64,000 bases of DNA, from assembly GCF_000385375.1 (NCBI RefSeq), contig NZ_ARVV01000001.1, positions 186,001 through 250,000 of the forward strand. The letters run 5' to 3'. Under the pieces are notes generated by a model. The model worked only from the letters and a program-made list of their open reading frames with translations. It was not told the origin of the DNA and ran no database searches. Source of the stretch: Methyloversatilis discipulorum. Lineage in GTDB: Bacteria; Pseudomonadota; Gammaproteobacteria; Burkholderiales; Rhodocyclaceae. Positions within the stretch are counted from its first letter, which is position 1; each line of letters begins with the position of its first letter. This document shows, piece by piece, positions 1 to 64,000 of the stretch. A program made the position numbers and the translations under genes.

Positions 1-298
1 CATCGCGAAAATCGTCGCCGCCGACCATGTCGAGGGCGCGGACAAGCTGTTGCGCCTGCAACTGGATATCGGTGAGGACAAGCCCCGCCAGGTGTTCGCC
101 GGCATCAAGTCGGCCTACGATCCGGCCGCGCTGGTCGGGCGGCTGACCGTGATGGTGGCCAATCTGGCGCCGCGCAAGATGAAGTTCGGCATGTCGGAGG
201 GCATGGTGCTGGCTGCCTCCGACGACAAGGGCGAGGTGCCGGGCCTGTTCATCCTGTCGCCGGATTCCGGCGCGCAGCCGGGCATGCGCGTCAAGTAA
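1..298 (+). CDS. metG: Methionyl-tRNA synthetase, C-terminal fragment (5' end outside window)
   Basis: Only the last 98 or so codons are present, and the reading frame is open to the left edge (first full codon at position 2). The visible protein is the C-terminal tRNA-binding (EMAP/Trbp111-like OB-fold) domain found at the end of long MetRS proteins, with the typical stretches [22 protein letters not shown] and [15 protein letters not shown]. In the family this domain dimerises and helps bind tRNA for the catalytic part, which charges tRNA-Met in the cytoplasm. The stop is TAA at 296-298. A free-standing Trbp111-like protein cannot be excluded from the fragment alone, but the similarity to MetRS tails is close. 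Confidence 0.9.
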
Positions 299-311
299 GA
301 AGCGCGTGGCG

Positions 312-605
312 ATGGACGAGAGCGAGGTCGAAGCGCTGCATTTTGCGATCAGCGGTCGCGTGCAGGGGGTGTTCTTCCGCGCGTCCATGGTCGAGGAAGC
401 GCGTCGCCTCGGACTGACCGGCTGGGTGCGCAATCGCCGCGACGGCTCGGTCGAGGCTTATGCCGTCGGTCGTCCGGCGGCACTCGATGCGCTGGTGGCC
501 TGGGCCGAGACCGGCCCGCCGGCCGCCCGCGTCGACGCATGCATCGTGTCGCCGGCGGAGGCCGACGCCGCACTGCACGACTTCACGCAAGCCGCCACGG
601 CCTGA
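312..605 (+). CDS. acyP: Acylphosphatase
   Basis: A 97-residue protein matching the usual 90-100 residue size of acylphosphatases, which hydrolyse carboxyl-phosphate bonds of small acyl phosphates in the cytosol. The phosphate-binding loop and catalytic Arg are visible as GRVQGVFFR near residue 16, and the catalytic Asn lies in GWVRN about 18 residues later. An in-frame GTG at 306 lies just upstream, but the ATG at 312 gives the normal family length. It begins 13 bases after metG and may be read through from it. Confidence 0.93.
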
Positions 606-751
606 GCTTTCGCCCGCAAACCACCCGGCAAACCCGCGCCACTTGGTGCACTGCCGCCATGGCAGCGCGTCATGACTTCCTTTCCGCACAGGTCTAGCTT
701 TCACATCAGGCGCGCACATGGACGCGACCCACACATGTGGAGGAGACAACC

Positions 752-1198
752 ATGCTGCCAACGGAGGAAGCGTGTTTCCGCGCTGTGTTGCGCGCCTGCC
801 AGGATCACGCCGACGCGATGCTCGCGTGCGGCAGCCCGCCGCGACCGACTGCGTTGATGGCGCAGCTGGATCACGGGCGCATCACCGACGCCGCGCTGGC
901 CCGCATGGACATGCTGGACGAGGCGTCGGTGGTGCGTTTCGTGCAGGAAACCATTGCCGAGCCGGGCATCGATGTGATCGGCCTGAGCTGCGTGCTGCGG
1001 CTGGCCGAGTTCGACGACGACACGCCTGAGGCGCCGCCGGTCACGCGCGATGTGGTGCTCATCTATCTGGTGTCCAAGGACCGCGAAACCTGGGTCGCCA
1101 ACGACATCGACGGCGACAGCCGTCGCCTCGCCCGCGGCACGCTGGACCTCAGCCGCGGCAGCAACACCTTCATTGCAGCCCCCGCGCTGACCCACTGA
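752..1198 (+). CDS. Conserved-looking hypothetical protein
   Basis: A 148-residue soluble protein that I do not recognise. The start at 752 is preceded by a strong Shine-Dalgarno (GGAGGA at 739-744, 7 bases away), which favours it over the in-frame GTG at 737. The N-terminal half is helical and acidic. The C-terminal half holds a likely beta pair (VVLIYLVSKDRETWVAND) followed by SRGSNTFIA. No signal peptide, membrane segment or metal motif is seen. Codon use matches the neighbours, so it is probably a real gene. It stands alone between acyP and a structured intergenic region. Confidence 0.75.
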   Translation: MLPTEEACFRAVLRACQDHADAMLACGSPPRPTALMAQLDHGRITDAALARMDMLDEASVVRFVQETIAEPGIDVIGLSCVLRLAEFDDDTPEAPPVTRDVVLIYLVSKDRETWVANDIDGDSRRLARGTLDLSRGSNTFIAAPALTH

Positions 1199-1304
1199 GC
1201 GCGCGGCTTCCGCCGCGTGTCGCCCGGCAGCGGGTGCCCATCCGCCCTGCATGGCGTCTAACCCTGTGGAACACCTCTTTCCACGTCGTAAACCTGTACA
1301 TCCG

Positions 1305-1486
1305 CCCGGAAAGTGAAGCGCACGCGCGGCTGACGCCCTGCCTCGCGCAGGGTGCGGCGACACCGCCCGACTCGCTGTCAGGTGCGACGCTGCCAAGCCG
1401 CCCGATGGTCGGTACGGACGCATGCAGGCCCGCCTGCATGCGTCGCCGATTGCACGTGGGCACGTGCGCGCGCTTCACTTTCCGGG
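1305..1486. repeat. Nested inverted repeats in a 325-bp gene-free stretch
   Basis: The gap 1199-1523 has no convincing gene. It contains a perfect 17-base inverted repeat (CCCGGAAAGTGAAGCGC at 1305-1321, complement at 1470-1486) that encloses a second perfect inverted repeat with 13-base arms and a 2-base loop (GACGCATGCAGGC at 1417-1429 and its complement at 1432-1444). Short CACGTG-type palindromes lie near 1453-1466. The arrangement looks like a REPIN-type or fold-back element, or a large regulatory leader for the gene at 1524. No T-tract follows the hairpins, so a plain terminator is unlikely. Confidence 0.7.
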
Positions 1487-1523
1487 TGGCTCACCGAGGT
1501 CAGAACCCAGGAGGCACAGAACC

Positions 1524-2570
1524 GTGAAGGTCGCCGCCAGCAACGTACAGCTTGAGTCCTCGCACGCCGAATCACGGCGTCTGCAGGTATCCGAACGGCT
1601 TGAAATGTGGACCGGCGAGCGTCGCCGCCCGGCCACCGACAGCCCGCCGCCGTCACGCAGCGAGGCGCGCGTCAGCCTGTCGCCGGCGGCGCTGGCCGCA
1701 CAGCAGGCCGATCCGGTCGAGGCGCCGGACGGGATCGAGGAGGCCGTGCGCAACGATCCCCGCCTTTCGCTGCTCATCATGATGATAGAGAAGATCACCG
1801 GTCAGCCCGTGCGCTGGCTGCGCACTGCGGACATGCCGACCGAGGCGCCGCCCGCCTCGTCCGGCGCCGCGGCATCGGCGCAGTCCCAGGCGCCGCAGCG
1901 GGTCGGCTGGGGGATCGAATACGACTACCACGCTGAATACAGCGAATCGGAAACCACCCGCTTCGCGGCCGAGGGCACGGTGCGCACCGCCGACGGGCGG
2001 GAGATCGCCTTCAAGCTCGAAAGCGCGATGTCGCGCAGCTTCAGCATGAGCGTCAGCGAATCCTTCCGTGCCGGCGACGCCGTGCTGAAAGACCCGCTGA
2101 TGCTGGACTTCGCCGGTCCGGCGGCGGCGCTGTCCGACGTCCGCTTCGCCTTCGATCTCGATGCCGACGGCAGCAAGGAGCAGGTGCCGCTGGCCGGCGG
2201 ACGCGGCATGCTTGCGTTCGACCGCAATGGCAACGGTCGCATCGACGACGGCCGCGAACTGTTCGGACCGACCACCGGCAACGGCTTCGAGGAACTGGCC
2301 GCGCTGGACGAGGACGGTAACGGCTGGATCGATGAAGCCGACAGCGGCTTCGCGCAGCTGCGGCTGTGGCGGCCGGACGCCGAAGGCGCCGGCACCTTGC
2401 AGACGATGAGACAGGCCAACGCCGGTGCTTTCTACCTCGGCCGCGTCGACACGCCTTTCAGCCTGCGCAACGCCGCCAACGAGACGCTGGGCGAAATGCG
2501 CGCGACCGGCATCTACCTGCGCGAGGACGGCAGCACAGGTAGCGTCAGCCAGGTCGATCTGAGCGTCTGA
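1524..2570 (+). CDS. Putative calcium-binding protein with EF-hand-like DxDxDG repeats
   Basis: A 348-residue protein with no cleavable signal peptide. I place the start at the GTG at 1524 because of the AGGAGG at 1509-1514; the frame is open further upstream but runs through the inverted-repeat region. Residues 1-130 are low-complexity and Pro/Ala-rich, and about 130-190 contain a predicted beta-rich region. From about residue 210 there are three acidic loops of EF-hand/dockerin type: DLDADGSKE, DRNGNGRIDDGRELFG and DEDGNGWIDEADSG. Such loops bind calcium in a family of large proteobacterial proteins of unknown role. The function here is not known; a surface or periplasmic role is possible but no export signal is visible. 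Confidence 0.8.
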   Translation: MKVAASNVQLESSHAESRRLQVSERLEMWTGERRRPATDSPPPSRSEARVSLSPAALAAQQADPVEAPDGIEEAVRNDPRLSLLIMMIEKITGQPVRWLRTADMPTEAPPASSGAAASAQSQAPQRVGWGIEYDYHAEYSESETTRFAAEGTVRTADGREIAFKLESAMSRSFSMSVSESFRAGDAVLKDPLMLDFAGPAAALSDVRFAFDLDADGSKEQVPLAGGRGMLAFDRNGNGRIDDGRELFGPTTGNGFEELAALDEDGNGWIDEADSGFAQLRLWRPDAEGAGTLQTMRQANAGAFYLGRVDTPFSLRNAANETLGEMRATGIYLREDGSTGSVSQVDLSV

Positions 2571-2609
2571 AGAGCGTCTGAATGAGCGCCTGAACGACCG
2601 GCGGCGGCG

Positions 2610-3176
2610 TCAGACCAGCAGGCCGAACAGCTGCCGAGACACGGCGTCGATCAGGTACAGAACGATCTGCAGGATGAGGATGAGCACCAGCGGCGACAGG
2701 TCGACGTTGGCGATAGGCGGCATCACGCGCTGAATCGGCTGCAGGAAGGGGCGGGTCAGCGCATTCATCATGCCGCCGATCGGATTGCCCGGCGACACCC
2801 AGCTCATCACCGCGGAAATGATGAGCACGATGATCAGGAACCACACCGACAGCCGCGCTATCTCGATCACGCCGCGCAGCAGCGCGAGCGGTATCAGACC
2901 GTCGGCGCCGATGCTGCCGTGCAGCAGCGCGCCTACCAGGATCAGCGCCACCTGGATCAGCCAGGCGACCACCAGTGTCGCCATGTCCAGTCCGAACATG
3001 GCCGGTATCACGCGCCGAGCCGGCAGTACCGCCCAGTCGGTGGTCTGTATCACGAAGGCACCGATCTGGTTGCGGAAGCTCACACGCGCCCATTGCATGT
3101 AGAAGCGGGCCAGCAGCAGCGTGGTGATGAAACTGGCGACGGCGTTGAGGACGAGCAGGGTCAGGTCGGTCAGCAT
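2610..3176 (-). CDS. yggT: YggT family integral membrane protein
   Basis: A 188-residue protein with two copies of the YggT hydrophobic module, each a pair of membrane helices, giving about four transmembrane segments. Characteristic family stretches are RFYMQWARVSFRNQIGAF and SWVSPGNPIGGMMNALTRPFLQPIQR. YggT proteins are conserved next to proC and the PLP-binding yggS in many bacteria, and a role in osmotic or cell-envelope homeostasis has been suggested. The chosen ATG at 3176 gives the standard N-terminus MLTDLTLL. It lies 52 bases after proC on the same strand and is probably cotranscribed. Confidence 0.92.
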   Translation of the reverse strand: MLTDLTLLVLNAVASFITTLLLARFYMQWARVSFRNQIGAFVIQTTDWAVLPARRVIPAMFGLDMATLVVAWLIQVALILVGALLHGSIGADGLIPLALLRGVIEIARLSVWFLIIVLIISAVMSWVSPGNPIGGMMNALTRPFLQPIQRVMPPIANVDLSPLVLILILQIVLYLIDAVSRQLFGLLV

Positions 3177-3228
3177 GGGTTCGTGTCGTTGTCGTATCGC
3201 GTGAAGACAGTGTTGGCCGGGCGCCGGT

Positions 3229-4041
3229 TCAGGCGGCGCCGAGCTGGTCGCCCAGTTCCGCGCCGCGCGCGGCGGCGGCTGCCAGCGCACGCACGATGGC
3301 GTCGCCGACCGCGTCGGCATTCATCGACTTCAGCGCCGCCTCGGTGGTGCCGCCCTTCGACGTCACCCGCTCACGCAGCGTGGCCGGCGATTCCGGGCTT
3401 TGTGCCGCCAGCGCCGACGCGCCGGTGAACGTGGCGATGGCCAGTTCGCGCGCCTGATCTGTGGTGAGCCCCAGTGCCTCGCCGCCGCGCACCATCGCCT
3501 CGATGAAATAGAACACGTAGGCCGGGCCGCTGCCGGATACCGCGGTGACCGCGTCGATCAGCTTCTCGTCGTCCACCCACACCGTACGACCGACCGCCGA
3601 CAGCAGTTCTTCGGCGCGGGCACGCTCGGCAGCGCCGACCGAGGCATCGGCATACAGGCCGGTCACGCCGCGACCGATCAGTGCTGGCGTGTTCGGCATC
3701 GCACGCACCATGCGCGCGCGGCCACCGAGCCAGCGCCCGATGTCGCTCGCGCGCAGGCCGGCGGCGATGCTGAGCACGGTCTGCCCGTCGATCAAGGGCG
3801 CGATGCTGGCGCACACTTCGCGCATCTGCTGCGGCTTGACCGCCAGCACCATGAGGTCACAGCCTGCCGCACTGGCATCCAGCGCCTCGACCGCACGCAC
3901 ACCGAATTCGCGCGCCAGCCGGTCGCGGCCGTCGGCCTGGAGTTCGACCACGGCGATGTCGGCGGCAATGGCGCCGCGTTTCAACATGCCGCCGATCAGC
4001 GCACTGGCCATATTGCCGCCGCCGATGAAAGTGATCCGCAT
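3229..4041 (-). CDS. proC: Pyrroline-5-carboxylate reductase
   Basis: A 270-residue enzyme catalysing the last step of proline synthesis, NAD(P)H-dependent reduction of 1-pyrroline-5-carboxylate. The N-terminal Rossmann motif is FIGGGNMASALIGG (residues 5-18). Other family marks are VLAVKPQQM, AMPNTPALIGRGVTG and the C-terminal dimer-domain signature AVSGSGPAYVFYFIEAM with TSKGGTTEAAL. The start ATG at 4041 gives the standard MRITFIGGGNM beginning; the frame is open further upstream but without family similarity. yggT follows downstream, the common proteobacterial arrangement. Confidence 0.97.
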   Translation of the reverse strand: MRITFIGGGNMASALIGGMLKRGAIAADIAVVELQADGRDRLAREFGVRAVEALDASAAGCDLMVLAVKPQQMREVCASIAPLIDGQTVLSIAAGLRASDIGRWLGGRARMVRAMPNTPALIGRGVTGLYADASVGAAERARAEELLSAVGRTVWVDDEKLIDAVTAVSGSGPAYVFYFIEAMVRGGEALGLTTDQARELAIATFTGASALAAQSPESPATLRERVTSKGGTTEAALKSMNADAVGDAIVRALAAAAARGAELGDQLGAA

Positions 4042-4124
4042 CAGACTGCCCCACAGAAAGTTGACCCGCACGTCGGGTCGCAGGGCGCTATGGTAACCGC
4101 GCACGCCGCACGGGCGCCGTATGC

Positions 4125-6128
4125 TCAGCGAACGACGAAGTTCTTCTTCTTTTGTGCGGCCTTGACCGTCGTCAGCAAGAGATTCGCCGGGCGCGCACTG
4201 CCGGCGGTCGGCTGAGGCGTGATGACGCCGCTCCAGCCCCAGGGGACCGTGCAGGCGTAGGCGCCCGTCCGGCCGCTGGCCGTGCAGGACGCGCCATCGG
4301 TCGCGCTGATCGCGACGTTCGCAAGTGGCTTGCCGCCCCGCGAGATGGTTCCGGATACTTGATAGGTGGTGGGCACCGTTGTCGACCGCCACGACGACAC
4401 CGCTGAGCGGTTGTTGCTAAGCGCCAGCGCATTGTGTGCGCTGGCCGGATCGGTGACCGGCACGCCGCAGGCGAAGCTGCCGCCGCAGTCGGTCAGATCC
4501 GGGTTGGAGAAGCGGCCGATCACCGGCGAGATGTAACTCATGATGGAACCGAAGCTGCCGCTCCTTCCGTGGCCGAATGCGTAGGGATGGCTGCCGCTGC
4601 CGCCGCCCTGGCGCGCGACCGTCGCGCGATCGTGCATCAGTCCCATGTTGTGGCCGAGTTCGTGGGTGAAGGTGTAGTCGGTGCAGTAGTAATAGCTGCC
4701 GGCCATGTCGCGGCCATCGCTGACCACGGAGTATGCGTAGTTCCCGTAGTAGGCGATGTTGCTGCCGTTGTAGCCGCCGACGTAGCCCACACCGCAGCTG
4801 CCGCCCTGTGCCGTCATGTAGAAGGGGCGTACGACGGTGACCAGATCGGCGCCATACTTCTTGCGCAGCGCCGGCACTGTCCTGTAGGCGCCGGTACCGC
4901 GCGCCAATGCGGACAGGGTGGTCGAATTGCTGGTGGTGTCGCTGTCATTCACCTGCGCGCTGGCGACGAGGCGCAGACGCATCGGCACACCGCTGTCGAC
5001 GTAGGCTTGATTGGCCAGCGCGACCAGTTGGGCAATGCGGGTGCCGAATACGCTGCCGTGCTTCTTCTTGAAGCCCGGCGTATAGAGAACCAGCAGGTCG
5101 ATCGTCGTTTCGCTGCCGTTGGCCGTGGAGCCGCTGCCGGCAGTCGGGGTGCCGGTGGTGCCGGCATCCGCCGCAGCCGAGGTGCCGCCCAGCGCTGTCA
5201 CGCCGCCGGCTGCCGCCGGTACTTCCTCGCCCACGGCGTCGGCATGTTCGGATTCGAACTGCGACAGCCCGGAGCGCACCGGGTCGACCAGCCACTGCGT
5301 GCCACCGCTGTCTACCAGCATCAGTTCGCCCGACGGTGTCAGGATGTTGCCGACGCTGCCGTTGGGCCCGGACGTTACGATGACTCGGAACTCGCTGCCG
5401 TAGTCGGCCAGGTGGCCGACCCAGGTCGTGGTGTCGGCATCGCCGGCATCGGTACGGTCGTAGCGAACGCGATAGTCGCCGTGCTCAGGGATCGATAGCG
5501 TCACGTCGTCGCCGGGTTCCAGCGCCGACAGCGCGATCAGATTGAAGGCCACCGGATGGGCCACCTCGGCGGGCGGCTCGGCCGCGCGTGCGGCGGGGTC
5601 GTATGCCGAGCCTGCGTGCGTCGCGACGTCGGCCGTCAGGAACATCGACGGCAGACCGTCCAGCACGACAGGATTCGCGGCCGCCGACAGATCCGGGCCG
5701 ATGAGCTGAGCGCCGTCCACATGTCCCAGCACGAAGCCGCCGTCGGGGGTGCGGATGATGCCGGCGGCCAGTTCGCCATCGAGCCGCAGTCGCACTGCAT
5801 ACTGCCGCCCGGCGGCGTGATGACCGATCCACTGCAGGCCGGAAGCGCCGCCCAGCAGCGACGCGAACACGATGTCGAGGCTGCTGCCGTCGGGCAGTGT
5901 GAAGCGCAGCGTGTCGCCCGCTCTGGCGGCGCGCAGACGAGCCACATCCAACTGCACCGGCCACATGCCACCGGCGGCGTCGCGCATCGGCAAGGGCTGC
6001 ATCACCGGCACGGACACATCGGCCGCTGCCGAGATTCGCGAAGCGGCGGTGGCAGGCAGAGCCGACAGCGCAAACGCGCACATCAGCATCGTGCAGAGAG
6101 GGGATAAAGTGCGGCGCGGGGCGGTCAT
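4125..6128 (-). CDS. Secreted metzincin metalloprotease (reprolysin-like)
   Basis: A 667-residue protein. Residues 1-29 form a Sec signal peptide ending in ALPATAA, so it is exported. About 30-330 is an N-terminal prodomain-like region, followed by an Ala/Gly/Thr-rich linker. The catalytic domain spans about 345-580, with the zinc motif HELGHNMGLMHD (His489, Glu490, His493, His499) and the metzincin Met-turn SIMSYISP further on. The C-terminus (about 600-667) resembles a small Ig-like or carboxypeptidase-regulatory fold. Paired Cys residues suggest disulfides. It would degrade protein outside the cytoplasm; the substrate is not known. Its leader holds a cyclic-di-GMP-I riboswitch (6202-6287), so expression is probably set by c-di-GMP. 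Confidence 0.93.
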   Translation of the reverse strand: MTAPRRTLSPLCTMLMCAFALSALPATAASRISAAADVSVPVMQPLPMRDAAGGMWPVQLDVARLRAARAGDTLRFTLPDGSSLDIVFASLLGGASGLQWIGHHAAGRQYAVRLRLDGELAAGIIRTPDGGFVLGHVDGAQLIGPDLSAAANPVVLDGLPSMFLTADVATHAGSAYDPAARAAEPPAEVAHPVAFNLIALSALEPGDDVTLSIPEHGDYRVRYDRTDAGDADTTTWVGHLADYGSEFRVIVTSGPNGSVGNILTPSGELMLVDSGGTQWLVDPVRSGLSQFESEHADAVGEEVPAAAGGVTALGGTSAAADAGTTGTPTAGSGSTANGSETTIDLLVLYTPGFKKKHGSVFGTRIAQLVALANQAYVDSGVPMRLRLVASAQVNDSDTTSNSTTLSALARGTGAYRTVPALRKKYGADLVTVVRPFYMTAQGGSCGVGYVGGYNGSNIAYYGNYAYSVVSDGRDMAGSYYYCTDYTFTHELGHNMGLMHDRATVARQGGGSGSHPYAFGHGRSGSFGSIMSYISPVIGRFSNPDLTDCGGSFACGVPVTDPASAHNALALSNNRSAVSSWRSTTVPTTYQVSGTISRGGKPLANVAISATDGASCTASGRTGAYACTVPWGWSGVITPQPTAGSARPANLLLTTVKAAQKKKNFVVR

Positions 6129-6201
6129 CGTGAAACTCCGGCTCGGATGTCTGTCATTTCGTCACCGGCTGGCGCGCCCCGGGCCTGCGTTGAACAGGCG
6201 G

Positions 6202-6287
6202 GTGCTGGCGGCCCCGCCGTCATCCCGCGCACGCGCGGATTAGACCGGTGACTTTGCGTCCCCGCCTTTCGGACGGGTTTGCCTTTT
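6202..6287 (-). promoter_or_regulatory. Cyclic-di-GMP-I (GEMM) riboswitch in the leader of the metalloprotease gene
   Basis: Read on the minus strand, the leader begins with a GGCAAACC-type block and a hairpin capped by a GAAA tetraloop (stem CCCG-CC/GG-CGGG with one bulged U). It continues with the invariant GGACGCAAAG, then CACCGGUCUAA, a GC stem, AUGAC and GGCGGGGCCGCC. This order and these conserved blocks match the GEMM-I class that binds c-di-GMP. The aptamer ends about 75 bases before the protease ATG. Between them lie further short stems (for example CCTG-TTCAACG-CAGG), a plausible expression platform. Whether it switches on or off cannot be read from the sequence. Confidence 0.87.
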
Positions 6288-6333
6288 TTCAGCTTCGTCG
6301 CTGTTAGCGGCAAACCTCGGACTGAGCTTGAAT

Positions 6334-6381
6334 GGGCGCCAGCATGTTTCGTGATGTGAATCACGAAACATGCTGGCGCCC
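6334..6381. repeat. Perfect 22-bp inverted repeat with 4-base loop between divergent genes
   Basis: Two perfectly complementary 22-base arms (6334-6355 and 6360-6381) are separated by GTGA. The stem contains GGCGCC, CATG and TCGTGA blocks. It sits between the riboswitch leader of the protease (minus strand) and the oxygenase gene starting at 6427. No U-tract follows directly (TTTTT occurs 12 bases later at about 6393), so it could be an unusual terminator or attenuator, a dimeric regulator site, or a mobile palindrome. Confidence 0.8.
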
Positions 6382-6426
6382 AGCGGGGTTATGCTTTTTG
6401 CCTGTGATGCATAGAGGACTCATCAC

Positions 6427-7218
6427 ATGCAGACCCAGAGCACAACCCCAAGTGCATGCAGTGGATCCGGTGAACTGGCTGACGAGCAGATGCTTTTCGC
6501 CATTCGCGACAGCGTGGCTCGCTCCGCTCCATTCGAGCATCTGTACATGCGGGAGGTATTTTCTCCAGGGTTCTACGCACGGCTTCTGGCCATGATGCCG
6601 GCACGCGACCGTTTCCACGACCTGCGACACAAGGACGCGATGCGCGCGGACGGCAGCAGCGCGCGACTGCGCATGTACCTTTATCCGGAACAGCTGTGGC
6701 GCTTGCCGGCCGAACAGCGCGCAATGTGGACCGCCGTATCGCGCACGCTGCGCTCGGGCGCATTGCAGGAGGCGTTCAAGCGGAAGTTCCGGCGTTCGCT
6801 CGAAGGCCGTTTCGGCCGCTCCATCGACCAGCTGGATTTCTACCCGATTCCCATCCTGATCCGTGATCAGCCGGGCTACCGCATCGGCATTCACGCCGAC
6901 GTGCCGGCCAAGGCGATTACGGTGCAGTTCTACCTTCCCCGCGACGGCGCGCAGCGCCACCTCGGCACCGTGTTCCACCACGGCAGGAGCGGGCCGGACG
7001 CTGAGCGGACCGTGGCAATGGATTTCATGCCGGCCAGCGGCTACGCCTTCGCCGTCGTCGAGAAGGAGAGCTGGCACAGCGTGCGTCAGACCACCGAAGC
7101 CGACGGCGAGCGTGTGTCCATCATGCTCACCTACTACGTGCAGGACACGCCCCGGGCCTGGATCAAGCGCCGCTGGGACCGTTTTCGTAGCTTCTTTGGC
7201 GTGGGGCCGAAAGGCTGA
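6427..7218 (+). CDS. 2OG-Fe(II) oxygenase-fold protein
   Basis: A 263-residue soluble protein with the double-stranded beta-helix pattern of 2-oxoglutarate/Fe(II) dioxygenases. The HxD iron pair is His156-Ala-Asp158 in GIHADVPAK, the distal iron His is His217 in ESWHSVRQ, and Arg229 in ERVSIMLTYY is placed to bind the 2-oxoglutarate carboxylate. Intervening strands AITVQFYLP and GYAFAVVEKES fit the fold. The substrate is unknown; relatives act on small molecules, sugars or proteins in biosynthesis of surface glycans and natural products. AGAGGA about 8 bases before the ATG is a good ribosome site. It is divergent from the c-di-GMP-controlled protease and has a strong palindrome upstream. Confidence 0.8.
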   Translation: MQTQSTTPSACSGSGELADEQMLFAIRDSVARSAPFEHLYMREVFSPGFYARLLAMMPARDRFHDLRHKDAMRADGSSARLRMYLYPEQLWRLPAEQRAMWTAVSRTLRSGALQEAFKRKFRRSLEGRFGRSIDQLDFYPIPILIRDQPGYRIGIHADVPAKAITVQFYLPRDGAQRHLGTVFHHGRSGPDAERTVAMDFMPASGYAFAVVEKESWHSVRQTTEADGERVSIMLTYYVQDTPRAWIKRRWDRFRSFFGVGPKG

Positions 7219-7305
7219 GCGGAGATGCGGCAGGCCTGCGGCACTGCCGTGATCCGTGGTTCGCGATGATGGCGTGACGCGGAGTCAGAGCCCTTGATTA
7301 CCGCC

Positions 7306-7591
7306 GTGTCGCGGCCAAGGCCGCTCCCACAGGGGATGCGCCCGCCCCCCCGGCCTGAGCCCGGGCCGGGGTTCTGTGGGAGGGGTCTTGACCCCGACGG
7401 CAGCCTGCATCGAAGCCCGCCGATAGCAGAGGCCCCGTTCCGGCCAAGGCCGCTCCCGGAAGGATCGCTCGCGATCCGTCACCGGAGCCGAGGTTCTGTA
7501 GGAGCGGTCTTCTGACCGCGACGCAGCGGTTGAATGGAGCACTGCGCGAGGTCACGGGCCGCAGTCGCGGTCAGAAGACCGCTCCTACAGG
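7306..7591. repeat. REP-like palindrome cluster A
   Basis: The gap 7219-7615 holds no gene. It contains at least five related units of about 30 bases in alternating orientation: GTCGCGGCCAAGGCCGCTCC (from 7308), GTGGGAGGGGTCTTGACCCC (from 7377), a truncated copy at about 7440, GTAGGAGCGGTCTTCTGACC (from 7498) and its inverse (from 7564). Each unit is itself an imperfect hairpin. The same family recurs at 40.4, 45.2 and 53.1 kb. It resembles REP/REPIN elements, which in other bacteria are moved by a RAYT transposase; no RAYT gene is in this window. Confidence 0.8.
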
Positions 7592-7615
7592 CCCCGCGCC
7601 CGCACGGTTCTTACC

Positions 7616-9694
<2,079 letters not shown>

Positions 9695-9816
9695 TGTGCC
9701 TGAACACGGTAACCCGGCCGCGACGCAAGCGCAAGGCGTGCCGTTCAAGCCAACGGGCCCCTCTGCCGTAGACCGGTCATCGCCCCGATACGGGCAGAGC
9801 CTGAACGAGACCGGAC

Positions 9817-11319
9817 ATGACGCAGCTTTCCATCTTCCGACCGACCCTGATCGCGCTGGCGATCGGCTGCGCCTCTGGCGCGGTGCAGGCGGCCGACTGG
9901 CACACGATTTCGACCGACCGCGGCAAGAAGATCGAGATCGATCGCGACAGCGTGCTGCGCGCTGAGGGCGGCAAGAAGGTGGCCTGGGGCCGGCTGGTGC
10001 TGACCGAGGCCGACGCCGAAAAAACCGGCTACGCGATGGTGCAGGCGCTGAATCGCTACGACTGCCAGAGCCTGCGTTTCGCCACGATCAAGCGCGTCTA
10101 TCTGGACGCCAACCAGAAAATCCTGCGCGAGGAGCGCACCGGCTCGGACAGCGAAATTTCGCTGCTGCCCGGCACGCTGGACGAAAAGCTGTTCCGCGAA
10201 GTGTGTCAGCCGCCGGCCGCCGAAGAACTCCGTCAGGTGGCCGAACAGGCTGGCCGTGCTGCGCGCACCGCCGCCAACGCGGGCGACCTCGGCAAGGTCG
10301 AGCGCACCGAAATGGTGAACATCAAGCCCGATCTGCGCGAAGCCGCGGCGCAGGCGCGCGAGGAAATGAGCAGCGCGAAGAAGCCTGCAGGAGCAGCGGG
10401 CAAGCCCGAGGCAGCGAAGGCCGAGCCGGCAAAGGTGGCCGATGCCGGCACGAAGAAGCCGGACACCCACGACGCCGCGCCGGCGGCGACCAAGCCGCCG
10501 GTGATGCGCAGCGAAATCCCGCTGCCGCCGCCGGCCCCGAAGCCGCGGCCGCGCCCGGTCATGCAGGCCGCCGTCGCGCCGGCCGCTCACGCAGCGCCGA
10601 AGAAGCCGGCGGTCGAAGCCGCGCCCGTCACGCACGCGCACGGCGACATCCACTGGACTTATGAAGGCGAATTCGGCCCGCAGAACTGGGGCCGGCTGAA
10701 GCCGGAATGGACGAAATGCGCGACCGGCCAGACGCAATCGCCGATCGACATCCGTGACGGCATCAAGGTCGATCTGCCGCCGGTACAGTTCGACTACCGG
10801 ACCACCTATTTCACCGTCGTCGACAACGGCCACACAGTGCAGGTGAACGTCGGCGAGGGCAGCACGATTACGCTGGTCGGCAAGCGCTACGAACTGGTGC
10901 AGTTCCATTTCCACAAGCCAGCCGAAGAGCGCGTGAATGGCAAGACCTATGACATGGTCGCCCATCTGGTGCATAAGGATCTGGACGGCAATCTGGCCGT
11001 GGTCGCGGTGCTGCTCGACCGCGGCACCGAACATCCGCTGTTCAATACGCTTTGGGCCTACCTGCCGCTGCAGAAAAACGTCGAGTCGCGCCCGGACGTG
11101 AGTATCGATCTGGCGAAACTGCTGCCGGAAAAGCGCGACTACTACACCTATATGGGTTCGCTGACGACGCCGCCCTGCTCGGAAGGCGTGACCTGGCTGG
11201 TGATGAAGGAGCCGCTGCAGCTGTCGCCGGAACAGATCGGCATCTTCGGTCACCTCTACCGCAACAATGCGCGTCCGGTGCAGGCAGCCAACAGCCGGCT
11301 GATCAAGCAGTCGCGCTGA
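9817..11319 (+). CDS. Exported alpha-carbonic anhydrase with an N-terminal surface-adhesin-E-like domain
   Basis: A 500-residue protein, about twice the size of a usual bacterial alpha-CA. Residues 1-25 are a signal peptide (cleavage after VQA). About 26-140 resembles the small surface-adhesin E/CNP1-like domain (DWHTISTD, KVAWGRLVLT, YDCQSLRFATIKRVYLD). About 140-285 is a Lys/Ala/Pro-rich linker. The carbonic anhydrase domain (about 285-495) has zinc ligands His364 and His366 in QFHFHKPAEE and His383 in VAHLVHK, the spacing of bacterial alpha-CAs, plus TQSPIDI and SLTTPPCSEGVTW. It should interconvert CO2 and bicarbonate in the periplasm. The fusion suggests anchoring to the envelope. A bidirectional terminator follows. 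Confidence 0.92.
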   Translation: MTQLSIFRPTLIALAIGCASGAVQAADWHTISTDRGKKIEIDRDSVLRAEGGKKVAWGRLVLTEADAEKTGYAMVQALNRYDCQSLRFATIKRVYLDANQKILREERTGSDSEISLLPGTLDEKLFREVCQPPAAEELRQVAEQAGRAARTAANAGDLGKVERTEMVNIKPDLREAAAQAREEMSSAKKPAGAAGKPEAAKAEPAKVADAGTKKPDTHDAAPAATKPPVMRSEIPLPPPAPKPRPRPVMQAAVAPAAHAAPKKPAVEAAPVTHAHGDIHWTYEGEFGPQNWGRLKPEWTKCATGQTQSPIDIRDGIKVDLPPVQFDYRTTYFTVVDNGHTVQVNVGEGSTITLVGKRYELVQFHFHKPAEERVNGKTYDMVAHLVHKDLDGNLAVVAVLLDRGTEHPLFNTLWAYLPLQKNVESRPDVSIDLAKLLPEKRDYYTYMGSLTTPPCSEGVTWLVMKEPLQLSPEQIGIFGHLYRNNARPVQAANSRLIKQSR

Positions 11320-11332
11320 GCCGCGCGGGCGC

Positions 11333-11363
11333 AAAAAAGGCCATCCCGCGGGATGGCCTTTTT
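11333..11363. terminator. Bidirectional intrinsic terminator between the carbonic anhydrase gene and ahcY
   Basis: A perfect 9-base stem GGCCATCCC / GGGATGGCC (11339-11347 and 11350-11358) is flanked by six A on the left and five T on the right. It can terminate transcripts arriving from either of the two converging genes. Confidence 0.93.
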
Positions 11364-11406
11364 CATTGGCGCGGCCCGCAGGGCGCGCCAACCGCGAACC
11401 GAATAC

Positions 11407-12816
<1,410 letters not shown>

Positions 12817-12893
12817 TACGGGCTCCTTTTGATGCGGCAGGCGGTATCTCACCTGCCATCCGCGGCCGGACTGCTGCCCGGGCGGCGGGTTCA

Positions 12894-12983
12894 GGTGAGC
12901 GCCGTTGCAAAAGTGCCCGCGACCGTGGCGGTCTGGCGGGGTCCGAGCCTGGGGGCCTTGCGGCACCTTGCAGCGCTCCTCGG
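12894..12983 (-). promoter_or_regulatory. SAH riboswitch upstream of ahcY
   Basis: The minus strand carries CCGAGGAGCGCTGCAA, then a variable arm, CCCAGGCTCGG closing on the first block, and finally GCAACGGCGCTCACC, which can pair with GAGCGC as the pseudoknot helix. These are the signature blocks of the SAH riboswitch class, known mainly upstream of ahcY in beta- and gammaproteobacteria. It starts almost at the predicted transcription start and ends about 80 bases before the ATG. Confidence 0.94.
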
Positions 12984-12992
12984 AAGCTTTGG

Positions 12993-12998
12993 ATTATA
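12993..12998 (-). promoter_or_regulatory. Predicted -10 box for ahcY
   Basis: The minus strand reads TATAAT, a perfect sigma-70 -10 hexamer, about 10 bases before the first conserved block of the SAH riboswitch. No good -35 hexamer is seen at the usual 17-base spacing. Confidence 0.6.
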
Positions 12999-13113
12999 GC
13001 GTCGCGCCCCGCATCTGCCGGGTGAAGTACCCGGTTTCACGATCGGCGCCCGCTACAGAGTGTGGCAACGGATAATCCGTTCCCGACCTCCGCACGATTT
13101 ACGGCATCCGACG

Positions 13114-14577
13114 ATGGAACTGGAACCGACGCCACCCCGTTCGTCTCTGGCCGACCTCGCCCGCAATCTGGGTGCCGGTCTGCGCGCCCTGCTGCTGTGG
13201 AAGGCCGCCCCGGCCCTGCGCGCCGGCGCGGCGGCCTGGATAGCACTCGAACTGCTGTCGCTGGCGCTCGATTTCGGCTTCGACTTCGCGCGCGCCGGGC
13301 CGGATGGCCAGTTCATGACCGATGCGCTGGCCGGCAAGCTGTTCCACCTGCCCTGGCTCATGCTCGCCGTGTGGGCGGCGGCCCGTCTGGCCGGCCGGTC
13401 AGAGGCCTGGCTGCGCGGCGTGGTCGGCATGGCGGCGCTGTGGATATGGCTGTCGCTGCTGTGGAATGCGCTCGCGCTGCTGCCGGCCGAGGTGTGGGCG
13501 GAACTGGGCGACGCGGTCGATCTCGTCTGGTGGGCGCCCGCTGCCTGGGGGCTGATCGCCTCTGCCGTGCTGCTGGGAGAGGTATTCGAGGCCAGACCGG
13601 CGCGGCGCCTCGGCATGCTCGCCATCGTCGGTCTGTGCTACCTGCTGCCGACTGCGATGCTGGGTACGCAGATGCCGCTGTGGGTGGCCACGCAGACCGA
13701 TGACGACGGTGAAACGGCGCGCTGGCAGGCCGCCCGCAGCGAAGCATTGATCTACCGCCAGCCCTTGCTGCTGACCGAGGCGATCGCGCGGATCGAGCCC
13801 GGCCAACCGGGCCGGCCGGAACTGTTCCTGCTGGCCATCGCCGGCCATGGCGCACAGGATGTGTTCCTGCGCGAGGTGGACAAGGTCGAACGCCTGTTCG
13901 CCGAGCGCTTCGACACCGGCGGCCGCAGCATCGTGCTGGCCAACAACCCGGCCACCGTGCTCGACCGGCCGCTGGCCACCGTCAGTGCGATGGAAGCCAG
14001 CCTGCGCGCGCTGGGCGAACGGATGAACCGCGACGAGGACGTGCTGTTCGTGTTCCTGACCTCGCACGGCGCCGAGGACCACCGCTTCGACCTCAGCCTG
14101 TGGCCGTGGGAACTGGAACAGCTGACGCCGCAGCGCCTCGGCGCCCTGCTCGACGCGGCCGGCATCCGCCACCGCGTCATCCTGGTGTCGGCCTGCTATT
14201 CGGGCGGCTTCATCGCGCCGCTCGCCGGACCCGATACGCTGGTCATGTCGGCCGCGCGCGCCGACCGCAGTTCGCACGGCTGTTCGCATGAAGCCGACTG
14301 GACCTTCTTCGGCCGCGCCTTCTTCGACGAGGCATTGCGCGCAACGCCGTCCTTCACCGAAGCCTTCGCCCGCGCCCGTGCGGCGGTCGGCACGCGGGAG
14401 GCGGCGGAAGGGCTGGAAGCGTCGGAGCCGCAGATCGCCGTTGGCGAGGCGATCAAGGCACGGCTCGACGCGATGGCCGCGGACTGGCAACGGATGCCGC
14501 GCACGCTGCAGGCGCAGCAGGGCGGTTCGAGCGGCGAGCCGGCCGCGACCTCAAGTTGCGACAAGGCGCGCTGCTGA
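13114..14577 (+). CDS. Membrane-anchored C13 (legumain/caspase-fold) peptidase family protein
   Basis: A 487-residue protein. The N-terminal half (about 30-205) carries some five hydrophobic helices. The C-terminal half is a clan CD cysteine peptidase domain: His318 in VFLTSHGAEDH after a hydrophobic strand, and Cys361 in ILVSACYSGGFI, the His-Gly and Ala-Cys pattern shared by legumains, caspases and gingipains. The peptidase C13 family in proteobacteria is poorly characterised and its substrates are unknown. The ATG at 13114 is the likely start; the ribosome site is weak. It faces the kinase operon tail to tail, with only 20 bases between stops. Confidence 0.88.
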   Translation: MELEPTPPRSSLADLARNLGAGLRALLLWKAAPALRAGAAAWIALELLSLALDFGFDFARAGPDGQFMTDALAGKLFHLPWLMLAVWAAARLAGRSEAWLRGVVGMAALWIWLSLLWNALALLPAEVWAELGDAVDLVWWAPAAWGLIASAVLLGEVFEARPARRLGMLAIVGLCYLLPTAMLGTQMPLWVATQTDDDGETARWQAARSEALIYRQPLLLTEAIARIEPGQPGRPELFLLAIAGHGAQDVFLREVDKVERLFAERFDTGGRSIVLANNPATVLDRPLATVSAMEASLRALGERMNRDEDVLFVFLTSHGAEDHRFDLSLWPWELEQLTPQRLGALLDAAGIRHRVILVSACYSGGFIAPLAGPDTLVMSAARADRSSHGCSHEADWTFFGRAFFDEALRATPSFTEAFARARAAVGTREAAEGLEASEPQIAVGEAIKARLDAMAADWQRMPRTLQAQQGGSSGEPAATSSCDKARC

Positions 14578-14597
14578 CGGGCTGCTCGACCGGCGAC

Positions 14598-14978
14598 TCA
14601 GACGCCGCTGCTGAACCACCACCAGCCGCCCGCCGCGAAAACCGCGACGACGATGGCGATGGCAATGTTCCGCTGCAGCGGGTAGCGCTCCAGCTTCACC
14701 AGCGGCGTGCGGTAGGAAATGTAGAGGAAGCCGCCGCCGAACAGCGCCAGCACGGCCAGCAGCGACCAGCGGTTGCCGGTGCGCGCGGCCAGCCGCAGCA
14801 GCGTGCCGCAGACCAGGATGAGCGCGAAGTAGCCGAACAGCGACAGTGGCGTGATGCCGGTGCACGAGCGCCCGCCGCATTCCGGGCACACGGCCGGCGC
14901 CTTGGCGCGGGCGGTCAGCTTGATCAGGCGCGCGATGGTGTCCCGCCCGCAGTGCGGGCAGCGGTTCAGGGCTGACAT
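14598..14978 (-). CDS. Small membrane protein with N-terminal zinc ribbon
   Basis: A 126-residue protein. Residues 7-34 hold two Cys pairs (CPHCGR and CPECGG), a zinc-ribbon pattern. About 45-65, 72-90 and 105-125 are three hydrophobic segments, the last ending in AGGWWWFSSGV. The start codon lies 1 base after the kinase stop, so it is very likely translated as part of that operon. The function is unknown; it may be a membrane partner of the kinase. Confidence 0.78.
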   Translation of the reverse strand: MSALNRCPHCGRDTIARLIKLTARAKAPAVCPECGGRSCTGITPLSLFGYFALILVCGTLLRLAARTGNRWSLLAVLALFGGGFLYISYRTPLVKLERYPLQRNIAIAIVVAVFAAGGWWWFSSGV

Positions 14979-14979
14979 A

Positions 14980-17064
14980 TCACTTGCCGGCGAGGAAGGC
15001 GGCGCGCTGCACCGGGTCGGGAATGTCGCGCGACAGCTCTTCGAGCAGCGCCTGTTCGTCGCTCACCCGCTTCAGCGCGCGACCGACCAGGATGCGCGCC
15101 ATCGGCCCGATGCGTCGGGCCAGCCGGTGCTCGATGTCGGCGATCAGCGCGTCGTCCAGCGGTCGCGGGCCGAAAGCGCTGCTGCGCGACGTGGTGGTGA
15201 GCGGTGTGCTGCGGCGCGAGGCGCTGACCGTATCGATGGACGCACTGCGCACCGTCGATGACACGCCGGTGGTTCCGGCGATATGCCGCTTGGCCTCGAT
15301 CAGGAAACCGGCGCGCTGCGCGTCGCCCGGAATGTGCGTCGCCAGCTGCTCGATCAGCAGCGCCGGGCTGGCGACCTTGGGTCCGATGCGCGTCACCAGC
15401 ACGCGCGCCATCGGCCCGATGTGGCGGGCGAGCAGCGCTTCGAGCACCGGCGTCAGCGCGTCCTGCGCCAGGCCGGGCTGGGCGTCGTCGACGCGGCGGG
15501 TGATGCCGCTGCGCGCATCCAGTTCGAACACCTCCTGGCTGCGCGAGGCGATTTCGGCGCGCTGGCCGGTGGCGTGCAGGCCGACTGGTGCGCCGCTGCC
15601 CAGCGCCGACACGGTCTCGAAATAGGCGCGCGACACCAGCACCTGACCGGCGCGTGCCAGGCCGGCCAGCGTGCGCGCGGCATCGAGGCCGTCGCCGTGC
15701 ACGTCGAGCGCGCCGGTGCCGGCGCGGGTCACCCGTACCGGGCCCAGATTGATGCCCTGACGCAGTCCGCCGCCCTCGTCGCCGAGGTCGAGCGCGCGCA
15801 GCCGCTGCGCCACCACGCAGGCGTCCTCGGGCTGGCCGAGCAGGCACAGCGCGGCGCCGTCCTCGGTGTCGTGGATGAGCCGGCTGTCGGCGTCGACCGA
15901 GCGCGCGGCGCGTGCCAGCGCGTCGTCCAGTTCCGATTTGCAGGCCAGCCGCTGCGCCGTGTCGAGATCGACGCTGCGGTCGATCTGCGCGTACAGCACG
16001 CTGCAGACGATGGTGCGCCGCTCCTCCGACGCGCCGCTGGCGCGTACCGCGGGTGCCGGCGGCGTGCCGGACGCGAGCGGGCCGCGCGCCGCCGGCACCG
16101 GCATGAACACGCGACGGAAGTCGGCCACGCTGCGCGGGCGCCGGGTTTCGTGCGGCTCGAGCGCCCAGTCGATGGCACGCAGCAGCGAGGCGCCGAAGAT
16201 GGCTGCGTCGGCGGCCTTGGCGGCCGGCCGCAGCGGATCGTTGTGCACGCGGGCGGCCGATTCGACCGGGCGCTGTCCGGTCACCAGCCAGTACATGACG
16301 GCGGCCAGCGAGTAGATGTCGGTCCACGGCCCCTGATTGCCGTGCGAGTGGTACTGCTCGAACGGTGCGAAGCCGGGCGTCACGATGGCGGTCAGCGTGT
16401 GCTCGGCGTCGTGGTAGCGGCGTGCCGCACCGAAGTCGAGCAGCACCGGCGTGCCGTCGTCGCGGATGCAGATGTTGGCCGGCTTGATGTCGCGGTGCAG
16501 GAAGCCGCCGTCATGCACCACCTGCAGGCCGTCGAGCAGCGGCTTGACGATGGCCAGCAGCGTCGTGCGGTCGATCGCGTCGTTGCGCTCGCGCACCCAC
16601 TGGTTCAGCGTGCGCCCCTGCACGTAATCCATCACCATGTAGGCGGTGCCGTTGGCTTCGAAGAAGCGGCTGACGCGCACGATGTTCGGGTGACGGAAGG
16701 TGGCGAGTGCGCGCGACTCGTCGAGGAAGCGGCGCAGGCCCTGCTCGAACATCTCGACCGCCGGGCCGGCCCGCGGCAGCACGCGCTGCGCGTCGCCGCG
16801 CACCGCGATGTCGGTGGGCAGGAACTCTTTCACCGCGACCTTGCAGTCGAGCAGCGTGTCGTGCGCCAGATAGGTCAGGCCGAAGCCGCCGCCGCCGAGC
16901 AGCGATTCGATGCGGTACTCGTTCAGTGCCCAGCCGACCGGCAGCGCACCGGGGCTGGCGTTGGCCGTGGGCAGGAAGCCGCTGCCGGCCAGCACGTCCG
17001 AGTTCACGCTGTCTTCGGTGAACGCCTCGTCGTCGTCGCCGAAAGGAGTAGGACCTCCGGCCAT
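14980..17064 (-). CDS. Ser/Thr protein kinase fused to a degenerate nucleotidyl-cyclase-like domain and C-terminal helical repeats
   Basis: A 694-residue cytoplasmic protein. About 45-310 is a Hanks-type kinase: glycine loop GGGGFGLTYLA, catalytic HRDIKPAN (Asp192) and DFGAAR, with all key residues intact. A linker follows. About 350-520 resembles a class III adenylate/guanylate cyclase fold (IVCSVLYAQIDRS, HDTEDGAALCLLG, GINLGPV), but the position of the first metal-binding Asp appears to be Gln360, so it may be regulatory and not catalytic. The C-terminus has two related helical repeats, each with IGPMAR(V/I)LV and HIP or DIPD..QRA.FL. The heme sensor gene lies upstream and a membrane zinc-ribbon gene downstream, suggesting a signalling operon. 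The start is ATG 17064; the ribosome site is weak. Confidence 0.9.
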   Translation of the reverse strand: MAGGPTPFGDDDEAFTEDSVNSDVLAGSGFLPTANASPGALPVGWALNEYRIESLLGGGGFGLTYLAHDTLLDCKVAVKEFLPTDIAVRGDAQRVLPRAGPAVEMFEQGLRRFLDESRALATFRHPNIVRVSRFFEANGTAYMVMDYVQGRTLNQWVRERNDAIDRTTLLAIVKPLLDGLQVVHDGGFLHRDIKPANICIRDDGTPVLLDFGAARRYHDAEHTLTAIVTPGFAPFEQYHSHGNQGPWTDIYSLAAVMYWLVTGQRPVESAARVHNDPLRPAAKAADAAIFGASLLRAIDWALEPHETRRPRSVADFRRVFMPVPAARGPLASGTPPAPAVRASGASEERRTIVCSVLYAQIDRSVDLDTAQRLACKSELDDALARAARSVDADSRLIHDTEDGAALCLLGQPEDACVVAQRLRALDLGDEGGGLRQGINLGPVRVTRAGTGALDVHGDGLDAARTLAGLARAGQVLVSRAYFETVSALGSGAPVGLHATGQRAEIASRSQEVFELDARSGITRRVDDAQPGLAQDALTPVLEALLARHIGPMARVLVTRIGPKVASPALLIEQLATHIPGDAQRAGFLIEAKRHIAGTTGVSSTVRSASIDTVSASRRSTPLTTTSRSSAFGPRPLDDALIADIEHRLARRIGPMARILVGRALKRVSDEQALLEELSRDIPDPVQRAAFLAGK

Positions 17065-17156
17065 CTCAGTTTTCCGCGGCGCCGCGCGCCGCCCGCCGGG
17101 CCGGCTGTGCAAGGCCGGCCCTGTGCGAACGAAGTAAGCGTGGGGGCAATTTCATG

Positions 17157-18029
17157 TCAGCTGTCGATCATGCGCATCGCCGTTTCCAGGCTGCGTCGCA
17201 TGCGGTTGAAGGAGGCGCCGAGCACCGACACCTCGTCGCGCCCGCCGTCGCCGAACTCCGGCACCGAGAAGTCGCCGGTGCTGATGCGGTCGGCGGCGGC
17301 CGACATGCGTGCGACCGGGCGGATGATGAGCCATTCCAGCATCAGGTTCAGCGCCACCATGACGAAAACGAACACCCCGACAAGCGAGGCCATGAAAGTG
17401 GTGAAGGCGCGGTCGGCATTGCTCACCGGCACCGTCATCGGCACCGACACCACCTGGGCGCCGATGATTTCGTTCATCTTCCAGCCGAAGCCGTTCGCCT
17501 CGCCATACACCTTCACCATGCTCGGCGGCGCCGTCGCTGGCGTGTTGTGACAGGCCAGGCAGGCGGGGTTGGTGATCTGGATGGGCCGCGCGATATACAT
17601 GTGGCGACCGGTCGGCGTGTCGCGTTCGCCGGTCAGCTCCTTCACGTCCATCGCATTGCGGAAGCTGGCCACCAGATCGGCTTCCCAGTCCGACGCGCGA
17701 TCGCGCGGGTTGGACGGGTTCAGCGTCGCTTCCTTGTAGGCGTACTCCGGGTGGTTCTTGCGCAGCTCGTTCAGTGTTTCGGTCGCCGCGTAGGCCGGCA
17801 CCGTCTGCGGCAGGAACTGCTCGGCCAGCATCGGATCGAGGTGGGGCTTGATCTGGCTCACCGTGTAGGCGCGGATGGCGAGCGCGGTTTCCATCATCAG
17901 CCGCGCGTTGCGCTCGACCTCGGCGCGTGCGTTGTCATGCAGCAGCCGGTGCGACAGCGCCGCACAGGCGGCGAGGCCGATCGCGAACACGCCGATCAGC
18001 ACGAGGTTGAATTTGAGTCTGAGTCCCAT
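17157..18029 (-). CDS. Membrane heme-binding sensor of the Tll0287-like (DUF3365) type with HAMP domain
   Basis: A 290-residue protein. An N-terminal membrane helix (about 7-25) precedes a periplasmic Tll0287-like domain with one c-type heme motif, CLACH (in NPACLACHNTP). A second membrane helix (about 205-230) leads to a HAMP linker (IIRPVARMSAAADRISTGDFSVPEFG) and a short helical tail. The family is thought to sense redox or gas ligands through heme. There is no output domain of its own, so the Ser/Thr kinase encoded 92 bases downstream is the natural candidate partner. The ATG at 18029 (MGLRLKF) is chosen; a GTG 9 bases upstream is possible. Confidence 0.85.
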   Translation of the reverse strand: MGLRLKFNLVLIGVFAIGLAACAALSHRLLHDNARAEVERNARLMMETALAIRAYTVSQIKPHLDPMLAEQFLPQTVPAYAATETLNELRKNHPEYAYKEATLNPSNPRDRASDWEADLVASFRNAMDVKELTGERDTPTGRHMYIARPIQITNPACLACHNTPATAPPSMVKVYGEANGFGWKMNEIIGAQVVSVPMTVPVSNADRAFTTFMASLVGVFVFVMVALNLMLEWLIIRPVARMSAAADRISTGDFSVPEFGDGGRDEVSVLGASFNRMRRSLETAMRMIDS

Positions 18030-18147
18030 CGCAGGCACCGGTCAGTTTTTTGCCGCGGCCTCTTGCGGGGCCGCTCTGATTGCGGCCCGATTGTAAGTCA
18101 TTGACGGGATTGCAAGGAATTGTGTCAGCGCAGGCAGGCGCAGCCTG

Positions 18148-18531
18148 TCACGCTGCCGGGCTCCGGTTCATCCACCACCAGGCGATGGCAGCGATCGACG
18201 CCGCCCACAGCAGCAGGATGAAGATGCCGGCCGCCCAGTTGGCCGGCAGCTTGCCGGCACGGGCGCGGGCGCGCGCCGCTTCCATCACGTCCGGCGGGAT
18301 CATGCGCACCGCCAGCCAGATGCCCAGCGGCAGCAGCACCACCTCGTCCAGCATGCCAAGTACGGGGATGAAGTCCGGAATCAGGTCGATCGGGCTGGCC
18401 GCGTAGGCGAGCAGGAAGAGCAGCAGGATCTTGGCACGGCGCGGCGTGCGCGTGTCCTGCGCGGCGACGGCAAGCGCCATCACTTCGAGCTTGATCGCGC
18501 GTATGCGCTCTTTCAGTCCGGATCCGGTCAT
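18148..18531 (-). CDS. YkvA-like DUF1232 membrane protein
   Basis: A 127-residue protein containing the DUF1232 signature, in which two membrane helices flank AYAASPIDLIPDFIPVLGMLDE. The C-terminus has a further helix (FILLLWAASIAAIAWWWM). The function of this widespread family is unknown. I choose the ATG at 18531, which has AGG nearby, over the ATG at 18564. It lies about 100 bases downstream of rng on the same strand and may be its operon tail. Confidence 0.88.
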   Translation of the reverse strand: MTGSGLKERIRAIKLEVMALAVAAQDTRTPRRAKILLLFLLAYAASPIDLIPDFIPVLGMLDEVVLLPLGIWLAVRMIPPDVMEAARARARAGKLPANWAAGIFILLLWAASIAAIAWWWMNRSPAA

Positions 18532-18633
18532 GATGGCCTGCGATTTGTTGTGATCGATTTGCATTCAATCAGACCACAAAAACGCCGTGTCCGTCAGCCT
18601 CGCGTTGTCACGCGACGGCCGCGCTCCCGGGGC

Positions 18634-20088
18634 TCAGAGCAGCACGATGTCGAACTGCTCCTGCGAATAGCTCGACTCGGCATGCAGCGAAATCGGCTTG
18701 CCGATGAAGTCCGACAGCATGGCCAGCGCCTGCGACTCTTCTTCGAGGAAGAGGTCGACCACCTTGGGGTGGGCCAGGATGCGGAATTCGCGGGCGCTGA
18801 ATTGGCGTGCTTCGCGCAGCAGCTCGCGCAGGATGTCGAAGCTCATGGTCTGTGCGGTCTTCACTTCGCCGCGGCCGCCGCAGGTCGGGCAGGGTTCGCA
18901 CAGCACGTGGGCCAGCGATTCGCGCGTGCGCTTGCGCGTCATTTCGACCAGGCCGAGCGAGGTGAAGCCGCTGACCGAAATCTTCGTGTGGTCGCGGCCC
19001 AGCGCCTTGTGCAGTTCGGCCAGCACCTGGGCGCGGTGTTCCTCGCTTTCCATGTCGATGAAATCGATCAGGATGATGCCGCCGAGGTTGCGCAGGCGCA
19101 GGTGGCGGGCGATTTGATGCGCCGCCTCCAGATTGGTCTTGAAGATGGTTTCGTCGAAATTGCGTGAGCCGACGAAGCCGCCGGTGTTCACGTCTATCGT
19201 CGTCATCGCCTCGGTCTGGTCGAAGATCAGGTAGCCGCCGGACTTCAGGTCGACCCTTCGCGCCAGCGCCTTCTCGATTTCCTCTTCCACGCTGTGCAGC
19301 TCGAACAGCGGACGCTCGCCGGTGTAGTGCTCCAGCAGCTTGGTCAGCTGCGGCATGTATTCCTCGGCGAAGCTGCGCAGCTTCACGTAGTTCTCGCGCG
19401 AGTCGACCTGGATGCTCTGCGTATCGGCGCAGGCGAGGTCGCGCAGCACGCGCTGCGCCAGCGTCAGGTCTTCGAACACCAGCGTGGGCGGCTTGGCGGT
19501 CTTTGCGCGATTCCGTATTTCCTGCCAGGTCTTGCGCAGGTAGGCGATGTCGGCTGCCAGTTCCTCGTCGCTGGCCGATTCGGCCATGGTGCGCACGATG
19601 TAGCCGCCCGGGTCCTCAAGCGGCAGCAGCGCGTGGATGCGCGCGCGCAGTGCCTCGCGTTCCTCGGTCGATTCGATGCGCTGCGAAATGCCGACGTGGC
19701 GGTCCTGCGGCAGATGCACCAGCAGCCGGCCGGCGATGCTGATCTGCGTCGACATGCGCGCGCCCTTGGTGCCTATCGGATCCTTCAGCGCCTGCACCAG
19801 CACGCTCTGCCCTTCGGTCAGGATGCGTTCGATCGGCTTCGGCGGCTCGCCGTTCTGGCGCGCTTCCCAGATGTCGGCGACGTGCAGGAAGGCGGTGCGT
19901 TCGAGGCCGACGTCGATGAAGGCCGACTGCATGCCGGGCAGTACGCGCACGACGCGCCCCAGATAGATGTTGCCGACGATGCCGCGCGCGCTGCTGCGCT
20001 CGATGTGCAGTTCCTGCACCGCGCCCTGCTGCAGCAGGGCGACGCGCGTTTCCTGCGGCGTGAAGTTGATGAGGAACTGGTCGTTCAT
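18634..20088 (-). CDS. rng: Ribonuclease G
   Basis: A 484-residue endoribonuclease of the RNase E/G family, which matures 16S rRNA 5' ends and degrades some mRNAs. The N-terminal S1 region (GNIYLGRVVRVLPGMQSAFIDVGLERTAFLH) and the catalytic acidic motifs are present (MTTIDVNTGG; IILIDFIDM). The zinc-link is CPTCGGRG. The length excludes RNase E, which has a long C-terminal scaffold. It follows maf, a frequent arrangement. Confidence 0.96.
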   Translation of the reverse strand: MNDQFLINFTPQETRVALLQQGAVQELHIERSSARGIVGNIYLGRVVRVLPGMQSAFIDVGLERTAFLHVADIWEARQNGEPPKPIERILTEGQSVLVQALKDPIGTKGARMSTQISIAGRLLVHLPQDRHVGISQRIESTEEREALRARIHALLPLEDPGGYIVRTMAESASDEELAADIAYLRKTWQEIRNRAKTAKPPTLVFEDLTLAQRVLRDLACADTQSIQVDSRENYVKLRSFAEEYMPQLTKLLEHYTGERPLFELHSVEEEIEKALARRVDLKSGGYLIFDQTEAMTTIDVNTGGFVGSRNFDETIFKTNLEAAHQIARHLRLRNLGGIILIDFIDMESEEHRAQVLAELHKALGRDHTKISVSGFTSLGLVEMTRKRTRESLAHVLCEPCPTCGGRGEVKTAQTMSFDILRELLREARQFSAREFRILAHPKVVDLFLEEESQALAMLSDFIGKPISLHAESSYSQEQFDIVLL

Positions 20089-20116
20089 GGTGCGGACCGG
20101 AAAGTGGGAAGTCGGA

Positions 20117-20743
20117 TCAGATGTCCATGCCGAAGCGGCGCAGCAGCTGCCAGGTTTCGTTCAGCGGCAGGCCGACGATGCCGGTGTAGGAACCTTCGAT
20201 GTGTTCGACGAAGGCGCCGGCGCGGCCCTGTATGCCGTAGGCACCGGCCTTGTCCATCGGTTCGCCGCTGAGCACATAGCGTTCGATGTCGCGCGGATCG
20301 AGTTTCGCGAAGCGCACGGTGGATATCGACAGTGCGTGCTCCAGCCGCCGGCTGTCGCTGACGGCGACCGCGGTGAGCACGCGGTGCGTGCTGCCGGACA
20401 GGCGGGTGAGCATGGCCGTGGCGTCGGCCGCGTCGGTTGGCTTGCCGAGGATGTCGCCGTCGATCTCGACCGTGGTGTCGGCCGACAGCACCAGCCCGGC
20501 CGACATGCGTCGCCAGGCCAGGCGCTGTTCGCCGCCCAGCGCCTTGGCACGGGCGACGCGCACGACATAGCTTTCGGCGTCCTCGCCGTCGCGCACGTCT
20601 TCCGACACGTCGATGTCCTCGCGCGGCAGTCCGCGGAAGGGCAGCATCAGGAAGTTGAGGCCGATCTGGGTGAGCAGTTCACGCCGGCGCGGGCTGCGCG
20701 AGGCGAGATAGAGGACGGGCGGAACGGTGTTCGAAAGGCTCAT
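20117..20743 (-). CDS. maf: Maf family nucleoside triphosphate pyrophosphatase
   Basis: A 208-residue protein with the Maf signature [12 protein letters not shown] near the N-terminus, [10 protein letters not shown] and [11 protein letters not shown]. Maf proteins hydrolyse non-canonical or excess NTPs to NMP and pyrophosphate, linked to restraint of cell division. The start overlaps the rlmH stop by 4 bases, so translation is coupled. rng follows 28 bases downstream. Confidence 0.94.
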
Positions 20744-21210
20744 TCTCGGTGATAGGGGTGATTTGCTTCAAGGCTCACCGCACGATACAACGCTTCGGCC
20801 AGCAGCAGGCGGGCCAGTGCGTGCGGCAGCGTCAGGCTGGACAGCCGGATCAGCTCGTGCGCGCGTGACTTCAGCGCCGGCGACAGGCCGTCCGGCCCGC
20901 CGATGAGGAGCGCGACGTCGTCGCCCTCGGCACGCCAGCGGCGCAGCCGCGCGGTCAGCGCGACGGTCGTCAGGTCGTCGCCACGCTCGTCGAGTGCGAC
21001 GATGCGGGCGCGCGGCGGAATGGCCTGCTCGATGCGCGCACGCTCGGCTTCCATCAGCACCTCGACCGGCTTGCCCTGGGTGCGCGGTTCGGCTTTCACT
21101 TCGACGATCTGCATGGCCGAGTCGCGCGGCATGCGGCGGGCGAATTCCTGCACGCCCGCGTCGACCCAGTCGGGCATGCGGTGCCCGACGCAGATCACCA
21201 GCAGTTTCAA
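20740..21210 (-). CDS. rlmH: 23S rRNA (pseudouridine1915-N3)-methyltransferase RlmH
   Basis: A 156-residue SPOUT methyltransferase that methylates pseudouridine 1915 in helix 69 of 23S rRNA. The AdoMet-binding knot is seen in [13 protein letters not shown] and [21 protein letters not shown], and the C-terminus is the typical NHPYHRE. The normal family N-terminus [12 protein letters not shown] is reached only with a TTG start at 21210, and this TTG overlaps the rsfS stop (TTGA). This gives the standard length, so I favour TTG over longer upstream starts. Confidence 0.95.
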
Positions 21211-21587
21211 CGCGCCGCCGTTCCGCGTGCGCGGGCTGCGGCCGACTTGTCGGTCGACGGCTTGGCCGACCCCGACCACAGCTCTTCGAGGTTGTAATAG
21301 GCGCGTACCGCCGGCTGCATCACGTGCACGACCAGGTCGCCGAGGTCGACCAGCACCCACTCGCCGGTGTCCTCGCCCTCGACGCTGATCACCGTGCCGC
21401 CGGCTTCCTTCACCTTTTCCTGCACGTTGCGCGCGAGTGCGCGTGTCTGCCGGTTGGAGTCACCGCTGGCGATGACCAGGCGGTCGAACAGCGCGTTGAA
21501 CTTCGAGGTGTCGATCACCTCGATGTCTTTCGCCTTGATGTCTTCCAGCGCGTCGATGACCAGCGCCTGCAGTGCATTGATATCCAT
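21207..21587 (-). CDS. rsfS: Ribosomal silencing factor RsfS
   Basis: A 126-residue protein of the RsfS/Iojap family, which binds ribosomal protein uL14 and blocks joining of subunits in poor growth conditions. Family blocks are [23 protein letters not shown] and [20 protein letters not shown]. The last 20 residues form a charged Ala/Arg tail beyond the usual end. It sits between nadD (10 bases) and rlmH (overlap) in the classic order. Confidence 0.96.
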
Positions 21588-21596
21588 GTAAAACCT

Positions 21597-22247
21597 TCAG
21601 TAGAGCCGGTTAAGGCGGATGTATCCGAATACTTCGTCGGGCAGCAGGTAGCGGCAGCGCTCGCCGCGCGCCAGCCGTGCCCGGATGTCGGTGGCCGACA
21701 CCGCCAGCGGCGTCATGTCGAAACGTACGATGGCGCCGGACGGGCGCTCGCGCAAGGCCTGCGCATCACGTCCGCCGCGTGCTGCAAGTTCGGCTGCCAG
21801 TGCCGGGTCCAGCGCTGCGGCGTCGACGGCCTGGCCGGCCCGGGTCGCCAGTCCGATATGGGCCAGCGCGAACAGCTCGCGCCAGCGGTGCCAGGTATGC
21901 AGCAGGCTGAACGCGTCGGTGCCCAGTATCAGCACCAGCGGCAGCGCGTCGCCCAGTTCGGCGCGCAGCGCGGTCAGCGTATCGACCGTGTAGCTCGGCC
22001 GGCCGGACGCAACCTCGCGGCCGTCGACCTCGAAGGCCTCGTTCGACGCCACGGCCGCCTCGACCATGGCCAGCCGGTGCGCCGGCGAGGTCTGCGGCGC
22101 TGCGCGGTGCCAGGGCTGACCGGCCGGAATCCAGCGCACGCGCCCGAGCTGCAGTGCTTCGCGCGCCTCTTCCGCCAGTCTCAGGTGGCCGACGTGCACC
22201 GGGTCGAAGGTGCCGCCGAACACGCCGAGCGGCAGCGCTTCACTCAT
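21597..22247 (-). CDS. nadD: Nicotinate-nucleotide adenylyltransferase
   Basis: A 216-residue enzyme that adenylates nicotinate mononucleotide to deamido-NAD. The nucleotidyltransferase motif GVFGGTFDPVHVGHLRLA is at residues 8-25, and the second motif SATDIRARL lies near the C-terminus. It is the first of the nadD-rsfS-rlmH-maf-rng run. Its start overlaps the end of the upstream membrane protein gene by 8 bases. Confidence 0.96.
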   Translation of the reverse strand: MSEALPLGVFGGTFDPVHVGHLRLAEEAREALQLGRVRWIPAGQPWHRAAPQTSPAHRLAMVEAAVASNEAFEVDGREVASGRPSYTVDTLTALRAELGDALPLVLILGTDAFSLLHTWHRWRELFALAHIGLATRAGQAVDAAALDPALAAELAARGGRDAQALRERPSGAIVRFDMTPLAVSATDIRARLARGERCRYLLPDEVFGYIRLNRLY

Positions 22248-23016
22248 CGGCGGGCTCGGGCGCCGGCTCCTCGCCCGGCGCGAACACCTGGCGGAAGCTC
22301 ACGTACAGGCTGGCGGCCAGCGTGGGCACCAGCACGAACAGCAGGGCGATGCGCAGCAGGAAACGCAGCGCACTGGCCAGACTGCCGTCGCCACCGAGCA
22401 CCTGCACCACCAGCATCGGCAGACCGACGCCGAGCAGCGCCGCACCGGCGAAATAGACGATGAAGGCGCCGGCGTTGCGCAGCACGGCGACCGCCCCGAA
22501 AAACAGCGACTTGCCGAGCGGCATGTTCTGCGTCGCGATCAGATAGGGCGGGAACCACATGATCAGGATGAGCGGCAGCACAAGCGGCAGCAGCTGCATC
22601 AGTGTGCGCATGAACAGCTCTTCGTCGGCGTCGACCGCGGCGCCTTCCGGCATCTGGAAGATGAGCGTGTGGATCAGCACCACCACCAGCGATCCGCCAA
22701 GGTGCACGAAGCCCAGCTGCACCAGCGTGCGCGCGTTCGCCATCAGTCCCTGTTTCAGGCCGGCGGCGTCGATGTCGCGCTTCTCGTCGAGGATGCGCGC
22801 ACCGTTGAACACGATGACCGACATCACCGGCAGGCACACCGCCACCAGCACCGGACCGAGCAGCGGCACGATGTTGAGGAAGACCATGACCAGCAGATAG
22901 GTCATGGTGAGCGCCGTCATCAGCGGCGGATTGCGGCGGAACAGCGCGAAGCCGCCGCTGATCCACGACCAGCCGGCGAGCGCGGGCAGCGTGCGCGCCT
23001 GCAGGCTCACCGCCAT
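22240..23016 (-). CDS. BPSS1780-type polytopic membrane protein
   Basis: A 258-residue hydrophobic protein with about six membrane helices and an acidic C-terminal tail. Its opening ARTLPALAGWSWISGGFALFRRNP is typical of the BPSS1780 family, which is restricted largely to betaproteobacteria and has no known function. It overlaps thrB upstream by 10 bases and nadD downstream by 8 bases, so it is within the same transcript. Confidence 0.85.
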   Translation of the reverse strand: MAVSLQARTLPALAGWSWISGGFALFRRNPPLMTALTMTYLLVMVFLNIVPLLGPVLVAVCLPVMSVIVFNGARILDEKRDIDAAGLKQGLMANARTLVQLGFVHLGGSLVVVLIHTLIFQMPEGAAVDADEELFMRTLMQLLPLVLPLILIMWFPPYLIATQNMPLGKSLFFGAVAVLRNAGAFIVYFAGAALLGVGLPMLVVQVLGGDGSLASALRFLLRIALLFVLVPTLAASLYVSFRQVFAPGEEPAPEPADE

Positions 23017-23963
23017 GGCAGCGCGTCACCGGCGCGGATGCGCGCGCGCAGCACATCGCGGAAACGGGCCGGATCGTGCGTGTGCACCATCTCGCCGCCG
23101 CGCGGCATGTGGAAGTCGTAAAGCCGCGACATCCAGAAGCGCAGCGCCGCGCCGCGCAGCATCGCCGGCCAGGCGCGATGCTCGGCGTCGGACAGCGGCC
23201 GTTCCGCGTGGTAGGCCTTGATCAGCGCGTCGGCCCGGTCAGCCATCAGTTCGCCGGAGGCGTCGGAACACCAGTCGTTCAGCGTCACCGCGAGGTCGAA
23301 CAGCAGGTAGTCGTCGCCGGCGAAATAGAAATCGATGATGCCGCCGATGCGTTCGCCATCCATCAGGCAGTTGTCGCGGAACAGGTCGGCGTGCACGACG
23401 CCGAAGGGCAGGTCGCGGCACAGGCCCTGTTCGCGGGCTTCGCGCTGGAAGGCGATTTCGGTTTCGAGCAGCGTGCGCTCGTCGTCCGGCAGGAAGCCGA
23501 GCAGCTTCGGCGCCGTTTCGAGCCACCAGCCGTAGCCGCGCGGGTTGTCGAAGCGGCGGCCGTAGCTCTGGCCGGCCACGTGCATGGTGGCCAGCATGCC
23601 GCCGATGGCGGCGCAGTGCGCCGCGCCCGGTTCCATCTGCGAGCGGCCGGCGAGGCGGGTGGCCAGCATGGCCGGCTTGCCGTGGATCGTGCCGAGGTAT
23701 TCGTTGTCGCGGTCGGCGATCGGCGCCGGACAGGGAATGCCGTGACGCGCCAGATGCGCCATAAGGTGCACGTAGAACGGCAGTTCGGTGCGCGTCAGCT
23801 TCTCGAACACGGTCAGCACGTAACGACCGTGCGAGGTGTCGACGAAGTAATTGGTGTTTTCGATGCCGGCCGGAATTCCCTCCAGCGACACCAGATGGCC
23901 GATGGAGTAATTCTTCAGCCAGTCGCGCAGCTCATCTGCGGTGACGGTGGTGAAGACGGACAC
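23007..23963 (-). CDS. thrB: Homoserine kinase (type II, aminoglycoside-phosphotransferase fold)
   Basis: A 318-residue kinase that phosphorylates homoserine in threonine synthesis. The N-terminus MSVFTTVTADELRDWLKNYSIG and the kinase loop GVVHADLFRDNCL with IDFYFAGDD mark the ThrB-II family used by beta- and many other proteobacteria in place of the GHMP-type ThrB. It is followed by an overlapping membrane-protein gene and preceded, 44 bases away, by the DUF2782 gene. Confidence 0.95.
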   Translation of the reverse strand: MSVFTTVTADELRDWLKNYSIGHLVSLEGIPAGIENTNYFVDTSHGRYVLTVFEKLTRTELPFYVHLMAHLARHGIPCPAPIADRDNEYLGTIHGKPAMLATRLAGRSQMEPGAAHCAAIGGMLATMHVAGQSYGRRFDNPRGYGWWLETAPKLLGFLPDDERTLLETEIAFQREAREQGLCRDLPFGVVHADLFRDNCLMDGERIGGIIDFYFAGDDYLLFDLAVTLNDWCSDASGELMADRADALIKAYHAERPLSDAEHRAWPAMLRGAALRFWMSRLYDFHMPRGGEMVHTHDPARFRDVLRARIRAGDALPWR

Positions 23964-24007
23964 GAGTCAGAACGGATGGTTGGGCACGCGCCGGCGGCGC
24001 GCGCGGG

Positions 24008-24364
24008 TCAGTCGAACGAGAAGATCACCCACTTCGGCACGCGCAGGCCCGAATCGAGATCGTCGTAGCGCGTCATCGCGCCGGAGCCGTTCTCGTCCAT
24101 CAGGTAGTAGGGCACGCCGTGACGCGGCGTCACCTTGATCATGTAGAGCTTGCCGTTCACTCGGTGCTCTTCCACCGTCTCCTCACCGCGCTGGATGATG
24201 GTGATCTGCGGCTCGACGGCCACTTCGCCCTCCAGCGGCTCGGGCGGCGGCGGCGGTTCGGGAATCGGCTGCAGGTCGGGCGGACGGCCGGCCTGGGCAT
24301 ACACCGCAGGCGCCACACTGCCCAGCGCGGCTGCGAGAACTGCTGCAAAAAGTAGCGGACGCAT
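24008..24364 (-). CDS. Exported DUF2782 protein
   Basis: A 118-residue protein with a signal peptide (residues 1-23, cleavage after VYA), a short Pro-rich stretch and a compact domain ending in VPKWVIFSFD, typical of DUF2782. The domain occurs in betaproteobacteria near polA and thrB, as here. It is probably periplasmic; function unknown. Confidence 0.9.
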   Translation of the reverse strand: MRPLLFAAVLAAALGSVAPAVYAQAGRPPDLQPIPEPPPPPEPLEGEVAVEPQITIIQRGEETVEEHRVNGKLYMIKVTPRHGVPYYLMDENGSGAMTRYDDLDSGLRVPKWVIFSFD

Positions 24365-24396
24365 CGAAAATCCTTCGTAATTCCGGCAGTTTAACA

Positions 24397-24520
24397 GAGG
24401 CAGGGCGGGGGGCAGCGGGGAGAGGCTAGGGGCTAGGGATGAGGGGCTAGCGAACAGGCGCGGCGGTCGCCGCGCGAGATCTTCACTAGCCCCTAGCCTC
24501 TAGTCCCCAGCCCCTGCCTC
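24397..24520. repeat. Long-armed inverted repeat of CTAGGGG type
   Basis: A perfect 16-base inverted repeat (AGAGGCTAGGGGCTAG at 24421-24436, complement at 24486-24501) is nested in an outer one (GAGGCAGGG at 24397-24405, complement at 24512-24520). The arms are made of repeated (C)TAGGGG(C) blocks, and a GC-rich loop of 49 bases separates the inner pair. It fills the space between the LOG-family gene and the DUF2782 gene and could stop transcription between them or be a mobile palindrome. Confidence 0.75.
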
Positions 24521-25249
24521 TCAAAGATTCAACATCGCCTCATGTTCTTCAGGCAGCGGCATGAAGCTGCGGTTCTCGTAATGCCGGAATATCGCGTCGA
24601 CGATCTGGGCAGGGTCGTCGATGATCTGCACCAGATCCATGTCTTCCGGCGAAATCATGCCTTCGGCCACCAGCGTGTTGCGGAACCAGTCGATCAGGCC
24701 GGCCCAGAACGGCGCGTGCACGAGGATGACCGGAATGCTGCGGCTCTTGCGCGTCTGGATCAGCGTCAGCGCCTCCATCAGTTCGTCCACCGTGCCGAAA
24801 CCGCCCGGCATCACGACGTAGGCGGCGGCGAAGCGCACGAACATGTACTTGCGGGCGAAGAAGTGCTCGAAGGAATGCGATATGTCCTGATAGACGTTCG
24901 CGTGCTGTTCCATCGGCAACTGGATGTTCAGGCCGACGCTCGGCGACTTGCCGTGGAAGGCGCCCTTGTTGGCCGCTTCCATGATGCCCGGGCCGCCGCC
25001 GGAAATGACCGAGAAGCCCGCGTCCGACAGCTCGCGCGCAACCCGCTCGGTCAGTGCGTAATACGGATGGTCGACCGGCGTGCGGGCGCTGCCGAAGATG
25101 CTCACCGCCGGCCGGATCTGCTGCAGCCGCTCGGTCGCCTCGACGAACTCGGCCATGATGCCGAAGATGCGCCAGGCCTCGCGTGCGCTGCTGGTGCGTG
25201 CCGCTTCACCGGGGTCGATCATGCCCGGCAGTTTGTCTTTTGCGCTCAT
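24521..25249 (-). CDS. LOG family protein (TIGR00730-type Rossmann fold)
   Basis: A 242-residue protein with both hallmark motifs of the LOG / cytokinin riboside 5'-monophosphate phosphoribohydrolase family: SGGGPGIMEAANKGA and the catalytic PGGFGTVDELMEALT. Relatives release the base from nucleoside monophosphates; the longer bacterial forms are also seen as nucleotide 5'-monophosphate nucleosidases. The ATG at 25249 (MSAKDKLPGM) is the likely start. It is divergent from polA, with 86 bases between the starts. Confidence 0.9.
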   Translation of the reverse strand: MSAKDKLPGMIDPGEAARTSSAREAWRIFGIMAEFVEATERLQQIRPAVSIFGSARTPVDHPYYALTERVARELSDAGFSVISGGGPGIMEAANKGAFHGKSPSVGLNIQLPMEQHANVYQDISHSFEHFFARKYMFVRFAAAYVVMPGGFGTVDELMEALTLIQTRKSRSIPVILVHAPFWAGLIDWFRNTLVAEGMISPEDMDLVQIIDDPAQIVDAIFRHYENRSFMPLPEEHEAMLNL

Positions 25250-25335
25250 GGGAAAAGTATCCGGTGAAAGTGCCCGATCAGGGCGGGTGCGGCGATAATC
25301 GCGGGCCGACCGAATGTCCCCACGCGGAATCCGCC

Positions 25336-28068
25336 ATGCCCACGCTGCTGCTCGTCGATGGATCGTCCTACCTTTACCGCGCCTTCCACGCAATGCCGGA
25401 CCTGCGCAACGCACAGGGCGAGCCGACCGGCGCGCTGCGCGGTGTCATCAACATGCTAAGGCGGCTGGCAGCCGACTACAAGGCGGACTATCGCGCTGTC
25501 GTGTTCGATGCCAAGGGCAAGACCTTCCGCGAGGACTGGTATCCGGATTACAAGGGCCACCGTCCGCCGATGCCGGAAGATCTGGCGGCGCAGATCGCGC
25601 CGATCCACGACGCGGTGCGCGCGCTCGGCTGGCCGCTGCTGATGATCGAGGGGGTGGAGGCCGACGACGTGATCGGCACGCTGGCCGCGCAGGCGACCGA
25701 ACGCGGCATCGACTGCGTCATTTCCACTGGCGACAAGGACCTCGCACAACTGGTGAACAAGCACGTGATGCTGGTGAACACGATGAGCGAGGAAAAACTG
25801 GACGAAGCCGGCGTGCTGGCCAAGTTCGGCGTGCCGCCGTCGGCCATCGTCGACTACCTCGCGCTGATCGGCGACAGCGTGGACAACGTGCCGGGCGTCG
25901 ACAAGTGTGGCCCGAAGACCGCGGTGAAGTGGCTGCAACAGTATGGCGGCACGCTGGATTCGGTGGTCGCCAACGCGGCCGACATCGGCGGCAAGGTGGG
26001 CGAGAACCTGCGCGCCCACCTCGACTTCCTGCCGCTGGCGCGCAAGCTGCTGACCGTCAAATGCGACGTCGATCTGCCGCAGCCGCTGGAATCGCTGACC
26101 TCGGACGGCGAGAACGCCGACGCGCTGCGCCCGCTGTACGAGCGCTACGGTTTCAAGGGCCTGCTCGAGGATCTGGCCAAGGGCCCGCGCAAGACGGTGA
26201 CGGTCAATGCGCCCGCGCCGGCCGAGGACGCCGTGCCCTCGACCGCACCTGAAGGCAGCCACCGTGCCGACTACGAAACCCTGCTCGACTGGGCGGCCTT
26301 CGAGCGCTGGCACGCGAAGCTGATGGCGGCGAAGGTGGTGTCGCTGGACACCGAAACCACCAGCCTGGAGCCGATGGAAGCGCAGCTGGTGGGCATGAGC
26401 TTCGCGCTGGAACCCGGTGTGGCCGCCTACCTGCCGCTGGCCCACGTGTACCCGGATGCACCGGTCCAGCTGCCCCGCGACGAGGTGCTGGCGAAGCTCA
26501 AGCCCTGGCTGGAATCGGCGACGCACGGCAAGCTCGGCCAGAACCTGAAGTACGACCGCCACGTGTTTGCCAACCACGGCATCCGGCTGGCCGGCGTGGT
26601 CGATGACACGCTGCTCGAGAGCTATGTGCTGGAAGCCGATCGCAACCACAACCTCGACACCCTGGTCACCCGCCACCTCGGCCTGAAGGTGATCAGCTAC
26701 GACGAGGTGACCGGCAAGGGCGCGGCGCGCATCGGTTTCGAACAGGTGGCGCTCGACCGCGCCGCCGCCTACGCCGCCGAGGACGCCGACGTGACGCTGC
26801 GCGTCCATGAAGTGCTGGCCCCGCGCATTCAGGCCGATAGCAAGCTTGCATATATATATCGCGACATCGAACTGCCGGTGTCCGACATCCTGTTCCGCAT
26901 GGAACGCACCGGCGTGCTGCTGGACAGCGCCTCGCTTGCCGCGCAGAGCAACGAACTGGGCCAGAAGATGCTGGAGCTGGAACAGCGCGCGCACACCGCC
27001 GCCAAGCAGCCCTTCAACATCAATTCGCCGAAGCAGCTGGCGGAAATCCTGTTCGAGCGCGAAAAGCTGCCGGTGATCAAGAAAACGCCGTCCGGCACGC
27101 CGTCGACCGACGAGGAGGTGCTGTCCCAGCTCGCGCTGGACTACCCGCTGCCGGCGCTCATTCTCGAATACCGCGGCATGGCCAAGCTGAAAGGCACCTA
27201 TACCGACAAGCTGCCGCGCATGGTGCGCGCCGACACCGGCCGCGTGCACACCAGCTTCGGTCAGGCGGTGGCGGTGACCGGCCGGCTGTCCTCGGTCGAT
27301 CCCAATCTGCAGAACATTCCGGTGCGCACCGCCGAGGGCCGGCGCATCCGTTCCGCCTTCATCGCGCCGCCGGGTCATGTGCTGGTCAGCGCGGACTATT
27401 CGCAGATCGAACTGCGCATCATGGCCCACCTGTCGCAGGACGCCCGCCTGCTGCAGGCTTTCGCCGACGGCGAGGACGTGCACCGCGCCACCGCGTCGGA
27501 GGTGTTCGGCGTGCCGCCGGACGAGGTAAGCAGCGAACAGCGCCGCTATGCCAAGGTGATCAATTTCGGTCTGATCTACGGCATGAGCGCGCACGGTCTG
27601 GCGAAGAACCTGGACATCGAGCGCAGCGCCGCGCAGAGCTGGATAGACCGCTACTTCGCGCAGTACCCGGGCGTCGCCCGCTACATGGACGAGACGCGCG
27701 CGCTGGCGCGCGAGCAGGGCTATGTCGAAACCGTGTTCGGCCGCCGCCTGCAGCTGCCGGACATCCGCGCCCAGCAGGTGGGGCGCCGCCAGGGCGCCGA
27801 GCGCGCGGCAATCAACGCGCCGATGCAGGGCACGGCGGCCGACCTGATCAAGCTGGCGATGATCGCGGTCGACGGCTGGCTCGCCGCCGAAGGCCTGAAG
27901 ACGCGCATCATCCTGCAGGTGCACGACGAACTGGTGCTCGAAGTGCCGGAGGCCGAACTCGACCGCGTGCGCGAGCGGGTGCCGGCGCTGATGGAAGGCG
28001 TCGCGCAGCTGTCCGTGCCACTGAAGGTCGAGGCCGGTGTCGGCCGCAACTGGGACGAAGCGCACTGA
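25336..28068 (+). CDS. polA: DNA polymerase I
   Basis: A 910-residue enzyme for Okazaki-fragment processing and gap repair. Residues 1-290 are the 5'-3' exonuclease domain (LLVDGSSYLYRAFHA, EADDVIGTLA, GDSVDNVPGV). About 330-500 is the 3'-5' proofreading domain with its DxE pair intact in SLDTETTSLEP. The polymerase domain contains SADYSQIELRIMAHLS (motif A), RRYAKVINFGLIYGMSAHGLA (motif B) and QVHDELVLEVP (motif C). The ATG at 25336 gives the standard N-terminus; the frame is open further upstream but unrelated. Confidence 0.98.
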   Translation: MPTLLLVDGSSYLYRAFHAMPDLRNAQGEPTGALRGVINMLRRLAADYKADYRAVVFDAKGKTFREDWYPDYKGHRPPMPEDLAAQIAPIHDAVRALGWPLLMIEGVEADDVIGTLAAQATERGIDCVISTGDKDLAQLVNKHVMLVNTMSEEKLDEAGVLAKFGVPPSAIVDYLALIGDSVDNVPGVDKCGPKTAVKWLQQYGGTLDSVVANAADIGGKVGENLRAHLDFLPLARKLLTVKCDVDLPQPLESLTSDGENADALRPLYERYGFKGLLEDLAKGPRKTVTVNAPAPAEDAVPSTAPEGSHRADYETLLDWAAFERWHAKLMAAKVVSLDTETTSLEPMEAQLVGMSFALEPGVAAYLPLAHVYPDAPVQLPRDEVLAKLKPWLESATHGKLGQNLKYDRHVFANHGIRLAGVVDDTLLESYVLEADRNHNLDTLVTRHLGLKVISYDEVTGKGAARIGFEQVALDRAAAYAAEDADVTLRVHEVLAPRIQADSKLAYIYRDIELPVSDILFRMERTGVLLDSASLAAQSNELGQKMLELEQRAHTAAKQPFNINSPKQLAEILFEREKLPVIKKTPSGTPSTDEEVLSQLALDYPLPALILEYRGMAKLKGTYTDKLPRMVRADTGRVHTSFGQAVAVTGRLSSVDPNLQNIPVRTAEGRRIRSAFIAPPGHVLVSADYSQIELRIMAHLSQDARLLQAFADGEDVHRATASEVFGVPPDEVSSEQRRYAKVINFGLIYGMSAHGLAKNLDIERSAAQSWIDRYFAQYPGVARYMDETRALAREQGYVETVFGRRLQLPDIRAQQVGRRQGAERAAINAPMQGTAADLIKLAMIAVDGWLAAEGLKTRIILQVHDELVLEVPEAELDRVRERVPALMEGVAQLSVPLKVEAGVGRNWDEAH

Positions 28069-28191
28069 CAGGCCGCAGCACCGCGGGCACCTTGCCCGCG
28101 CGGCTCTCCCTATGCTGGTTCACGCGCACCCGTCGATGCGCCGGCGAGCCGGTTCGCCCGGCTCGCTGCAATCCGGTCGAGGAGAACCGCC

Positions 28192-28845
28192 ATGTCTTCG
28201 CTGTATTCGGACCACCATCGCGCACTGCAACAGGCCTACGGCACCACCGGTCTGGCCGAGATGCTCGACACCGGATGGGTGCATGAGCAGATTTCGGACG
28301 ACGAGCGCGCCTTCATCGCGTCGCGCGACATGTTCTTCCTGTCGACGGTCGATCCCGACGGCAATCCTACGGTGTCGTACAAGGGCGGTCCCACCGGCTT
28401 CGTCAAGGTGCTCGACGCGCACACGCTGGTCTTTCCGGGCTACGACGGAAACGGCATGTTCTATTCGGTGGGCAATATCGTCGGGCAGTCGCGCGTCGGC
28501 CTGCTGTTCATCGATTTCGAGAACCCGCACCGCGTACGCGTGCAGGGCACTGCCGAATTCCTGGCCGACGATCCGCTGCTGGCCGACTACGACGAAGCCA
28601 AGTATCTGGTGCGCGTGACGGTCAGCAAGATCTGGGTGAATTGTCCGCGCTACGTCCATCGCTACCGCAAGCTCGAACAGTCGAAGTACGTGCCGAGGGC
28701 GGAATGCACGACGCCGCTTGCCTCGTGGAAGCGGCTGGACATGGTGCAGGACGTGCTGCCGGAACACGAACGCCGGCAGGCGATGCAGGAAGGTCTGCTG
28801 GATCTTGCCACCTACGAGGCAAAGGTGGCGCGCGGCGAGGGCTGA
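28192..28845 (+). CDS. Pyridoxamine 5'-phosphate oxidase-like flavoprotein
   Basis: A 217-residue protein of the PNPOx-like split-barrel family, which usually binds FMN or F420. Family features are FFLSTVDPDGNPTVSYKGG in the first strands and GLLFIDFENPHRVRVQGTAEF. True PdxH is unlikely because its substrate-binding C-terminus is not seen; relatives annotated as general stress proteins are closer. A good Shine-Dalgarno (GAGGAG) precedes the ATG, and a hairpin (8-base arms at 28144-28151 and 28159-28166) lies upstream. It is the first of a co-directional run leading to the PYP cluster, though 1.3 kb from it. Confidence 0.87.
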   Translation: MSSLYSDHHRALQQAYGTTGLAEMLDTGWVHEQISDDERAFIASRDMFFLSTVDPDGNPTVSYKGGPTGFVKVLDAHTLVFPGYDGNGMFYSVGNIVGQSRVGLLFIDFENPHRVRVQGTAEFLADDPLLADYDEAKYLVRVTVSKIWVNCPRYVHRYRKLEQSKYVPRAECTTPLASWKRLDMVQDVLPEHERRQAMQEGLLDLATYEAKVARGEG

Positions 28846-28882
28846 CGTGGCCGGCCTTGAATTCGGGTAAGCGGCGTGCACA

Positions 28883-29989
28883 ATGCGGGGCCTCGCACTG
28901 GAATCTCCCGCAATGCACGTCCCGTCGGCCGGTACCGATACCCTCTCCCGCGCCGACCGGCACGACGCCGCGTCGCGCCTCGCGGTATTCGACACGCTGA
29001 AGGCGGTCGCGTCACAGCTCATCGTGCTGCATCACCTGGTCGCCTACGGTCCGCTGGCGGAGGCCTTCCGCAGCCGCTTCCCGCAGCTCGCCGACTGGCT
29101 CTACTACGACGGGCGGCTCGCGGTGCAGGTGTTCTTCGTCATCGGCGGCTTCCTCGCTGCCCGCGCGCTGGCGCCGGCGCTGCAGCCGCGACCGCTGTCG
29201 CTGCCGGCGGTGCTGTGGAAGCGCTATCGCCGGCTCGCACTGCCCTGCATGGCGGCCGTGCTGATCAGCGTCGTCTGCGCCGCGATTGCCCGCGCGCTGA
29301 TCGACGACCCCAGCCTGCCCGGTACGCCCTCGGTCGGTCAGCTGCTGGCGCACGCACTGCTGCTGCAGGACATCGTCGGCGTCGAGGCACTGTCGGCCGG
29401 TGTCTGGTACGTGGCGATCGACTTTCAGCTGTACGCGATGGCGGCGCTGCTGGTCTGGCTGGCCTCGCACACCGGTCCGACACGCCACGCCGTCGTGCTC
29501 GCCGCGATCACCGCCGGCGTCGCTGCCGCGTCGCTGTTCGTGATCAATCGCGACACCGGTTGGGACGTCGCCGGTCCTTACTATTTCGGTGTCTATGCGC
29601 TGGGGGCAGCCGTCTGCTGGTTGTCCAGACCAGGCCGCTCGCTGCTGTGGGGGGCGGCAGTCGCCGCCGCCGTGCTGCTGGCGCTGACCCTGGAACACCG
29701 CGAGCGCGTGGCGTTTGCTGGCTGCGTGGCGCTGCTGCTGTGGGGCGGTCTGCGCAGCGGACTGCTGACGAAATGGCCGGACCTTCCGGCGCTCGCCTTC
29801 CTCGGCCGGATCTCGTTCTCGGTCTTCCTGATCCACTACCCGGTGGCCATGCTGGTAAACGCCTTCGTTACCCGTCTGTGGGGCGCGACGCCGGATACCG
29901 CGCCGCCAGCACTTGCCTTCGCCTGGGCGGCCAGCGTGGCCGCCGGTGCGCTGTTCCATCGCCAGGTCGAACGGCGCTGCGCCGGCTGA
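28883..29989 (+). CDS. Acyltransferase 3 family membrane protein
   Basis: A 368-residue protein with about ten membrane helices. The acyltransferase 3 signature is visible: FDTLKAVASQLIVLHHL with the conserved His pair, FFVIGGFLAARAL, and a C-terminal LGRISFSVFLIHYPV. Such enzymes O-acylate sugars, glycans, lipids or small aromatic compounds at the membrane. The start may instead be the ATG at 28913. It sits 128 bases upstream of the ammonia-lyase gene on the same strand; a link to that cluster is possible but unproven. Confidence 0.87.
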   Translation: MRGLALESPAMHVPSAGTDTLSRADRHDAASRLAVFDTLKAVASQLIVLHHLVAYGPLAEAFRSRFPQLADWLYYDGRLAVQVFFVIGGFLAARALAPALQPRPLSLPAVLWKRYRRLALPCMAAVLISVVCAAIARALIDDPSLPGTPSVGQLLAHALLLQDIVGVEALSAGVWYVAIDFQLYAMAALLVWLASHTGPTRHAVVLAAITAGVAAASLFVINRDTGWDVAGPYYFGVYALGAAVCWLSRPGRSLLWGAAVAAAVLLALTLEHRERVAFAGCVALLLWGGLRSGLLTKWPDLPALAFLGRISFSVFLIHYPVAMLVNAFVTRLWGATPDTAPPALAFAWAASVAAGALFHRQVERRCAG

Positions 29990-30117
29990 ATCCCTTGTGC
30001 GCGTGAAACCCCGCCGCCCGGCCGCTGTCTTCGCTTGCGCCCGCTGCCCGGGCGACACTACGCAGCCTGGCCGCCCGCTGCCATGCTTCGCCTGGTGTCC
30101 ACTTCGATAGGGATCTC

Positions 30118-31680
30118 ATGACCGCCGCCGTACCGGAACACGATGACGTCGTTTTCGACGGTCGCCCGCTCGACATCGAGGCGATTGCCGCGATCGCCGA
30201 CGGCAGGCGTCGCGCCGTGCTGTCGACCGAGGCAGCGTTCCGCGCCCGCATCGACGCCGGCGCCCGCGCCGTGCTGCAGCTGCTCGCCGACGACGGCGTG
30301 ATCTACGGCGTCACCACCGGCTACGGCGAGTCGTGCACGGTGGCGGTGCCTGCCGGGCAGGTGGCGGAACTACCGCACCACCTCTACACCTATCACGGCG
30401 TCGGCATGGGACGCCTGCTGGAAGCCGACGAGACGCGCGCGGTGCTGGCCGCGCGGCTGGCCTCGCTGTGCCAGGGCATGTCCGGTGTGCGCTACGAGCT
30501 GCTGCAGCATCTGGCGGCGCTGCTCGAGCACGACATCCTGCCCTGCATTCCGGCCGAAGGCTCGGTCGGCGCCAGCGGCGACCTGACGCCGCTGTCCTAC
30601 GTCGCCGCCGCGCTGTGCGGCGAGCGCGACGTGCGGTGGCGGGGGCGGCGCATGCCGGCGCGCGAGGCGCTGGCCGAAGCCGGCATCCAGCCGCTGTCGC
30701 TGCAGCCGAAGGAGGGGCTGGCCATCATGAACGGTACCGCCGTCATGACCGCGCTGGCCTGTCTCGCGTGGCAGCGGGCACAGCGCTGCAGCCGCATCGC
30801 CACCCGCCTGACCGCGCTGAATGTGTTCGCGACTGCCGGCAACCCGCACCACTTCGACGCGCTGCTGTTCGCCGCCAAGCCGCACCCGGGGCCGCAGGCG
30901 GTCGCTCGCCGGCTGCGCCGCGACCTCGCTTGCGACGCCGGCGCGGCACGCAATCCGGCGCGGCTGCAGGACCGCTACTCGCTGCGCTGCGCGCCGCACG
31001 TGATCGGCGTGCTCGAAGACGCGCTGCCCTTCACGCGGACGCTGATCGAGAACGAACTGAACAGCGCCAACGACAATCCGCTGATCGACCCGGACAGCGG
31101 GCGCGTGCTGCATGGCGGACATTTCTACGGCGGTCACGTCGCGTTCGCGATGGACAGCCTGAAGACCGCGGTCGCCAACGTGCTCGATCTGCTCGACCGC
31201 CAGCTCGCGCTGCTGGTGGACAGCCGCTTCAGCCACGGCCTGCCCGACAACCTGACGGCGGCCACCGGCGAACGCGGCGCACTGAACCACGGCCTGAAGG
31301 CGCTGCAGATCGCGGTGTCAGCGTGGACCGCCGAGGCCCTGAAGACCACCCTGCCGGCGTCGGTGTTCTCGCGCTCGACCGAGTGCCACAACCAGGACAA
31401 GGTGAGCATGGGCACGATCGCCGCGCGCGACTGCCTGCGCGTGCTCGAACTGGGCGAACAGGTGCTGGCGGCGATGCTGGTGTCGGCGCGGCAGGCGGTC
31501 GCGCTGCGCGGCCGCATCGACGCCGGTGCGCTGCCGCCGGAGCTGGCGCACACGCAGTCGTGGCTCGAGGCCCGCATTCCGCTGGTGGTCGAGGACCGCG
31601 CGCTCGACCATGAACTGACCCGGCTGGTGGACGTGCTGCGCACAGGCAGCGCCAGCGACGTGCTGGAGTCGGACGGATGA
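30118..31680 (+). CDS. Aromatic amino acid ammonia-lyase (probable tyrosine ammonia-lyase for the PYP chromophore)
   Basis: A 520-residue enzyme of the HAL/PAL/TAL family. The tripeptide that cyclises into the MIO electrophile is Ala152-Ser153-Gly154 in GSVGASGDLTPLS. Other active-site blocks are YGVTTGYG (residues 63-70), ENELNSANDNPL and STECHNQDKVSMG. In this family the substrate is set by two residues in the loop after the first helices; here they align to Tyr92-His93 (LYTYHGVGMG), neither the His-Leu of the Rhodobacter TAL nor the Ser-His of histidine lyases. Position next to a CoA-ligase-like gene and pyp argues for tyrosine to p-coumarate. Histidine lyase (HutH) is unlikely: no hut genes are nearby. 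AGGGA precedes the ATG. Confidence 0.88.
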   Translation: MTAAVPEHDDVVFDGRPLDIEAIAAIADGRRRAVLSTEAAFRARIDAGARAVLQLLADDGVIYGVTTGYGESCTVAVPAGQVAELPHHLYTYHGVGMGRLLEADETRAVLAARLASLCQGMSGVRYELLQHLAALLEHDILPCIPAEGSVGASGDLTPLSYVAAALCGERDVRWRGRRMPAREALAEAGIQPLSLQPKEGLAIMNGTAVMTALACLAWQRAQRCSRIATRLTALNVFATAGNPHHFDALLFAAKPHPGPQAVARRLRRDLACDAGAARNPARLQDRYSLRCAPHVIGVLEDALPFTRTLIENELNSANDNPLIDPDSGRVLHGGHFYGGHVAFAMDSLKTAVANVLDLLDRQLALLVDSRFSHGLPDNLTAATGERGALNHGLKALQIAVSAWTAEALKTTLPASVFSRSTECHNQDKVSMGTIAARDCLRVLELGEQVLAAMLVSARQAVALRGRIDAGALPPELAHTQSWLEARIPLVVEDRALDHELTRLVDVLRTGSASDVLESDG

Positions 31681-32930
31681 GCGCCCCTTGGCACGCCGAC
31701 GGCCCGGCGCTGGAACGCGTGCTCGCCGACCTGATCGCCGACGAGGTGCGACGGCTGCGGCCCGGCGGCTCACCGCTGCCGCAGCAGCCATGGTCGGCGT
31801 CGATGGCCTTCGACGACAGCGGCTTCGGGCTCGATTCGCTGGAGCGCCATACGCTGGCCGCCGCCATCGCCGAACTGCTGCAGCTGCACGACAGCACGGT
31901 GATCGATGCGCTGCCGGCGGCAAGCACCTTCGGCCAGTACTGCGCGCTGGCCCGCGAAGGCCTCGCGCAGGATGGCCGCCGCCTGACCTTCCGCACGTCC
32001 GGCAGCACCGGCATGCCGAAGGCGTGCACCCACGCGCTGACGATGCTGGAAGAAGAGGTCGATGCGCTGGCCGCCCACATCGGGCCGCGCCGGCGGGTGC
32101 TGGTCGCGGTGCCGGTCCATCACATCTATGGCTTCATCTTCGGCGTCCTGCTGCCGCCCAGCCTGGGCACGCACGATGTCATAGATGTGCGGCCGCTGCC
32201 GCCGCAGGCGCTGGCCGGCCGGCTGCAGCCGGGCGATCTGCTGGCGAGTCATCCCGCGCACTGGTCGCTGCTCGCCCGCTTCGGCCCGCGGCTGCCGGCT
32301 GACGTCGTCGGCACCACTTCCACCGCACCCTGCCCGGATGCGCTGGCCGACGCGCTTCTGGCGCAGGGTCTGGCGCGTCTGCTGCAGATCTACGGCAGTT
32401 CGGAGACGGCCGGAATCGGCTGGCGCGACGCCGCTGGCGCGCCCTACACGCTGATGCCGCACTGGCGCCGCGCGGTTGCCGACGATGCTGTACTGCTGCG
32501 CCGCGCAGCCGATGGCAGCGAACAGCCTGCGGCGCTGCAGGACCTGATCGAGTGGCTGCCGGACGGGCGCTTCCGCCTGGCCGGGCGGCGTGACGAGGCG
32601 GTCCAGGTGGCGGGCATCAACGTGTTTCCGGCGCGGGTGCGCGACGTGCTGCTCGAACACCCGCTGGTCGAGGCGTGTGCGGTACGCCGCATGTCGCCGA
32701 CCGAGGGCGAACGCCTGAAGGCCTTCGTCGTGTTGCGCGCAGGCGCCACCCCGGCCGCACTGCTGCCCGCACTTGAAGCGTGGGTGAGGGAACGCCTGTC
32801 GGCGCCCGAGTGTCCACGCGCCTGGTCGTTCGGCGACCAGTTGCCGGCAGACGCCCGCGGCAAGCTGGTCGATTGGCCGATCGCGCCCTCGTTGCCTCCT
32901 CAAGTTCGCGGGTGCACTCCCGATAACTGA
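31677..32930 (+). CDS. p-Coumarate--CoA ligase-like adenylating enzyme with N-terminal carrier-protein-like segment
   Basis: A 417-residue member of the AMP-forming (ANL) family. It shows the P-loop FRTSGSTGMPKACTH, the motif IYGSSETAG, the hinge region RLAGRRDEAVQVAGINVFP and the C-terminal catalytic Lys in DARGKLVDW. It should adenylate p-coumarate and transfer it to a thiol (CoA) for attachment to PYP. It is shorter than plant 4CL (about 540). The first 90 residues are not ligase-like: DDSGFGLDSLERHTLAAAIAELL (written in two parts, DDSGFGLDSL and ERHTLAAAIAELL) resembles an acyl-carrier-protein helix II with Ser54 in the 4'-phosphopantetheine position. The start overlaps the lyase stop by 4 bases (ATGA). 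Confidence 0.85.
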   Translation: MSAPWHADGPALERVLADLIADEVRRLRPGGSPLPQQPWSASMAFDDSGFGLDSLERHTLAAAIAELLQLHDSTVIDALPAASTFGQYCALAREGLAQDGRRLTFRTSGSTGMPKACTHALTMLEEEVDALAAHIGPRRRVLVAVPVHHIYGFIFGVLLPPSLGTHDVIDVRPLPPQALAGRLQPGDLLASHPAHWSLLARFGPRLPADVVGTTSTAPCPDALADALLAQGLARLLQIYGSSETAGIGWRDAAGAPYTLMPHWRRAVADDAVLLRRAADGSEQPAALQDLIEWLPDGRFRLAGRRDEAVQVAGINVFPARVRDVLLEHPLVEACAVRRMSPTEGERLKAFVVLRAGATPAALLPALEAWVRERLSAPECPRAWSFGDQLPADARGKLVDWPIAPSLPPQVRGCTPDN

Positions 32931-33013
32931 TCCGTTGTCCGGAGTGTCCGCTGCCTCCGCATTGCCATCCGGCGCACCTCAAGGTGTCCGTTGATACCGA
33001 CCCAGGGAGCACC

Positions 33014-33406
33014 ATGAATACGGAACAGACCCTCTCGTTTTCCAGCGCAGCACTGTTTGACTATCTCGACCGCGCCAGCGATGCCGAGCTCGACAGCCTC
33101 GACTTCGGCGTCATCGGCATGGACGACGCAACCCAGGTCAGACGATACAACCGCTTCGAATCGGCCGCCGCCGGCCTGTCGCCCGAACGGGTGATCGGGC
33201 ACGCGCTGTTCACCGTGGTGGCGCCGTGCATGAACAACTTCATGGTTGCCCAGCGCTTCGAGGACGCGCAGCAGGACGGCAGCGTGCTCGACGACACCAT
33301 CGACTACGTGCTGACGCTACGCATGCGCCCGGTCAAGGTGAAGCTCAGATTGCTCGCCCGACCCGGCAGCGGCTTGCGCTATGTGCTGGTCCACCGCCAG
33401 ACCTGA
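33014..33406 (+). CDS. pyp: Photoactive yellow protein (blue-light receptor)
   Basis: A 130-residue PAS-fold photoreceptor, close to the 125 residues of the Halorhodospira protein. The chromophore cysteine is Cys72 in VVAPCMNN, matching Cys69 there. Tyr45 and Glu49 in RRYNRFESA match Tyr42 and Glu46, which hydrogen-bond the p-coumaryl phenolate. Met104 and Pro106 in LRMRPVKVK match Met100 and Pro102. The positions of Thr50 and Arg52 are Ala53 and Leu55, a notable difference in the chromophore pocket. The ATG at 33014 has AGGGAG 5 bases upstream; an in-frame GTG at 32984 is less likely. It lies 83 bases after the ligase gene and 12 bases before a GGDEF gene. Confidence 0.95.
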   Translation: MNTEQTLSFSSAALFDYLDRASDAELDSLDFGVIGMDDATQVRRYNRFESAAAGLSPERVIGHALFTVVAPCMNNFMVAQRFEDAQQDGSVLDDTIDYVLTLRMRPVKVKLRLLARPGSGLRYVLVHRQT

Positions 33407-33418
33407 GCCGGAGCACGC

Positions 33419-34729
33419 ATGAGCGCACCGGTAGAAGAGGAATACGAAGCGCTGCTGCAGTTCATGTACATGGCGCCGATAGGCCTTGTACAGACGCTGG
33501 CAGACGGCGAGATCACGATGATCAATCCGCTGTGCGCGCAGCTGCTGATGCCGCTCTCCCCGGACGGCCAGTTGGCCAATCTTTTCACCGCGCTGGAAGC
33601 CGTGGTGCCCGACCTGCGACAGCGGGTGCAGGATTTTCCGGACCTGCACGGCACGGTGTGCGACGCGCTGCAGGTGCCGATCGCGACCGGTCAGCCCGGC
33701 CGCAGACAGAGCCAGGTGCTGGCGCTGACATTGCTCAAGCTCGACGCCGAGCGGCTGATGGCCGTCATTTCGGACGTGACGCAGTCGGTCCGACGGGACC
33801 GCGAACTGCGCCAGAGCCAGGCCTGGATCAACACGCTGGCTATAGGCCTTACCGACTACGCCCTGGTGTCGCTCGACAACCATGGCTGTGTGCAGGACTG
33901 GAACCCGAGCATCGCCCGCATCACCGGCTTCACCGAGGACCAGGTGATCGGTCGCAGCCTGTCGATGTTCTACCCGGAAGACGCGATCTCCGAACAGCGT
34001 GTGCTCGACCGGCTGCACGAGGCCGACCGCACCGGCTGGAGCCTGGACGAGGGCTGGTGCGTGCGCGCCGATGCCGGTCGCTACTGGGGCAGCTGCCTGA
34101 TCGCCCCGCTGCACGACCGCGACGACGCGCTGACCGACGAACACGCCTACAGCCTCATCATCCGCGACGTGTCAGACCGGCGCGAGGCGGCGGAAGCGCT
34201 GCTGAAGGCGGTGTCCTGCGATCACCTGACCGGCCTGCTGAACCGCCGCGCCTTCGTCGAGGCGGTCGAGCTGGAGATGCAGCGCTGGGCGCGCTTCCCG
34301 CGGCCGCTGTCGCTGGTGATGATAGACGCCGACCATTTCAAGCGCATCAACGACCAGTACGGGCACGCCGCCGGCGACGCCGTACTGCGCCATCTCGCCG
34401 CCGGCATGACCGCGACCTTCCGTGCGATGGACGTGCTGGCGCGCTTCGGTGGCGAGGAATTCGTCGTGCTGCTGCCGGACACCACGCTGGAGGGTGCCGA
34501 GGTGGTTGCCCAGCGCCTGTGCCAGCTGCTCGCGTCGCAGGCGGTCGAGGTCGGCGGGCAGGCCGTGCGCTACACCATCAGCGCCGGCATTGCGACGATG
34601 GATGCCGACGTGAGCGATTTCGATGCCCTGATGCAGCGTGCCGACGAGGCGCTCTATGCCGCCAAGGCCGGGGGCCGCAACCGGGTTGAGCGCTGGCAAC
34701 CGGCGCTTCAATCGGCGGCCGTCCGATGA
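33419..34729 (+). CDS. PAS-PAS-GGDEF diguanylate cyclase, linked to PYP
   Basis: A 436-residue soluble protein with no membrane segment. Residues about 8-125 form a PAS-like domain (FMYMAPIGLVQTLADGEITMINP) shared with the next gene. About 135-255 is a second PAS/PAC (VSLDNHGCVQDWNPSIARITGFTEDQVIGRSL written here in parts: DWNPSIARITGF and EDQVIGRSL). About 260-430 is a GGDEF domain with the active-site loop GGEEF at 344-348 and an intact product-inhibition I-site RAMD 5 residues upstream. It should make c-di-GMP from GTP. It begins 12 bases after pyp, so it is almost certainly cotranscribed and is a good candidate to receive the PYP light signal. The stop overlaps the next start. Confidence 0.93.
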   Translation: MSAPVEEEYEALLQFMYMAPIGLVQTLADGEITMINPLCAQLLMPLSPDGQLANLFTALEAVVPDLRQRVQDFPDLHGTVCDALQVPIATGQPGRRQSQVLALTLLKLDAERLMAVISDVTQSVRRDRELRQSQAWINTLAIGLTDYALVSLDNHGCVQDWNPSIARITGFTEDQVIGRSLSMFYPEDAISEQRVLDRLHEADRTGWSLDEGWCVRADAGRYWGSCLIAPLHDRDDALTDEHAYSLIIRDVSDRREAAEALLKAVSCDHLTGLLNRRAFVEAVELEMQRWARFPRPLSLVMIDADHFKRINDQYGHAAGDAVLRHLAAGMTATFRAMDVLARFGGEEFVVLLPDTTLEGAEVVAQRLCQLLASQAVEVGGQAVRYTISAGIATMDADVSDFDALMQRADEALYAAKAGGRNRVERWQPALQSAAVR

Positions 34730-36543
34730 AGCCCGACAGCGACCCTGAGGATCTGCAGCCGCCCGCTTACGAGGCGTTGATCCAGTTCCTCTACCAGGCG
34801 CCGATAGGCCTGCTGCAGATCCGGCCCGACGGCACGGTGACGATGATGAATCCGCGCTCGGCGCAGTTGCTGATGCCGCTGGCGCGGCAGGGCAATCTGG
34901 ACAATCTGTTCGAGGTGCTGGACGAGGTGGCGCCCGATCTGCGCGCCATGGCCGACGCCGCCATCGAGCCGGGTGCGCTGGTGTGCGAGGGGCTGCGCAT
35001 GCCGGTGCGGTCGACGGCCGGTGGCCGGCGCGTGCTCGGCATCAGTCTGCTGCGGCTCGACGCCCACACCATCATGGGCTGCGTCAATGACGTGACGCAC
35101 GAGGTGGAACTGGAACAGCAGCGTCTGGCCTCGCGGATGCGCGACGCCTCGCGCACCGACAGCCTGACACTGATGCCCAACCGCTCCGCCGTGCTGGAGC
35201 GGATACAGCAGGCGCTGGCGCGCCACGACGCTGGCGGTGCGCCCACCTTTGCCGTGCTGTTCATCAACTGCGACCGTTTCAATCGCGTCAATCTGACGCT
35301 TGGGCAGGCCGGTGGCGACCGGCTGCTGCGCATGGTGGCCGAGCGGCTGAATGGCACCGTGCGTCAGCGCGACGCCGTCGGTCCGGCGCAGGAGCCGCTG
35401 CACACGACGGCCCGCCTCGGCGGTGACGAGTTCGTCGTGCTGCTCGACGGCCTGCGCGACAGCGAGGACGTGCACAGCATCGCGCAGCGGCTGATCGACA
35501 CGCTGTCCCGCCCCTATCTGATCGATAGCGTCGAGGTGCACATTTCTGCCAGCATCGGCGTCGTCGCCGGCATACATGCCGCCGCCGAAGCGAACGCCGT
35601 GCTGCAGGACGCGAGCCTCGCCATGCAGGAGGCGAAGCGCGCCGGCGGCGGGCGCCACGTGCTGTTCACGCCGTCGATCAAGGACATCGCAACCCGCCGT
35701 GGCGCACTCGAACTGGAACTGCGACGGGCGCTCGAACAGGACGAACTGTTCGTCGTCTATCAGCCCATCGTCGAGCTGACCGACGGTCGCGTCGCCGGCT
35801 TCGAGGCGCTGGTCCGCTGGCAGCATCCGCAGCGCGGTCTGGTGTCGCCGGTCGAATTCATCGAGATTGCCGAGGAGTGCGGCCTGATCGGCGCGGTCGG
35901 CGAATTCGTGCTCGATTCGGCCTGCCGACAGCTGGCGGCGTGGCAGCGCCGTTTTGGCGCGCAGGCGCCCGGCATGGTGTCGGTCAACCTGTCGCGAGCA
36001 CAACTGCAGGACGCCGCCATCACCGACCAGGTCGCGCGCGTGCTCGAAGCGAGCGGCCTGCCGGCGCAGGCACTGCAGCTGGAACTGACCGAAAGCATGG
36101 CGGCGCAGGGCGACGACATCCGCGCCCGCCTGCTCGAACTGAAAGCGCTCGGCCTCGCGCTCGCGCTGGACGATTTCGGCACCGGCTATTCCTCGCTGGC
36201 CTGTCTCGGCCAGCTGCCGATCGACACGGTCAAGATCGATCGCTCCTTCGTCGCCGACGCCGAGAGCAATCTGCACAAGCGGGTACTGATAGAAGCCACC
36301 GTGCGCGTTGCTCGCAGCCTCGGCATGAGCACGACCGCCGAAGGCATCGAGACCGAAGGTCAGGCGGCGCTGCTGGCGACGCTGGACTGCAACAAGGGCC
36401 AGGGCTATCTGTGGTCGCGCCCGCTGGCCGCACACGCCGCCACGCAATGGCTCGCGGCACAGATCGGAGCGACCGATCTGCTGTCGGACCAACCCCATCC
36501 TTCCGCCGCGCCCTTGCGCGCCGCCTCCGGCTTCGTGGCCTGA
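34726..36543 (+). CDS. PAS-GGDEF-EAL bifunctional-type c-di-GMP enzyme, linked to PYP
   Basis: A 605-residue soluble protein. Residues about 9-125 form a PAS-like domain very similar to that of the preceding protein (FLYQAPIGLLQIRPDGTVTMMNP; INDV-type ending CVNDVTHEVELEQQ), so the two genes likely share a partner or ligand. The GGDEF domain carries an intact GGDEF at 232-236 but no I-site RxxD. The EAL domain has FEALVRW (EAL at 360-362), the NLSRAQLQ and DDFGTGYSSL motifs, and VKIDRSF, so phosphodiesterase activity is expected. Start and previous stop overlap by 4 bases (ATGA). It is the last gene of the PYP operon. Confidence 0.94.
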   Translation: MKPDSDPEDLQPPAYEALIQFLYQAPIGLLQIRPDGTVTMMNPRSAQLLMPLARQGNLDNLFEVLDEVAPDLRAMADAAIEPGALVCEGLRMPVRSTAGGRRVLGISLLRLDAHTIMGCVNDVTHEVELEQQRLASRMRDASRTDSLTLMPNRSAVLERIQQALARHDAGGAPTFAVLFINCDRFNRVNLTLGQAGGDRLLRMVAERLNGTVRQRDAVGPAQEPLHTTARLGGDEFVVLLDGLRDSEDVHSIAQRLIDTLSRPYLIDSVEVHISASIGVVAGIHAAAEANAVLQDASLAMQEAKRAGGGRHVLFTPSIKDIATRRGALELELRRALEQDELFVVYQPIVELTDGRVAGFEALVRWQHPQRGLVSPVEFIEIAEECGLIGAVGEFVLDSACRQLAAWQRRFGAQAPGMVSVNLSRAQLQDAAITDQVARVLEASGLPAQALQLELTESMAAQGDDIRARLLELKALGLALALDDFGTGYSSLACLGQLPIDTVKIDRSFVADAESNLHKRVLIEATVRVARSLGMSTTAEGIETEGQAALLATLDCNKGQGYLWSRPLAAHAATQWLAAQIGATDLLSDQPHPSAAPLRAASGFVA

Positions 36544-36599
36544 CTGCCGCCTGATTCGCCGCAGCGCCGCTCGCGGCGCCTAGCTGCGGTCGGCGAGCC

Positions 36600-38531
36600 T
36601 CACACTGTTGCCTGCTCGCCAAGCGCCAGCACGGCGCGATCCCGTCCTCCGTGCTTCGCCTCGTAAAGTGCCCGGTCGGCGCGCTGGAAGGCCGATTCGA
36701 ACCTGTCGTCGCTGGCACCGAGCACGGTCGCACCGATGCTCACGGTGATGTTCAACGTATGGCCGTCATGTTCGATCCGGCGCTCGCGCACCGCCTGCAG
36801 CAGTCGCTCGCCGACCTCACGCGCGCCGGTCGCATCGGTTTCCGGCAGCACGATGCCGAACTCCTCGCCGCCGAGACGGCCGAGCACGTCGCTGGTGCGC
36901 AGCGCCTGCCCGAGCGTGAGCGCGAGCGCCTTCAGCACGGCGTCGCCGGTCGGATGGCCGAACACGTCGTTTACCTTCTTGAAGTGGTCGGCGTCGATCA
37001 CCATCAGGCTCAGCGGCCGCCCGTGGCGCAACGCGACCGATATCAGCCGCTCGCTTTCGGCGGTGAAGGCGCGGCGGTTGAGCACGCCGGTCAGACCGTC
37101 GGTCGACGCCTGCCGCTGCAGTTCCAGTTCGAGGCGCTTGCGCTCGCTGATGTCGCGAATGATGCCGACGTGGAAACTCTGCGCCCCGTCGCCCGAACTG
37201 CCGACGGTGACGTCGATCGGAAACTCTCGGCCGTCCTTGTGCCGGGCCGTCACTTCGCGCCCCCTGCTCATGGCGCGTGCCTCGGCTGAGGCGTTGGCTG
37301 CCTGTACATGGCGTCGATGCGTCGCCGCTTCGGATGGCGGCATCAACATATCGAGCCGCCGCCCGGCGACCTCGTCGACGCTGTAGCCGAACAGCACTTC
37401 GGCCGCGCGATTGAACTCGACGATGCAGCTGTTGCTGTCGACGACGACCACCGCGTCGCGCGCGGTGTTCATGAAGGTCCGCGCACGGTCCTCGCTGCGC
37501 CGCAGCTGATCGGTGCGGCGGGCGACGCGGTTTTCCAGTTCCTGGTTTGCGTCGGCCAGCTGTTGCAGCGCCAGCCGGCGGCGCTGCACCTGGCGGAAGG
37601 CGAACCAGGCCAGCCCCGCGAACGCGAGGTTGCTGGCCACCGCCATGGCAACGTAACCGCCGAGGTTGCGTCGCCAGGACTGCAGCAGCATGCCTTCGTC
37701 CGCAGTGGCGGCGACGACGATGCCATAGGCGTCGGACGTTGCGTAGGCGGCCGGGCCCGGGCGCTCGTCGAGCAGGCGCTGGCGCGCGACCAGGCCGTCG
37801 GCGGCTGCGGGTAGCAGGGTGCGGAACAAGGGCATGTCGCCGGCCGTGCCTTCGACGCAATCGGATCTGCGGGGCAGGCAGGCCAGCCGATGCCCGTCGC
37901 GCAGGAACACGGACAGCGTGTATGCAGCCGGCAGACCCTGCTCGCTCAGCAGGGTCGTCAGCTGCTCCGGATCGACCGCCGCGGCGACCACGCCCAGAAA
38001 GCGATTGCCGTCGCTCTCGACCCGCCGGCTCAGCGGGAAGATGTAATTGCCGGTCAGTTTGCTGACGATGGCCGGCCCGATGAAGAGCCGGTGCTCGTCG
38101 GCGCCCGATCCGGACTGCGCCAGAAAATAGTCCCGTGTCGATACATCCAGCGCCGGGGGCGGAGAGCTGAGCGACGTCGCCGCCAGGGTGCCGTCGTGGC
38201 GCACCAAAAAGAGCGATTGCAGTTCCGGGTTGAGTGCGTGTCGGCGGACCAGCAGGCGATGCAGGGTCAGATCCGGCTCGGCCGAAATTCCGCCGTGAAG
38301 CCGCACGCCCTCGCCGATGCCGGACAGCAGCCGGTCATAGGTCGCCAGATGCTGGTCCATGCGCTGCGCGACGACGTCGACGCTCACATGCAGCGTGTCG
38401 CGCGCACGCTCCAGCGTTTCCTCGCGTGCCGCGTCGACGAACATGAACAGGCGGATGTCGAGAACGGCGAGCACAAGCAGCGCAAGCACTATCCATCGCA
38501 ACACTGCAGGGCGCTTGTGGCCGCCGTTCAT
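36600..38531 (-). CDS. Membrane-bound sensor diguanylate cyclase (Cache-like, PAS, GGDEF)
   Basis: A 643-residue protein. A membrane helix at about 10-32 is followed by a long periplasmic sensor region (about 33-290) of the double-Cache type with TRDYFLAQ and GNYIFPLSRRV. A second helix lies at about 295-315. A PAS/PAC domain (about 345-465) includes VVVDSNSCIVEFNRAAEVLFGY. The GGDEF domain has GGEEF at 554-558 with an I-site RTSD upstream. It should make c-di-GMP in response to an extracytoplasmic small molecule. It is convergent with the PYP operon, 56 bases apart, with a GC-rich hairpin between the stops. Confidence 0.94.
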   Translation of the reverse strand: MNGGHKRPAVLRWIVLALLVLAVLDIRLFMFVDAAREETLERARDTLHVSVDVVAQRMDQHLATYDRLLSGIGEGVRLHGGISAEPDLTLHRLLVRRHALNPELQSLFLVRHDGTLAATSLSSPPPALDVSTRDYFLAQSGSGADEHRLFIGPAIVSKLTGNYIFPLSRRVESDGNRFLGVVAAAVDPEQLTTLLSEQGLPAAYTLSVFLRDGHRLACLPRRSDCVEGTAGDMPLFRTLLPAAADGLVARQRLLDERPGPAAYATSDAYGIVVAATADEGMLLQSWRRNLGGYVAMAVASNLAFAGLAWFAFRQVQRRRLALQQLADANQELENRVARRTDQLRRSEDRARTFMNTARDAVVVVDSNSCIVEFNRAAEVLFGYSVDEVAGRRLDMLMPPSEAATHRRHVQAANASAEARAMSRGREVTARHKDGREFPIDVTVGSSGDGAQSFHVGIIRDISERKRLELELQRQASTDGLTGVLNRRAFTAESERLISVALRHGRPLSLMVIDADHFKKVNDVFGHPTGDAVLKALALTLGQALRTSDVLGRLGGEEFGIVLPETDATGAREVGERLLQAVRERRIEHDGHTLNITVSIGATVLGASDDRFESAFQRADRALYEAKHGGRDRAVLALGEQATV

Positions 38532-38799
38532 CCCCGTCCCGACTCCGTTCGATCGACATGTCGGGCGGATGTTAGCGCAGGCGTGCTGCGGAGATGGGCG
38601 ACGCGATCGCTGCGCAGGCGTCAGACGGCGGCACTCGACTACCGGATGAGGTCGATGTGAGTACGTTTGTGCCGCCCGCCTCTGCAGGGGATATCTTCAA
38701 ACACCGTATGGAGGGGCGGCGTAGAAGGTCATCTGAGATGTGATGCGCTCGCGCAGCCGGCGGAATTTCAGATGACGATTGTCATATCTGAACGGCCGT

Positions 38800-39210
38800 C
38801 TAGCCCTTCGCAAAACTCAGAAGAAGTGACGCGGTCGATACACCGAGCGCAAGGAAGGAAATGGCCAGGGCGAGTACATGACGTCTGAACTCTTGATTCT
38901 TCTCTGCGAGAATGGCGGCAAGGAACGGGAAGTTGACCGCGTGGCGCTTTTCTCCCGCCTGCAGGGTGAATAGGGAAACGACTGCGCCGCTCTCGCGCTT
39001 GTAGCGATGTTTCTGATCCAGGTGATAGTAGAGCCGCCCGAACAGTAGCTCCGGCGAGCACTTCATCCTGTGCGCAAGGGCATGAATATCAATGGCGATG
39101 TACGGATCGTTCGCCCCCCGGCCGCCTGGCTCGCGCGGGCCAGGGTAGTCGCGAAGATACATGTTGAAAATGCACTGCAGTATGTAGCGATCGGTGCCGA
39201 GAGGGGTCAT
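38800..39210 (-). CDS. Hypothetical protein with C-terminal membrane helix, next to tRNA-Arg
   Basis: A 136-residue protein that I do not recognise. The first 100 residues are soluble, with a helical stretch IDIHALAHRMKCSPELLFGR that could be part of a winged-helix fold followed by a beta pair (SGAVVSLFTLQAGEKRHAV). A single hydrophobic segment (LALAISFLALGVSTASLLLSF) ends the protein. The codon use and base composition are more AT-rich than the neighbours, and it lies alone between a GGDEF gene and a tRNA gene, a common landing place for acquired DNA. It may be a remnant or a small acquired gene. Confidence 0.65.
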   Translation of the reverse strand: MTPLGTDRYILQCIFNMYLRDYPGPREPGGRGANDPYIAIDIHALAHRMKCSPELLFGRLYYHLDQKHRYKRESGAVVSLFTLQAGEKRHAVNFPFLAAILAEKNQEFRRHVLALAISFLALGVSTASLLLSFAKG

Positions 39211-39355
39211 GAGCGCAAATCCGATACTTGCATGGCAATGTATATATCAGATGCCGTCGGCTTGCTCCAATCCGGCCGAATTCGCTTCTGATGTCCGGCG
39301 CGTTGCGGGCTGACTCACAAGGAGTGTGAGAGTCCGCCACGGAGGGTTAAAAGTA

Positions 39356-39386
39356 AAACGGGCCGATCTTGAGGATCGACCCGTTT
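39356..39386 (-). terminator. Intrinsic terminator downstream of tRNA-Arg
   Basis: A stem of about 13 pairs with one mismatch (AAACGGG-CGATC / GATCG-CCCGTTT) and a 5-base loop lies 6 bases beyond the tRNA 3' end. Read on the minus strand it is followed by TTTTACTTTT. Confidence 0.85.
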
Positions 39387-39392
39387 AGTGAC

Positions 39393-39469
39393 TGGCGCGC
39401 CCGGCGCGATTCGAACGCACGACCCCTGCCTTCGGAGGGCAGTACTCTATCCAGCTGAGCTACGGGCGC
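39393..39469 (-). tRNA. tRNA-Arg (anticodon CCG)
   Basis: A 77-base cloverleaf with encoded CCA. The acceptor stem is GCGCCCG/CGGGCGC, the D-arm contains AGCTCAGCTGGATAGAG, the anticodon stem-loop is CTGCC-CTCCGAA-GGCAG with anticodon CCG, and the T-loop is GTTCGAATC. It decodes CGG. The terminator follows directly. Confidence 0.97.
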
Positions 39470-39573
39470 ATTGCGGGCGTTGAAACAGCCCGCAGGCGGC
39501 GAAGGATAGCCGCTTTGCGCCTGCGCGTCCATGCGGGTGGTAGGTCCGGGACGCAGGCGGCGCCGGCTGCCGC

Positions 39574-39579
39574 TATAAT
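39574..39579 (+). promoter_or_regulatory. Predicted -10 box for the cytochrome c5 gene
   Basis: TATAAT, 50 bases before the cytochrome ATG, within CGCTATAATGG. No convincing -35 hexamer is seen at 17 bases. Confidence 0.55.
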
Positions 39580-39628
39580 GGCGCGTTCTGTTTTTCCAAC
39601 CCTATCCAGGTCATCAGAGGAAGGCACC

Positions 39629-40216
39629 ATGTCGGACGCGCACGAAGAGCACGAAACTCTCATCAAGACGCCGCAACAGCTGATCGCGGTGGTCGTACTG
39701 TCATTTGTGGTGTTTGTCGGTCTGGGCGTGCTGGTGGCCCAGTACGTGTCGTCCGGTTACAAGGGCGCCAGCAATCCCGATCCGGAAGTGGTGTCGCGTG
39801 CGATCCAGCCGGTTGCGCAACTCGCTCTGGGCGAGCCGGAAGCCAAGGGCCCGAAGACGGGCGAGCAGATCTACAAGGGCGCCTGTGCCGCCTGTCACGA
39901 CGCCGGTATGGCCGGCGCGCCGAAGCTGGGCGACAGCGCTGCCTGGTCCAGCCGTATTGCCACCGGTCTCGATGCACTGGTGAAGTCGGCGATCAACGGC
40001 AAGGGCGCGATGCCGGCCAAGGGCGGTAACGCCTCGCTGAGCGACGACGAAATCACCCGCGCCGTGGCCTACATGGGCAACAAGTCGGGCGCCAGCTTCG
40101 CCGAACCGAAGGTCGCCGACGCGGCCGAAGCGCCGGCTGCCGATGCAGCCGCTGCCCCGGCGGCGCCGGTCGAAGCCGCGGCCATTGCGGCGCCGGCTTA
40201 CGAAGAGAAGAAGTAA
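39629..40216 (+). CDS. Membrane-anchored cytochrome c5 family protein
   Basis: A 195-residue c-type cytochrome. A single N-terminal membrane helix (about 16-38) anchors it with the rest in the periplasm. The heme site is CAACH in IYKGACAACHDAG, and the probable axial Met is in GKGAMPAKGG. The C-terminal 45 residues are Ala/Pro/Glu-rich and probably flexible. It should carry electrons to a terminal oxidase or another periplasmic enzyme. The ATG at 39629 is preceded by AGAGGAAGG. An intrinsic terminator follows, so it is monocistronic. Confidence 0.93.
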   Translation: MSDAHEEHETLIKTPQQLIAVVVLSFVVFVGLGVLVAQYVSSGYKGASNPDPEVVSRAIQPVAQLALGEPEAKGPKTGEQIYKGACAACHDAGMAGAPKLGDSAAWSSRIATGLDALVKSAINGKGAMPAKGGNASLSDDEITRAVAYMGNKSGASFAEPKVADAAEAPAADAAAAPAAPVEAAAIAAPAYEEKK

Positions 40217-40240
40217 GCGCAGTACCGCTGCAAGGAAGAA

Positions 40241-40266
40241 GCCCGCCGATCGGCGGGCTTTTTTTC
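40241..40266 (+). terminator. Intrinsic terminator after the cytochrome c5 gene
   Basis: A perfect stem GCCCGCCGAT / ATCGGCGGGC-type hairpin (centre at 40249) is followed by seven T. Confidence 0.93.
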
Positions 40267-40362
40267 GTCCATCGCGGGCGACGTGAGTGCGCAACTCCTG
40301 CTTTCGGCTGCCTTTCGACACAGGAGTTCGTCGGCAGCGGCGTGGGTCGACGCCGGCGGACT

Positions 40363-40625
40363 GCAGCGGCCGCGTCGCGGTCAGAAGACCGCTCCTACAG
40401 GGGTGCTGCGCCCTATCCAAGACCTGAGCTCGGGACGGGGTTCTGTGGGAGAGGCCTTCTGACCCGGGCAGCGGCGTGGATCGAAGCCGGCGGACTGCTG
40501 CGGCCGTGTCGCGGTCAGAAGACCGCTCCTACAGGGGTGGTGCGCCCTATCCACGGCCTGAGCGCGGGACGGGGTTCTGTGGGAGAGGTCTTCTGACCCC
40601 GACAGCGGCCTGGATCGGAGCCCGC
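40363..40625. repeat. REP-like cluster B, a 134-base unit repeated twice
   Basis: The gap 40267-40669 has no gene. Two long near-identical units stand in tandem with a period of 134 bases. Each contains GTCGCGGTCAGAAGACCGC, then CTCCTACAGGGGTG, GCGCCCTATCCA, CGGGACGGGGTTCTGTGGG and GAG(G)CCTTCTGACCC or GAGGTCTTCTGACCCC, so each unit holds two REP-like hairpins in opposite orientation plus the spacer. The duplication includes the spacer, which shows a recent tandem amplification of a whole REP pair. Confidence 0.85.
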
Positions 40626-40669
40626 TGTCTGTAGCGACCGCCTCGCGCGCGAAGTGAGCGCGACGCCGG

Positions 40670-42679
40670 TCAGCCGCCCGCCGGCCCCTTGCCTGCCAGC
40701 AGTGCTTTCATCGCCTCCAGCCGCGCGACGTTGGTGGCGCGGTCTTCGGCGGTCGGGGCGGCACCGTCCTTCTTCGGCCGCTGCACGTCCTCGCCCATTT
40801 CGGCGATGAAGCGCGACGGCTCGCAGTCGCGCGATTCGCGGCCGCTTTTGCGCCGTTCGCAGTGACTCAGCGTCAGCGTGCGCTGGGCGCGGGTGATGCC
40901 GACGTACATGAGCCGTCGCTCTTCCTCGATCTTGCCGCCGTCGATGGACTCGCGGTGCGGCAGGATGCCTTCCTCCAGGCCGATCAGGAACACGTGCTTG
41001 TACTCCAGGCCCTTCGACGCGTGCAGCGTCGATAGCTGCACCGCGTCGCGTTCCTCGCCGTCGTCGCGCTTGTCCAGCATGGTGATCAGCGCGACGGTCT
41101 GCGTCAGCTCCATCAGCGTTTTGCCGTCCTCCTCGCCCTTGCGGCCCATCCAGTCGACGAATTCGCGCACATTGTTCCAGCGCGTTTCCGCCTCCTTCGG
41201 CTCGAACTGTTCGAACAGCCAGGTTTCGTAGCCGATGCCGCGCAGCAGGTCTTCAAGCAGGAGGCGCGGCGCCTCGGTGCGGGCGCGCCACTCCAGCCGG
41301 TTGATGAAGTCGCCGAATTCGCGCAGCGGGGTCAGCGCCCGTGCCGGCAGCGCCTGCTCGGCGCCGGTTTCGAACATCGCCGCGAACAGGCCGATGTGGC
41401 GCTCGCCAGCGTAACGGCCGAGCGCCTCGAGACTCATGCCGCCGATGCCGCGCTTGGGCGTCGTCACCGCGCGGATGAAGGCCGGGTCGTCGTCGCCGTT
41501 GGCGATCAACCGCAGATAGGCCATCACGTCCTTGATTTCGGCACGGTCGAAGAAGCTCTGGCCGCCGCTGATGACGTAGGGAATCTTCTGCTCGCGCAGC
41601 GCCGTTTCGATCACCCGCGCCTGGTGGTTGCCGCGGTAGAGCACCGCGTAGTCGCTGAACTTGCCGCGGTGTTCGAACTTGTGCGAAGCGATGCGCATCG
41701 CGACGCACTCGCCCTCGTGCTCGGCGTCGCGCGCCACCATCAGCGTGATCGGGTCGCCGCGGCCCATGTCGGACCACAGCTTCTTGTCGAACAGCTTTTC
41801 GTTGCGCGCGATCAGCGTGTTGGCGGCCGACAGGATGCGCTGCATCGAACGGTAGTTCTGTTCGAGCTTGATCACTTTGAGCTTCGGGTAGTCGGTCTGC
41901 AGATTGCGCAGATTCTCGACATCGGCGCCGCGCCACGCATAGATGGCCTGGTCGTCGTCGCCGACCGCGGTGAAGGCGCCGCGATGGCCGGCCAGCAGCT
42001 TGACGATCTGGTACTGGCAACTGTTGGTGTCCTGGTACTCGTCGATCAGCAGATAGCGCAGCCGGCGCTGCCAGCGTTCGAGCAGTTCTTCGTCGCTGGC
42101 GAGCAGGCGCGCCGGGATGCCGATCAGGTCATCGAAATCGACCGCCTGGTAGGCGCGCAGCGTGCGCTCGTATTCCTCGTAGACGCGGGCGGCCAGCGCC
42201 TCCATCTCGTCGGCAGCGTGCGAAGCAGCGGCCGACGGCGGCAGCATGGCGTTCTTCCAGCCCGATATGCGCGACACCAGCGCGCGCAGCCGCGACTTCT
42301 CGGTTTCCTTCGAAATGTCGGACACGATGGCGGTCGCATCCGACGAATCGAGTATCGAGAAGGCGGGCTTCAGCCCGGCCGCCTTCGCTTCGGTGCGCAG
42401 CATCTTCACGCCCAGTGCGTGAAAGGTGGAAATGTTGAGCTGCTTGCCGGCACGGCCTTCCAGCAGGTGCGAGGCGCGCTCCTGCATTTCCTTGGCCGCC
42501 TTGTTGGTGAAGGTGATGGCCGCGATGTTGCGCGGATCGAAGCCGCACTCCTGCACCAGATAGGCGATCTTGCGCGTGATGACGCGGGTCTTGCCCGAGC
42601 CGGCACCGGCCAGCACCAGCAGCGGGCCGTCGAGATACTTCACCGCCTCGCGCTGAGGCGCGTTCATGTCGGACAGCAT
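40670..42679 (-). CDS. rep: ATP-dependent DNA helicase Rep (UvrD family)
   Basis: A 669-residue superfamily 1A 3'-5' helicase that clears protein blocks ahead of replication forks. Walker A is [13 protein letters not shown] near residue 22. Other helicase motifs are [12 protein letters not shown] (Ia), [10 protein letters not shown] (II), [14 protein letters not shown] (III), KLEQNYRS (IV), [12 protein letters not shown] (V) and [12 protein letters not shown] (VI). Length and sequence are closer to E. coli Rep (673 residues) than to UvrD (720), with the N-terminus [21 protein letters not shown]. It is divergent from tex. Confidence 0.95.
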
Positions 42680-42805
42680 GGGATGCAGTCACCGCCCGGA
42701 CGGGCAGCGCACCAATCGATGGAGTGCCGGGATTGTACCGGCTTGCGGCATGCGCCCCGCGTGGGTATGGTTCGCGCCTTCGCCAGCCGTTCCTGCCTGT
42801 CTCAC

Positions 42806-45133
42806 ATGCTCCCACCGATCGAACAGCGGCTCGCCGCAGAACTGGGCGCACGCCCGCAACAGATCAACGCCGCCGTCGCCCTGCTGGACGAAGGCGCGAC
42901 CGTGCCCTTCATTTCGCGCTATCGCAAGGAAGCCACCGGCGGTCTCGACGACACCCAGCTGCGCCTGCTCGAAGAGCGCCTCGGCTATCTGCGCGAGCTG
43001 GAAGAGCGCCGCGTCGCGGTGATCGCCAGCATCGACGAACAGGGCAAGCTCACGCCGGCGCTGCGCGCCGAGATCGAGAACGCCGACAGCAAGCAGCGGC
43101 TGGAGGATCTGTACCTGCCTTACAAGCAGAAGCGCCGCACCAAGGCGCAGATCGCGCGCGAAGCCGGCATCGAGCCGCTGGCCGACGCGCTGCTCGCCGA
43201 TCCGACGCTGACCCCGGACGTCGAGGCCGCGAAGTTCCTGAATGCCGAAGCCGGCTTCGCCGACGCCAAGGCGGTGCTTGACGGCGCGCGGCAGATCCTG
43301 ATGGAGCGCTTCGCCGAGAGCGCCGAGCTGGTCGGCGCGCTGCGCGACTACGTGGCCGAACACGGCGTGGTCGTCGCCACCGTGGCCGACGGCAAGGACA
43401 ACGACGCCGAGGCGGCCAAGTTCCGCGACTACTTCGCCTACCGCGAAAAGCTGGCCGACATTCCGTCGCACCGCGCGCTGGCGCTGTTCCGCGGTCGCAA
43501 CGAAGAGGCGCTGCGGGTGAAGCTGGCGCTGGACACCGACCCGGAAGACGGCAGCCGCTCGCCCGAACCCAATCCCTGCGAACGTCGCGTCATGACGCAC
43601 GCCGGCATCCGCGACCAGGGCCGTGCCGCCGACCGCTGGCTGGTCGATACCGCGCGCTGGACCTGGAGCGTCAAGCTGTCGGTGCATATCGAACTCGACC
43701 TGATGGGCGAGCTGCGCAGCCGTGCCGAACTGGAGGCGATCCGCGTGTTCGCCAAGAACCTGAAGGACCTGCTGCTGGCCGCACCGGCCGGCCCGCGCGT
43801 CACCATGGGCCTGGACCCCGGCATCCGCACCGGCGTGAAAGTGGCGGTGGTCGACGCCACCGGCAAGCTGGTCGACACCGCCACCATCTATCCGCACGAG
43901 CCGCGCCGCGACTGGGACGGCTCGCTGCACGCGCTGTCCGCACTGGCGCAGAAGCACGGCGTGCAGCTGATCGCCATCGGCAACGGCACGGCCAGCCGCG
44001 AAACCGACAAGCTGGCGGCTGACCTGATCAAGCTGAAGCCGGAACTGGCGATGACCAAGATCGTCGTGTCGGAAGCGGGTGCTTCGGTGTATTCGGCGTC
44101 GGAACTGGCGGCGAAGGAATTCCCCGGTCTCGACGTGAGCCTGCGCGGCGCAGTGTCGATCGCCCGCCGGCTGCAAGACCCGCTGGCCGAACTGGTAAAG
44201 ATAGACCCCAAGGCCATCGGCGTCGGCCAGTATCAGCACGACGTGAGCCAGACCAAGCTGGCGCGCTCGCTTGACGCGGTGGTCGAGGACTGCGTGAACG
44301 CGGTCGGCGTGGACGTGAATACTGCGTCCGCCCCGCTGCTGGCGCGCATTTCCGGTCTGAACTCGACGCTGGCGCAGAACATCGTCGCCCATCGCGACGC
44401 GCACGGCGCCTTCCCGTCGCGCAAGGCCCTGCTGTCGGTGCCGCGCCTCGGCGACAAGACTTTCGAACAGTGCGCCGGCTTCCTGCGCATCATGAATGGC
44501 GACAATCCGCTGGATGCTTCGGCGGTACACCCGGAAGCCTATCCGGTGGTCGAGCGCATCCTGGCCGACGTGCAGAAGAAGGCGCGCGAACTGATCGGTG
44601 ACGCCGCCACGGTGAAGAAGCTGTCGGCGCAGAAATACACCGACGAGCGCTTCGGCCTGCCGACCGTGCAGGACATCCTGCGCGAGCTCGAAAAGCCGGG
44701 CCGCGACCCGCGCCCGGAGTTCAGGACGGCGAGTTTCCGCGACGGCGTCGAGGACATGAAGGACCTCGAACCCGGCATGCAGCTCGAAGGCGTCGTGACC
44801 AACGTGACCAACTTCGGCGCCTTCGTCGACATCGGCGTGCACCAGGACGGCCTGGTGCATGTGTCGGCCATCGCGAATCGCTTCGTCAAGGACCCCGCCG
44901 AGGTGGTGAAGGCGGGCGACATCGTCAAGGTGAAGGTGGTCGAGGTCGACCTGGCACGCAAGCGCATCGCGCTGACCATGCGGCTGGGCGACGAAGTGGT
45001 GAGGAAGCCGGCTGGCGGAAGCCGCGACAGCCGCGGCGCCCGCCCCGACCCGCGGGCAATGGCGAAGGCCAAGGAAGCGCCGGCTGCCAACAACGCGCTG
45101 GCCGCGGCATTCGCGAAGGCTGCGAAGCGCTGA
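42806..45133 (+). CDS. tex: Transcription accessory protein Tex
   Basis: A 775-residue nucleic-acid-binding protein of the Tex/Spt6 family with a role in transcription that is still unclear. The N-terminal helical region is followed by the YqgF-like nuclease fold ([19 protein letters not shown]), helix-hairpin-helix motifs ([32 protein letters not shown]) and a C-terminal S1 RNA-binding domain ([26 protein letters not shown]). The frame is open far upstream, but the ATG at 42806 gives the standard N-terminus [13 protein letters not shown]. Confidence 0.96.
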
Positions 45134-45164
45134 GGGTGGCGCAGGCGCGACATCCGCGAGCGCC

Positions 45165-45415
45165 GGCTGGATTGAAGCCGGCGACTCGCAGCAGCCGCGT
45201 CGCGGCCAAAGCCGCTCCCACAGGGACGGCGCTTCTTATTGCTCGCGGGGCGGGGGCTTGTGGGAGGGGTCTTCTGACCCCGACAGCGGCCTGGATCGAA
45301 GCCGCCCGACTGCACAACCGCCGCGTCGCGGCCAAGGCCGCTCCCACAGGGATAGTGCCGGACCTGTAGCTGGAGCCGGGGTTGTGTGGGAGCGAGCTTG
45401 CTCGCGATTGCGGCG
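45165..45415. repeat. REP-like palindrome cluster C
   Basis: The gap 45134-45456 has no gene. It holds at least four units: GTCGCGGCCAAAGCCGCTCC (from 45199), TGTGGGAGGGGTCTTCTGAC (from 45259), GTCGCGGCCAAGGCCGCTCC (from 45333), and the variant TGTGGGAGCGAGCTTGCTCG (from 45385). Shared spacer text GCGGCCTGGATCGAAGCC ties it to clusters A, B and D. Confidence 0.8.
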
Positions 45416-45456
45416 CCGAACAGGGCCACCATCGCAAAAGCCTGCGCAGACCGCGC

Positions 45457-46137
45457 CTAGCGCAGCGCGCCGAACACCTTCTTCGCCAGACTGCCGGCAG
45501 CGCCGACCGGGTTCTTGCGGATCGCCTTCTCCTCTTCGGCCACCATCGTGAACAGGCCGTCCAGCGTCTTCTGCGTCACGTAGTTGTCGAGGTCGGCGTC
45601 TTCCTTGCTTATCACGCCGTACTGCGCGCCCTTGGACGCGAATTTCTCGTAGGTCTTGGCCAGGCCCACCTTGTCCATCGCCTTCTGCACGATGGGTTTG
45701 AAGCGCTCCTTCAGCTGGGCCGAGGTCTTGCCCTTGAAGTATTCGGTGCCCGCCGTGTCGCCACCGGTCAGAATCTTCTTCGCGTCCTCGACGCTCATGT
45801 CCTTGACTGCGCCGACCAGCAGTTCCTTCGCTTCCGGTACCGCCGCCTCGGCGGCACGGTTCATCGCGGTGATCAGTTCGTCGGCCTGCTTCTTCATGCC
45901 GAAGGTGCGCATCAGCTTTTCCGCCTGACGCAGGCCGTCCGGCATCGGAATCTTCACCTTGGCGTTCTTCAGGAAGCCGTCCTGCTTGCCCAGCAGGTCG
46001 ACTGCCTTCGACGCCCCCTGGGTCAGCGCCTCCTTCAGGCCACCACCGGCGTCCTTGTCCGACAGGTCGGACAGTGACAGTGCCCACACCTGGGTGCACA
46101 TGACAAGACACGCCACAAAACCGACAATCGCACGCAT
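45457..46137 (-). CDS. Exported DUF4197 protein
   Basis: A 226-residue protein with a signal peptide (residues 1-19, after VWA) and a helical domain typical of DUF4197, including LKEALTQGASKAVDLLGKQDGFL and GLFTMVAEEEKAIRKNPVG. The family is periplasmic and uncharacterised. It is divergent from the thioredoxin-like gene at 46164. Confidence 0.92.
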   Translation of the reverse strand: MRAIVGFVACLVMCTQVWALSLSDLSDKDAGGGLKEALTQGASKAVDLLGKQDGFLKNAKVKIPMPDGLRQAEKLMRTFGMKKQADELITAMNRAAEAAVPEAKELLVGAVKDMSVEDAKKILTGGDTAGTEYFKGKTSAQLKERFKPIVQKAMDKVGLAKTYEKFASKGAQYGVISKEDADLDNYVTQKTLDGLFTMVAEEEKAIRKNPVGAAGSLAKKVFGALR

Positions 46138-46163
46138 GGTCGAAGCCCTCAGTGTTTGAACGA

Positions 46164-46676
46164 ATGAAGATTATGGATCGCAAATGGGTATCACCGTTAG
46201 TGTTGCTGGCGCTGATTGCAGTGGTGTGGCTGCTGCGCGGTACCGGTCATCCGGAGCAGGTGCCGGCACTGCAGGTCGCGCTGCTGGACGGTGGCCAGAT
46301 CGACCTCGGTCACGCTGATGGAAAAGTGCGTCTGGTGAATTTCTGGTCCACCTCCTGCGGCCCCTGCATCAGGGGCATGCCGGGCTTGGCGGACACCCAT
46401 CGCCGGCATGCCGCGCGCGGTTTCGAAGTGGTGGCGGTCGCCATGTCCTACGACGCGCCGAGCCATGTGCAGGATTTCGCGCAGCGCGAAAAACTGCCGT
46501 TTCGCGTAGGCTTCGACCCGGTCGGCGCCCTTGATCGCGGCTTCGGCGGCATCCGCGCGACGCCGACCAGCTTCCTCGTCGACCGCGATGGCCGCATCGT
46601 CAAACGCATCATCGGTAACCCGGATCACAGACAGCTCGACGCGCTGATCGACACACTGCTCCCGCCCGCTTCCTGA
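46164..46676 (+). CDS. TlpA-like membrane-anchored thiol-disulfide oxidoreductase
   Basis: A 170-residue thioredoxin-fold protein with an uncleaved N-terminal membrane helix (WVSPLVLLALIAVVWLL). The active site is CGPC in FWSTSCGPCIRGMPGL, and the cis-Pro loop is RATPTSFLVD. It should reduce or isomerise periplasmic disulfides, for example for cytochrome c maturation. The start is uncertain: ATG at 46164 or 46173, or GTG at 46152. It ends 8 bases before the adaptor gene and is probably in that operon. Confidence 0.9.
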   Translation: MKIMDRKWVSPLVLLALIAVVWLLRGTGHPEQVPALQVALLDGGQIDLGHADGKVRLVNFWSTSCGPCIRGMPGLADTHRRHAARGFEVVAVAMSYDAPSHVQDFAQREKLPFRVGFDPVGALDRGFGGIRATPTSFLVDRDGRIVKRIIGNPDHRQLDALIDTLLPPAS

Positions 46677-46684
46677 CCCCTTCA

Positions 46685-47911
46685 ATGAAAACCCGTCACC
46701 TGATCGCACTGCTGCTGGCCGCAGCGGTGCTCGTCGCATGGCTGTTCTGGCCGCGCGGCATCGCCGTCGATGTCGTCAAGGTCGAGCGTTCGCCACTGAC
46801 CCAGAGCGTGGTCGCCACCGGCCGCATCGCCACACCGTCGCGCATCGAACTGGGCACGCAGATCACTGCCATCATCGATGAGGTGACCGTGCGCGAGGGC
46901 GCGGCGGTCAAGGCGGGTGATCTGCTTGTGCGGCTGCGGGCGACCGACGCCGACGCGGCAGTCGAACAGGCGCGCTCGCAGATTGCCGAAGCGCAGGCGC
47001 GTTTCACCCAGCTCGACGCGGTGGGCCTGCCGGTGGCCGAACAGGCGGTGAAGCAGGCGGAAGCGAATCTGCGCGTGGCCGAGGCCGAGTATCAGCGCGC
47101 ACAGGCGCTGGTGGCACAGCAGTTCTTCTCGCCGTCGAAACTCGATGAGGCGGCGCGCCAGCTCGACACCGCGCGCGCCCAGCTGCGCACCGCGCAGGCC
47201 CAGCGCGACGCCAACACACCGCGCGGTGCCGAGCGTGTCAGCGCGCAGGCGCGGCTGGCGCAGGCGCATGCCGCGCTCGAATCTGCACAGGCACGGCGCG
47301 ACCTGCTGACGCTGCGCGCGCCGGTCGATGCGCTGGTGATCGCGCGCGACGCCGAGCCGGGCGACGTCGCCCAGGCCGGCCGCGCGCTGCTGACGCTGGC
47401 CGAGAATGGCGAAACGCGCATCTACGCGACGCTGGACGAAAAGAACCTGCGCTATCTGCGGCTCGACGCGCGCGCACAGGCGGTGGCCGATGCCTTCCCC
47501 GGCCAGCCCTTCGATGCCGTCGTCTATTACCTGTCGCCGGCCATCGACGCCCAGCGCGGCACGGTCGAGGTGCGGCTGCGCGTGACTGAGCCGCCGGCCT
47601 TCCTGCGGCCGGACATGACGGTGTCGGTCGAGGTGGTGATCGGTCGCAAGGAGCAGGCGTTGTCGCTGCCGCTGGAGGCGGTGCGCGAGGTCGACAGCGC
47701 GGCGCCCTGGGTGCTGGTCGCGCGCGACGGCACGGCGGCGAAGCTGCCGGTGAAGATCGGCCTGCGCGGCGTCGGTCGCGTCGAAATCACCGACGGACTG
47801 GCCGAAGGCGACGTCGCCATCATGCCGGCCGGCGGTGCGCTCGATGGCGATCGCATCCGCATCAAGCCGGCGCGCGGCGCGCCGGGCCCGACGCCCAATC
47901 TCGGCCGCTGA
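46685..47911 (+). CDS. Periplasmic adaptor (HlyD/MFP family) of a DevBCA-type exporter
   Basis: A 408-residue membrane fusion protein. One N-terminal membrane helix (6-23) is followed by a biotinyl-lipoyl half-motif, a long alpha-helical hairpin (about 95-205) rich in Ala, Gln and Arg, the second lipoyl half (LLTLRAPVDALVIARDAEPGDVA) and beta-barrel domains. It should link an inner-membrane ABC permease to the outer membrane. The next two genes encode that permease and its ATPase, in the order seen in DevB-DevC-DevA systems. Confidence 0.92.
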   Translation: MKTRHLIALLLAAAVLVAWLFWPRGIAVDVVKVERSPLTQSVVATGRIATPSRIELGTQITAIIDEVTVREGAAVKAGDLLVRLRATDADAAVEQARSQIAEAQARFTQLDAVGLPVAEQAVKQAEANLRVAEAEYQRAQALVAQQFFSPSKLDEAARQLDTARAQLRTAQAQRDANTPRGAERVSAQARLAQAHAALESAQARRDLLTLRAPVDALVIARDAEPGDVAQAGRALLTLAENGETRIYATLDEKNLRYLRLDARAQAVADAFPGQPFDAVVYYLSPAIDAQRGTVEVRLRVTEPPAFLRPDMTVSVEVVIGRKEQALSLPLEAVREVDSAAPWVLVARDGTAAKLPVKIGLRGVGRVEITDGLAEGDVAIMPAGGALDGDRIRIKPARGAPGPTPNLGR

Positions 47912-47913
47912 AG

Positions 47914-49137
47914 ATGGCGCGGCCCAAGCTTCCGTTCGAGTTCCTGGTCGCGCTGCGCTTCCTGCGCGAGGGGCGCATGCAGACCGCGCTCATCCTGCTC
48001 GGCGTGACCGGCGGCGTGGCCGTCATCGTGTTCCTGTCGCAGCTGATATCGCAGCTGCAGGCCACCATCATCGACCGCGTGCTGGGCAGTCAGGCGCACG
48101 TCGTGATGCGGCCGCTGGAGGAAGTGAATCTGCGTGCTTCGACCGACCCGGCCAGCTCCGTGCTGATCGAGCCGCGCGCGCAGCGCCTGCGTTCGATCGA
48201 CCAGTGGGAAGCGATGGTGAAGCTGGCCGAAGCACAGCCGCGGGTGGTCGCGGTGTCGCCAGTGGTGAGCGGTCCGGCCTTCGCGCTGCGCGGACGCGCC
48301 AGCAAGTCGGTCGCGCTGGTCGGCGTCGAGCCCGACCGCTATCGCCGCATCGTCAAGATGGACACCTACATGACGCGCGGGCAGTTTCAGGTCGACGGCA
48401 CGAACGCCATCATCGGCATCGAACTGGCGAAGGATCTGGGCGTCACGGTGGGCGACAAGATGTTCCTGCGCGCTGCCGGCGGTCGCGACGAACTGCTGCA
48501 GATCACCGGCCTGTTCGACATCGGCAACAAGGACCTGAACCGGCGCTGGGTGTTCACGACGATGAAGCTGGCGCAGTCGCTGCTCGACCTGCCGGGTGGC
48601 GTGTCGAACATCGACATCACGGTGGCCGACATCTTCGACGCGCAGGAGGTGAGCGAACGGCTGCAGGCCGGCAGCGGCCTGACGGTCGAAAGCTGGATGA
48701 CCACCAACTCGCAGCTGCTGGCCGCGCTGCGCAACCAGACCGTATCGAACAACCTGATCCGCGGCTTCGTCATCGTCATCGTGGCGCTCGGCATATCGAG
48801 CGTGCTGGTGGTGAGCGTGGTGCAAAAGCAGAAGGAGATCGGCATCCTGCGCGCGATGGGCACCAGTTCTAACCGCGTGATGGGCATCTTCCTGCTGCAG
48901 GGCGGACTGGTCGGTTTCGTCGGCGCGCTGTCCGGTGTCGCGCTCGCCTGGGGTCTGCTGCAGTTCTTCTCCAGCGTCTATCGCACCGGCGACGGCGCGC
49001 CGCTGTTCCAGCCGCAGCTGGACACCGGCATCGCGCTGTCGGCGGCGCTGATCGCGCTGGTGGTCGGCGTGCTGGCGGCGCTGATTCCGGCGCGGCGCGC
49101 GGCCAAGATGGACCCGGTGCAGGCGATTCGTGCATGA
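47914..49137 (+). CDS. DevC/FtsX-type ABC transporter permease
   Basis: A 407-residue permease with the four-helix MacB/FtsX topology: one N-terminal helix (about 24-46), a large periplasmic domain and three C-terminal helices (about 275-300, 325-350 and 365-390), ending in [17 protein letters not shown], the typical end of this family. The N-terminal opening [24 protein letters not shown] resembles DevC. It starts 2 bases after the adaptor stop. Confidence 0.92.
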
Positions 49138-49147
49138 GGCGCGGCGC

Positions 49148-49834
49148 ATGAACGCCATCGTATCGCTGCGGGGTCTGCGCAAGTCCTATGGCATCGGCAC
49201 GCCGGTGGAAACCGAAGTGCTGCACGGACTCGATTTCGAACTGGCCGAAGGCGAGTTCTGTGCGCTGATCGGCCCCAGCGGCTCCGGCAAGAGCACGCTG
49301 CTCAACCTGATCGGTCTGCTCGAACGCCCGACCTCGGGCGAGCTCGCGATTGCCGGCAGCGAGACGCGCGGCCTGAGCGAACAGGCGCTGACCGTGCTCC
49401 GCGGCCGTCATATCGGCTTCGTATTCCAGTTCCATCATCTGCTGCCGGCCTTCAGCGCGCTGGAAAATGTCATGATGCCGTCCATCATCGAGCACGGCAT
49501 TGCCACCGCGCAGGCGGAGGCGGTGGCCTTCGACCTGCTGGATCGCGTCGGCCTGAAGGGGCACGAGCACAAGAAGGCCAATCAGATGTCGGGCGGGCAG
49601 CAGCAGCGGGTGGCGATCGCGCGCGCTTTGTCACTGTCGCCGCGGCTGATACTGGCCGATGAACCGACCGGAAATCTGGACACTCACACGGCGGATGATA
49701 TTTTTGCGCTGCTGCGCGAATTCAATCGCGAACGCGGCAGCGCCTGCCTCATCGTGACGCACGACCCGCGGCTGGCGGCGCGCTGCGACCGCCGCATCGA
49801 ACTGGTCGATGGCCGCATCGCCCGCGGCGACTGA
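49148..49834 (+). CDS. ABC transporter ATP-binding protein (LolD/MacB/DevA type)
   Basis: A 228-residue ATPase. Walker A is GPSGSGKST, the Q-loop is [21 protein letters not shown], the signature is [15 protein letters not shown], Walker B is [12 protein letters not shown], and the switch His is in IVTHDPRLA. The start at 49148 ([10 protein letters not shown]) is preceded by GAGGCG; an ATG at 49130 overlapping the permease is also possible. It powers the exporter encoded by the two preceding genes. Substrate unknown. Confidence 0.93.
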
Positions 49835-49891
49835 ACGCCGCGCGGGGCGACGCGCCGACCCCGATCCACATTCCGCTATTCCGCTTCGATC

Positions 49892-51925
49892 ATGACGACA
49901 CACAGCACTGCCTACGTCGCCGAACTGACTGCGCTGCTCGAAGAGGTGGCGCGCCACACCAACGACACCACCGGCGAGCGGCTTGCCCGGTTGATCACGC
50001 TGATGCGCCCCGGACGACGCGACGGCGTCGAGGTTGCCGAGTCGCGTTTCCGCGCGCTGCTGCGCCTGCTCGGTGCGCGAGCGGAACTGGCGAGCGCGCT
50101 GTCAGCCCATCTGAACGCGGTGCTCGCCGCGCGCATGCACCGCACGCTGTACGCCGAATCCGGCGTGCTCGCCAACCAGGGTTTCTTCAGCGGTCTGAGC
50201 AGCCGCCTGCTCGGCCGCATGCTGCCGCCGGCGGTCGATGCCGACTTCCTGCGCGACCTGTTCAGCGAGGTGTTCGACGACGCCGGCGATGGCGAATGGA
50301 TGAGCGCCATTCCGCGCGAGGACTGGCAGATGCTGTTCGATCTGTTGCAGGTGACCGGCGACGCCTTCGCGCCGGCGCGTCGCCAGATCCGGCACGAGCT
50401 GTTCGAAGCGATGCGCATGGCGTCGCACCGGCTGGCGGCGCTCGGCATGGAGCCGGCGTTGCTGCGCTATCTGCCGGCGCTGGCGCGGCACGAGTCGCCC
50501 TTCCTCGCGCAGAGCGACGAGGTGCGCGCTTTCATCGCCCGCCACACCGACAGCGACGAGGTGCTGCCGCACGACGGCCACCTCGAAGTGCTGCTCGAAC
50601 AGTGCGTGAGCTATGTCGATACGATCCGGCGTCGTTCGCGCGAGGCGGGCGTCGGCGTGAACCTGGTGTTCGTGCTGGCGCGCATCGAACAGATCGTCGC
50701 CCGGCTGCGTCTGCTGCGCATGCTGGTGCTGCCCGATCCGGCCGTCGATGCGCCGACCCTGCGCGCCCGCGCGATCGATTTCTTCCTCTGCCTGGTGCGC
50801 CAGGAAACCCGCCGCAACAGCGTGCGCGACCTGTTCTCGGGTACCACCGAACTGCTGGCGCGGCGCGTGACCGAACAGGCGAGCAAGTCGGGTGAGCACT
50901 ACGTGACCGAAAGTCGCAGCGAGTTCTTCGGCATGTTCCGCGCCGCCGCCGGCGCCGGCCTGATCATCGGCTGCATGGCGCTGATCAAGATCGTGACCGG
51001 CAAGCTCGGCCTGCCGCCGGTGTGGGAGGCGGTCGTGCACAGCCTCGACTACGGGCTGGGCTTCGTGCTGATCCACATCCTGCACCTGACCGTTGCCACC
51101 AAGCAGCCGGCGATGACCGCCGCCACGCTTGCCGCCGCGCTCGACGGCAAGCAGAACCGCGACGCGCGCCTTGGCGTGCTGGCGGATCTGGCCGCCCAGG
51201 TCAGCCGCACGCAGTGGATATCGATCGCCGGCAATGTGTCGATCGGCTTCCTGACCGCGATGTCGATTGCGATGGTCGGCGGCACCTTCCTCGACTGGCA
51301 CCCGGTCGATCCGGTCAAGGGCGCGCACCTGCTGCACGACCTGAATCCGCTGCTCAGCCTGGCCATTCCGCACGCGGCGATCGCCGGCGTCTTCCTCTTC
51401 CTCAGCGGTCTGATTTCCGGCTACTACGACAACCAGTCGCTGTATCACCGGGTGCCGGAGCGGCTGCGGCGCGTGAAATGGCTGCGCGCGCTGCTGGGTG
51501 AAGCGCGGCTAAACCGGCTGGCCAACTATGTTGAACACAACCTCGGTGCGCTGATGGGGAATTTCCTGTTCGGCTGCATGCTGGGCAGCACACCCATCAT
51601 CGGGCAGTTGCTGGGGCTGCCGCTGGACATCCGCCACGTCGCCTTCGCGTCGGCCAATCTCGCCTACGGTACGCATGCGCTCGGCTTCGATCTCGACTGG
51701 CACACCATCGCGGTCGGTGCGCTCGGCGTGATGCTGATCGGCCTGACCAACCTCATCGTCAGCTTCAGCCTGGCGATGAAGGTGGCGCTGCGCTCGCGCG
51801 GCATCGAGCCCGAAGATACGCGCGGCCTGTCGGTCAAGCTGGCCCGTCGCTTCCTGACGCGGCCGCGCGACTTCTTCTGGCCGCCGCGGCAGGACTCGAC
51901 CGCCGCCGACGAAGTGCGCAGCTGA
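49892..51925 (+). CDS. 'Site-specific recombinase' (Gcr) family membrane protein
   Basis: A 677-residue protein. Its N-terminal half is helical and soluble, and the C-terminal half carries about six membrane helices (for example FRAAAGAGLIIGCMALIKI and IPHAAIAGVFLFLSGLISG). The sequence matches a family annotated as site-specific recombinase because of the gonococcal gcr gene, but it has no tyrosine- or serine-recombinase catalytic motif and looks like an envelope protein. It is not evidence of a mobile element. Its function is unknown. It follows the exporter operon by 57 bases. Confidence 0.85.
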   Translation: MTTHSTAYVAELTALLEEVARHTNDTTGERLARLITLMRPGRRDGVEVAESRFRALLRLLGARAELASALSAHLNAVLAARMHRTLYAESGVLANQGFFSGLSSRLLGRMLPPAVDADFLRDLFSEVFDDAGDGEWMSAIPREDWQMLFDLLQVTGDAFAPARRQIRHELFEAMRMASHRLAALGMEPALLRYLPALARHESPFLAQSDEVRAFIARHTDSDEVLPHDGHLEVLLEQCVSYVDTIRRRSREAGVGVNLVFVLARIEQIVARLRLLRMLVLPDPAVDAPTLRARAIDFFLCLVRQETRRNSVRDLFSGTTELLARRVTEQASKSGEHYVTESRSEFFGMFRAAAGAGLIIGCMALIKIVTGKLGLPPVWEAVVHSLDYGLGFVLIHILHLTVATKQPAMTAATLAAALDGKQNRDARLGVLADLAAQVSRTQWISIAGNVSIGFLTAMSIAMVGGTFLDWHPVDPVKGAHLLHDLNPLLSLAIPHAAIAGVFLFLSGLISGYYDNQSLYHRVPERLRRVKWLRALLGEARLNRLANYVEHNLGALMGNFLFGCMLGSTPIIGQLLGLPLDIRHVAFASANLAYGTHALGFDLDWHTIAVGALGVMLIGLTNLIVSFSLAMKVALRSRGIEPEDTRGLSVKLARRFLTRPRDFFWPPRQDSTAADEVRS

Positions 51926-51934
51926 GGCCGGCGC

Positions 51935-52981
51935 TCAGGACTGCGGCGCTTCGCCTTCCGGCTTGCGGGTCCGGCTGCGGCGCGGCGCGCGCGGCTTCGC
52001 CGGTTTGGCTTCGGTCGACTCGACCGTCGCTTGCGCGGCAGCAGGGGGCGCTTCGGTCGGCGCGGGCGTCACCGTCTCGGCGGCCGGCTTGGCCTTGCGT
52101 TGCGGGCGGCTGCGGCGCGACTTCGCCGGCGCCTCGGTCGCGGCCTCCGGTGCGGCGTCCGGCGCCGGTTCCGGCAACAGTTCGAGCTGCTTGTCGGCCG
52201 CACGTTCGATCAGCTGCACCTGCGCCTGACCGTTGTCGCCCTTGCGCAGGCGGAACAGTTCCGGATGGCTTTCCAGCAGGCCGGACAGGCTGGCGTGGCC
52301 GTAATCCTTGTGACTGAAGCCGGGTTCGTACTGGCGCACGATCTGGCCGACGCGGCCGATGCCAGCCCAGCCGCTGTCCTCGTCGGTGGCCGACCGGATG
52401 CCCTGCGACAGCAGTTCGAGGATCTGCGCGTCCGGCTGCGCGTTGCGCGGCCTGCGCGGTGCCTGTTCGGGGCGCGCGGCGCTGCTGCCGGACGATGCCG
52501 CAGGTTTCTTCTTCTGCGCCGAAGCCGGCGGCGACGCGCGCATGTCGTCGGTGAACACGAACTCCTCGCAGGCGCGCTGGAAGGCGACCGGCGTCGTACG
52601 GCGGCCGACACCCATCACGAACAGGCCGCTTTCCTGGATGCGGCGGGCCAGCGAAGTGAAGTCCGAATCGCTGGACACGATGCAGAAGCCATCGACCAGG
52701 CCGGAGTGCAGCAGGTCCATCGCGTCGATGATCATCGCGCTGTCGGTCGCGTTCTTGCCGCCAACGATGCGGAACTGCTGGATAGGCCGGATCGAGTGGT
52801 CCAGCAGATGGGCTTTCCAGCTGGTCATGTTGGGCGAGGTCCAGTCGCCGTAGATGCGGCGCACGGTGACGCGGCCACGCGAGGCGGCGGCAAGCAGGAC
52901 GGGCTGGATCAACGAGGGCTGCGCGTTGTCGGCGTCGATGACGAGGGCGAGGCGGCGCGGCTGGGAGGAGGAGTCGTTCAT
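51935..52981 (-). CDS. NYN-domain protein with C-terminal LOTUS/OST-HTH-like domain
   Basis: A 348-residue protein. Residues about 10-150 form a NYN (PIN-like) ribonuclease domain with acidic residues in ALVIDADNAQ, DSAMIIDAMDLL and VSSDSDFTSLARRI, placed to bind metal. About 185-260 is an OST-HTH/LOTUS-like domain (ILELLSQGIRSATDEDSGWAGIGRVGQ, written in parts as ILELLSQGIRSATDED and SGWAGIGRVGQ). The tail is a long Ala/Pro/Arg/Lys-rich stretch. Such proteins are predicted RNA-processing nucleases. It is convergent with the gene before, 9 bases apart. Confidence 0.92.
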   Translation of the reverse strand: MNDSSSQPRRLALVIDADNAQPSLIQPVLLAAASRGRVTVRRIYGDWTSPNMTSWKAHLLDHSIRPIQQFRIVGGKNATDSAMIIDAMDLLHSGLVDGFCIVSSDSDFTSLARRIQESGLFVMGVGRRTTPVAFQRACEEFVFTDDMRASPPASAQKKKPAASSGSSAARPEQAPRRPRNAQPDAQILELLSQGIRSATDEDSGWAGIGRVGQIVRQYEPGFSHKDYGHASLSGLLESHPELFRLRKGDNGQAQVQLIERAADKQLELLPEPAPDAAPEAATEAPAKSRRSRPQRKAKPAAETVTPAPTEAPPAAAQATVESTEAKPAKPRAPRRSRTRKPEGEAPQS

Positions 52982-53044
52982 GCGGAATGCGATGCGGGGC
53001 GGGAAAGCGGCATGCTACGCCAATCGGCGCCGACCGCGGATCGG

Positions 53045-53262
53045 GCGAGGGTTCTGTGGGAGGGGTCTTGACCCCGACGGCGCCCTTAATCGAAGTGCAG
53101 CTGCCGCGTCGCGGCCAAGGCCGCTCCCCCCGGGAGGTGCCTCCGGCCCACAGCCGGCGCCGGGACAACGGTTCTGTGGGAGGGGTCTCGACCCCGACGG
53201 CGGTCTCAATCGAAGCCGGCTCTCTGCGGCGGCCGCGTCGCTGCCAGGGCCGCTCCCACAAG
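53045..53262. repeat. REP-like palindrome cluster D
   Basis: Four units fill the space 52982-53269: TGTGGGAGGGGTCTTGACCC (from 53055), GTCGCGGCCAAGGCCGCTCC (from 53109), TGTGGGAGGGGTCTCGACCC (from 53175) and GTCGCTGCCAGGGCCGCTCC (from 53237). Orientation alternates as in the other three clusters. No gene is seen here. Confidence 0.8.
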
Positions 53263-53269
53263 AGCGCTC

Positions 53270-54277
53270 TCAGCCCTCGATGGTCAGATAGACCAGCGTC
53301 TGGTTCAGCAGCTGGTAAGCCACTTCGCCGAAGGTCATCGGGCCGAGCATAGCCGGCACGCGCTTGCCTTCGAGCTCGCTGTACAGATAGTTCAGCACGC
53401 AGTTGCAGCTGAAGCCTATCGGGCCGGTCTGCCCGGGCAGCGCGGTGTGGAAGGCGCTCACGTAGTCCGGCACCGGCGCCGCGAAGCGGTATTCGATGTC
53501 GTCGAACACCGGCGCGTAGAAATCGACCGTGCCCTTGTTGGCATCGACCGACTTGATGCTCACGTTGATCATCGCGCCGCTGTAGTCGGCCACCAGCGGC
53601 AGCTTGGTGTCGATCGCGCGCGAACTCACGTACTGCGCGAAGTTACCCGGCTGGCCGTTGATCAGGCAGTCGGTTGCGCTGAATCCCTTGGCCGGGAAGC
53701 GGATGCGGTCGCCTTCGCCCTGTGTGAACAGGTTGATGATGTCGATCTGTGCGTACTTGTTCTCGGGCAGCGGGACGTGCATGACCAGTGCGCGCTCGCC
53801 ATCGAATTCCAGTGTCTCGCCGTTGACCACCAGCGGGCTGGCGCGACCGAGATCCGACAGGTGAATGCCGGAGATCCAGCCGACCAGCGGCTTCAGGTAC
53901 ATGTCCTCGTAGCCCGGCGCGTTGCGTGCGAACAGCGAATGCACAGCCGAAAACGCCGGCATCACGATGATGGAAAAGCCGTTCTCCGGCGCGTCGGCGC
54001 AGACGCGTTCGAGGCTGATCTGGTCGTAGAAGCGGATCATCGGCAGGCCGTTGATCACCGGCACCTGCGCGACGTAGAGCTGGTCGCGCGTGGTGACGCC
54101 GCCGTCCTGGCCCATGAAGTAGGGAATGGTGCCGCCTATCCAGTGGCCGCGCGGCAGTTGGCGCAGCAGCGCCTCGTCGCCGGCGACGCTGAAATGACCG
54201 CCGCCGCGGATCAGGGCCGTCGCCTCGGACAGCCCCATCATGCGTCCGCTCACGGCGGACGTGTTCTGAGTGGTCAT
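53270..54277 (-). CDS. Conserved hypothetical protein
   Basis: A 335-residue soluble protein without signal peptide. Its most conserved-looking stretches are RQLPRGHWIGGTIPYFMGQDGG near residue 45 (written as RQLPRGHWIGG and TIPYFMGQDGG), NGFSIIVMPAFSAVHSLFARNAP, and a C-terminal GFSCNCVLNYLYSELEG with two Cys residues, ending in MTFGEVAYQLLNQTLVYL. I recognise it as a family found in betaproteobacteria with no known function and do not assign one. It is 17 bases downstream of the gene at 54295 and likely cotranscribed with it. Confidence 0.78.
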   Translation of the reverse strand: MTTQNTSAVSGRMMGLSEATALIRGGGHFSVAGDEALLRQLPRGHWIGGTIPYFMGQDGGVTTRDQLYVAQVPVINGLPMIRFYDQISLERVCADAPENGFSIIVMPAFSAVHSLFARNAPGYEDMYLKPLVGWISGIHLSDLGRASPLVVNGETLEFDGERALVMHVPLPENKYAQIDIINLFTQGEGDRIRFPAKGFSATDCLINGQPGNFAQYVSSRAIDTKLPLVADYSGAMINVSIKSVDANKGTVDFYAPVFDDIEYRFAAPVPDYVSAFHTALPGQTGPIGFSCNCVLNYLYSELEGKRVPAMLGPMTFGEVAYQLLNQTLVYLTIEG

Positions 54278-54294
54278 GTAGGTCCGTCCGGGAA

Positions 54295-55029
54295 TCAGTG
54301 CGTGCGCAGTTGCGCCAGTTCGTGGCCGAGCATGCGGGCGTTCTTGACGAAATAGCGGTGCAGTTCGCGCAGCTTCAGCATGCGCACCTCGTCGTCGGTG
54401 ATCACCTCCATCTGGCTGCGCAGTCGCGTCATCAGCAGCTTCAGGCTGAGCGCGCGGATGTCGATGTCGCGCTGGCCCTCGATCAGCTGCAGCCAGACCG
54501 GATCGGCCACGTCGGGAATATCGTCGTCGGACGCCGCGGCCGGCGGCGCACTGGGATCAGCCGCGGGCTGTATCGCTGCCGCGGCGGATGCCTTCGACGG
54601 CTCGGCGATCGCCGCCTTGCCCTGGTCGAGCGCGAACTTGAATTTCCACAGTTCCTGCAGCGGAATGCCGGTGATGGCACAGATGCCGTTCAGCGAAACA
54701 CCCTCGTTGAACAGTGCGAACACCTGTTTGGACAGCGCCTGCGAGAAGGGCATGTCGGCCGGGCCGGCCCACGGCAGCGAGCTGAGATCGGCGTTGGGCG
54801 GCGCCAGCACGCGCAGATGACAGCGCCAGCCGGCGAGATCGATGTGACGCCAGACGCGCTCCGCCGCCTCCGGCTCCTGCTTGCGCGCCAGGCCGAACCA
54901 GCCGCGCTGAACTTCGAGGCCTATCCATGCGTCGATGCGGCGGGCACCCGGATCGAAACGGAAATCGCGTACCGTCCACGGTTCGTTCAACTGCAGCAAG
55001 CGTCCCAGCAGGACCTTGTCCAACGCCAT
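54295..55029 (-). CDS. Hypothetical protein with an ISL3-transposase-N-terminus-like domain
   Basis: A 244-residue soluble protein. Residues about 15-75 (WTVRDFRFDPGARRIDAWIGLE, then RVWRHIDLAGWRCHLRVLAPP) resemble the N-terminal domain of ISL3-family transposases, where a related block ends in TWRHLDF..., but the zinc-ligand cysteines and the catalytic DDE domain are absent. A short helix-turn-helix-like stretch follows (VSLNGICAITGIPLQELWKFKF), then an Ala/Pro linker and a C-terminal helical region (TRLRSQMEVITDDEVRMLKLRELHRYF). It may be a domesticated DNA-binding derivative. The ATG at 55029 is chosen. The partner gene at 53270 follows. Confidence 0.7.
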   Translation of the reverse strand: MALDKVLLGRLLQLNEPWTVRDFRFDPGARRIDAWIGLEVQRGWFGLARKQEPEAAERVWRHIDLAGWRCHLRVLAPPNADLSSLPWAGPADMPFSQALSKQVFALFNEGVSLNGICAITGIPLQELWKFKFALDQGKAAIAEPSKASAAAAIQPAADPSAPPAAASDDDIPDVADPVWLQLIEGQRDIDIRALSLKLLMTRLRSQMEVITDDEVRMLKLRELHRYFVKNARMLGHELAQLRTH

Positions 55030-55241
55030 CGCTGTCTCCTTCTCCGACCTCGTCCGCCTCCCGCTCGTAGTCAGGAAGTCTTGATTTGGGTTGATTGGCT
55101 CGGAATTGCGACGCGCATAGTAACAAAGCGCGTGAAACGGCAGCAGCGCACTGCAGCACGGTAGGCTGCGGGCAATTTGAATGACATGGAACAATCCCGA
55201 TCCGGACGGTTCGGGATGAGCACCGGAAGGTGCTGAAGGTG

Positions 55242-55326
55242 TGGTGCGCGGAGAGAGACTCGAACTCTCACGCCTTGCGGCACTGCCCCCTCAAGACAGC
55301 GCGTCTACCAATTTCGCCACCCGCGC
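55242..55326 (-). tRNA. tRNA-Leu (anticodon GAG)
   Basis: An 85-base type II tRNA with encoded CCA. The acceptor stem is GCGCGGG/TCCGCGC, the D-arm includes TGGCGAAATTGGTAGAC, and the anticodon loop CTTGAGG gives GAG, decoding CUC and CUU. A long variable arm (TGCCGCAAGGCG) and GTTCGAGTC T-loop are present. Confidence 0.96.
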
Positions 55327-55370
55327 ACTTGGGTAGGGGCGCGAATATACAACAAAAAGGATGATTCTGC

Positions 55371-57122
55371 GTGAGTGATTTACGTCGTGCCCGGCAGGTG
55401 ATGTGGGAACTGGTGAAGCCGCACCGCGGCCGTCTGGCGCTGGCGGCGCTCGGTCTGGTGCTGGCCGCCAGTTCGGCGCTGGCGCTCGGCCAGGGCCTGC
55501 GCAGCGTGATCGACCAGGGCTTCGCCGCCGGTGATCCGCAGTGGCTGGACCGCGCGCTGGCCGGCACGCTGGGGCTGGTCGTGCTGCTGGCCGGCGCGAC
55601 CTGGCTGCGCTTCTACAATGTTTCGTGGCTGGGCGAACGGGTGGCGGCCGACCTGCGCACGCGGGTTTACGCCCACCTGCTTACGCTGCCGCCCTCCTTC
55701 TTCGAGGCCGGGCGTACCGGCGAGGTCATTTCCAGGCTGACCAACGACACCGCGCAGATCGAGAATGTGGTCGGCTCGACCCTGTCGATCGCGCTGCGCA
55801 ACACGCTGATGCTGGCCGGCGGCCTGGTCATGCTGGGGCTCACCAGCGGTCGGCTGACGCTGCTGGTGCTGGCCGGCGTGCCGGTGGTGGTGGCGCCTAT
55901 CGTCATCTTCGGCCGTCGCGTGCGCGGGCTGTCGCGCGAACGCCAGGCACGGGTGGCTGATCTCGGTACCCATGTGGATGAGAGCGTGCACGCCATCCGC
56001 ATCGTGCAGGCCTGCGGTCACGAGGCGGCCGACCGCACGCATTTTGCGGCGCTGGTCGAGCGCAGCTTCGACACCGGCGTGCGCCGCTATCGCCACACGG
56101 CGGTGATGATCGTCATGGTCATCCTGCTGGTGTTCGGCTCGGTTGCCCTCATCCTGTGGGTGGGCGGCCATGACGTGCTGGCCGGGCGCCTCAGCGCCGG
56201 CGAACTGTCGGCCTTCGTGTTCTACGCCGCCATCGTCGCCAGTTCGGTCGGCGCGCTGTCCGAGGTATGGGGCGAACTGCAGCGCGCCGCCGGTGCTACC
56301 GAACGCCTGATCGAACTGCTGGACACGCAGCCGGACATCGCCGCGCCGGCCGACCCGCAGCCGCTGCCGCAGCCACCGCGCGGCGACATCGCCTTCCGCG
56401 GCGTGCGCTTCTGCTATCCCAGCCGACCGGACATTCCGGCGCTGGACCGCTTCGAGCTGACGGTACGCGCCGGCGAGACGGTGGCGCTGGTCGGGCCGTC
56501 GGGCGCCGGCAAGTCCACGCTGTTCCAGCTGCTGCTGCGCTTCTATGATCCGCAGGCCGGCACCGTCGAGATCGACGGCGTGCCGCTGGCGCAGGCCGAC
56601 CCGGCCGCCGTGCGCGCGCGCATCGCGCTGGTGCCGCAGGAAGCGGTCATCTTCGCCGCCAGCGTGGCCGACAACGTGCGCTACGCGCGGCCCGAGGCGA
56701 GCGACGACGAGGTCCGCGCCGCCTGCGAGGCGGCCTTTGCCGACGCCTTCATCCGTCAGCTGCCCGGCGGCTATGACAGCCCGCTCGGCGAACGCGGCGT
56801 GCGGCTGTCCGGCGGCCAGCGTCAGCGGCTCGCGATCGCGCGTGCCATCCTCGCCGACAGGCCCATCCTGCTGCTGGACGAAGCCACCTCGGCGCTCGAC
56901 GCAGAGAGCGAGCGCATGGTGCAGGCCGCACTGGCGCCGTTGATGGCCAGCCGTACCACGCTGGTGGTGGCGCACCGCCTGGCTACCGTTCAGCGCGCCG
57001 ACCGCATCATCGTGCTCGACCACGGCCACGCCATCGAATCCGGCACGCACGCAGAACTGCTGGCGCGCAACGGCCTGTACGCGCAGCTGGCACGGCTGCA
57101 GTTCATCGACGACGGCAGCTGA
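55371..57122 (+). CDS. MsbA-like ABC exporter (fused membrane and ATPase domains)
   Basis: A 583-residue half-transporter. Six membrane helices in residues about 18-305 are followed by the ATPase domain: Walker A GPSGAGKST, Q-loop LVPQEAVIFAASVADNV, signature LSGGQRQRLAIARA, Walker B ILLLDEATSALD, and switch His in VVAHRLATV. This is the MsbA/lipid-A or multidrug exporter type that works as a homodimer. The start is GTG at 55371, since upstream frames are closed; AAGG lies about 10 bases before it. It starts 44 bases after tRNA-Leu, on the opposite strand. Confidence 0.94.
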   Translation: MSDLRRARQVMWELVKPHRGRLALAALGLVLAASSALALGQGLRSVIDQGFAAGDPQWLDRALAGTLGLVVLLAGATWLRFYNVSWLGERVAADLRTRVYAHLLTLPPSFFEAGRTGEVISRLTNDTAQIENVVGSTLSIALRNTLMLAGGLVMLGLTSGRLTLLVLAGVPVVVAPIVIFGRRVRGLSRERQARVADLGTHVDESVHAIRIVQACGHEAADRTHFAALVERSFDTGVRRYRHTAVMIVMVILLVFGSVALILWVGGHDVLAGRLSAGELSAFVFYAAIVASSVGALSEVWGELQRAAGATERLIELLDTQPDIAAPADPQPLPQPPRGDIAFRGVRFCYPSRPDIPALDRFELTVRAGETVALVGPSGAGKSTLFQLLLRFYDPQAGTVEIDGVPLAQADPAAVRARIALVPQEAVIFAASVADNVRYARPEASDDEVRAACEAAFADAFIRQLPGGYDSPLGERGVRLSGGQRQRLAIARAILADRPILLLDEATSALDAESERMVQAALAPLMASRTTLVVAHRLATVQRADRIIVLDHGHAIESGTHAELLARNGLYAQLARLQFIDDGS

Positions 57123-57136
57123 GGTCCGAGCAGTGC

Positions 57137-58423
57137 TCAGCGTCGCCGCTTCGCCGCGTACATCGCGGCGTCGGCGATCAGCAGCAGATCCTTCGCGCTG
57201 TCGCCGTTCTCCGGCCAGCGGGCGATGCCTATGCTGGCGCCGACCGTCAGTTCGTGGCCGTCCATCGTCACCGGCCGCGCCAGCACATCGCGGATCTTGT
57301 CGGCCACCGTCTCGGCGTCCTCCATGCGGCGTACGTCGGCCAGCAGCACGACGAATTCGTCGCCGCCGATGCGCGCCACCGTGTCGGCGTCGCGCACGCA
57401 CTGGCGCAGGCGCTGCGCGACGTCGTGCAGCAGCACGTCGCCAGCGGCGTGGCCCAGCGTGTCGTTCACTTCCTTGAAACGGTCGAGGTCGAGATAGAGC
57501 AGGGCCAGCCGGCCCTTGGCGCGGCGCGCGGCGGCGATTGCCGTCTCGATGCGGTCGTGCAGCAGCGCGCGGTTGGGCAGGCCGGTCAGGCCGTCGTACT
57601 GGGCCATGCGGCGCAGGCGCGTCTGCAGTTGCATGCGCTCGAGCGCGGTGGCGATCTGGGTGGCGACGAAGTTAAGGAGTTCGCGGTCGCGCTCGGTGAA
57701 CACCGGTGCGCCGGGGGCACGCTTCAACGCCAGCGTGCCGAGGCAGCCGTCGGCCGACACCAGCGGCGCACCGAGCCAGGTTTCGCCGCGTTCGCCGGCC
57801 ATCAGTCGGGTTTCGCCGCGCGTCACCACGTCGGCACAGAAATCGATACAGCGCGACGGCAGGCCATCGACCGGATCGCCGTGCGCGTCGGCCGCGTAGG
57901 CGATGTTGAGCGCGCCGTCGATCTCGTTGCGCACGCCCACCATCATGCGCTCGGCCGGCAGCAGGTCGGCGACGATGCGATGCGCGCGCGCCAGCAGGTC
58001 GAACAGGTCGGTCGCCACGTGCGCGGCCTCGGACATCGCGTACATCGCCGCCTGCATGTCGCCGGCGCGCCGGCGCGCGGTGATGTCGTGCGCGATCGCC
58101 ACGCGCAGCCGCTCGCTTTCCGACCAGCGCGCCGACCACAGGATGTGCACGATGGCGCCGTCCTTGCGCACGTAGCGGTTCTCGAAGCTGAGCTTGGGTT
58201 CGCCCGACATGATTTCGGCCGCCGCACGCAGCGTGCGCTCGCGGTCCTCAGGCAGCACCAGGTCGATCATGCGGCGCCCGATCACCTCGTCACAGCTGTA
58301 GCCGAAGATGCGTTCGAAGGCGGCGCTGACGAATACGAAGTGCCCGAACTCGTCCACGACGCAGACGGCGTCGAGCAGGAGGTCAATTACGGCTTCGAGT
58401 GGGGCGGTGCGTCTTCTGTCCAT
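57137..58423 (-). CDS. PAS-GAF-GGDEF diguanylate cyclase
   Basis: A 428-residue soluble protein. About 10-125 is a PAS/PAC domain (LLLDAVCVVDEFGHFVFVSAAFERIF given in two parts: LLLDAVCVVDEFG and VSAAFERIFGYS). About 135-260 is a GAF domain. About 265-428 is the GGDEF domain, with an intact GGDEF at 353-357 and an I-site RDAD 5 residues upstream. The membrane is not involved. It should make c-di-GMP in response to an unknown small ligand or redox cue. The ATG at 58423 (MDRRRTAPL) is chosen over an upstream in-frame start. It is convergent with the exporter gene. Confidence 0.93.
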   Translation of the reverse strand: MDRRRTAPLEAVIDLLLDAVCVVDEFGHFVFVSAAFERIFGYSCDEVIGRRMIDLVLPEDRERTLRAAAEIMSGEPKLSFENRYVRKDGAIVHILWSARWSESERLRVAIAHDITARRRAGDMQAAMYAMSEAAHVATDLFDLLARAHRIVADLLPAERMMVGVRNEIDGALNIAYAADAHGDPVDGLPSRCIDFCADVVTRGETRLMAGERGETWLGAPLVSADGCLGTLALKRAPGAPVFTERDRELLNFVATQIATALERMQLQTRLRRMAQYDGLTGLPNRALLHDRIETAIAAARRAKGRLALLYLDLDRFKEVNDTLGHAAGDVLLHDVAQRLRQCVRDADTVARIGGDEFVVLLADVRRMEDAETVADKIRDVLARPVTMDGHELTVGASIGIARWPENGDSAKDLLLIADAAMYAAKRRR

Positions 58424-58547
58424 GACCGGGAAAGTACCGCGGGTGGGCGATGCGGCGAACAATTTTCGGTCAATTTGCGCAAACGGCGAAATTTCTGAAG
58501 AAACAGCCCGTCTCCCGTCCGCGTGCCGCCGCCTCCTTCACGCCTTT

Positions 58548-58886
58548 TCAGACCTTCTTCACGAACTCCGACTTCAGCTGCATCGCGCCGAAGCCGTCGA
58601 TGCGGCAGTCGATGTCGTGGTCGCCTTCGACCAGGCGGATGGACTTCACCTTGGTGCCCACCTTCAGCACCGACGACGAGCCCTTCACCTTCAGGTCCTT
58701 GATCAGCGTGACGCTGTCGCCGTCGGTCAGCACGTTGCCGTAGGCGTCCTTCACGACGCGCGCCTGATCGGCGGCTTCGGCGGCCTGCTGCGGCCACTCG
58801 TGCGCGCATTCCGGACAGACGTACATGCTGCCGTCCTCGTAGGTGTATTCGGAACTGCACTGCGGACATTTCGGAAGTGAACTCAC
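58548..58886 (-). CDS. yjdM: YjdM/PhnA family zinc-ribbon protein
   Basis: A 112-residue protein with the complete family pattern: N-terminal zinc ribbon CPQC ... CPECAHEW, then [28 protein letters not shown] and a C-terminus ending SEFVKKV. The historical name PhnA (alkylphosphonate operon) does not reflect a proven function. It stands alone. Confidence 0.95.
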
Positions 58887-58993
58887 GGCCTACCCATTCA
58901 TGATCGGTTTCTCGCCCGCGGACCGCGGGGGCCGCCATTGTGCACTGCTGCTGCGTCAGGCCCGTTGCGCCAGCGCAAACCGACCGATGACGC

Positions 58994-59953
58994 TCAGCCG
59001 CCGCGCACCATCGCCATGATCTGCCCGGCGTCCAGGCCGGATGCGCGCTGGCGCATCTGCGGCAGGTAGTCCGCCTGCAGCTTCTTCGCCGGTTCAAGCA
59101 TCTGCTGGAAGCCCTGTTGCAGCGCCGCTGCGCTCATCTGCCGGCCGCCGGCGTAATAGCGTTTGGCGATGTGACCGAGCGCGTAGGTGCTGGCGAACGA
59201 GAAGGCCATGCCGGTGGCGGCGCGGCCGAGACCACCGACCGTCTTGCCGGCCATCTTGCCAAGCAAGCCGCCGAGCAGCTTGCGGCCGAACTGTTCGAGG
59301 TATTGCGAGGTGAGGCCGACGCCGACCGTGGCGAGGAATTCCTTGATGTGGCCCTGGTCGAGTTCGTAGCCGTGCGCGCGGCCGATGCGATAGACCATCT
59401 TGATCTGCAGCGGAATGATGGCGACCGATGCCCAGGTCTGCGGCAGCAGTTCAAGCGCGCCATTCAGGATGGCGTAGTTCAGGATGGTCTTGTCGAGTTC
59501 GGCGTCTGATGGCGCCGGCTGCGCGGCCGCGACAGATGCGGTGACGGCTGCGGGTGCGGTGACCGCGGCAGGTGCGTACTCGTCGAGATTGGCCAGCGCG
59601 TCCGCCTTGCTTTCGGCGTCGGCCACCTGGGCGTCGCCGTCGAGGCAGAGCTGGCGCTTCAGGTCGGCGAGGAAGGCGCGTTCGGTGTCGCACTGGCGAC
59701 CGTCGGCGTCGCAGATGCACAGTGCCATTTCGTAGGCGAACTGGCGCTGGCCGAGATCGCCCAGCGCCGAGGTCGCGTCGCGCAGCGTGACGCGCTTGAG
59801 CAGCACGTCCTGGTAGAGGCGCGGCAGGTCGGGCGCCTGCGCGCCGAGCGATTCGGCAAAGCGGCGCACGTGTTCGCGCTCGCGGTCGTCCTTGACGCCG
59901 TCGGCGAAGGCGGCGAACAGGGCAATGGTGAGCAGGGCGTTGTCGGGATTCAT
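58994..59953 (-). CDS. TerB-like / DUF697-like membrane-associated protein
   Basis: A 319-residue protein. Residues about 1-115 form a helical TerB-like domain (ALFAAFADGVKDDREREHVRRF; CICDADGRQCDTERAFLADL). An Ala/Pro linker is followed by a C-terminal domain of the DUF697 type, with amphipathic helices (AIIPLQIKMVYRIGRAHGYEL; LLGKMAGKTVGGLGRAATGMAF). The ATG at 59953 is the likely start. Function unknown; relatives are seen near tellurite or envelope-stress genes. It follows the ATPase gene by 85 bases on the same strand. Confidence 0.85.
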   Translation of the reverse strand: MNPDNALLTIALFAAFADGVKDDREREHVRRFAESLGAQAPDLPRLYQDVLLKRVTLRDATSALGDLGQRQFAYEMALCICDADGRQCDTERAFLADLKRQLCLDGDAQVADAESKADALANLDEYAPAAVTAPAAVTASVAAAQPAPSDAELDKTILNYAILNGALELLPQTWASVAIIPLQIKMVYRIGRAHGYELDQGHIKEFLATVGVGLTSQYLEQFGRKLLGGLLGKMAGKTVGGLGRAATGMAFSFASTYALGHIAKRYYAGGRQMSAAALQQGFQQMLEPAKKLQADYLPQMRQRASGLDAGQIMAMVRGG

Positions 59954-60038
59954 CGGCACTCCGTCGGTTGGCGGCAATGCTGCTCCGATCCGGCGCCGCG
60001 CATGCAGTTCCGCCGTCTGCCCGTGAGGCAAACCCCGC

Positions 60039-62678
60039 TTACAAAGCGGTCTCCAGTGTGCGCACCGGCACGCCCATGTCGCGCCACTTGTCCGGATGAC
60101 AGGTGAACAGCAATACCTGGTGGCGCCGCGCGGCGTCGAACAGCACGCGCTTCATGCGCTCTAGGCGTGCGTCGTCGCTGTGCACCAGCGCGTCGTCGAG
60201 GATGATGAGCGTCGGCTTGCCGGCCGCCTTCAGCAGATCGGCATAGGCGAGGCGGGCGATCACGCCCATCTGCTCGCGTGCGCCGAAGCTCAGTTCGTCG
60301 ACCTCGCCGCTTTCGCTGCCGGCGGCGCTGTCGCGCGTCAGCGGGCCGGGGCTCAGGCTGTCGTCGAGGGCGATGCGCGCACCCGGGAAGAGCAGACCGA
60401 GATAGTGGTTCAGATGTGCCTGCAGCGGCGCCTGCAGCCGCTGCGTCAGCGCGTGCCGCTTGTCGCGCAACTTGCGCAGCAGCAGGTCGAGTGCGCGGGC
60501 ACGGCGCGCCAGCTGGCCGGCGCGGCGCTCGGCGGCGGCGTGGTCGCGCGCCAGCGCGGCGCGGCGTTCGTCCAGGCCCTGCGCGCCGGCCGCCTGCAGT
60601 TCGACTTCGAGCACGGTGAGCGCGTCGCGCCGCTGCGCGAAGCTGCGCTCGATCTGCTCGGCGCTGCGCGTGTAGCGCTCGACGTCCTGCGCCAGCGCCT
60701 GCGGGCGGGCGGCGTCGAGCTGGCGCGCGAGTTCGTCGATGCGCAGCGCGGCCGCTTCCTGCTGCGCCAGTGCGTCGGTCAGCGCGACGCGGGTGTCGGC
60801 CAGTTGTTGCGCGCGCGCCGGGTCGTCGAGCCGGGCGCGGGCTGCGGTCAGCTCGCGTTGCGCGGCTTCCAGCGCTGCCTGCGCCGCCGTGCAGCCATTG
60901 CGTGCGTCGGCCAGGCGACGCGTTGCCTCGGCCAGCGCGCGGCGCGCGGCGTCTTCGGCCGACTCGGCTTCGGCGACCGGCGGCAGCGCGTCGTCGCCTT
61001 CGTCCGCCTGCGCCGTCAGTCGCTGCCTCAGTTCGGCCGCACGGCCGGCGAGCGCGGCGCCTTCGGCGCGCAGCGCATCGACGCCCTGTGGCGCCAGCGC
61101 TTTCAGCGTCGCCTGCGCCGCCTTCAGGTCGGACAGCTTGTGCGCGTGCTGCTGCTGGCGCGCCTCGGCGGCGTCGAGCGAGGCGAGGCCGAGCCGGGCC
61201 AGCGCACTGGCGTGGCGGTCCTGCAGTTCGGCCGCTTCGCGCGCCAGCGCGGCGAGGTCGCCGCCGCCCGGTTCGATGCGCAGCCGGCCGTAGCCGGGCA
61301 GCGTCAGCGTGGTGGCGTCGAGCAGCAGGCGCTCGCCGTCGCCGCTGAGCACGGCGTCGCCGATGCGCAGTTCGCGTCCGGCTTCGAGTGCGAAGCGCAG
61401 CCGGGTGGCGATCGCCGTGCGCCGGATGTCCAGTTCGCGCAGCTGCCGCGCCTGATCGCGCAGTGCGTTCAGATCGCCGGCCCTGATTTCGAGGGCCGCC
61501 ACTTCGGCCTGCAGGGCAAGCTGGCGCGCCTGTTCGGCTTCGGCCTGCGCCAGCGTGGCGGCCAGTGCTTCGCCCTTGTGGCGGAGTTCGTCCAGATCGC
61601 GCACCAGCGCGCGCCGGTTGTCGCGTGCGCGCGTCAGCGCCAGCGTACGGCGGGCCGCGTCGTGTTGCGTCTGCGCATCGCGTTCGCGCTGCTGCCAGGG
61701 CGTGGCGAGCGCGAGTGCGTCGTCGAGCGCGCGCTGCGCAGTTGTCACCGCCTCGGCACGCGACTGTGCGTCGCTCGCCTCGGCCGCCCAGCGGTCGAGC
61801 TGCTGACGCAACAGATCGGCGCGTTCCTGCAGTGATTGCGCCGAGCGCTTCTCGACGTGCAGACGTTCCTGCAGCGACTGCGCTTCGCGCAGTGCGGCTG
61901 CTGCTGCGGCAGCCCGCGCGCGCAGGTCCTCCCATGGCCGCTGTGCGGCGTCGGCGTCGTGCTCGCGGCGCAGTTGTGCCAGCCGGTCCACCTTCTGGCG
62001 GAAGGCGAGCAGATCGTCGTCTACTTTCGTCAGCGCCTCGCGCAGCGACTGCTCTGCCTGCAGCGCTTCGGCATAGGCGCCGCGCGGACGATCGGAGGAC
62101 GGCGTCAGCAACTCGTTGCGCAGCCGCTCCACCTCGTTCGTCACGTCGTCGCCGTCGCCGCCGGCGATTTCGCCGAGCGAGGCGTTCAACGCGGTGCGCA
62201 GGTGATCGGTGGCGTGCGTGACGGCGGCGCGGATGTCCTGCGCGCTGCCCTGTTCCATCCACAGCAGGCCGGGGATGCCCCAGTGCTCGGCCTTGCTCGA
62301 CCCTTTGGCGGCGAAGGCGAAGCCGAGCTGTTCGGCGATGAAGTCCTCGGCTTCGGCGCCGTCGTAGGTGCGCGTGCCGAACTGCAGCGTGCAGCGCTTC
62401 TTGCCGAGGAAGCGCTTGCTCAGGCGGCAGGGCGTGCCGTTGAGTTCGAAATCCAGTTCGACTTCGGGCGCAGCACTGGCATCGCCCCAGGGACGGAGAT
62501 GCTCGACCGTGCCGGAGCGGTGGCGCTCGAAGAAGGCGGCGCGCAGCGCGGCGACCAGCGTGCTCTTGCCGGCTTCGTTGGGGCCGACGAACAGATTGAG
62601 GCCGGGGTCGAGGTCGCGCAGTTCGAAGGGCTGGCGGAAGCGACGGAACTGGTCGACACGCAGGCGGCTGATCTTCAT
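60039..62678 (-). CDS. SMC/Rad50-like ATPase of YhaN type (AAA family, DNA repair)
   Basis: An 879-residue protein. Walker A GPNEAGKST is at about 33-41, an ABC-like signature is in VDELSFGAREQMGVIARLAYA, and Walker B is LIILDDALVHSD near the C-terminus. Between them lies a very long Ala/Arg/Gln/Leu-rich coiled coil. No CxxC zinc hook is seen at the coil apex, which sets it apart from Rad50/SbcC and matches the YhaN type. It overlaps the nuclease gene start region by 4 bases and should form a nuclease-ATPase complex for DNA ends with it. Confidence 0.92.
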   Translation of the reverse strand: MKISRLRVDQFRRFRQPFELRDLDPGLNLFVGPNEAGKSTLVAALRAAFFERHRSGTVEHLRPWGDASAAPEVELDFELNGTPCRLSKRFLGKKRCTLQFGTRTYDGAEAEDFIAEQLGFAFAAKGSSKAEHWGIPGLLWMEQGSAQDIRAAVTHATDHLRTALNASLGEIAGGDGDDVTNEVERLRNELLTPSSDRPRGAYAEALQAEQSLREALTKVDDDLLAFRQKVDRLAQLRREHDADAAQRPWEDLRARAAAAAAALREAQSLQERLHVEKRSAQSLQERADLLRQQLDRWAAEASDAQSRAEAVTTAQRALDDALALATPWQQRERDAQTQHDAARRTLALTRARDNRRALVRDLDELRHKGEALAATLAQAEAEQARQLALQAEVAALEIRAGDLNALRDQARQLRELDIRRTAIATRLRFALEAGRELRIGDAVLSGDGERLLLDATTLTLPGYGRLRIEPGGGDLAALAREAAELQDRHASALARLGLASLDAAEARQQQHAHKLSDLKAAQATLKALAPQGVDALRAEGAALAGRAAELRQRLTAQADEGDDALPPVAEAESAEDAARRALAEATRRLADARNGCTAAQAALEAAQRELTAARARLDDPARAQQLADTRVALTDALAQQEAAALRIDELARQLDAARPQALAQDVERYTRSAEQIERSFAQRRDALTVLEVELQAAGAQGLDERRAALARDHAAAERRAGQLARRARALDLLLRKLRDKRHALTQRLQAPLQAHLNHYLGLLFPGARIALDDSLSPGPLTRDSAAGSESGEVDELSFGAREQMGVIARLAYADLLKAAGKPTLIILDDALVHSDDARLERMKRVLFDAARRHQVLLFTCHPDKWRDMGVPVRTLETAL

Positions 62679-63796
62679 CGCACCACTCCCGCGCGGCGTG
62701 CATCGAGCAGGCCGGCCAGCAGCACCAGCGCGTCGCGCGCGGTGTCGCCGTCGGCGCTGTCCTGCGCGGCGCGCAGATCAGCGATCACCTCGCCCAGATA
62801 GCCTTCGGCGGCCAGTTGTTCGAGGTCGTCGGCGGTCGGTTCGATGCGCACGCGGTCGAGCTCGGCCAGCACGGCACGCGCGCGGCCGCGCGCCTGCGTG
62901 ATCGCGTCGCGGATGCGCTTCAGGCCGTCGAGGTCGGTGCGGCCATCGATGTCGAGCTGCAGCACGTCGTCCGCTGCGAGCGCGCCGAGCAGTGTGCACA
63001 GCGCATCGACGTCGCTCGCCACCTGCAGCGTCGCGGTGTCGCTGCGCCAGCGGTAGCGGCCGGTATCCACCGGCGTTACCCGTGGCACCTCGCCCGGCGC
63101 GTCGATGTCGACGATGAGTGCGCGGCCGGAATCGTTGTTGCGGAAGCGGTCGGTTTCTGGCGTGCCGCTGTACCAGCAGCGCGCATCGACCTGACGGCAG
63201 CCGTGCCAGTCGCCGAGCGCGAGATAGTCCAGCCTTGCCTGGGCGGCGCGGTCAGCGGCAATCGGGTTGGCGGAATCGATGCCTTCGGCGAGCAGGCCCT
63301 GCACCGCCCCGTGCGCGATGCCGATGCGGAACGCGCCGGTCGGCGTGTCGGCGGCGGCAAACCAGTCGGTCAGGTCGTTGTAGGTGTGGCGCTGGGTCAG
63401 CGGCGCCGGCAGCACGACGGCGTTCAGCCCGTCGAACTGCAACGGCTCGGCGCGCAGGCACAGGTGCACGTTGTCGGGCACCGCGTTGAGCCGCTGCGCG
63501 CGCGTCCACACCGACTCGCTGAGTGCGGCGTCGTGATTGCCCGGAATCATGACCCATGGGCCGGCATGCGCGCGCGTCGCGTTGAACAGCCGCAGCACCG
63601 TCTTGTCGGCGATGCCCTGGGCGTCGAACACGTCGCCGGCGACCAGCACCAGATCGACGCGCTGTTCGGTCGCCAGTGCGGCCAGCCGCTCGACCGCGGC
63701 GATGCGGGCTTCGGCCAGCAGTGCCGCCTCGTCGGCGTCGAATTGTCCGTACTGTCGGCCGATCTGCCAGTCGGCGGTGTGGAGAAGTCTGAGCAC
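62675..63796 (-). CDS. Metallophosphoesterase DNA-repair nuclease (SbcD/YhaO-like)
   Basis: A 373-residue protein with the Mre11/SbcD metal-binding blocks: LLHTADWQIG (D and H), VLVAGDVFDAQGI, MIPGNHDAAL, GIAHGAVQG and GDWHG. It should be a Mn-dependent nuclease. The downstream gene, overlapping by 4 bases, encodes its SMC-like ATPase partner. The gene starts 204 bases from the window end, and I see no further gene in that stretch. Confidence 0.93.
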   Translation of the reverse strand: MLRLLHTADWQIGRQYGQFDADEAALLAEARIAAVERLAALATEQRVDLVLVAGDVFDAQGIADKTVLRLFNATRAHAGPWVMIPGNHDAALSESVWTRAQRLNAVPDNVHLCLRAEPLQFDGLNAVVLPAPLTQRHTYNDLTDWFAAADTPTGAFRIGIAHGAVQGLLAEGIDSANPIAADRAAQARLDYLALGDWHGCRQVDARCWYSGTPETDRFRNNDSGRALIVDIDAPGEVPRVTPVDTGRYRWRSDTATLQVASDVDALCTLLGALAADDVLQLDIDGRTDLDGLKRIRDAITQARGRARAVLAELDRVRIEPTADDLEQLAAEGYLGEVIADLRAAQDSADGDTARDALVLLAGLLDARRAGVVR

Positions 63797-64000
63797 AGGT
63801 GTGGGCGGGGCATCGCGGGGCGCATACCTTGCGTCGGCGACGCCGGACCTGTCAATCGCTGCCGGGCGCGGGCGGGCAGTATTCGCCGGCTGCGGGAAAA
63901 GTTGTGCGCACCGCCGTCATCCGGGACGTGTATCTTTAGCGCACCGGATCGCCGATTCCTGCGGCGGCCGGCGGGCACGCACCGTTGCGTGCGCCCATCC

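Follow-up and report, generated by a model that had tools for sequence, protein, structure and literature searches.

A putative five-gene operon around a photoactive yellow protein

The window, a 64,000-nucleotide stretch of the Methyloversatilis discipulorum genome, contains in its ORF list a run of five plus-strand genes encoding an ammonia-lyase, a pCL-like ligase, a photoactive yellow protein (PYP), a PAS-GGDEF protein (gene 1) and a GGDEF-EAL protein (gene 2). In the list below, NTD denotes an N-terminal domain common to the last two.

30118..31680, plus strand: aromatic amino-acid ammonia-lyase, probable tyrosine ammonia-lyase (TAL), 520 aa (PF00221, 525 bits)
31677..32930, plus strand: 4-coumarate-CoA ligase-like enzyme (pCL), 417 aa (TIGR02372)
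32931..33013, plus strand: 83-bp spacer separating the ligase gene from pyp; the sequence shows AGGGAG ahead of the pyp ATG
33014..33406, plus strand: photoactive yellow protein, clade C, 130 aa (TIGR02373, E 1.8e-23)
33419..34729, plus strand: gene 1, NTD-PAS-GGDEF, predicted active diguanylate cyclase, 436 aa (PAS_9 and GGDEF)
34726..36543, plus strand: gene 2, NTD-GGDEF-EAL, predicted c-di-GMP phosphodiesterase, 605 aa (GGDEF and EAL)

The five-gene layout given in a preliminary description of this DNA proved exact, with 4-bp overlaps at 31677-31680 and 34726-34729 and gaps of 83 bp (32931-33013) and 12 bp (33407-33418). The pyp gene adjoins the GGDEF and EAL genes on a common strand and at operon spacing, the 12-bp gap being followed by the second 4-bp overlap. 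A pattern scan of 29850-36750, to which we attach little weight, returned no sigma-70 promoter or terminator patterns. Both GGDEF proteins had been described as soluble, and neither contains a membrane-helix-like stretch: over windows of 19 residues, hydropathy peaked at 1.37 in one and 1.52 in the other.

Assigned through its family PF00221, the first product is probably a tyrosine ammonia-lyase. Its best NCBIfam model is the BagA/FevW tyrosine ammonia-lyase (412 bits, under the cut-off of 1000), and the closest solved structure is the tyrosine aminomutase 2rjr (E 3.7e-76). The ligase scored 328.7 bits against TIGR02372, slightly below the cut-off of 334.7. We rejected the idea of a unique complete module, because TAL is also found inside 8 of 80 contig loci (the best 80 of 157, a total that may include many second copies) and on an alphaproteobacterial plasmid, from Indioceanicola profundi. 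That plasmid has a single run made up of pyp, pcl, ammonia-lyase, a further pyp of clade C and NTD-PAS-GGDEF.

The PYP belongs to clade C

The pyp frame opens with a GTG (32984-33406), and the ATG of the 130-aa PYP lies at 33014, behind the AGGGAG. The chromophore residues are kept, with Y45, E49 and C72 equivalent to Tyr42, Glu46 and Cys69, and the protein matches the solved PYP domains 1mzu and 1otd. The search for PYP relatives reported 4524. Since its score of 83.0 bits falls under the TIGR02373 equivalog cut-off of 143.05 bits, we do not file it under the TIGR02373 name; a match above this cut-off was found in just one of 399 Burkholderiales genomes. Five genomes gave weak matches to TIGR02373, with E values of 6e-7 to 5.5e-6 in frames of 1007-1223 aa; we set these aside as presumably ordinary PAS domains.

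We use clade C in the sense of PMC9664959, relying on our own tree of near relatives. At aligned positions 92, 96 and 100 the window PYP carries I, L and M, the clade-C pattern in which Phe92 and Phe96 are lost and Met100 is kept; for the loss of Trp119, position 119 lies past the alignment end and reads as Y by eye. A near-identical M. discipulorum copy (L055) falls in the 41-row clade-C branch of the tree with support of 100/100. From the 80 loci, this tree takes every fourth one together with five picked for a second PYP, and two short rows were dropped. These features place the window PYP in clade C, and we predict that it is a photoreceptor binding p-coumarate.

A likely division of labour between the two c-di-GMP proteins

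The output domains of genes 1 and 2 are placed as follows.

33866..34177, plus strand: second, ordinary PAS of gene 1 (PF13426, residues 150-253)
34217..34684, plus strand: GGDEF of gene 1 (PF00990, residues 267-422)
35155..35649, plus strand: GGDEF of gene 2, probably not catalytic (PF00990, residues 144-308; NCDRF replaces DxDxF)
35716..36423, plus strand: EAL of gene 2 (PF00563, residues 331-566, 243 bits)

The cyclase motifs of gene 1, GGEEF and DADHF, are intact, and GG[DE]EF is found in 76 of 81 rows when relatives from the best 80 of 157 are aligned; two Massilia loci (L086, L090) lack the gene 1 GGDEF. A structure model of gene 1 reached a pLDDT of 82.3 and a pTM of 0.55. The gene 2 GGDEF lacks a residue expected of an active cyclase: where the first Asp of DxD, which we take to be the metal ligand equivalent to Asp327 of PleD, should stand, the window protein has Asn, as do 68 of 71 rows (best 80 of 157). 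We presumed a phosphodiesterase to need the motif set EAL, N, E, DD, K and E, all of which occur in the window EAL domain. Among its relatives from the best 80 of 157, EAL is present in 70 of 71 rows and the other motifs in 67 of 71, the remainder being gaps. Gene 1 is thus likely to be the cyclase and gene 2 the phosphodiesterase, a division of labour that the preliminary description had missed.

Both proteins begin with the same domain of predicted PAS fold

The two GGDEF proteins start with a common domain of about 130 residues (NTD), 47% identical between the two.

33422..33814, plus strand: NTD of gene 1, with a predicted PAS fold; candidate receiver for PYP
34756..35130, plus strand: NTD of gene 2 (profile match E 3.0e-54)

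By sequence, the NTD matched no Pfam family and no solved structure. None of 23 members had a Pfam match better than E 0.059, and the best PAS model, PAS_8, reached E 0.16 in one member. Its predicted fold is nevertheless that of a PAS domain, with structural resemblance to sensor PAS domains. The M. discipulorum genome has 47 GGDEF matches, yet the NTD occurs only in the two operon proteins (E 7e-90 and 5e-29; next 0.006). The earlier reading of the operon had overlooked this domain, the specific link to PYP. We found no description of it in the openly accessible text of the PYP literature.

The NTD is found almost only beside clade-C PYP

Relatives keep the adjacency of pyp and GGDEF genes, as the preliminary description had proposed to check, and do so far above chance. 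PYP lies directly upstream in 79 of 80 NTD loci (best 80 of 157 relatives), the 80th contig beginning too late to judge, and the median distance from PYP to the NTD domain is 13 nt (n = 79, best 80 of 157). In the Burkholderiales sample, the NTD occurs in 11 of 399 genomes, the identical 11 that have a clade-C PYP, and PYP directly precedes it. In the genus, 7 of 13 genomes carry PYP together with both partner genes and the others carry none of the three, and on plasmids the NTD adjoins PYP in all 11 records. Where genomes or records hold two kinds of PYP, the NTD stands beside the clade-C PYP only. With kinship ignored, the probability of such co-occurrence by chance came to 1e-21 in the order sample, 6e-4 in the genus and 9e-4 in the genome.

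For the order and phylum samples, which overlap in genomes, at most 10 first-look candidates were scored per genome; scoring every candidate, as was done for the genus and for 12 genomes of one family, left the answer unchanged. A profile search in alphaproteobacteria found the NTD in 0 of 172 with at most 24 first-look candidates scored, an empty answer that shows little; with the same profile, alphaproteobacterial plasmid copies scored 95-127 bits. There are two exceptions to the pairing, an NTD-PAS-GGDEF protein without PYP in the 11 kb examined (L161) and a clade-C PYP without a nearby NTD (L166).

The outputs beside PYP are exchangeable. The NTD heads cyclases, phosphodiesterases and, in four operons, histidine kinases: NTD-HisKA-HATPase proteins stand beside PYP in 4 of the 11 NTD-bearing Burkholderiales genomes. 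The models run locally over the 80 loci included none for kinases.

The gene order is kept despite wide divergence, mean pairwise identity over 66 loci (best 80 of 157) being 64% for PYP and 60% for the gene 1 NTD. The correlation between the trees of PYP and the NTD (r 0.70) does not stand out from that of other cassette pairs (0.67-0.86), so the trees lend no support to the pairing. Against a receiver model, genes that move as a single cassette stay together without contact between their products. The two exceptions above, the Massilia loci lacking the gene 1 GGDEF and the 8 of 80 loci (best 80 of 157) where a second NTD was not seen also weigh against it.

A candidate receiver for PYP and its alternatives

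On the best reading of the operon, PYP signals in trans to both enzymes. The lyase and ligase would produce and activate p-coumarate, and PYP would take it up and sense blue light. In H. halophila PYP, the N-terminal cap unfolds in the signalling state. Excited PYP would then act in trans on the PAS-fold receiver NTD that heads both c-di-GMP proteins, and the signal would leave the NTD down a helix toward the remaining protein. In gene 1 it would run through the PAS to the active GGDEF, in gene 2 through the degenerate GGDEF to the active EAL. Because the same receiver sits on both enzymes, one photoreceptor could control both arms. It would probably drive them in opposite directions, and the proteins may form one complex. 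Judging from sequence, the operon is probably a complete light-to-c-di-GMP module in which PYP acts in trans on the NTD of both enzymes. Direct PYP-NTD contact, chromophore supply, the direction of the light effect and complex formation are the parts of this scheme that we infer.

Found almost only beside clade-C PYP, the NTD is a strong candidate for PYP's long-sought partner. We lean, by a little over even chances, towards its being a dedicated PYP receiver and the first recognised partner module of single-domain PYP, with light-dependent docking, exchangeable outputs (cyclase, phosphodiesterase, histidine kinase) and possibly a push-pull complex.

The NTD might instead be a pairing domain that joins cyclase and phosphodiesterase (or kinase) as a heteromer, with PYP acting at another site such as gene 1's second PAS. 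PAS domains often dimerise, and five proteins (P0013, P0014, P0124, L124, L126) contain two NTDs in a single chain. However, some PYP loci have a lone NTD, on a kinase (L156, L157) or on a cyclase, the latter at plasmid loci (L168, L170-L173) and in 8 of the 80 contig loci (best 80 of 157), some of which lie at contig ends; such proteins need no partner NTD. Gene 2 lacks the second PAS, and none was seen in the kinases, so this domain cannot be a common PYP contact, and we regard the pairing-domain reading as unlikely.

It is quite improbable that the NTD reads a second signal of its own, such as a ligand or redox state, that converges with the light signal on c-di-GMP while PYP does not touch the NTD. 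PAS folds often bind ligands, and the match to sensor PAS structures fits such a role, but it would be odd for this signal to be read almost only beside clade-C PYP and across three kinds of output; a limited look at the NTD identified no cofactor site. A mobile or selfish cassette of only loosely coupled genes would account for the patchiness within the genus, the plasmid copies and the copies labelled Hyphomicrobiales and Gemmatimonadaceae, but is very improbable given that the order persists through wide divergence and that PYP-NTD is retained while outputs swap.

With the NTD as a PYP receiver, one of the best-studied photoreceptors would gain a stretch of about 130 residues, paired nearly without exception with one PYP clade across three outputs, in which to seek its partner. 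It would offer one reason for the presence of kinases as well as c-di-GMP enzymes in clade-C pyp operons, and might serve optogenetics as a receiver transferable between outputs.

Comparison with known systems

According to a 2024 review, the signalling partner of PYP is not known (PMC11003764), and a 2026 abstract states the same gap (PMC13250908). The preliminary description had set the separate proteins of the operon apart from known PYP fusions. That contrast fails, and we do not claim it as a novelty, because clade-C PYPs with neighbouring GGDEF and EAL genes are already in print, with in-trans action proposed as a model in Fig. 6D of PMC9664959. The window operon resembles that system in PYP clade, kinds of neighbour and the in-trans model. 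What we did not find in print is the NTD common to both enzymes: the accessible parts of PMC9664959 describe no common partner domain and do not tie the clade-C kinase partners to one domain. Among 113 pyp operons surveyed in PMC12826048, GGDEF/EAL occur in 29, pCL in 42 and TAL in 7. Its available text tallies the outputs separately and judges the information insufficient for a mechanistic explanation, and the NTD is absent from its Table 2.

Other systems are more distant, as far as the same sources cover them. In Idiomarina loihiensis, a single-domain PYP is thought to act on a neighbouring GGDEF protein and biofilm, but that PYP is of clade A, not clade C (PMC9664959). Ppd of Thermochromatium tepidum and Ppr of Rhodospirillum centenum also couple PYP to GGDEF/EAL or a histidine kinase (PMC9664959; PMC12826048), whereas they fuse it with phytochrome in one chain; the window operon encodes separate proteins, without phytochrome. 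CetA/CetB of Campylobacter likewise involve a sensor PAS protein acting in trans on a signalling protein, with FAD and a chemoreceptor in place of the p-coumarate and c-di-GMP enzymes predicted for the window operon (PMC9664959).

Operon and its PYP

Gene calls in the window place five plus-strand genes in one probable operon, next to a convergent gene:

30118-36543, plus strand: whole operon, in the order ammonia-lyase, pCL-like ligase, PYP, PAS-GGDEF protein, GGDEF-EAL protein
33014-33406, plus strand: PYP
33419-34729, plus strand: gene 1, NTD-PAS-GGDEF protein
34726-36543, plus strand: gene 2, NTD-GGDEF-EAL protein
36600-38531, minus strand: dCache-PAS-GGDEF gene, convergent with the operon and lying 56 bp past its end

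Two 4-bp overlaps, one 83-bp gap and one 12-bp gap separate the genes; gene calls and sequence reproduce gene number, strand, order, overlaps and gaps exactly as in the preliminary description. The host genome (4.25 Mb, one contig) has a single PYP, the next match reaching only E 0.04. Cys69, Tyr42 and Glu46 of the chromophore site are all conserved in this PYP, which also shows the clade-C signs given in PMC9664959. It scores 83 bits, below the NCBIfam cut-off of 143, as do nearly all relatives found here. Many clade-C PYPs related to 33014-33406 are publicly annotated as 'phosphonate transporter', so keyword searches miss them.

Co-occurrence of the NTD and clade-C PYP

The host genome yields 47 GGDEF matches, and the NTD (an N-terminal domain of about 130 residues with a predicted PAS fold) occurs only in the two operon proteins. 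Among species-genome loci found by the NTD alone (best 80 of 157 kept), PYP immediately precedes the NTD, in the same orientation, in 79 of the 80. In these 79 the two domains are separated by -4 to 66 nt, with a median of 13; in the 80th, L064, the sequence begins only 99 bases before the NTD. TIGR02373 matched in 17 of 399 Burkholderiales genomes at E <= 1e-5, 12 of these at E <= 1.3e-15. The NTD was present in 11 of the 399, exactly those among the 12 with a clade-C PYP, and each has one directly before an NTD. The remaining one of the 12, G125, lacks the NTD; its four PYPs belong to another clade and form two pairs around a ligase gene (locus L163, C1:128000-142000).

Within the genus Methyloversatilis (13 genomes), PYP was found in seven, each of which also has two NTDs; the other six have neither. 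The 398 phylum genomes gave PYP in five and the NTD in two, both with a clade-C PYP. The 172 alphaproteobacteria contained five PYP matches (62-77 bits), all outside clade C, and no NTD. Plasmid records with the NTD (11, against 13 with PYP) all have it adjoining a PYP by coordinates, and closer inspection of six of the 11 agrees. A PYP tree of 58 rows has a 41-row branch (100/100) holding all 40 NTD-adjacent PYPs and the PYP of locus L166, which lacks an NTD; none of the remaining 17 has an NTD beside it, and seven genomes or records behind these 17 carry both PYP kinds. Judged from these sequence comparisons, the NTD tracks clade-C PYP with few exceptions.

Genome G164 has an orphan NTD-PAS-GGDEF on contig C41 (L161), where the 11-kb region analysed contains no PYP. 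Its contig C110 carries a degraded PYP-NTD pair (L162; PYP 54 bits, NTD 57 bits) at a contig end and with an internal stop. L166, on plasmid CP099603.1, has a clade-C PYP and no NTD within 5 kb in a search of the plasmid only; this PYP faces, in convergent orientation, a BLUF gene and a gene of 4.1 kb for a PAS protein.

An Indioceanicola profundi plasmid (L170) carries a run of pyp, pcl, ammonia-lyase, clade-C pyp and NTD-PAS-GGDEF, a complete module in an alphaproteobacterium. The entire cassette also lies on MAG contigs L095 and L131, whose labels, Hyphomicrobiales and Gemmatimonadaceae, reflect either gene transfer or misbinning.

Outputs joined to the NTD

Across the 80 loci and the window, GG[DE]EF is intact in gene 1 in 76 of 81 rows, two of the 76 being fused proteins with the motif taken from the second module. 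Of the other five, one is a contig end, two have lost the domain and two have an altered motif. The EAL motif of gene 2 is conserved in 70/71 rows and the other EAL-domain motifs in 67/71, the rest being gaps. In its GGDEF domain, Asn replaces the first Asp of DxD in 68/71 rows, and GG is missing in 21/70. This Asp corresponds to Asp327 of PleD, a metal ligand. From this motif pattern we read gene 1 as a predicted cyclase and gene 2 as a predicted phosphodiesterase. In two Massilia loci (L086, L090) gene 1 retains NTD and PAS and has lost GGDEF, with gene 2 intact, a natural experiment on a role apart from catalysis.

An NTD-HisKA-HATPase_c fusion, with HisKA and HATPase_c both above the Pfam cut-off, occurs in the PYP operon of four of the 11 NTD-bearing Burkholderiales genomes. 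In G254 and G164 it stands by itself following PYP; in G029 and G284 it comes after an NTD-GGDEF-EAL gene. In an NTD tree of 48 rows the phosphodiesterase type forms a single branch (100/99). The kinase type forms another (92/94), which includes one unclassified row; the remainder is of the cyclase type. Five chains contain two NTDs (P0013, P0014, P0124, L124, L126). The outputs on the NTD, of cyclase, phosphodiesterase and kinase types, are exchangeable.

Proposed mechanism and published models

For H. halophila, two papers describe p-coumaroyl-CoA supply by lyase and ligase (PMC12826048) and a PYP signalling state in which the N-terminal cap unfolds, so that a potential partner could reach the beta scaffold (PMC11003764). 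The operon lyase and ligase would likewise provide p-coumaroyl-CoA, and PYP would sense blue light. In clade C, the partner of signalling-state PYP may be the NTD, from which the signal would travel down helices to the output. Because both enzymes carry the same candidate receiver, the NTD, a single light signal could shift cyclase and phosphodiesterase in opposite senses. We infer the PYP-NTD contact, the direction of effect and the complex, and consider a path from light through clade-C PYP and receiver NTD to c-di-GMP outputs the most likely working, and a reasonably probable one.

The preliminary description had proposed that PYP acts in trans on the c-di-GMP enzymes. This general reading is already a published hypothesis: PMC9664959 reports that GGDEF and EAL genes often adjoin clade-C PYPs and draws the adjacent proteins as targets of PYP action, and PMC12826048 counts GGDEF/EAL proteins in 29/113 predicted pyp operons, pCL in 42/113 and TAL in 7/113. 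The window operon is a well-equipped member of this known pyp-GGDEF/EAL kind. What is new beyond that general reading is the receiver-like NTD, which makes the old question of PYP's signalling partner directly testable for one clade.
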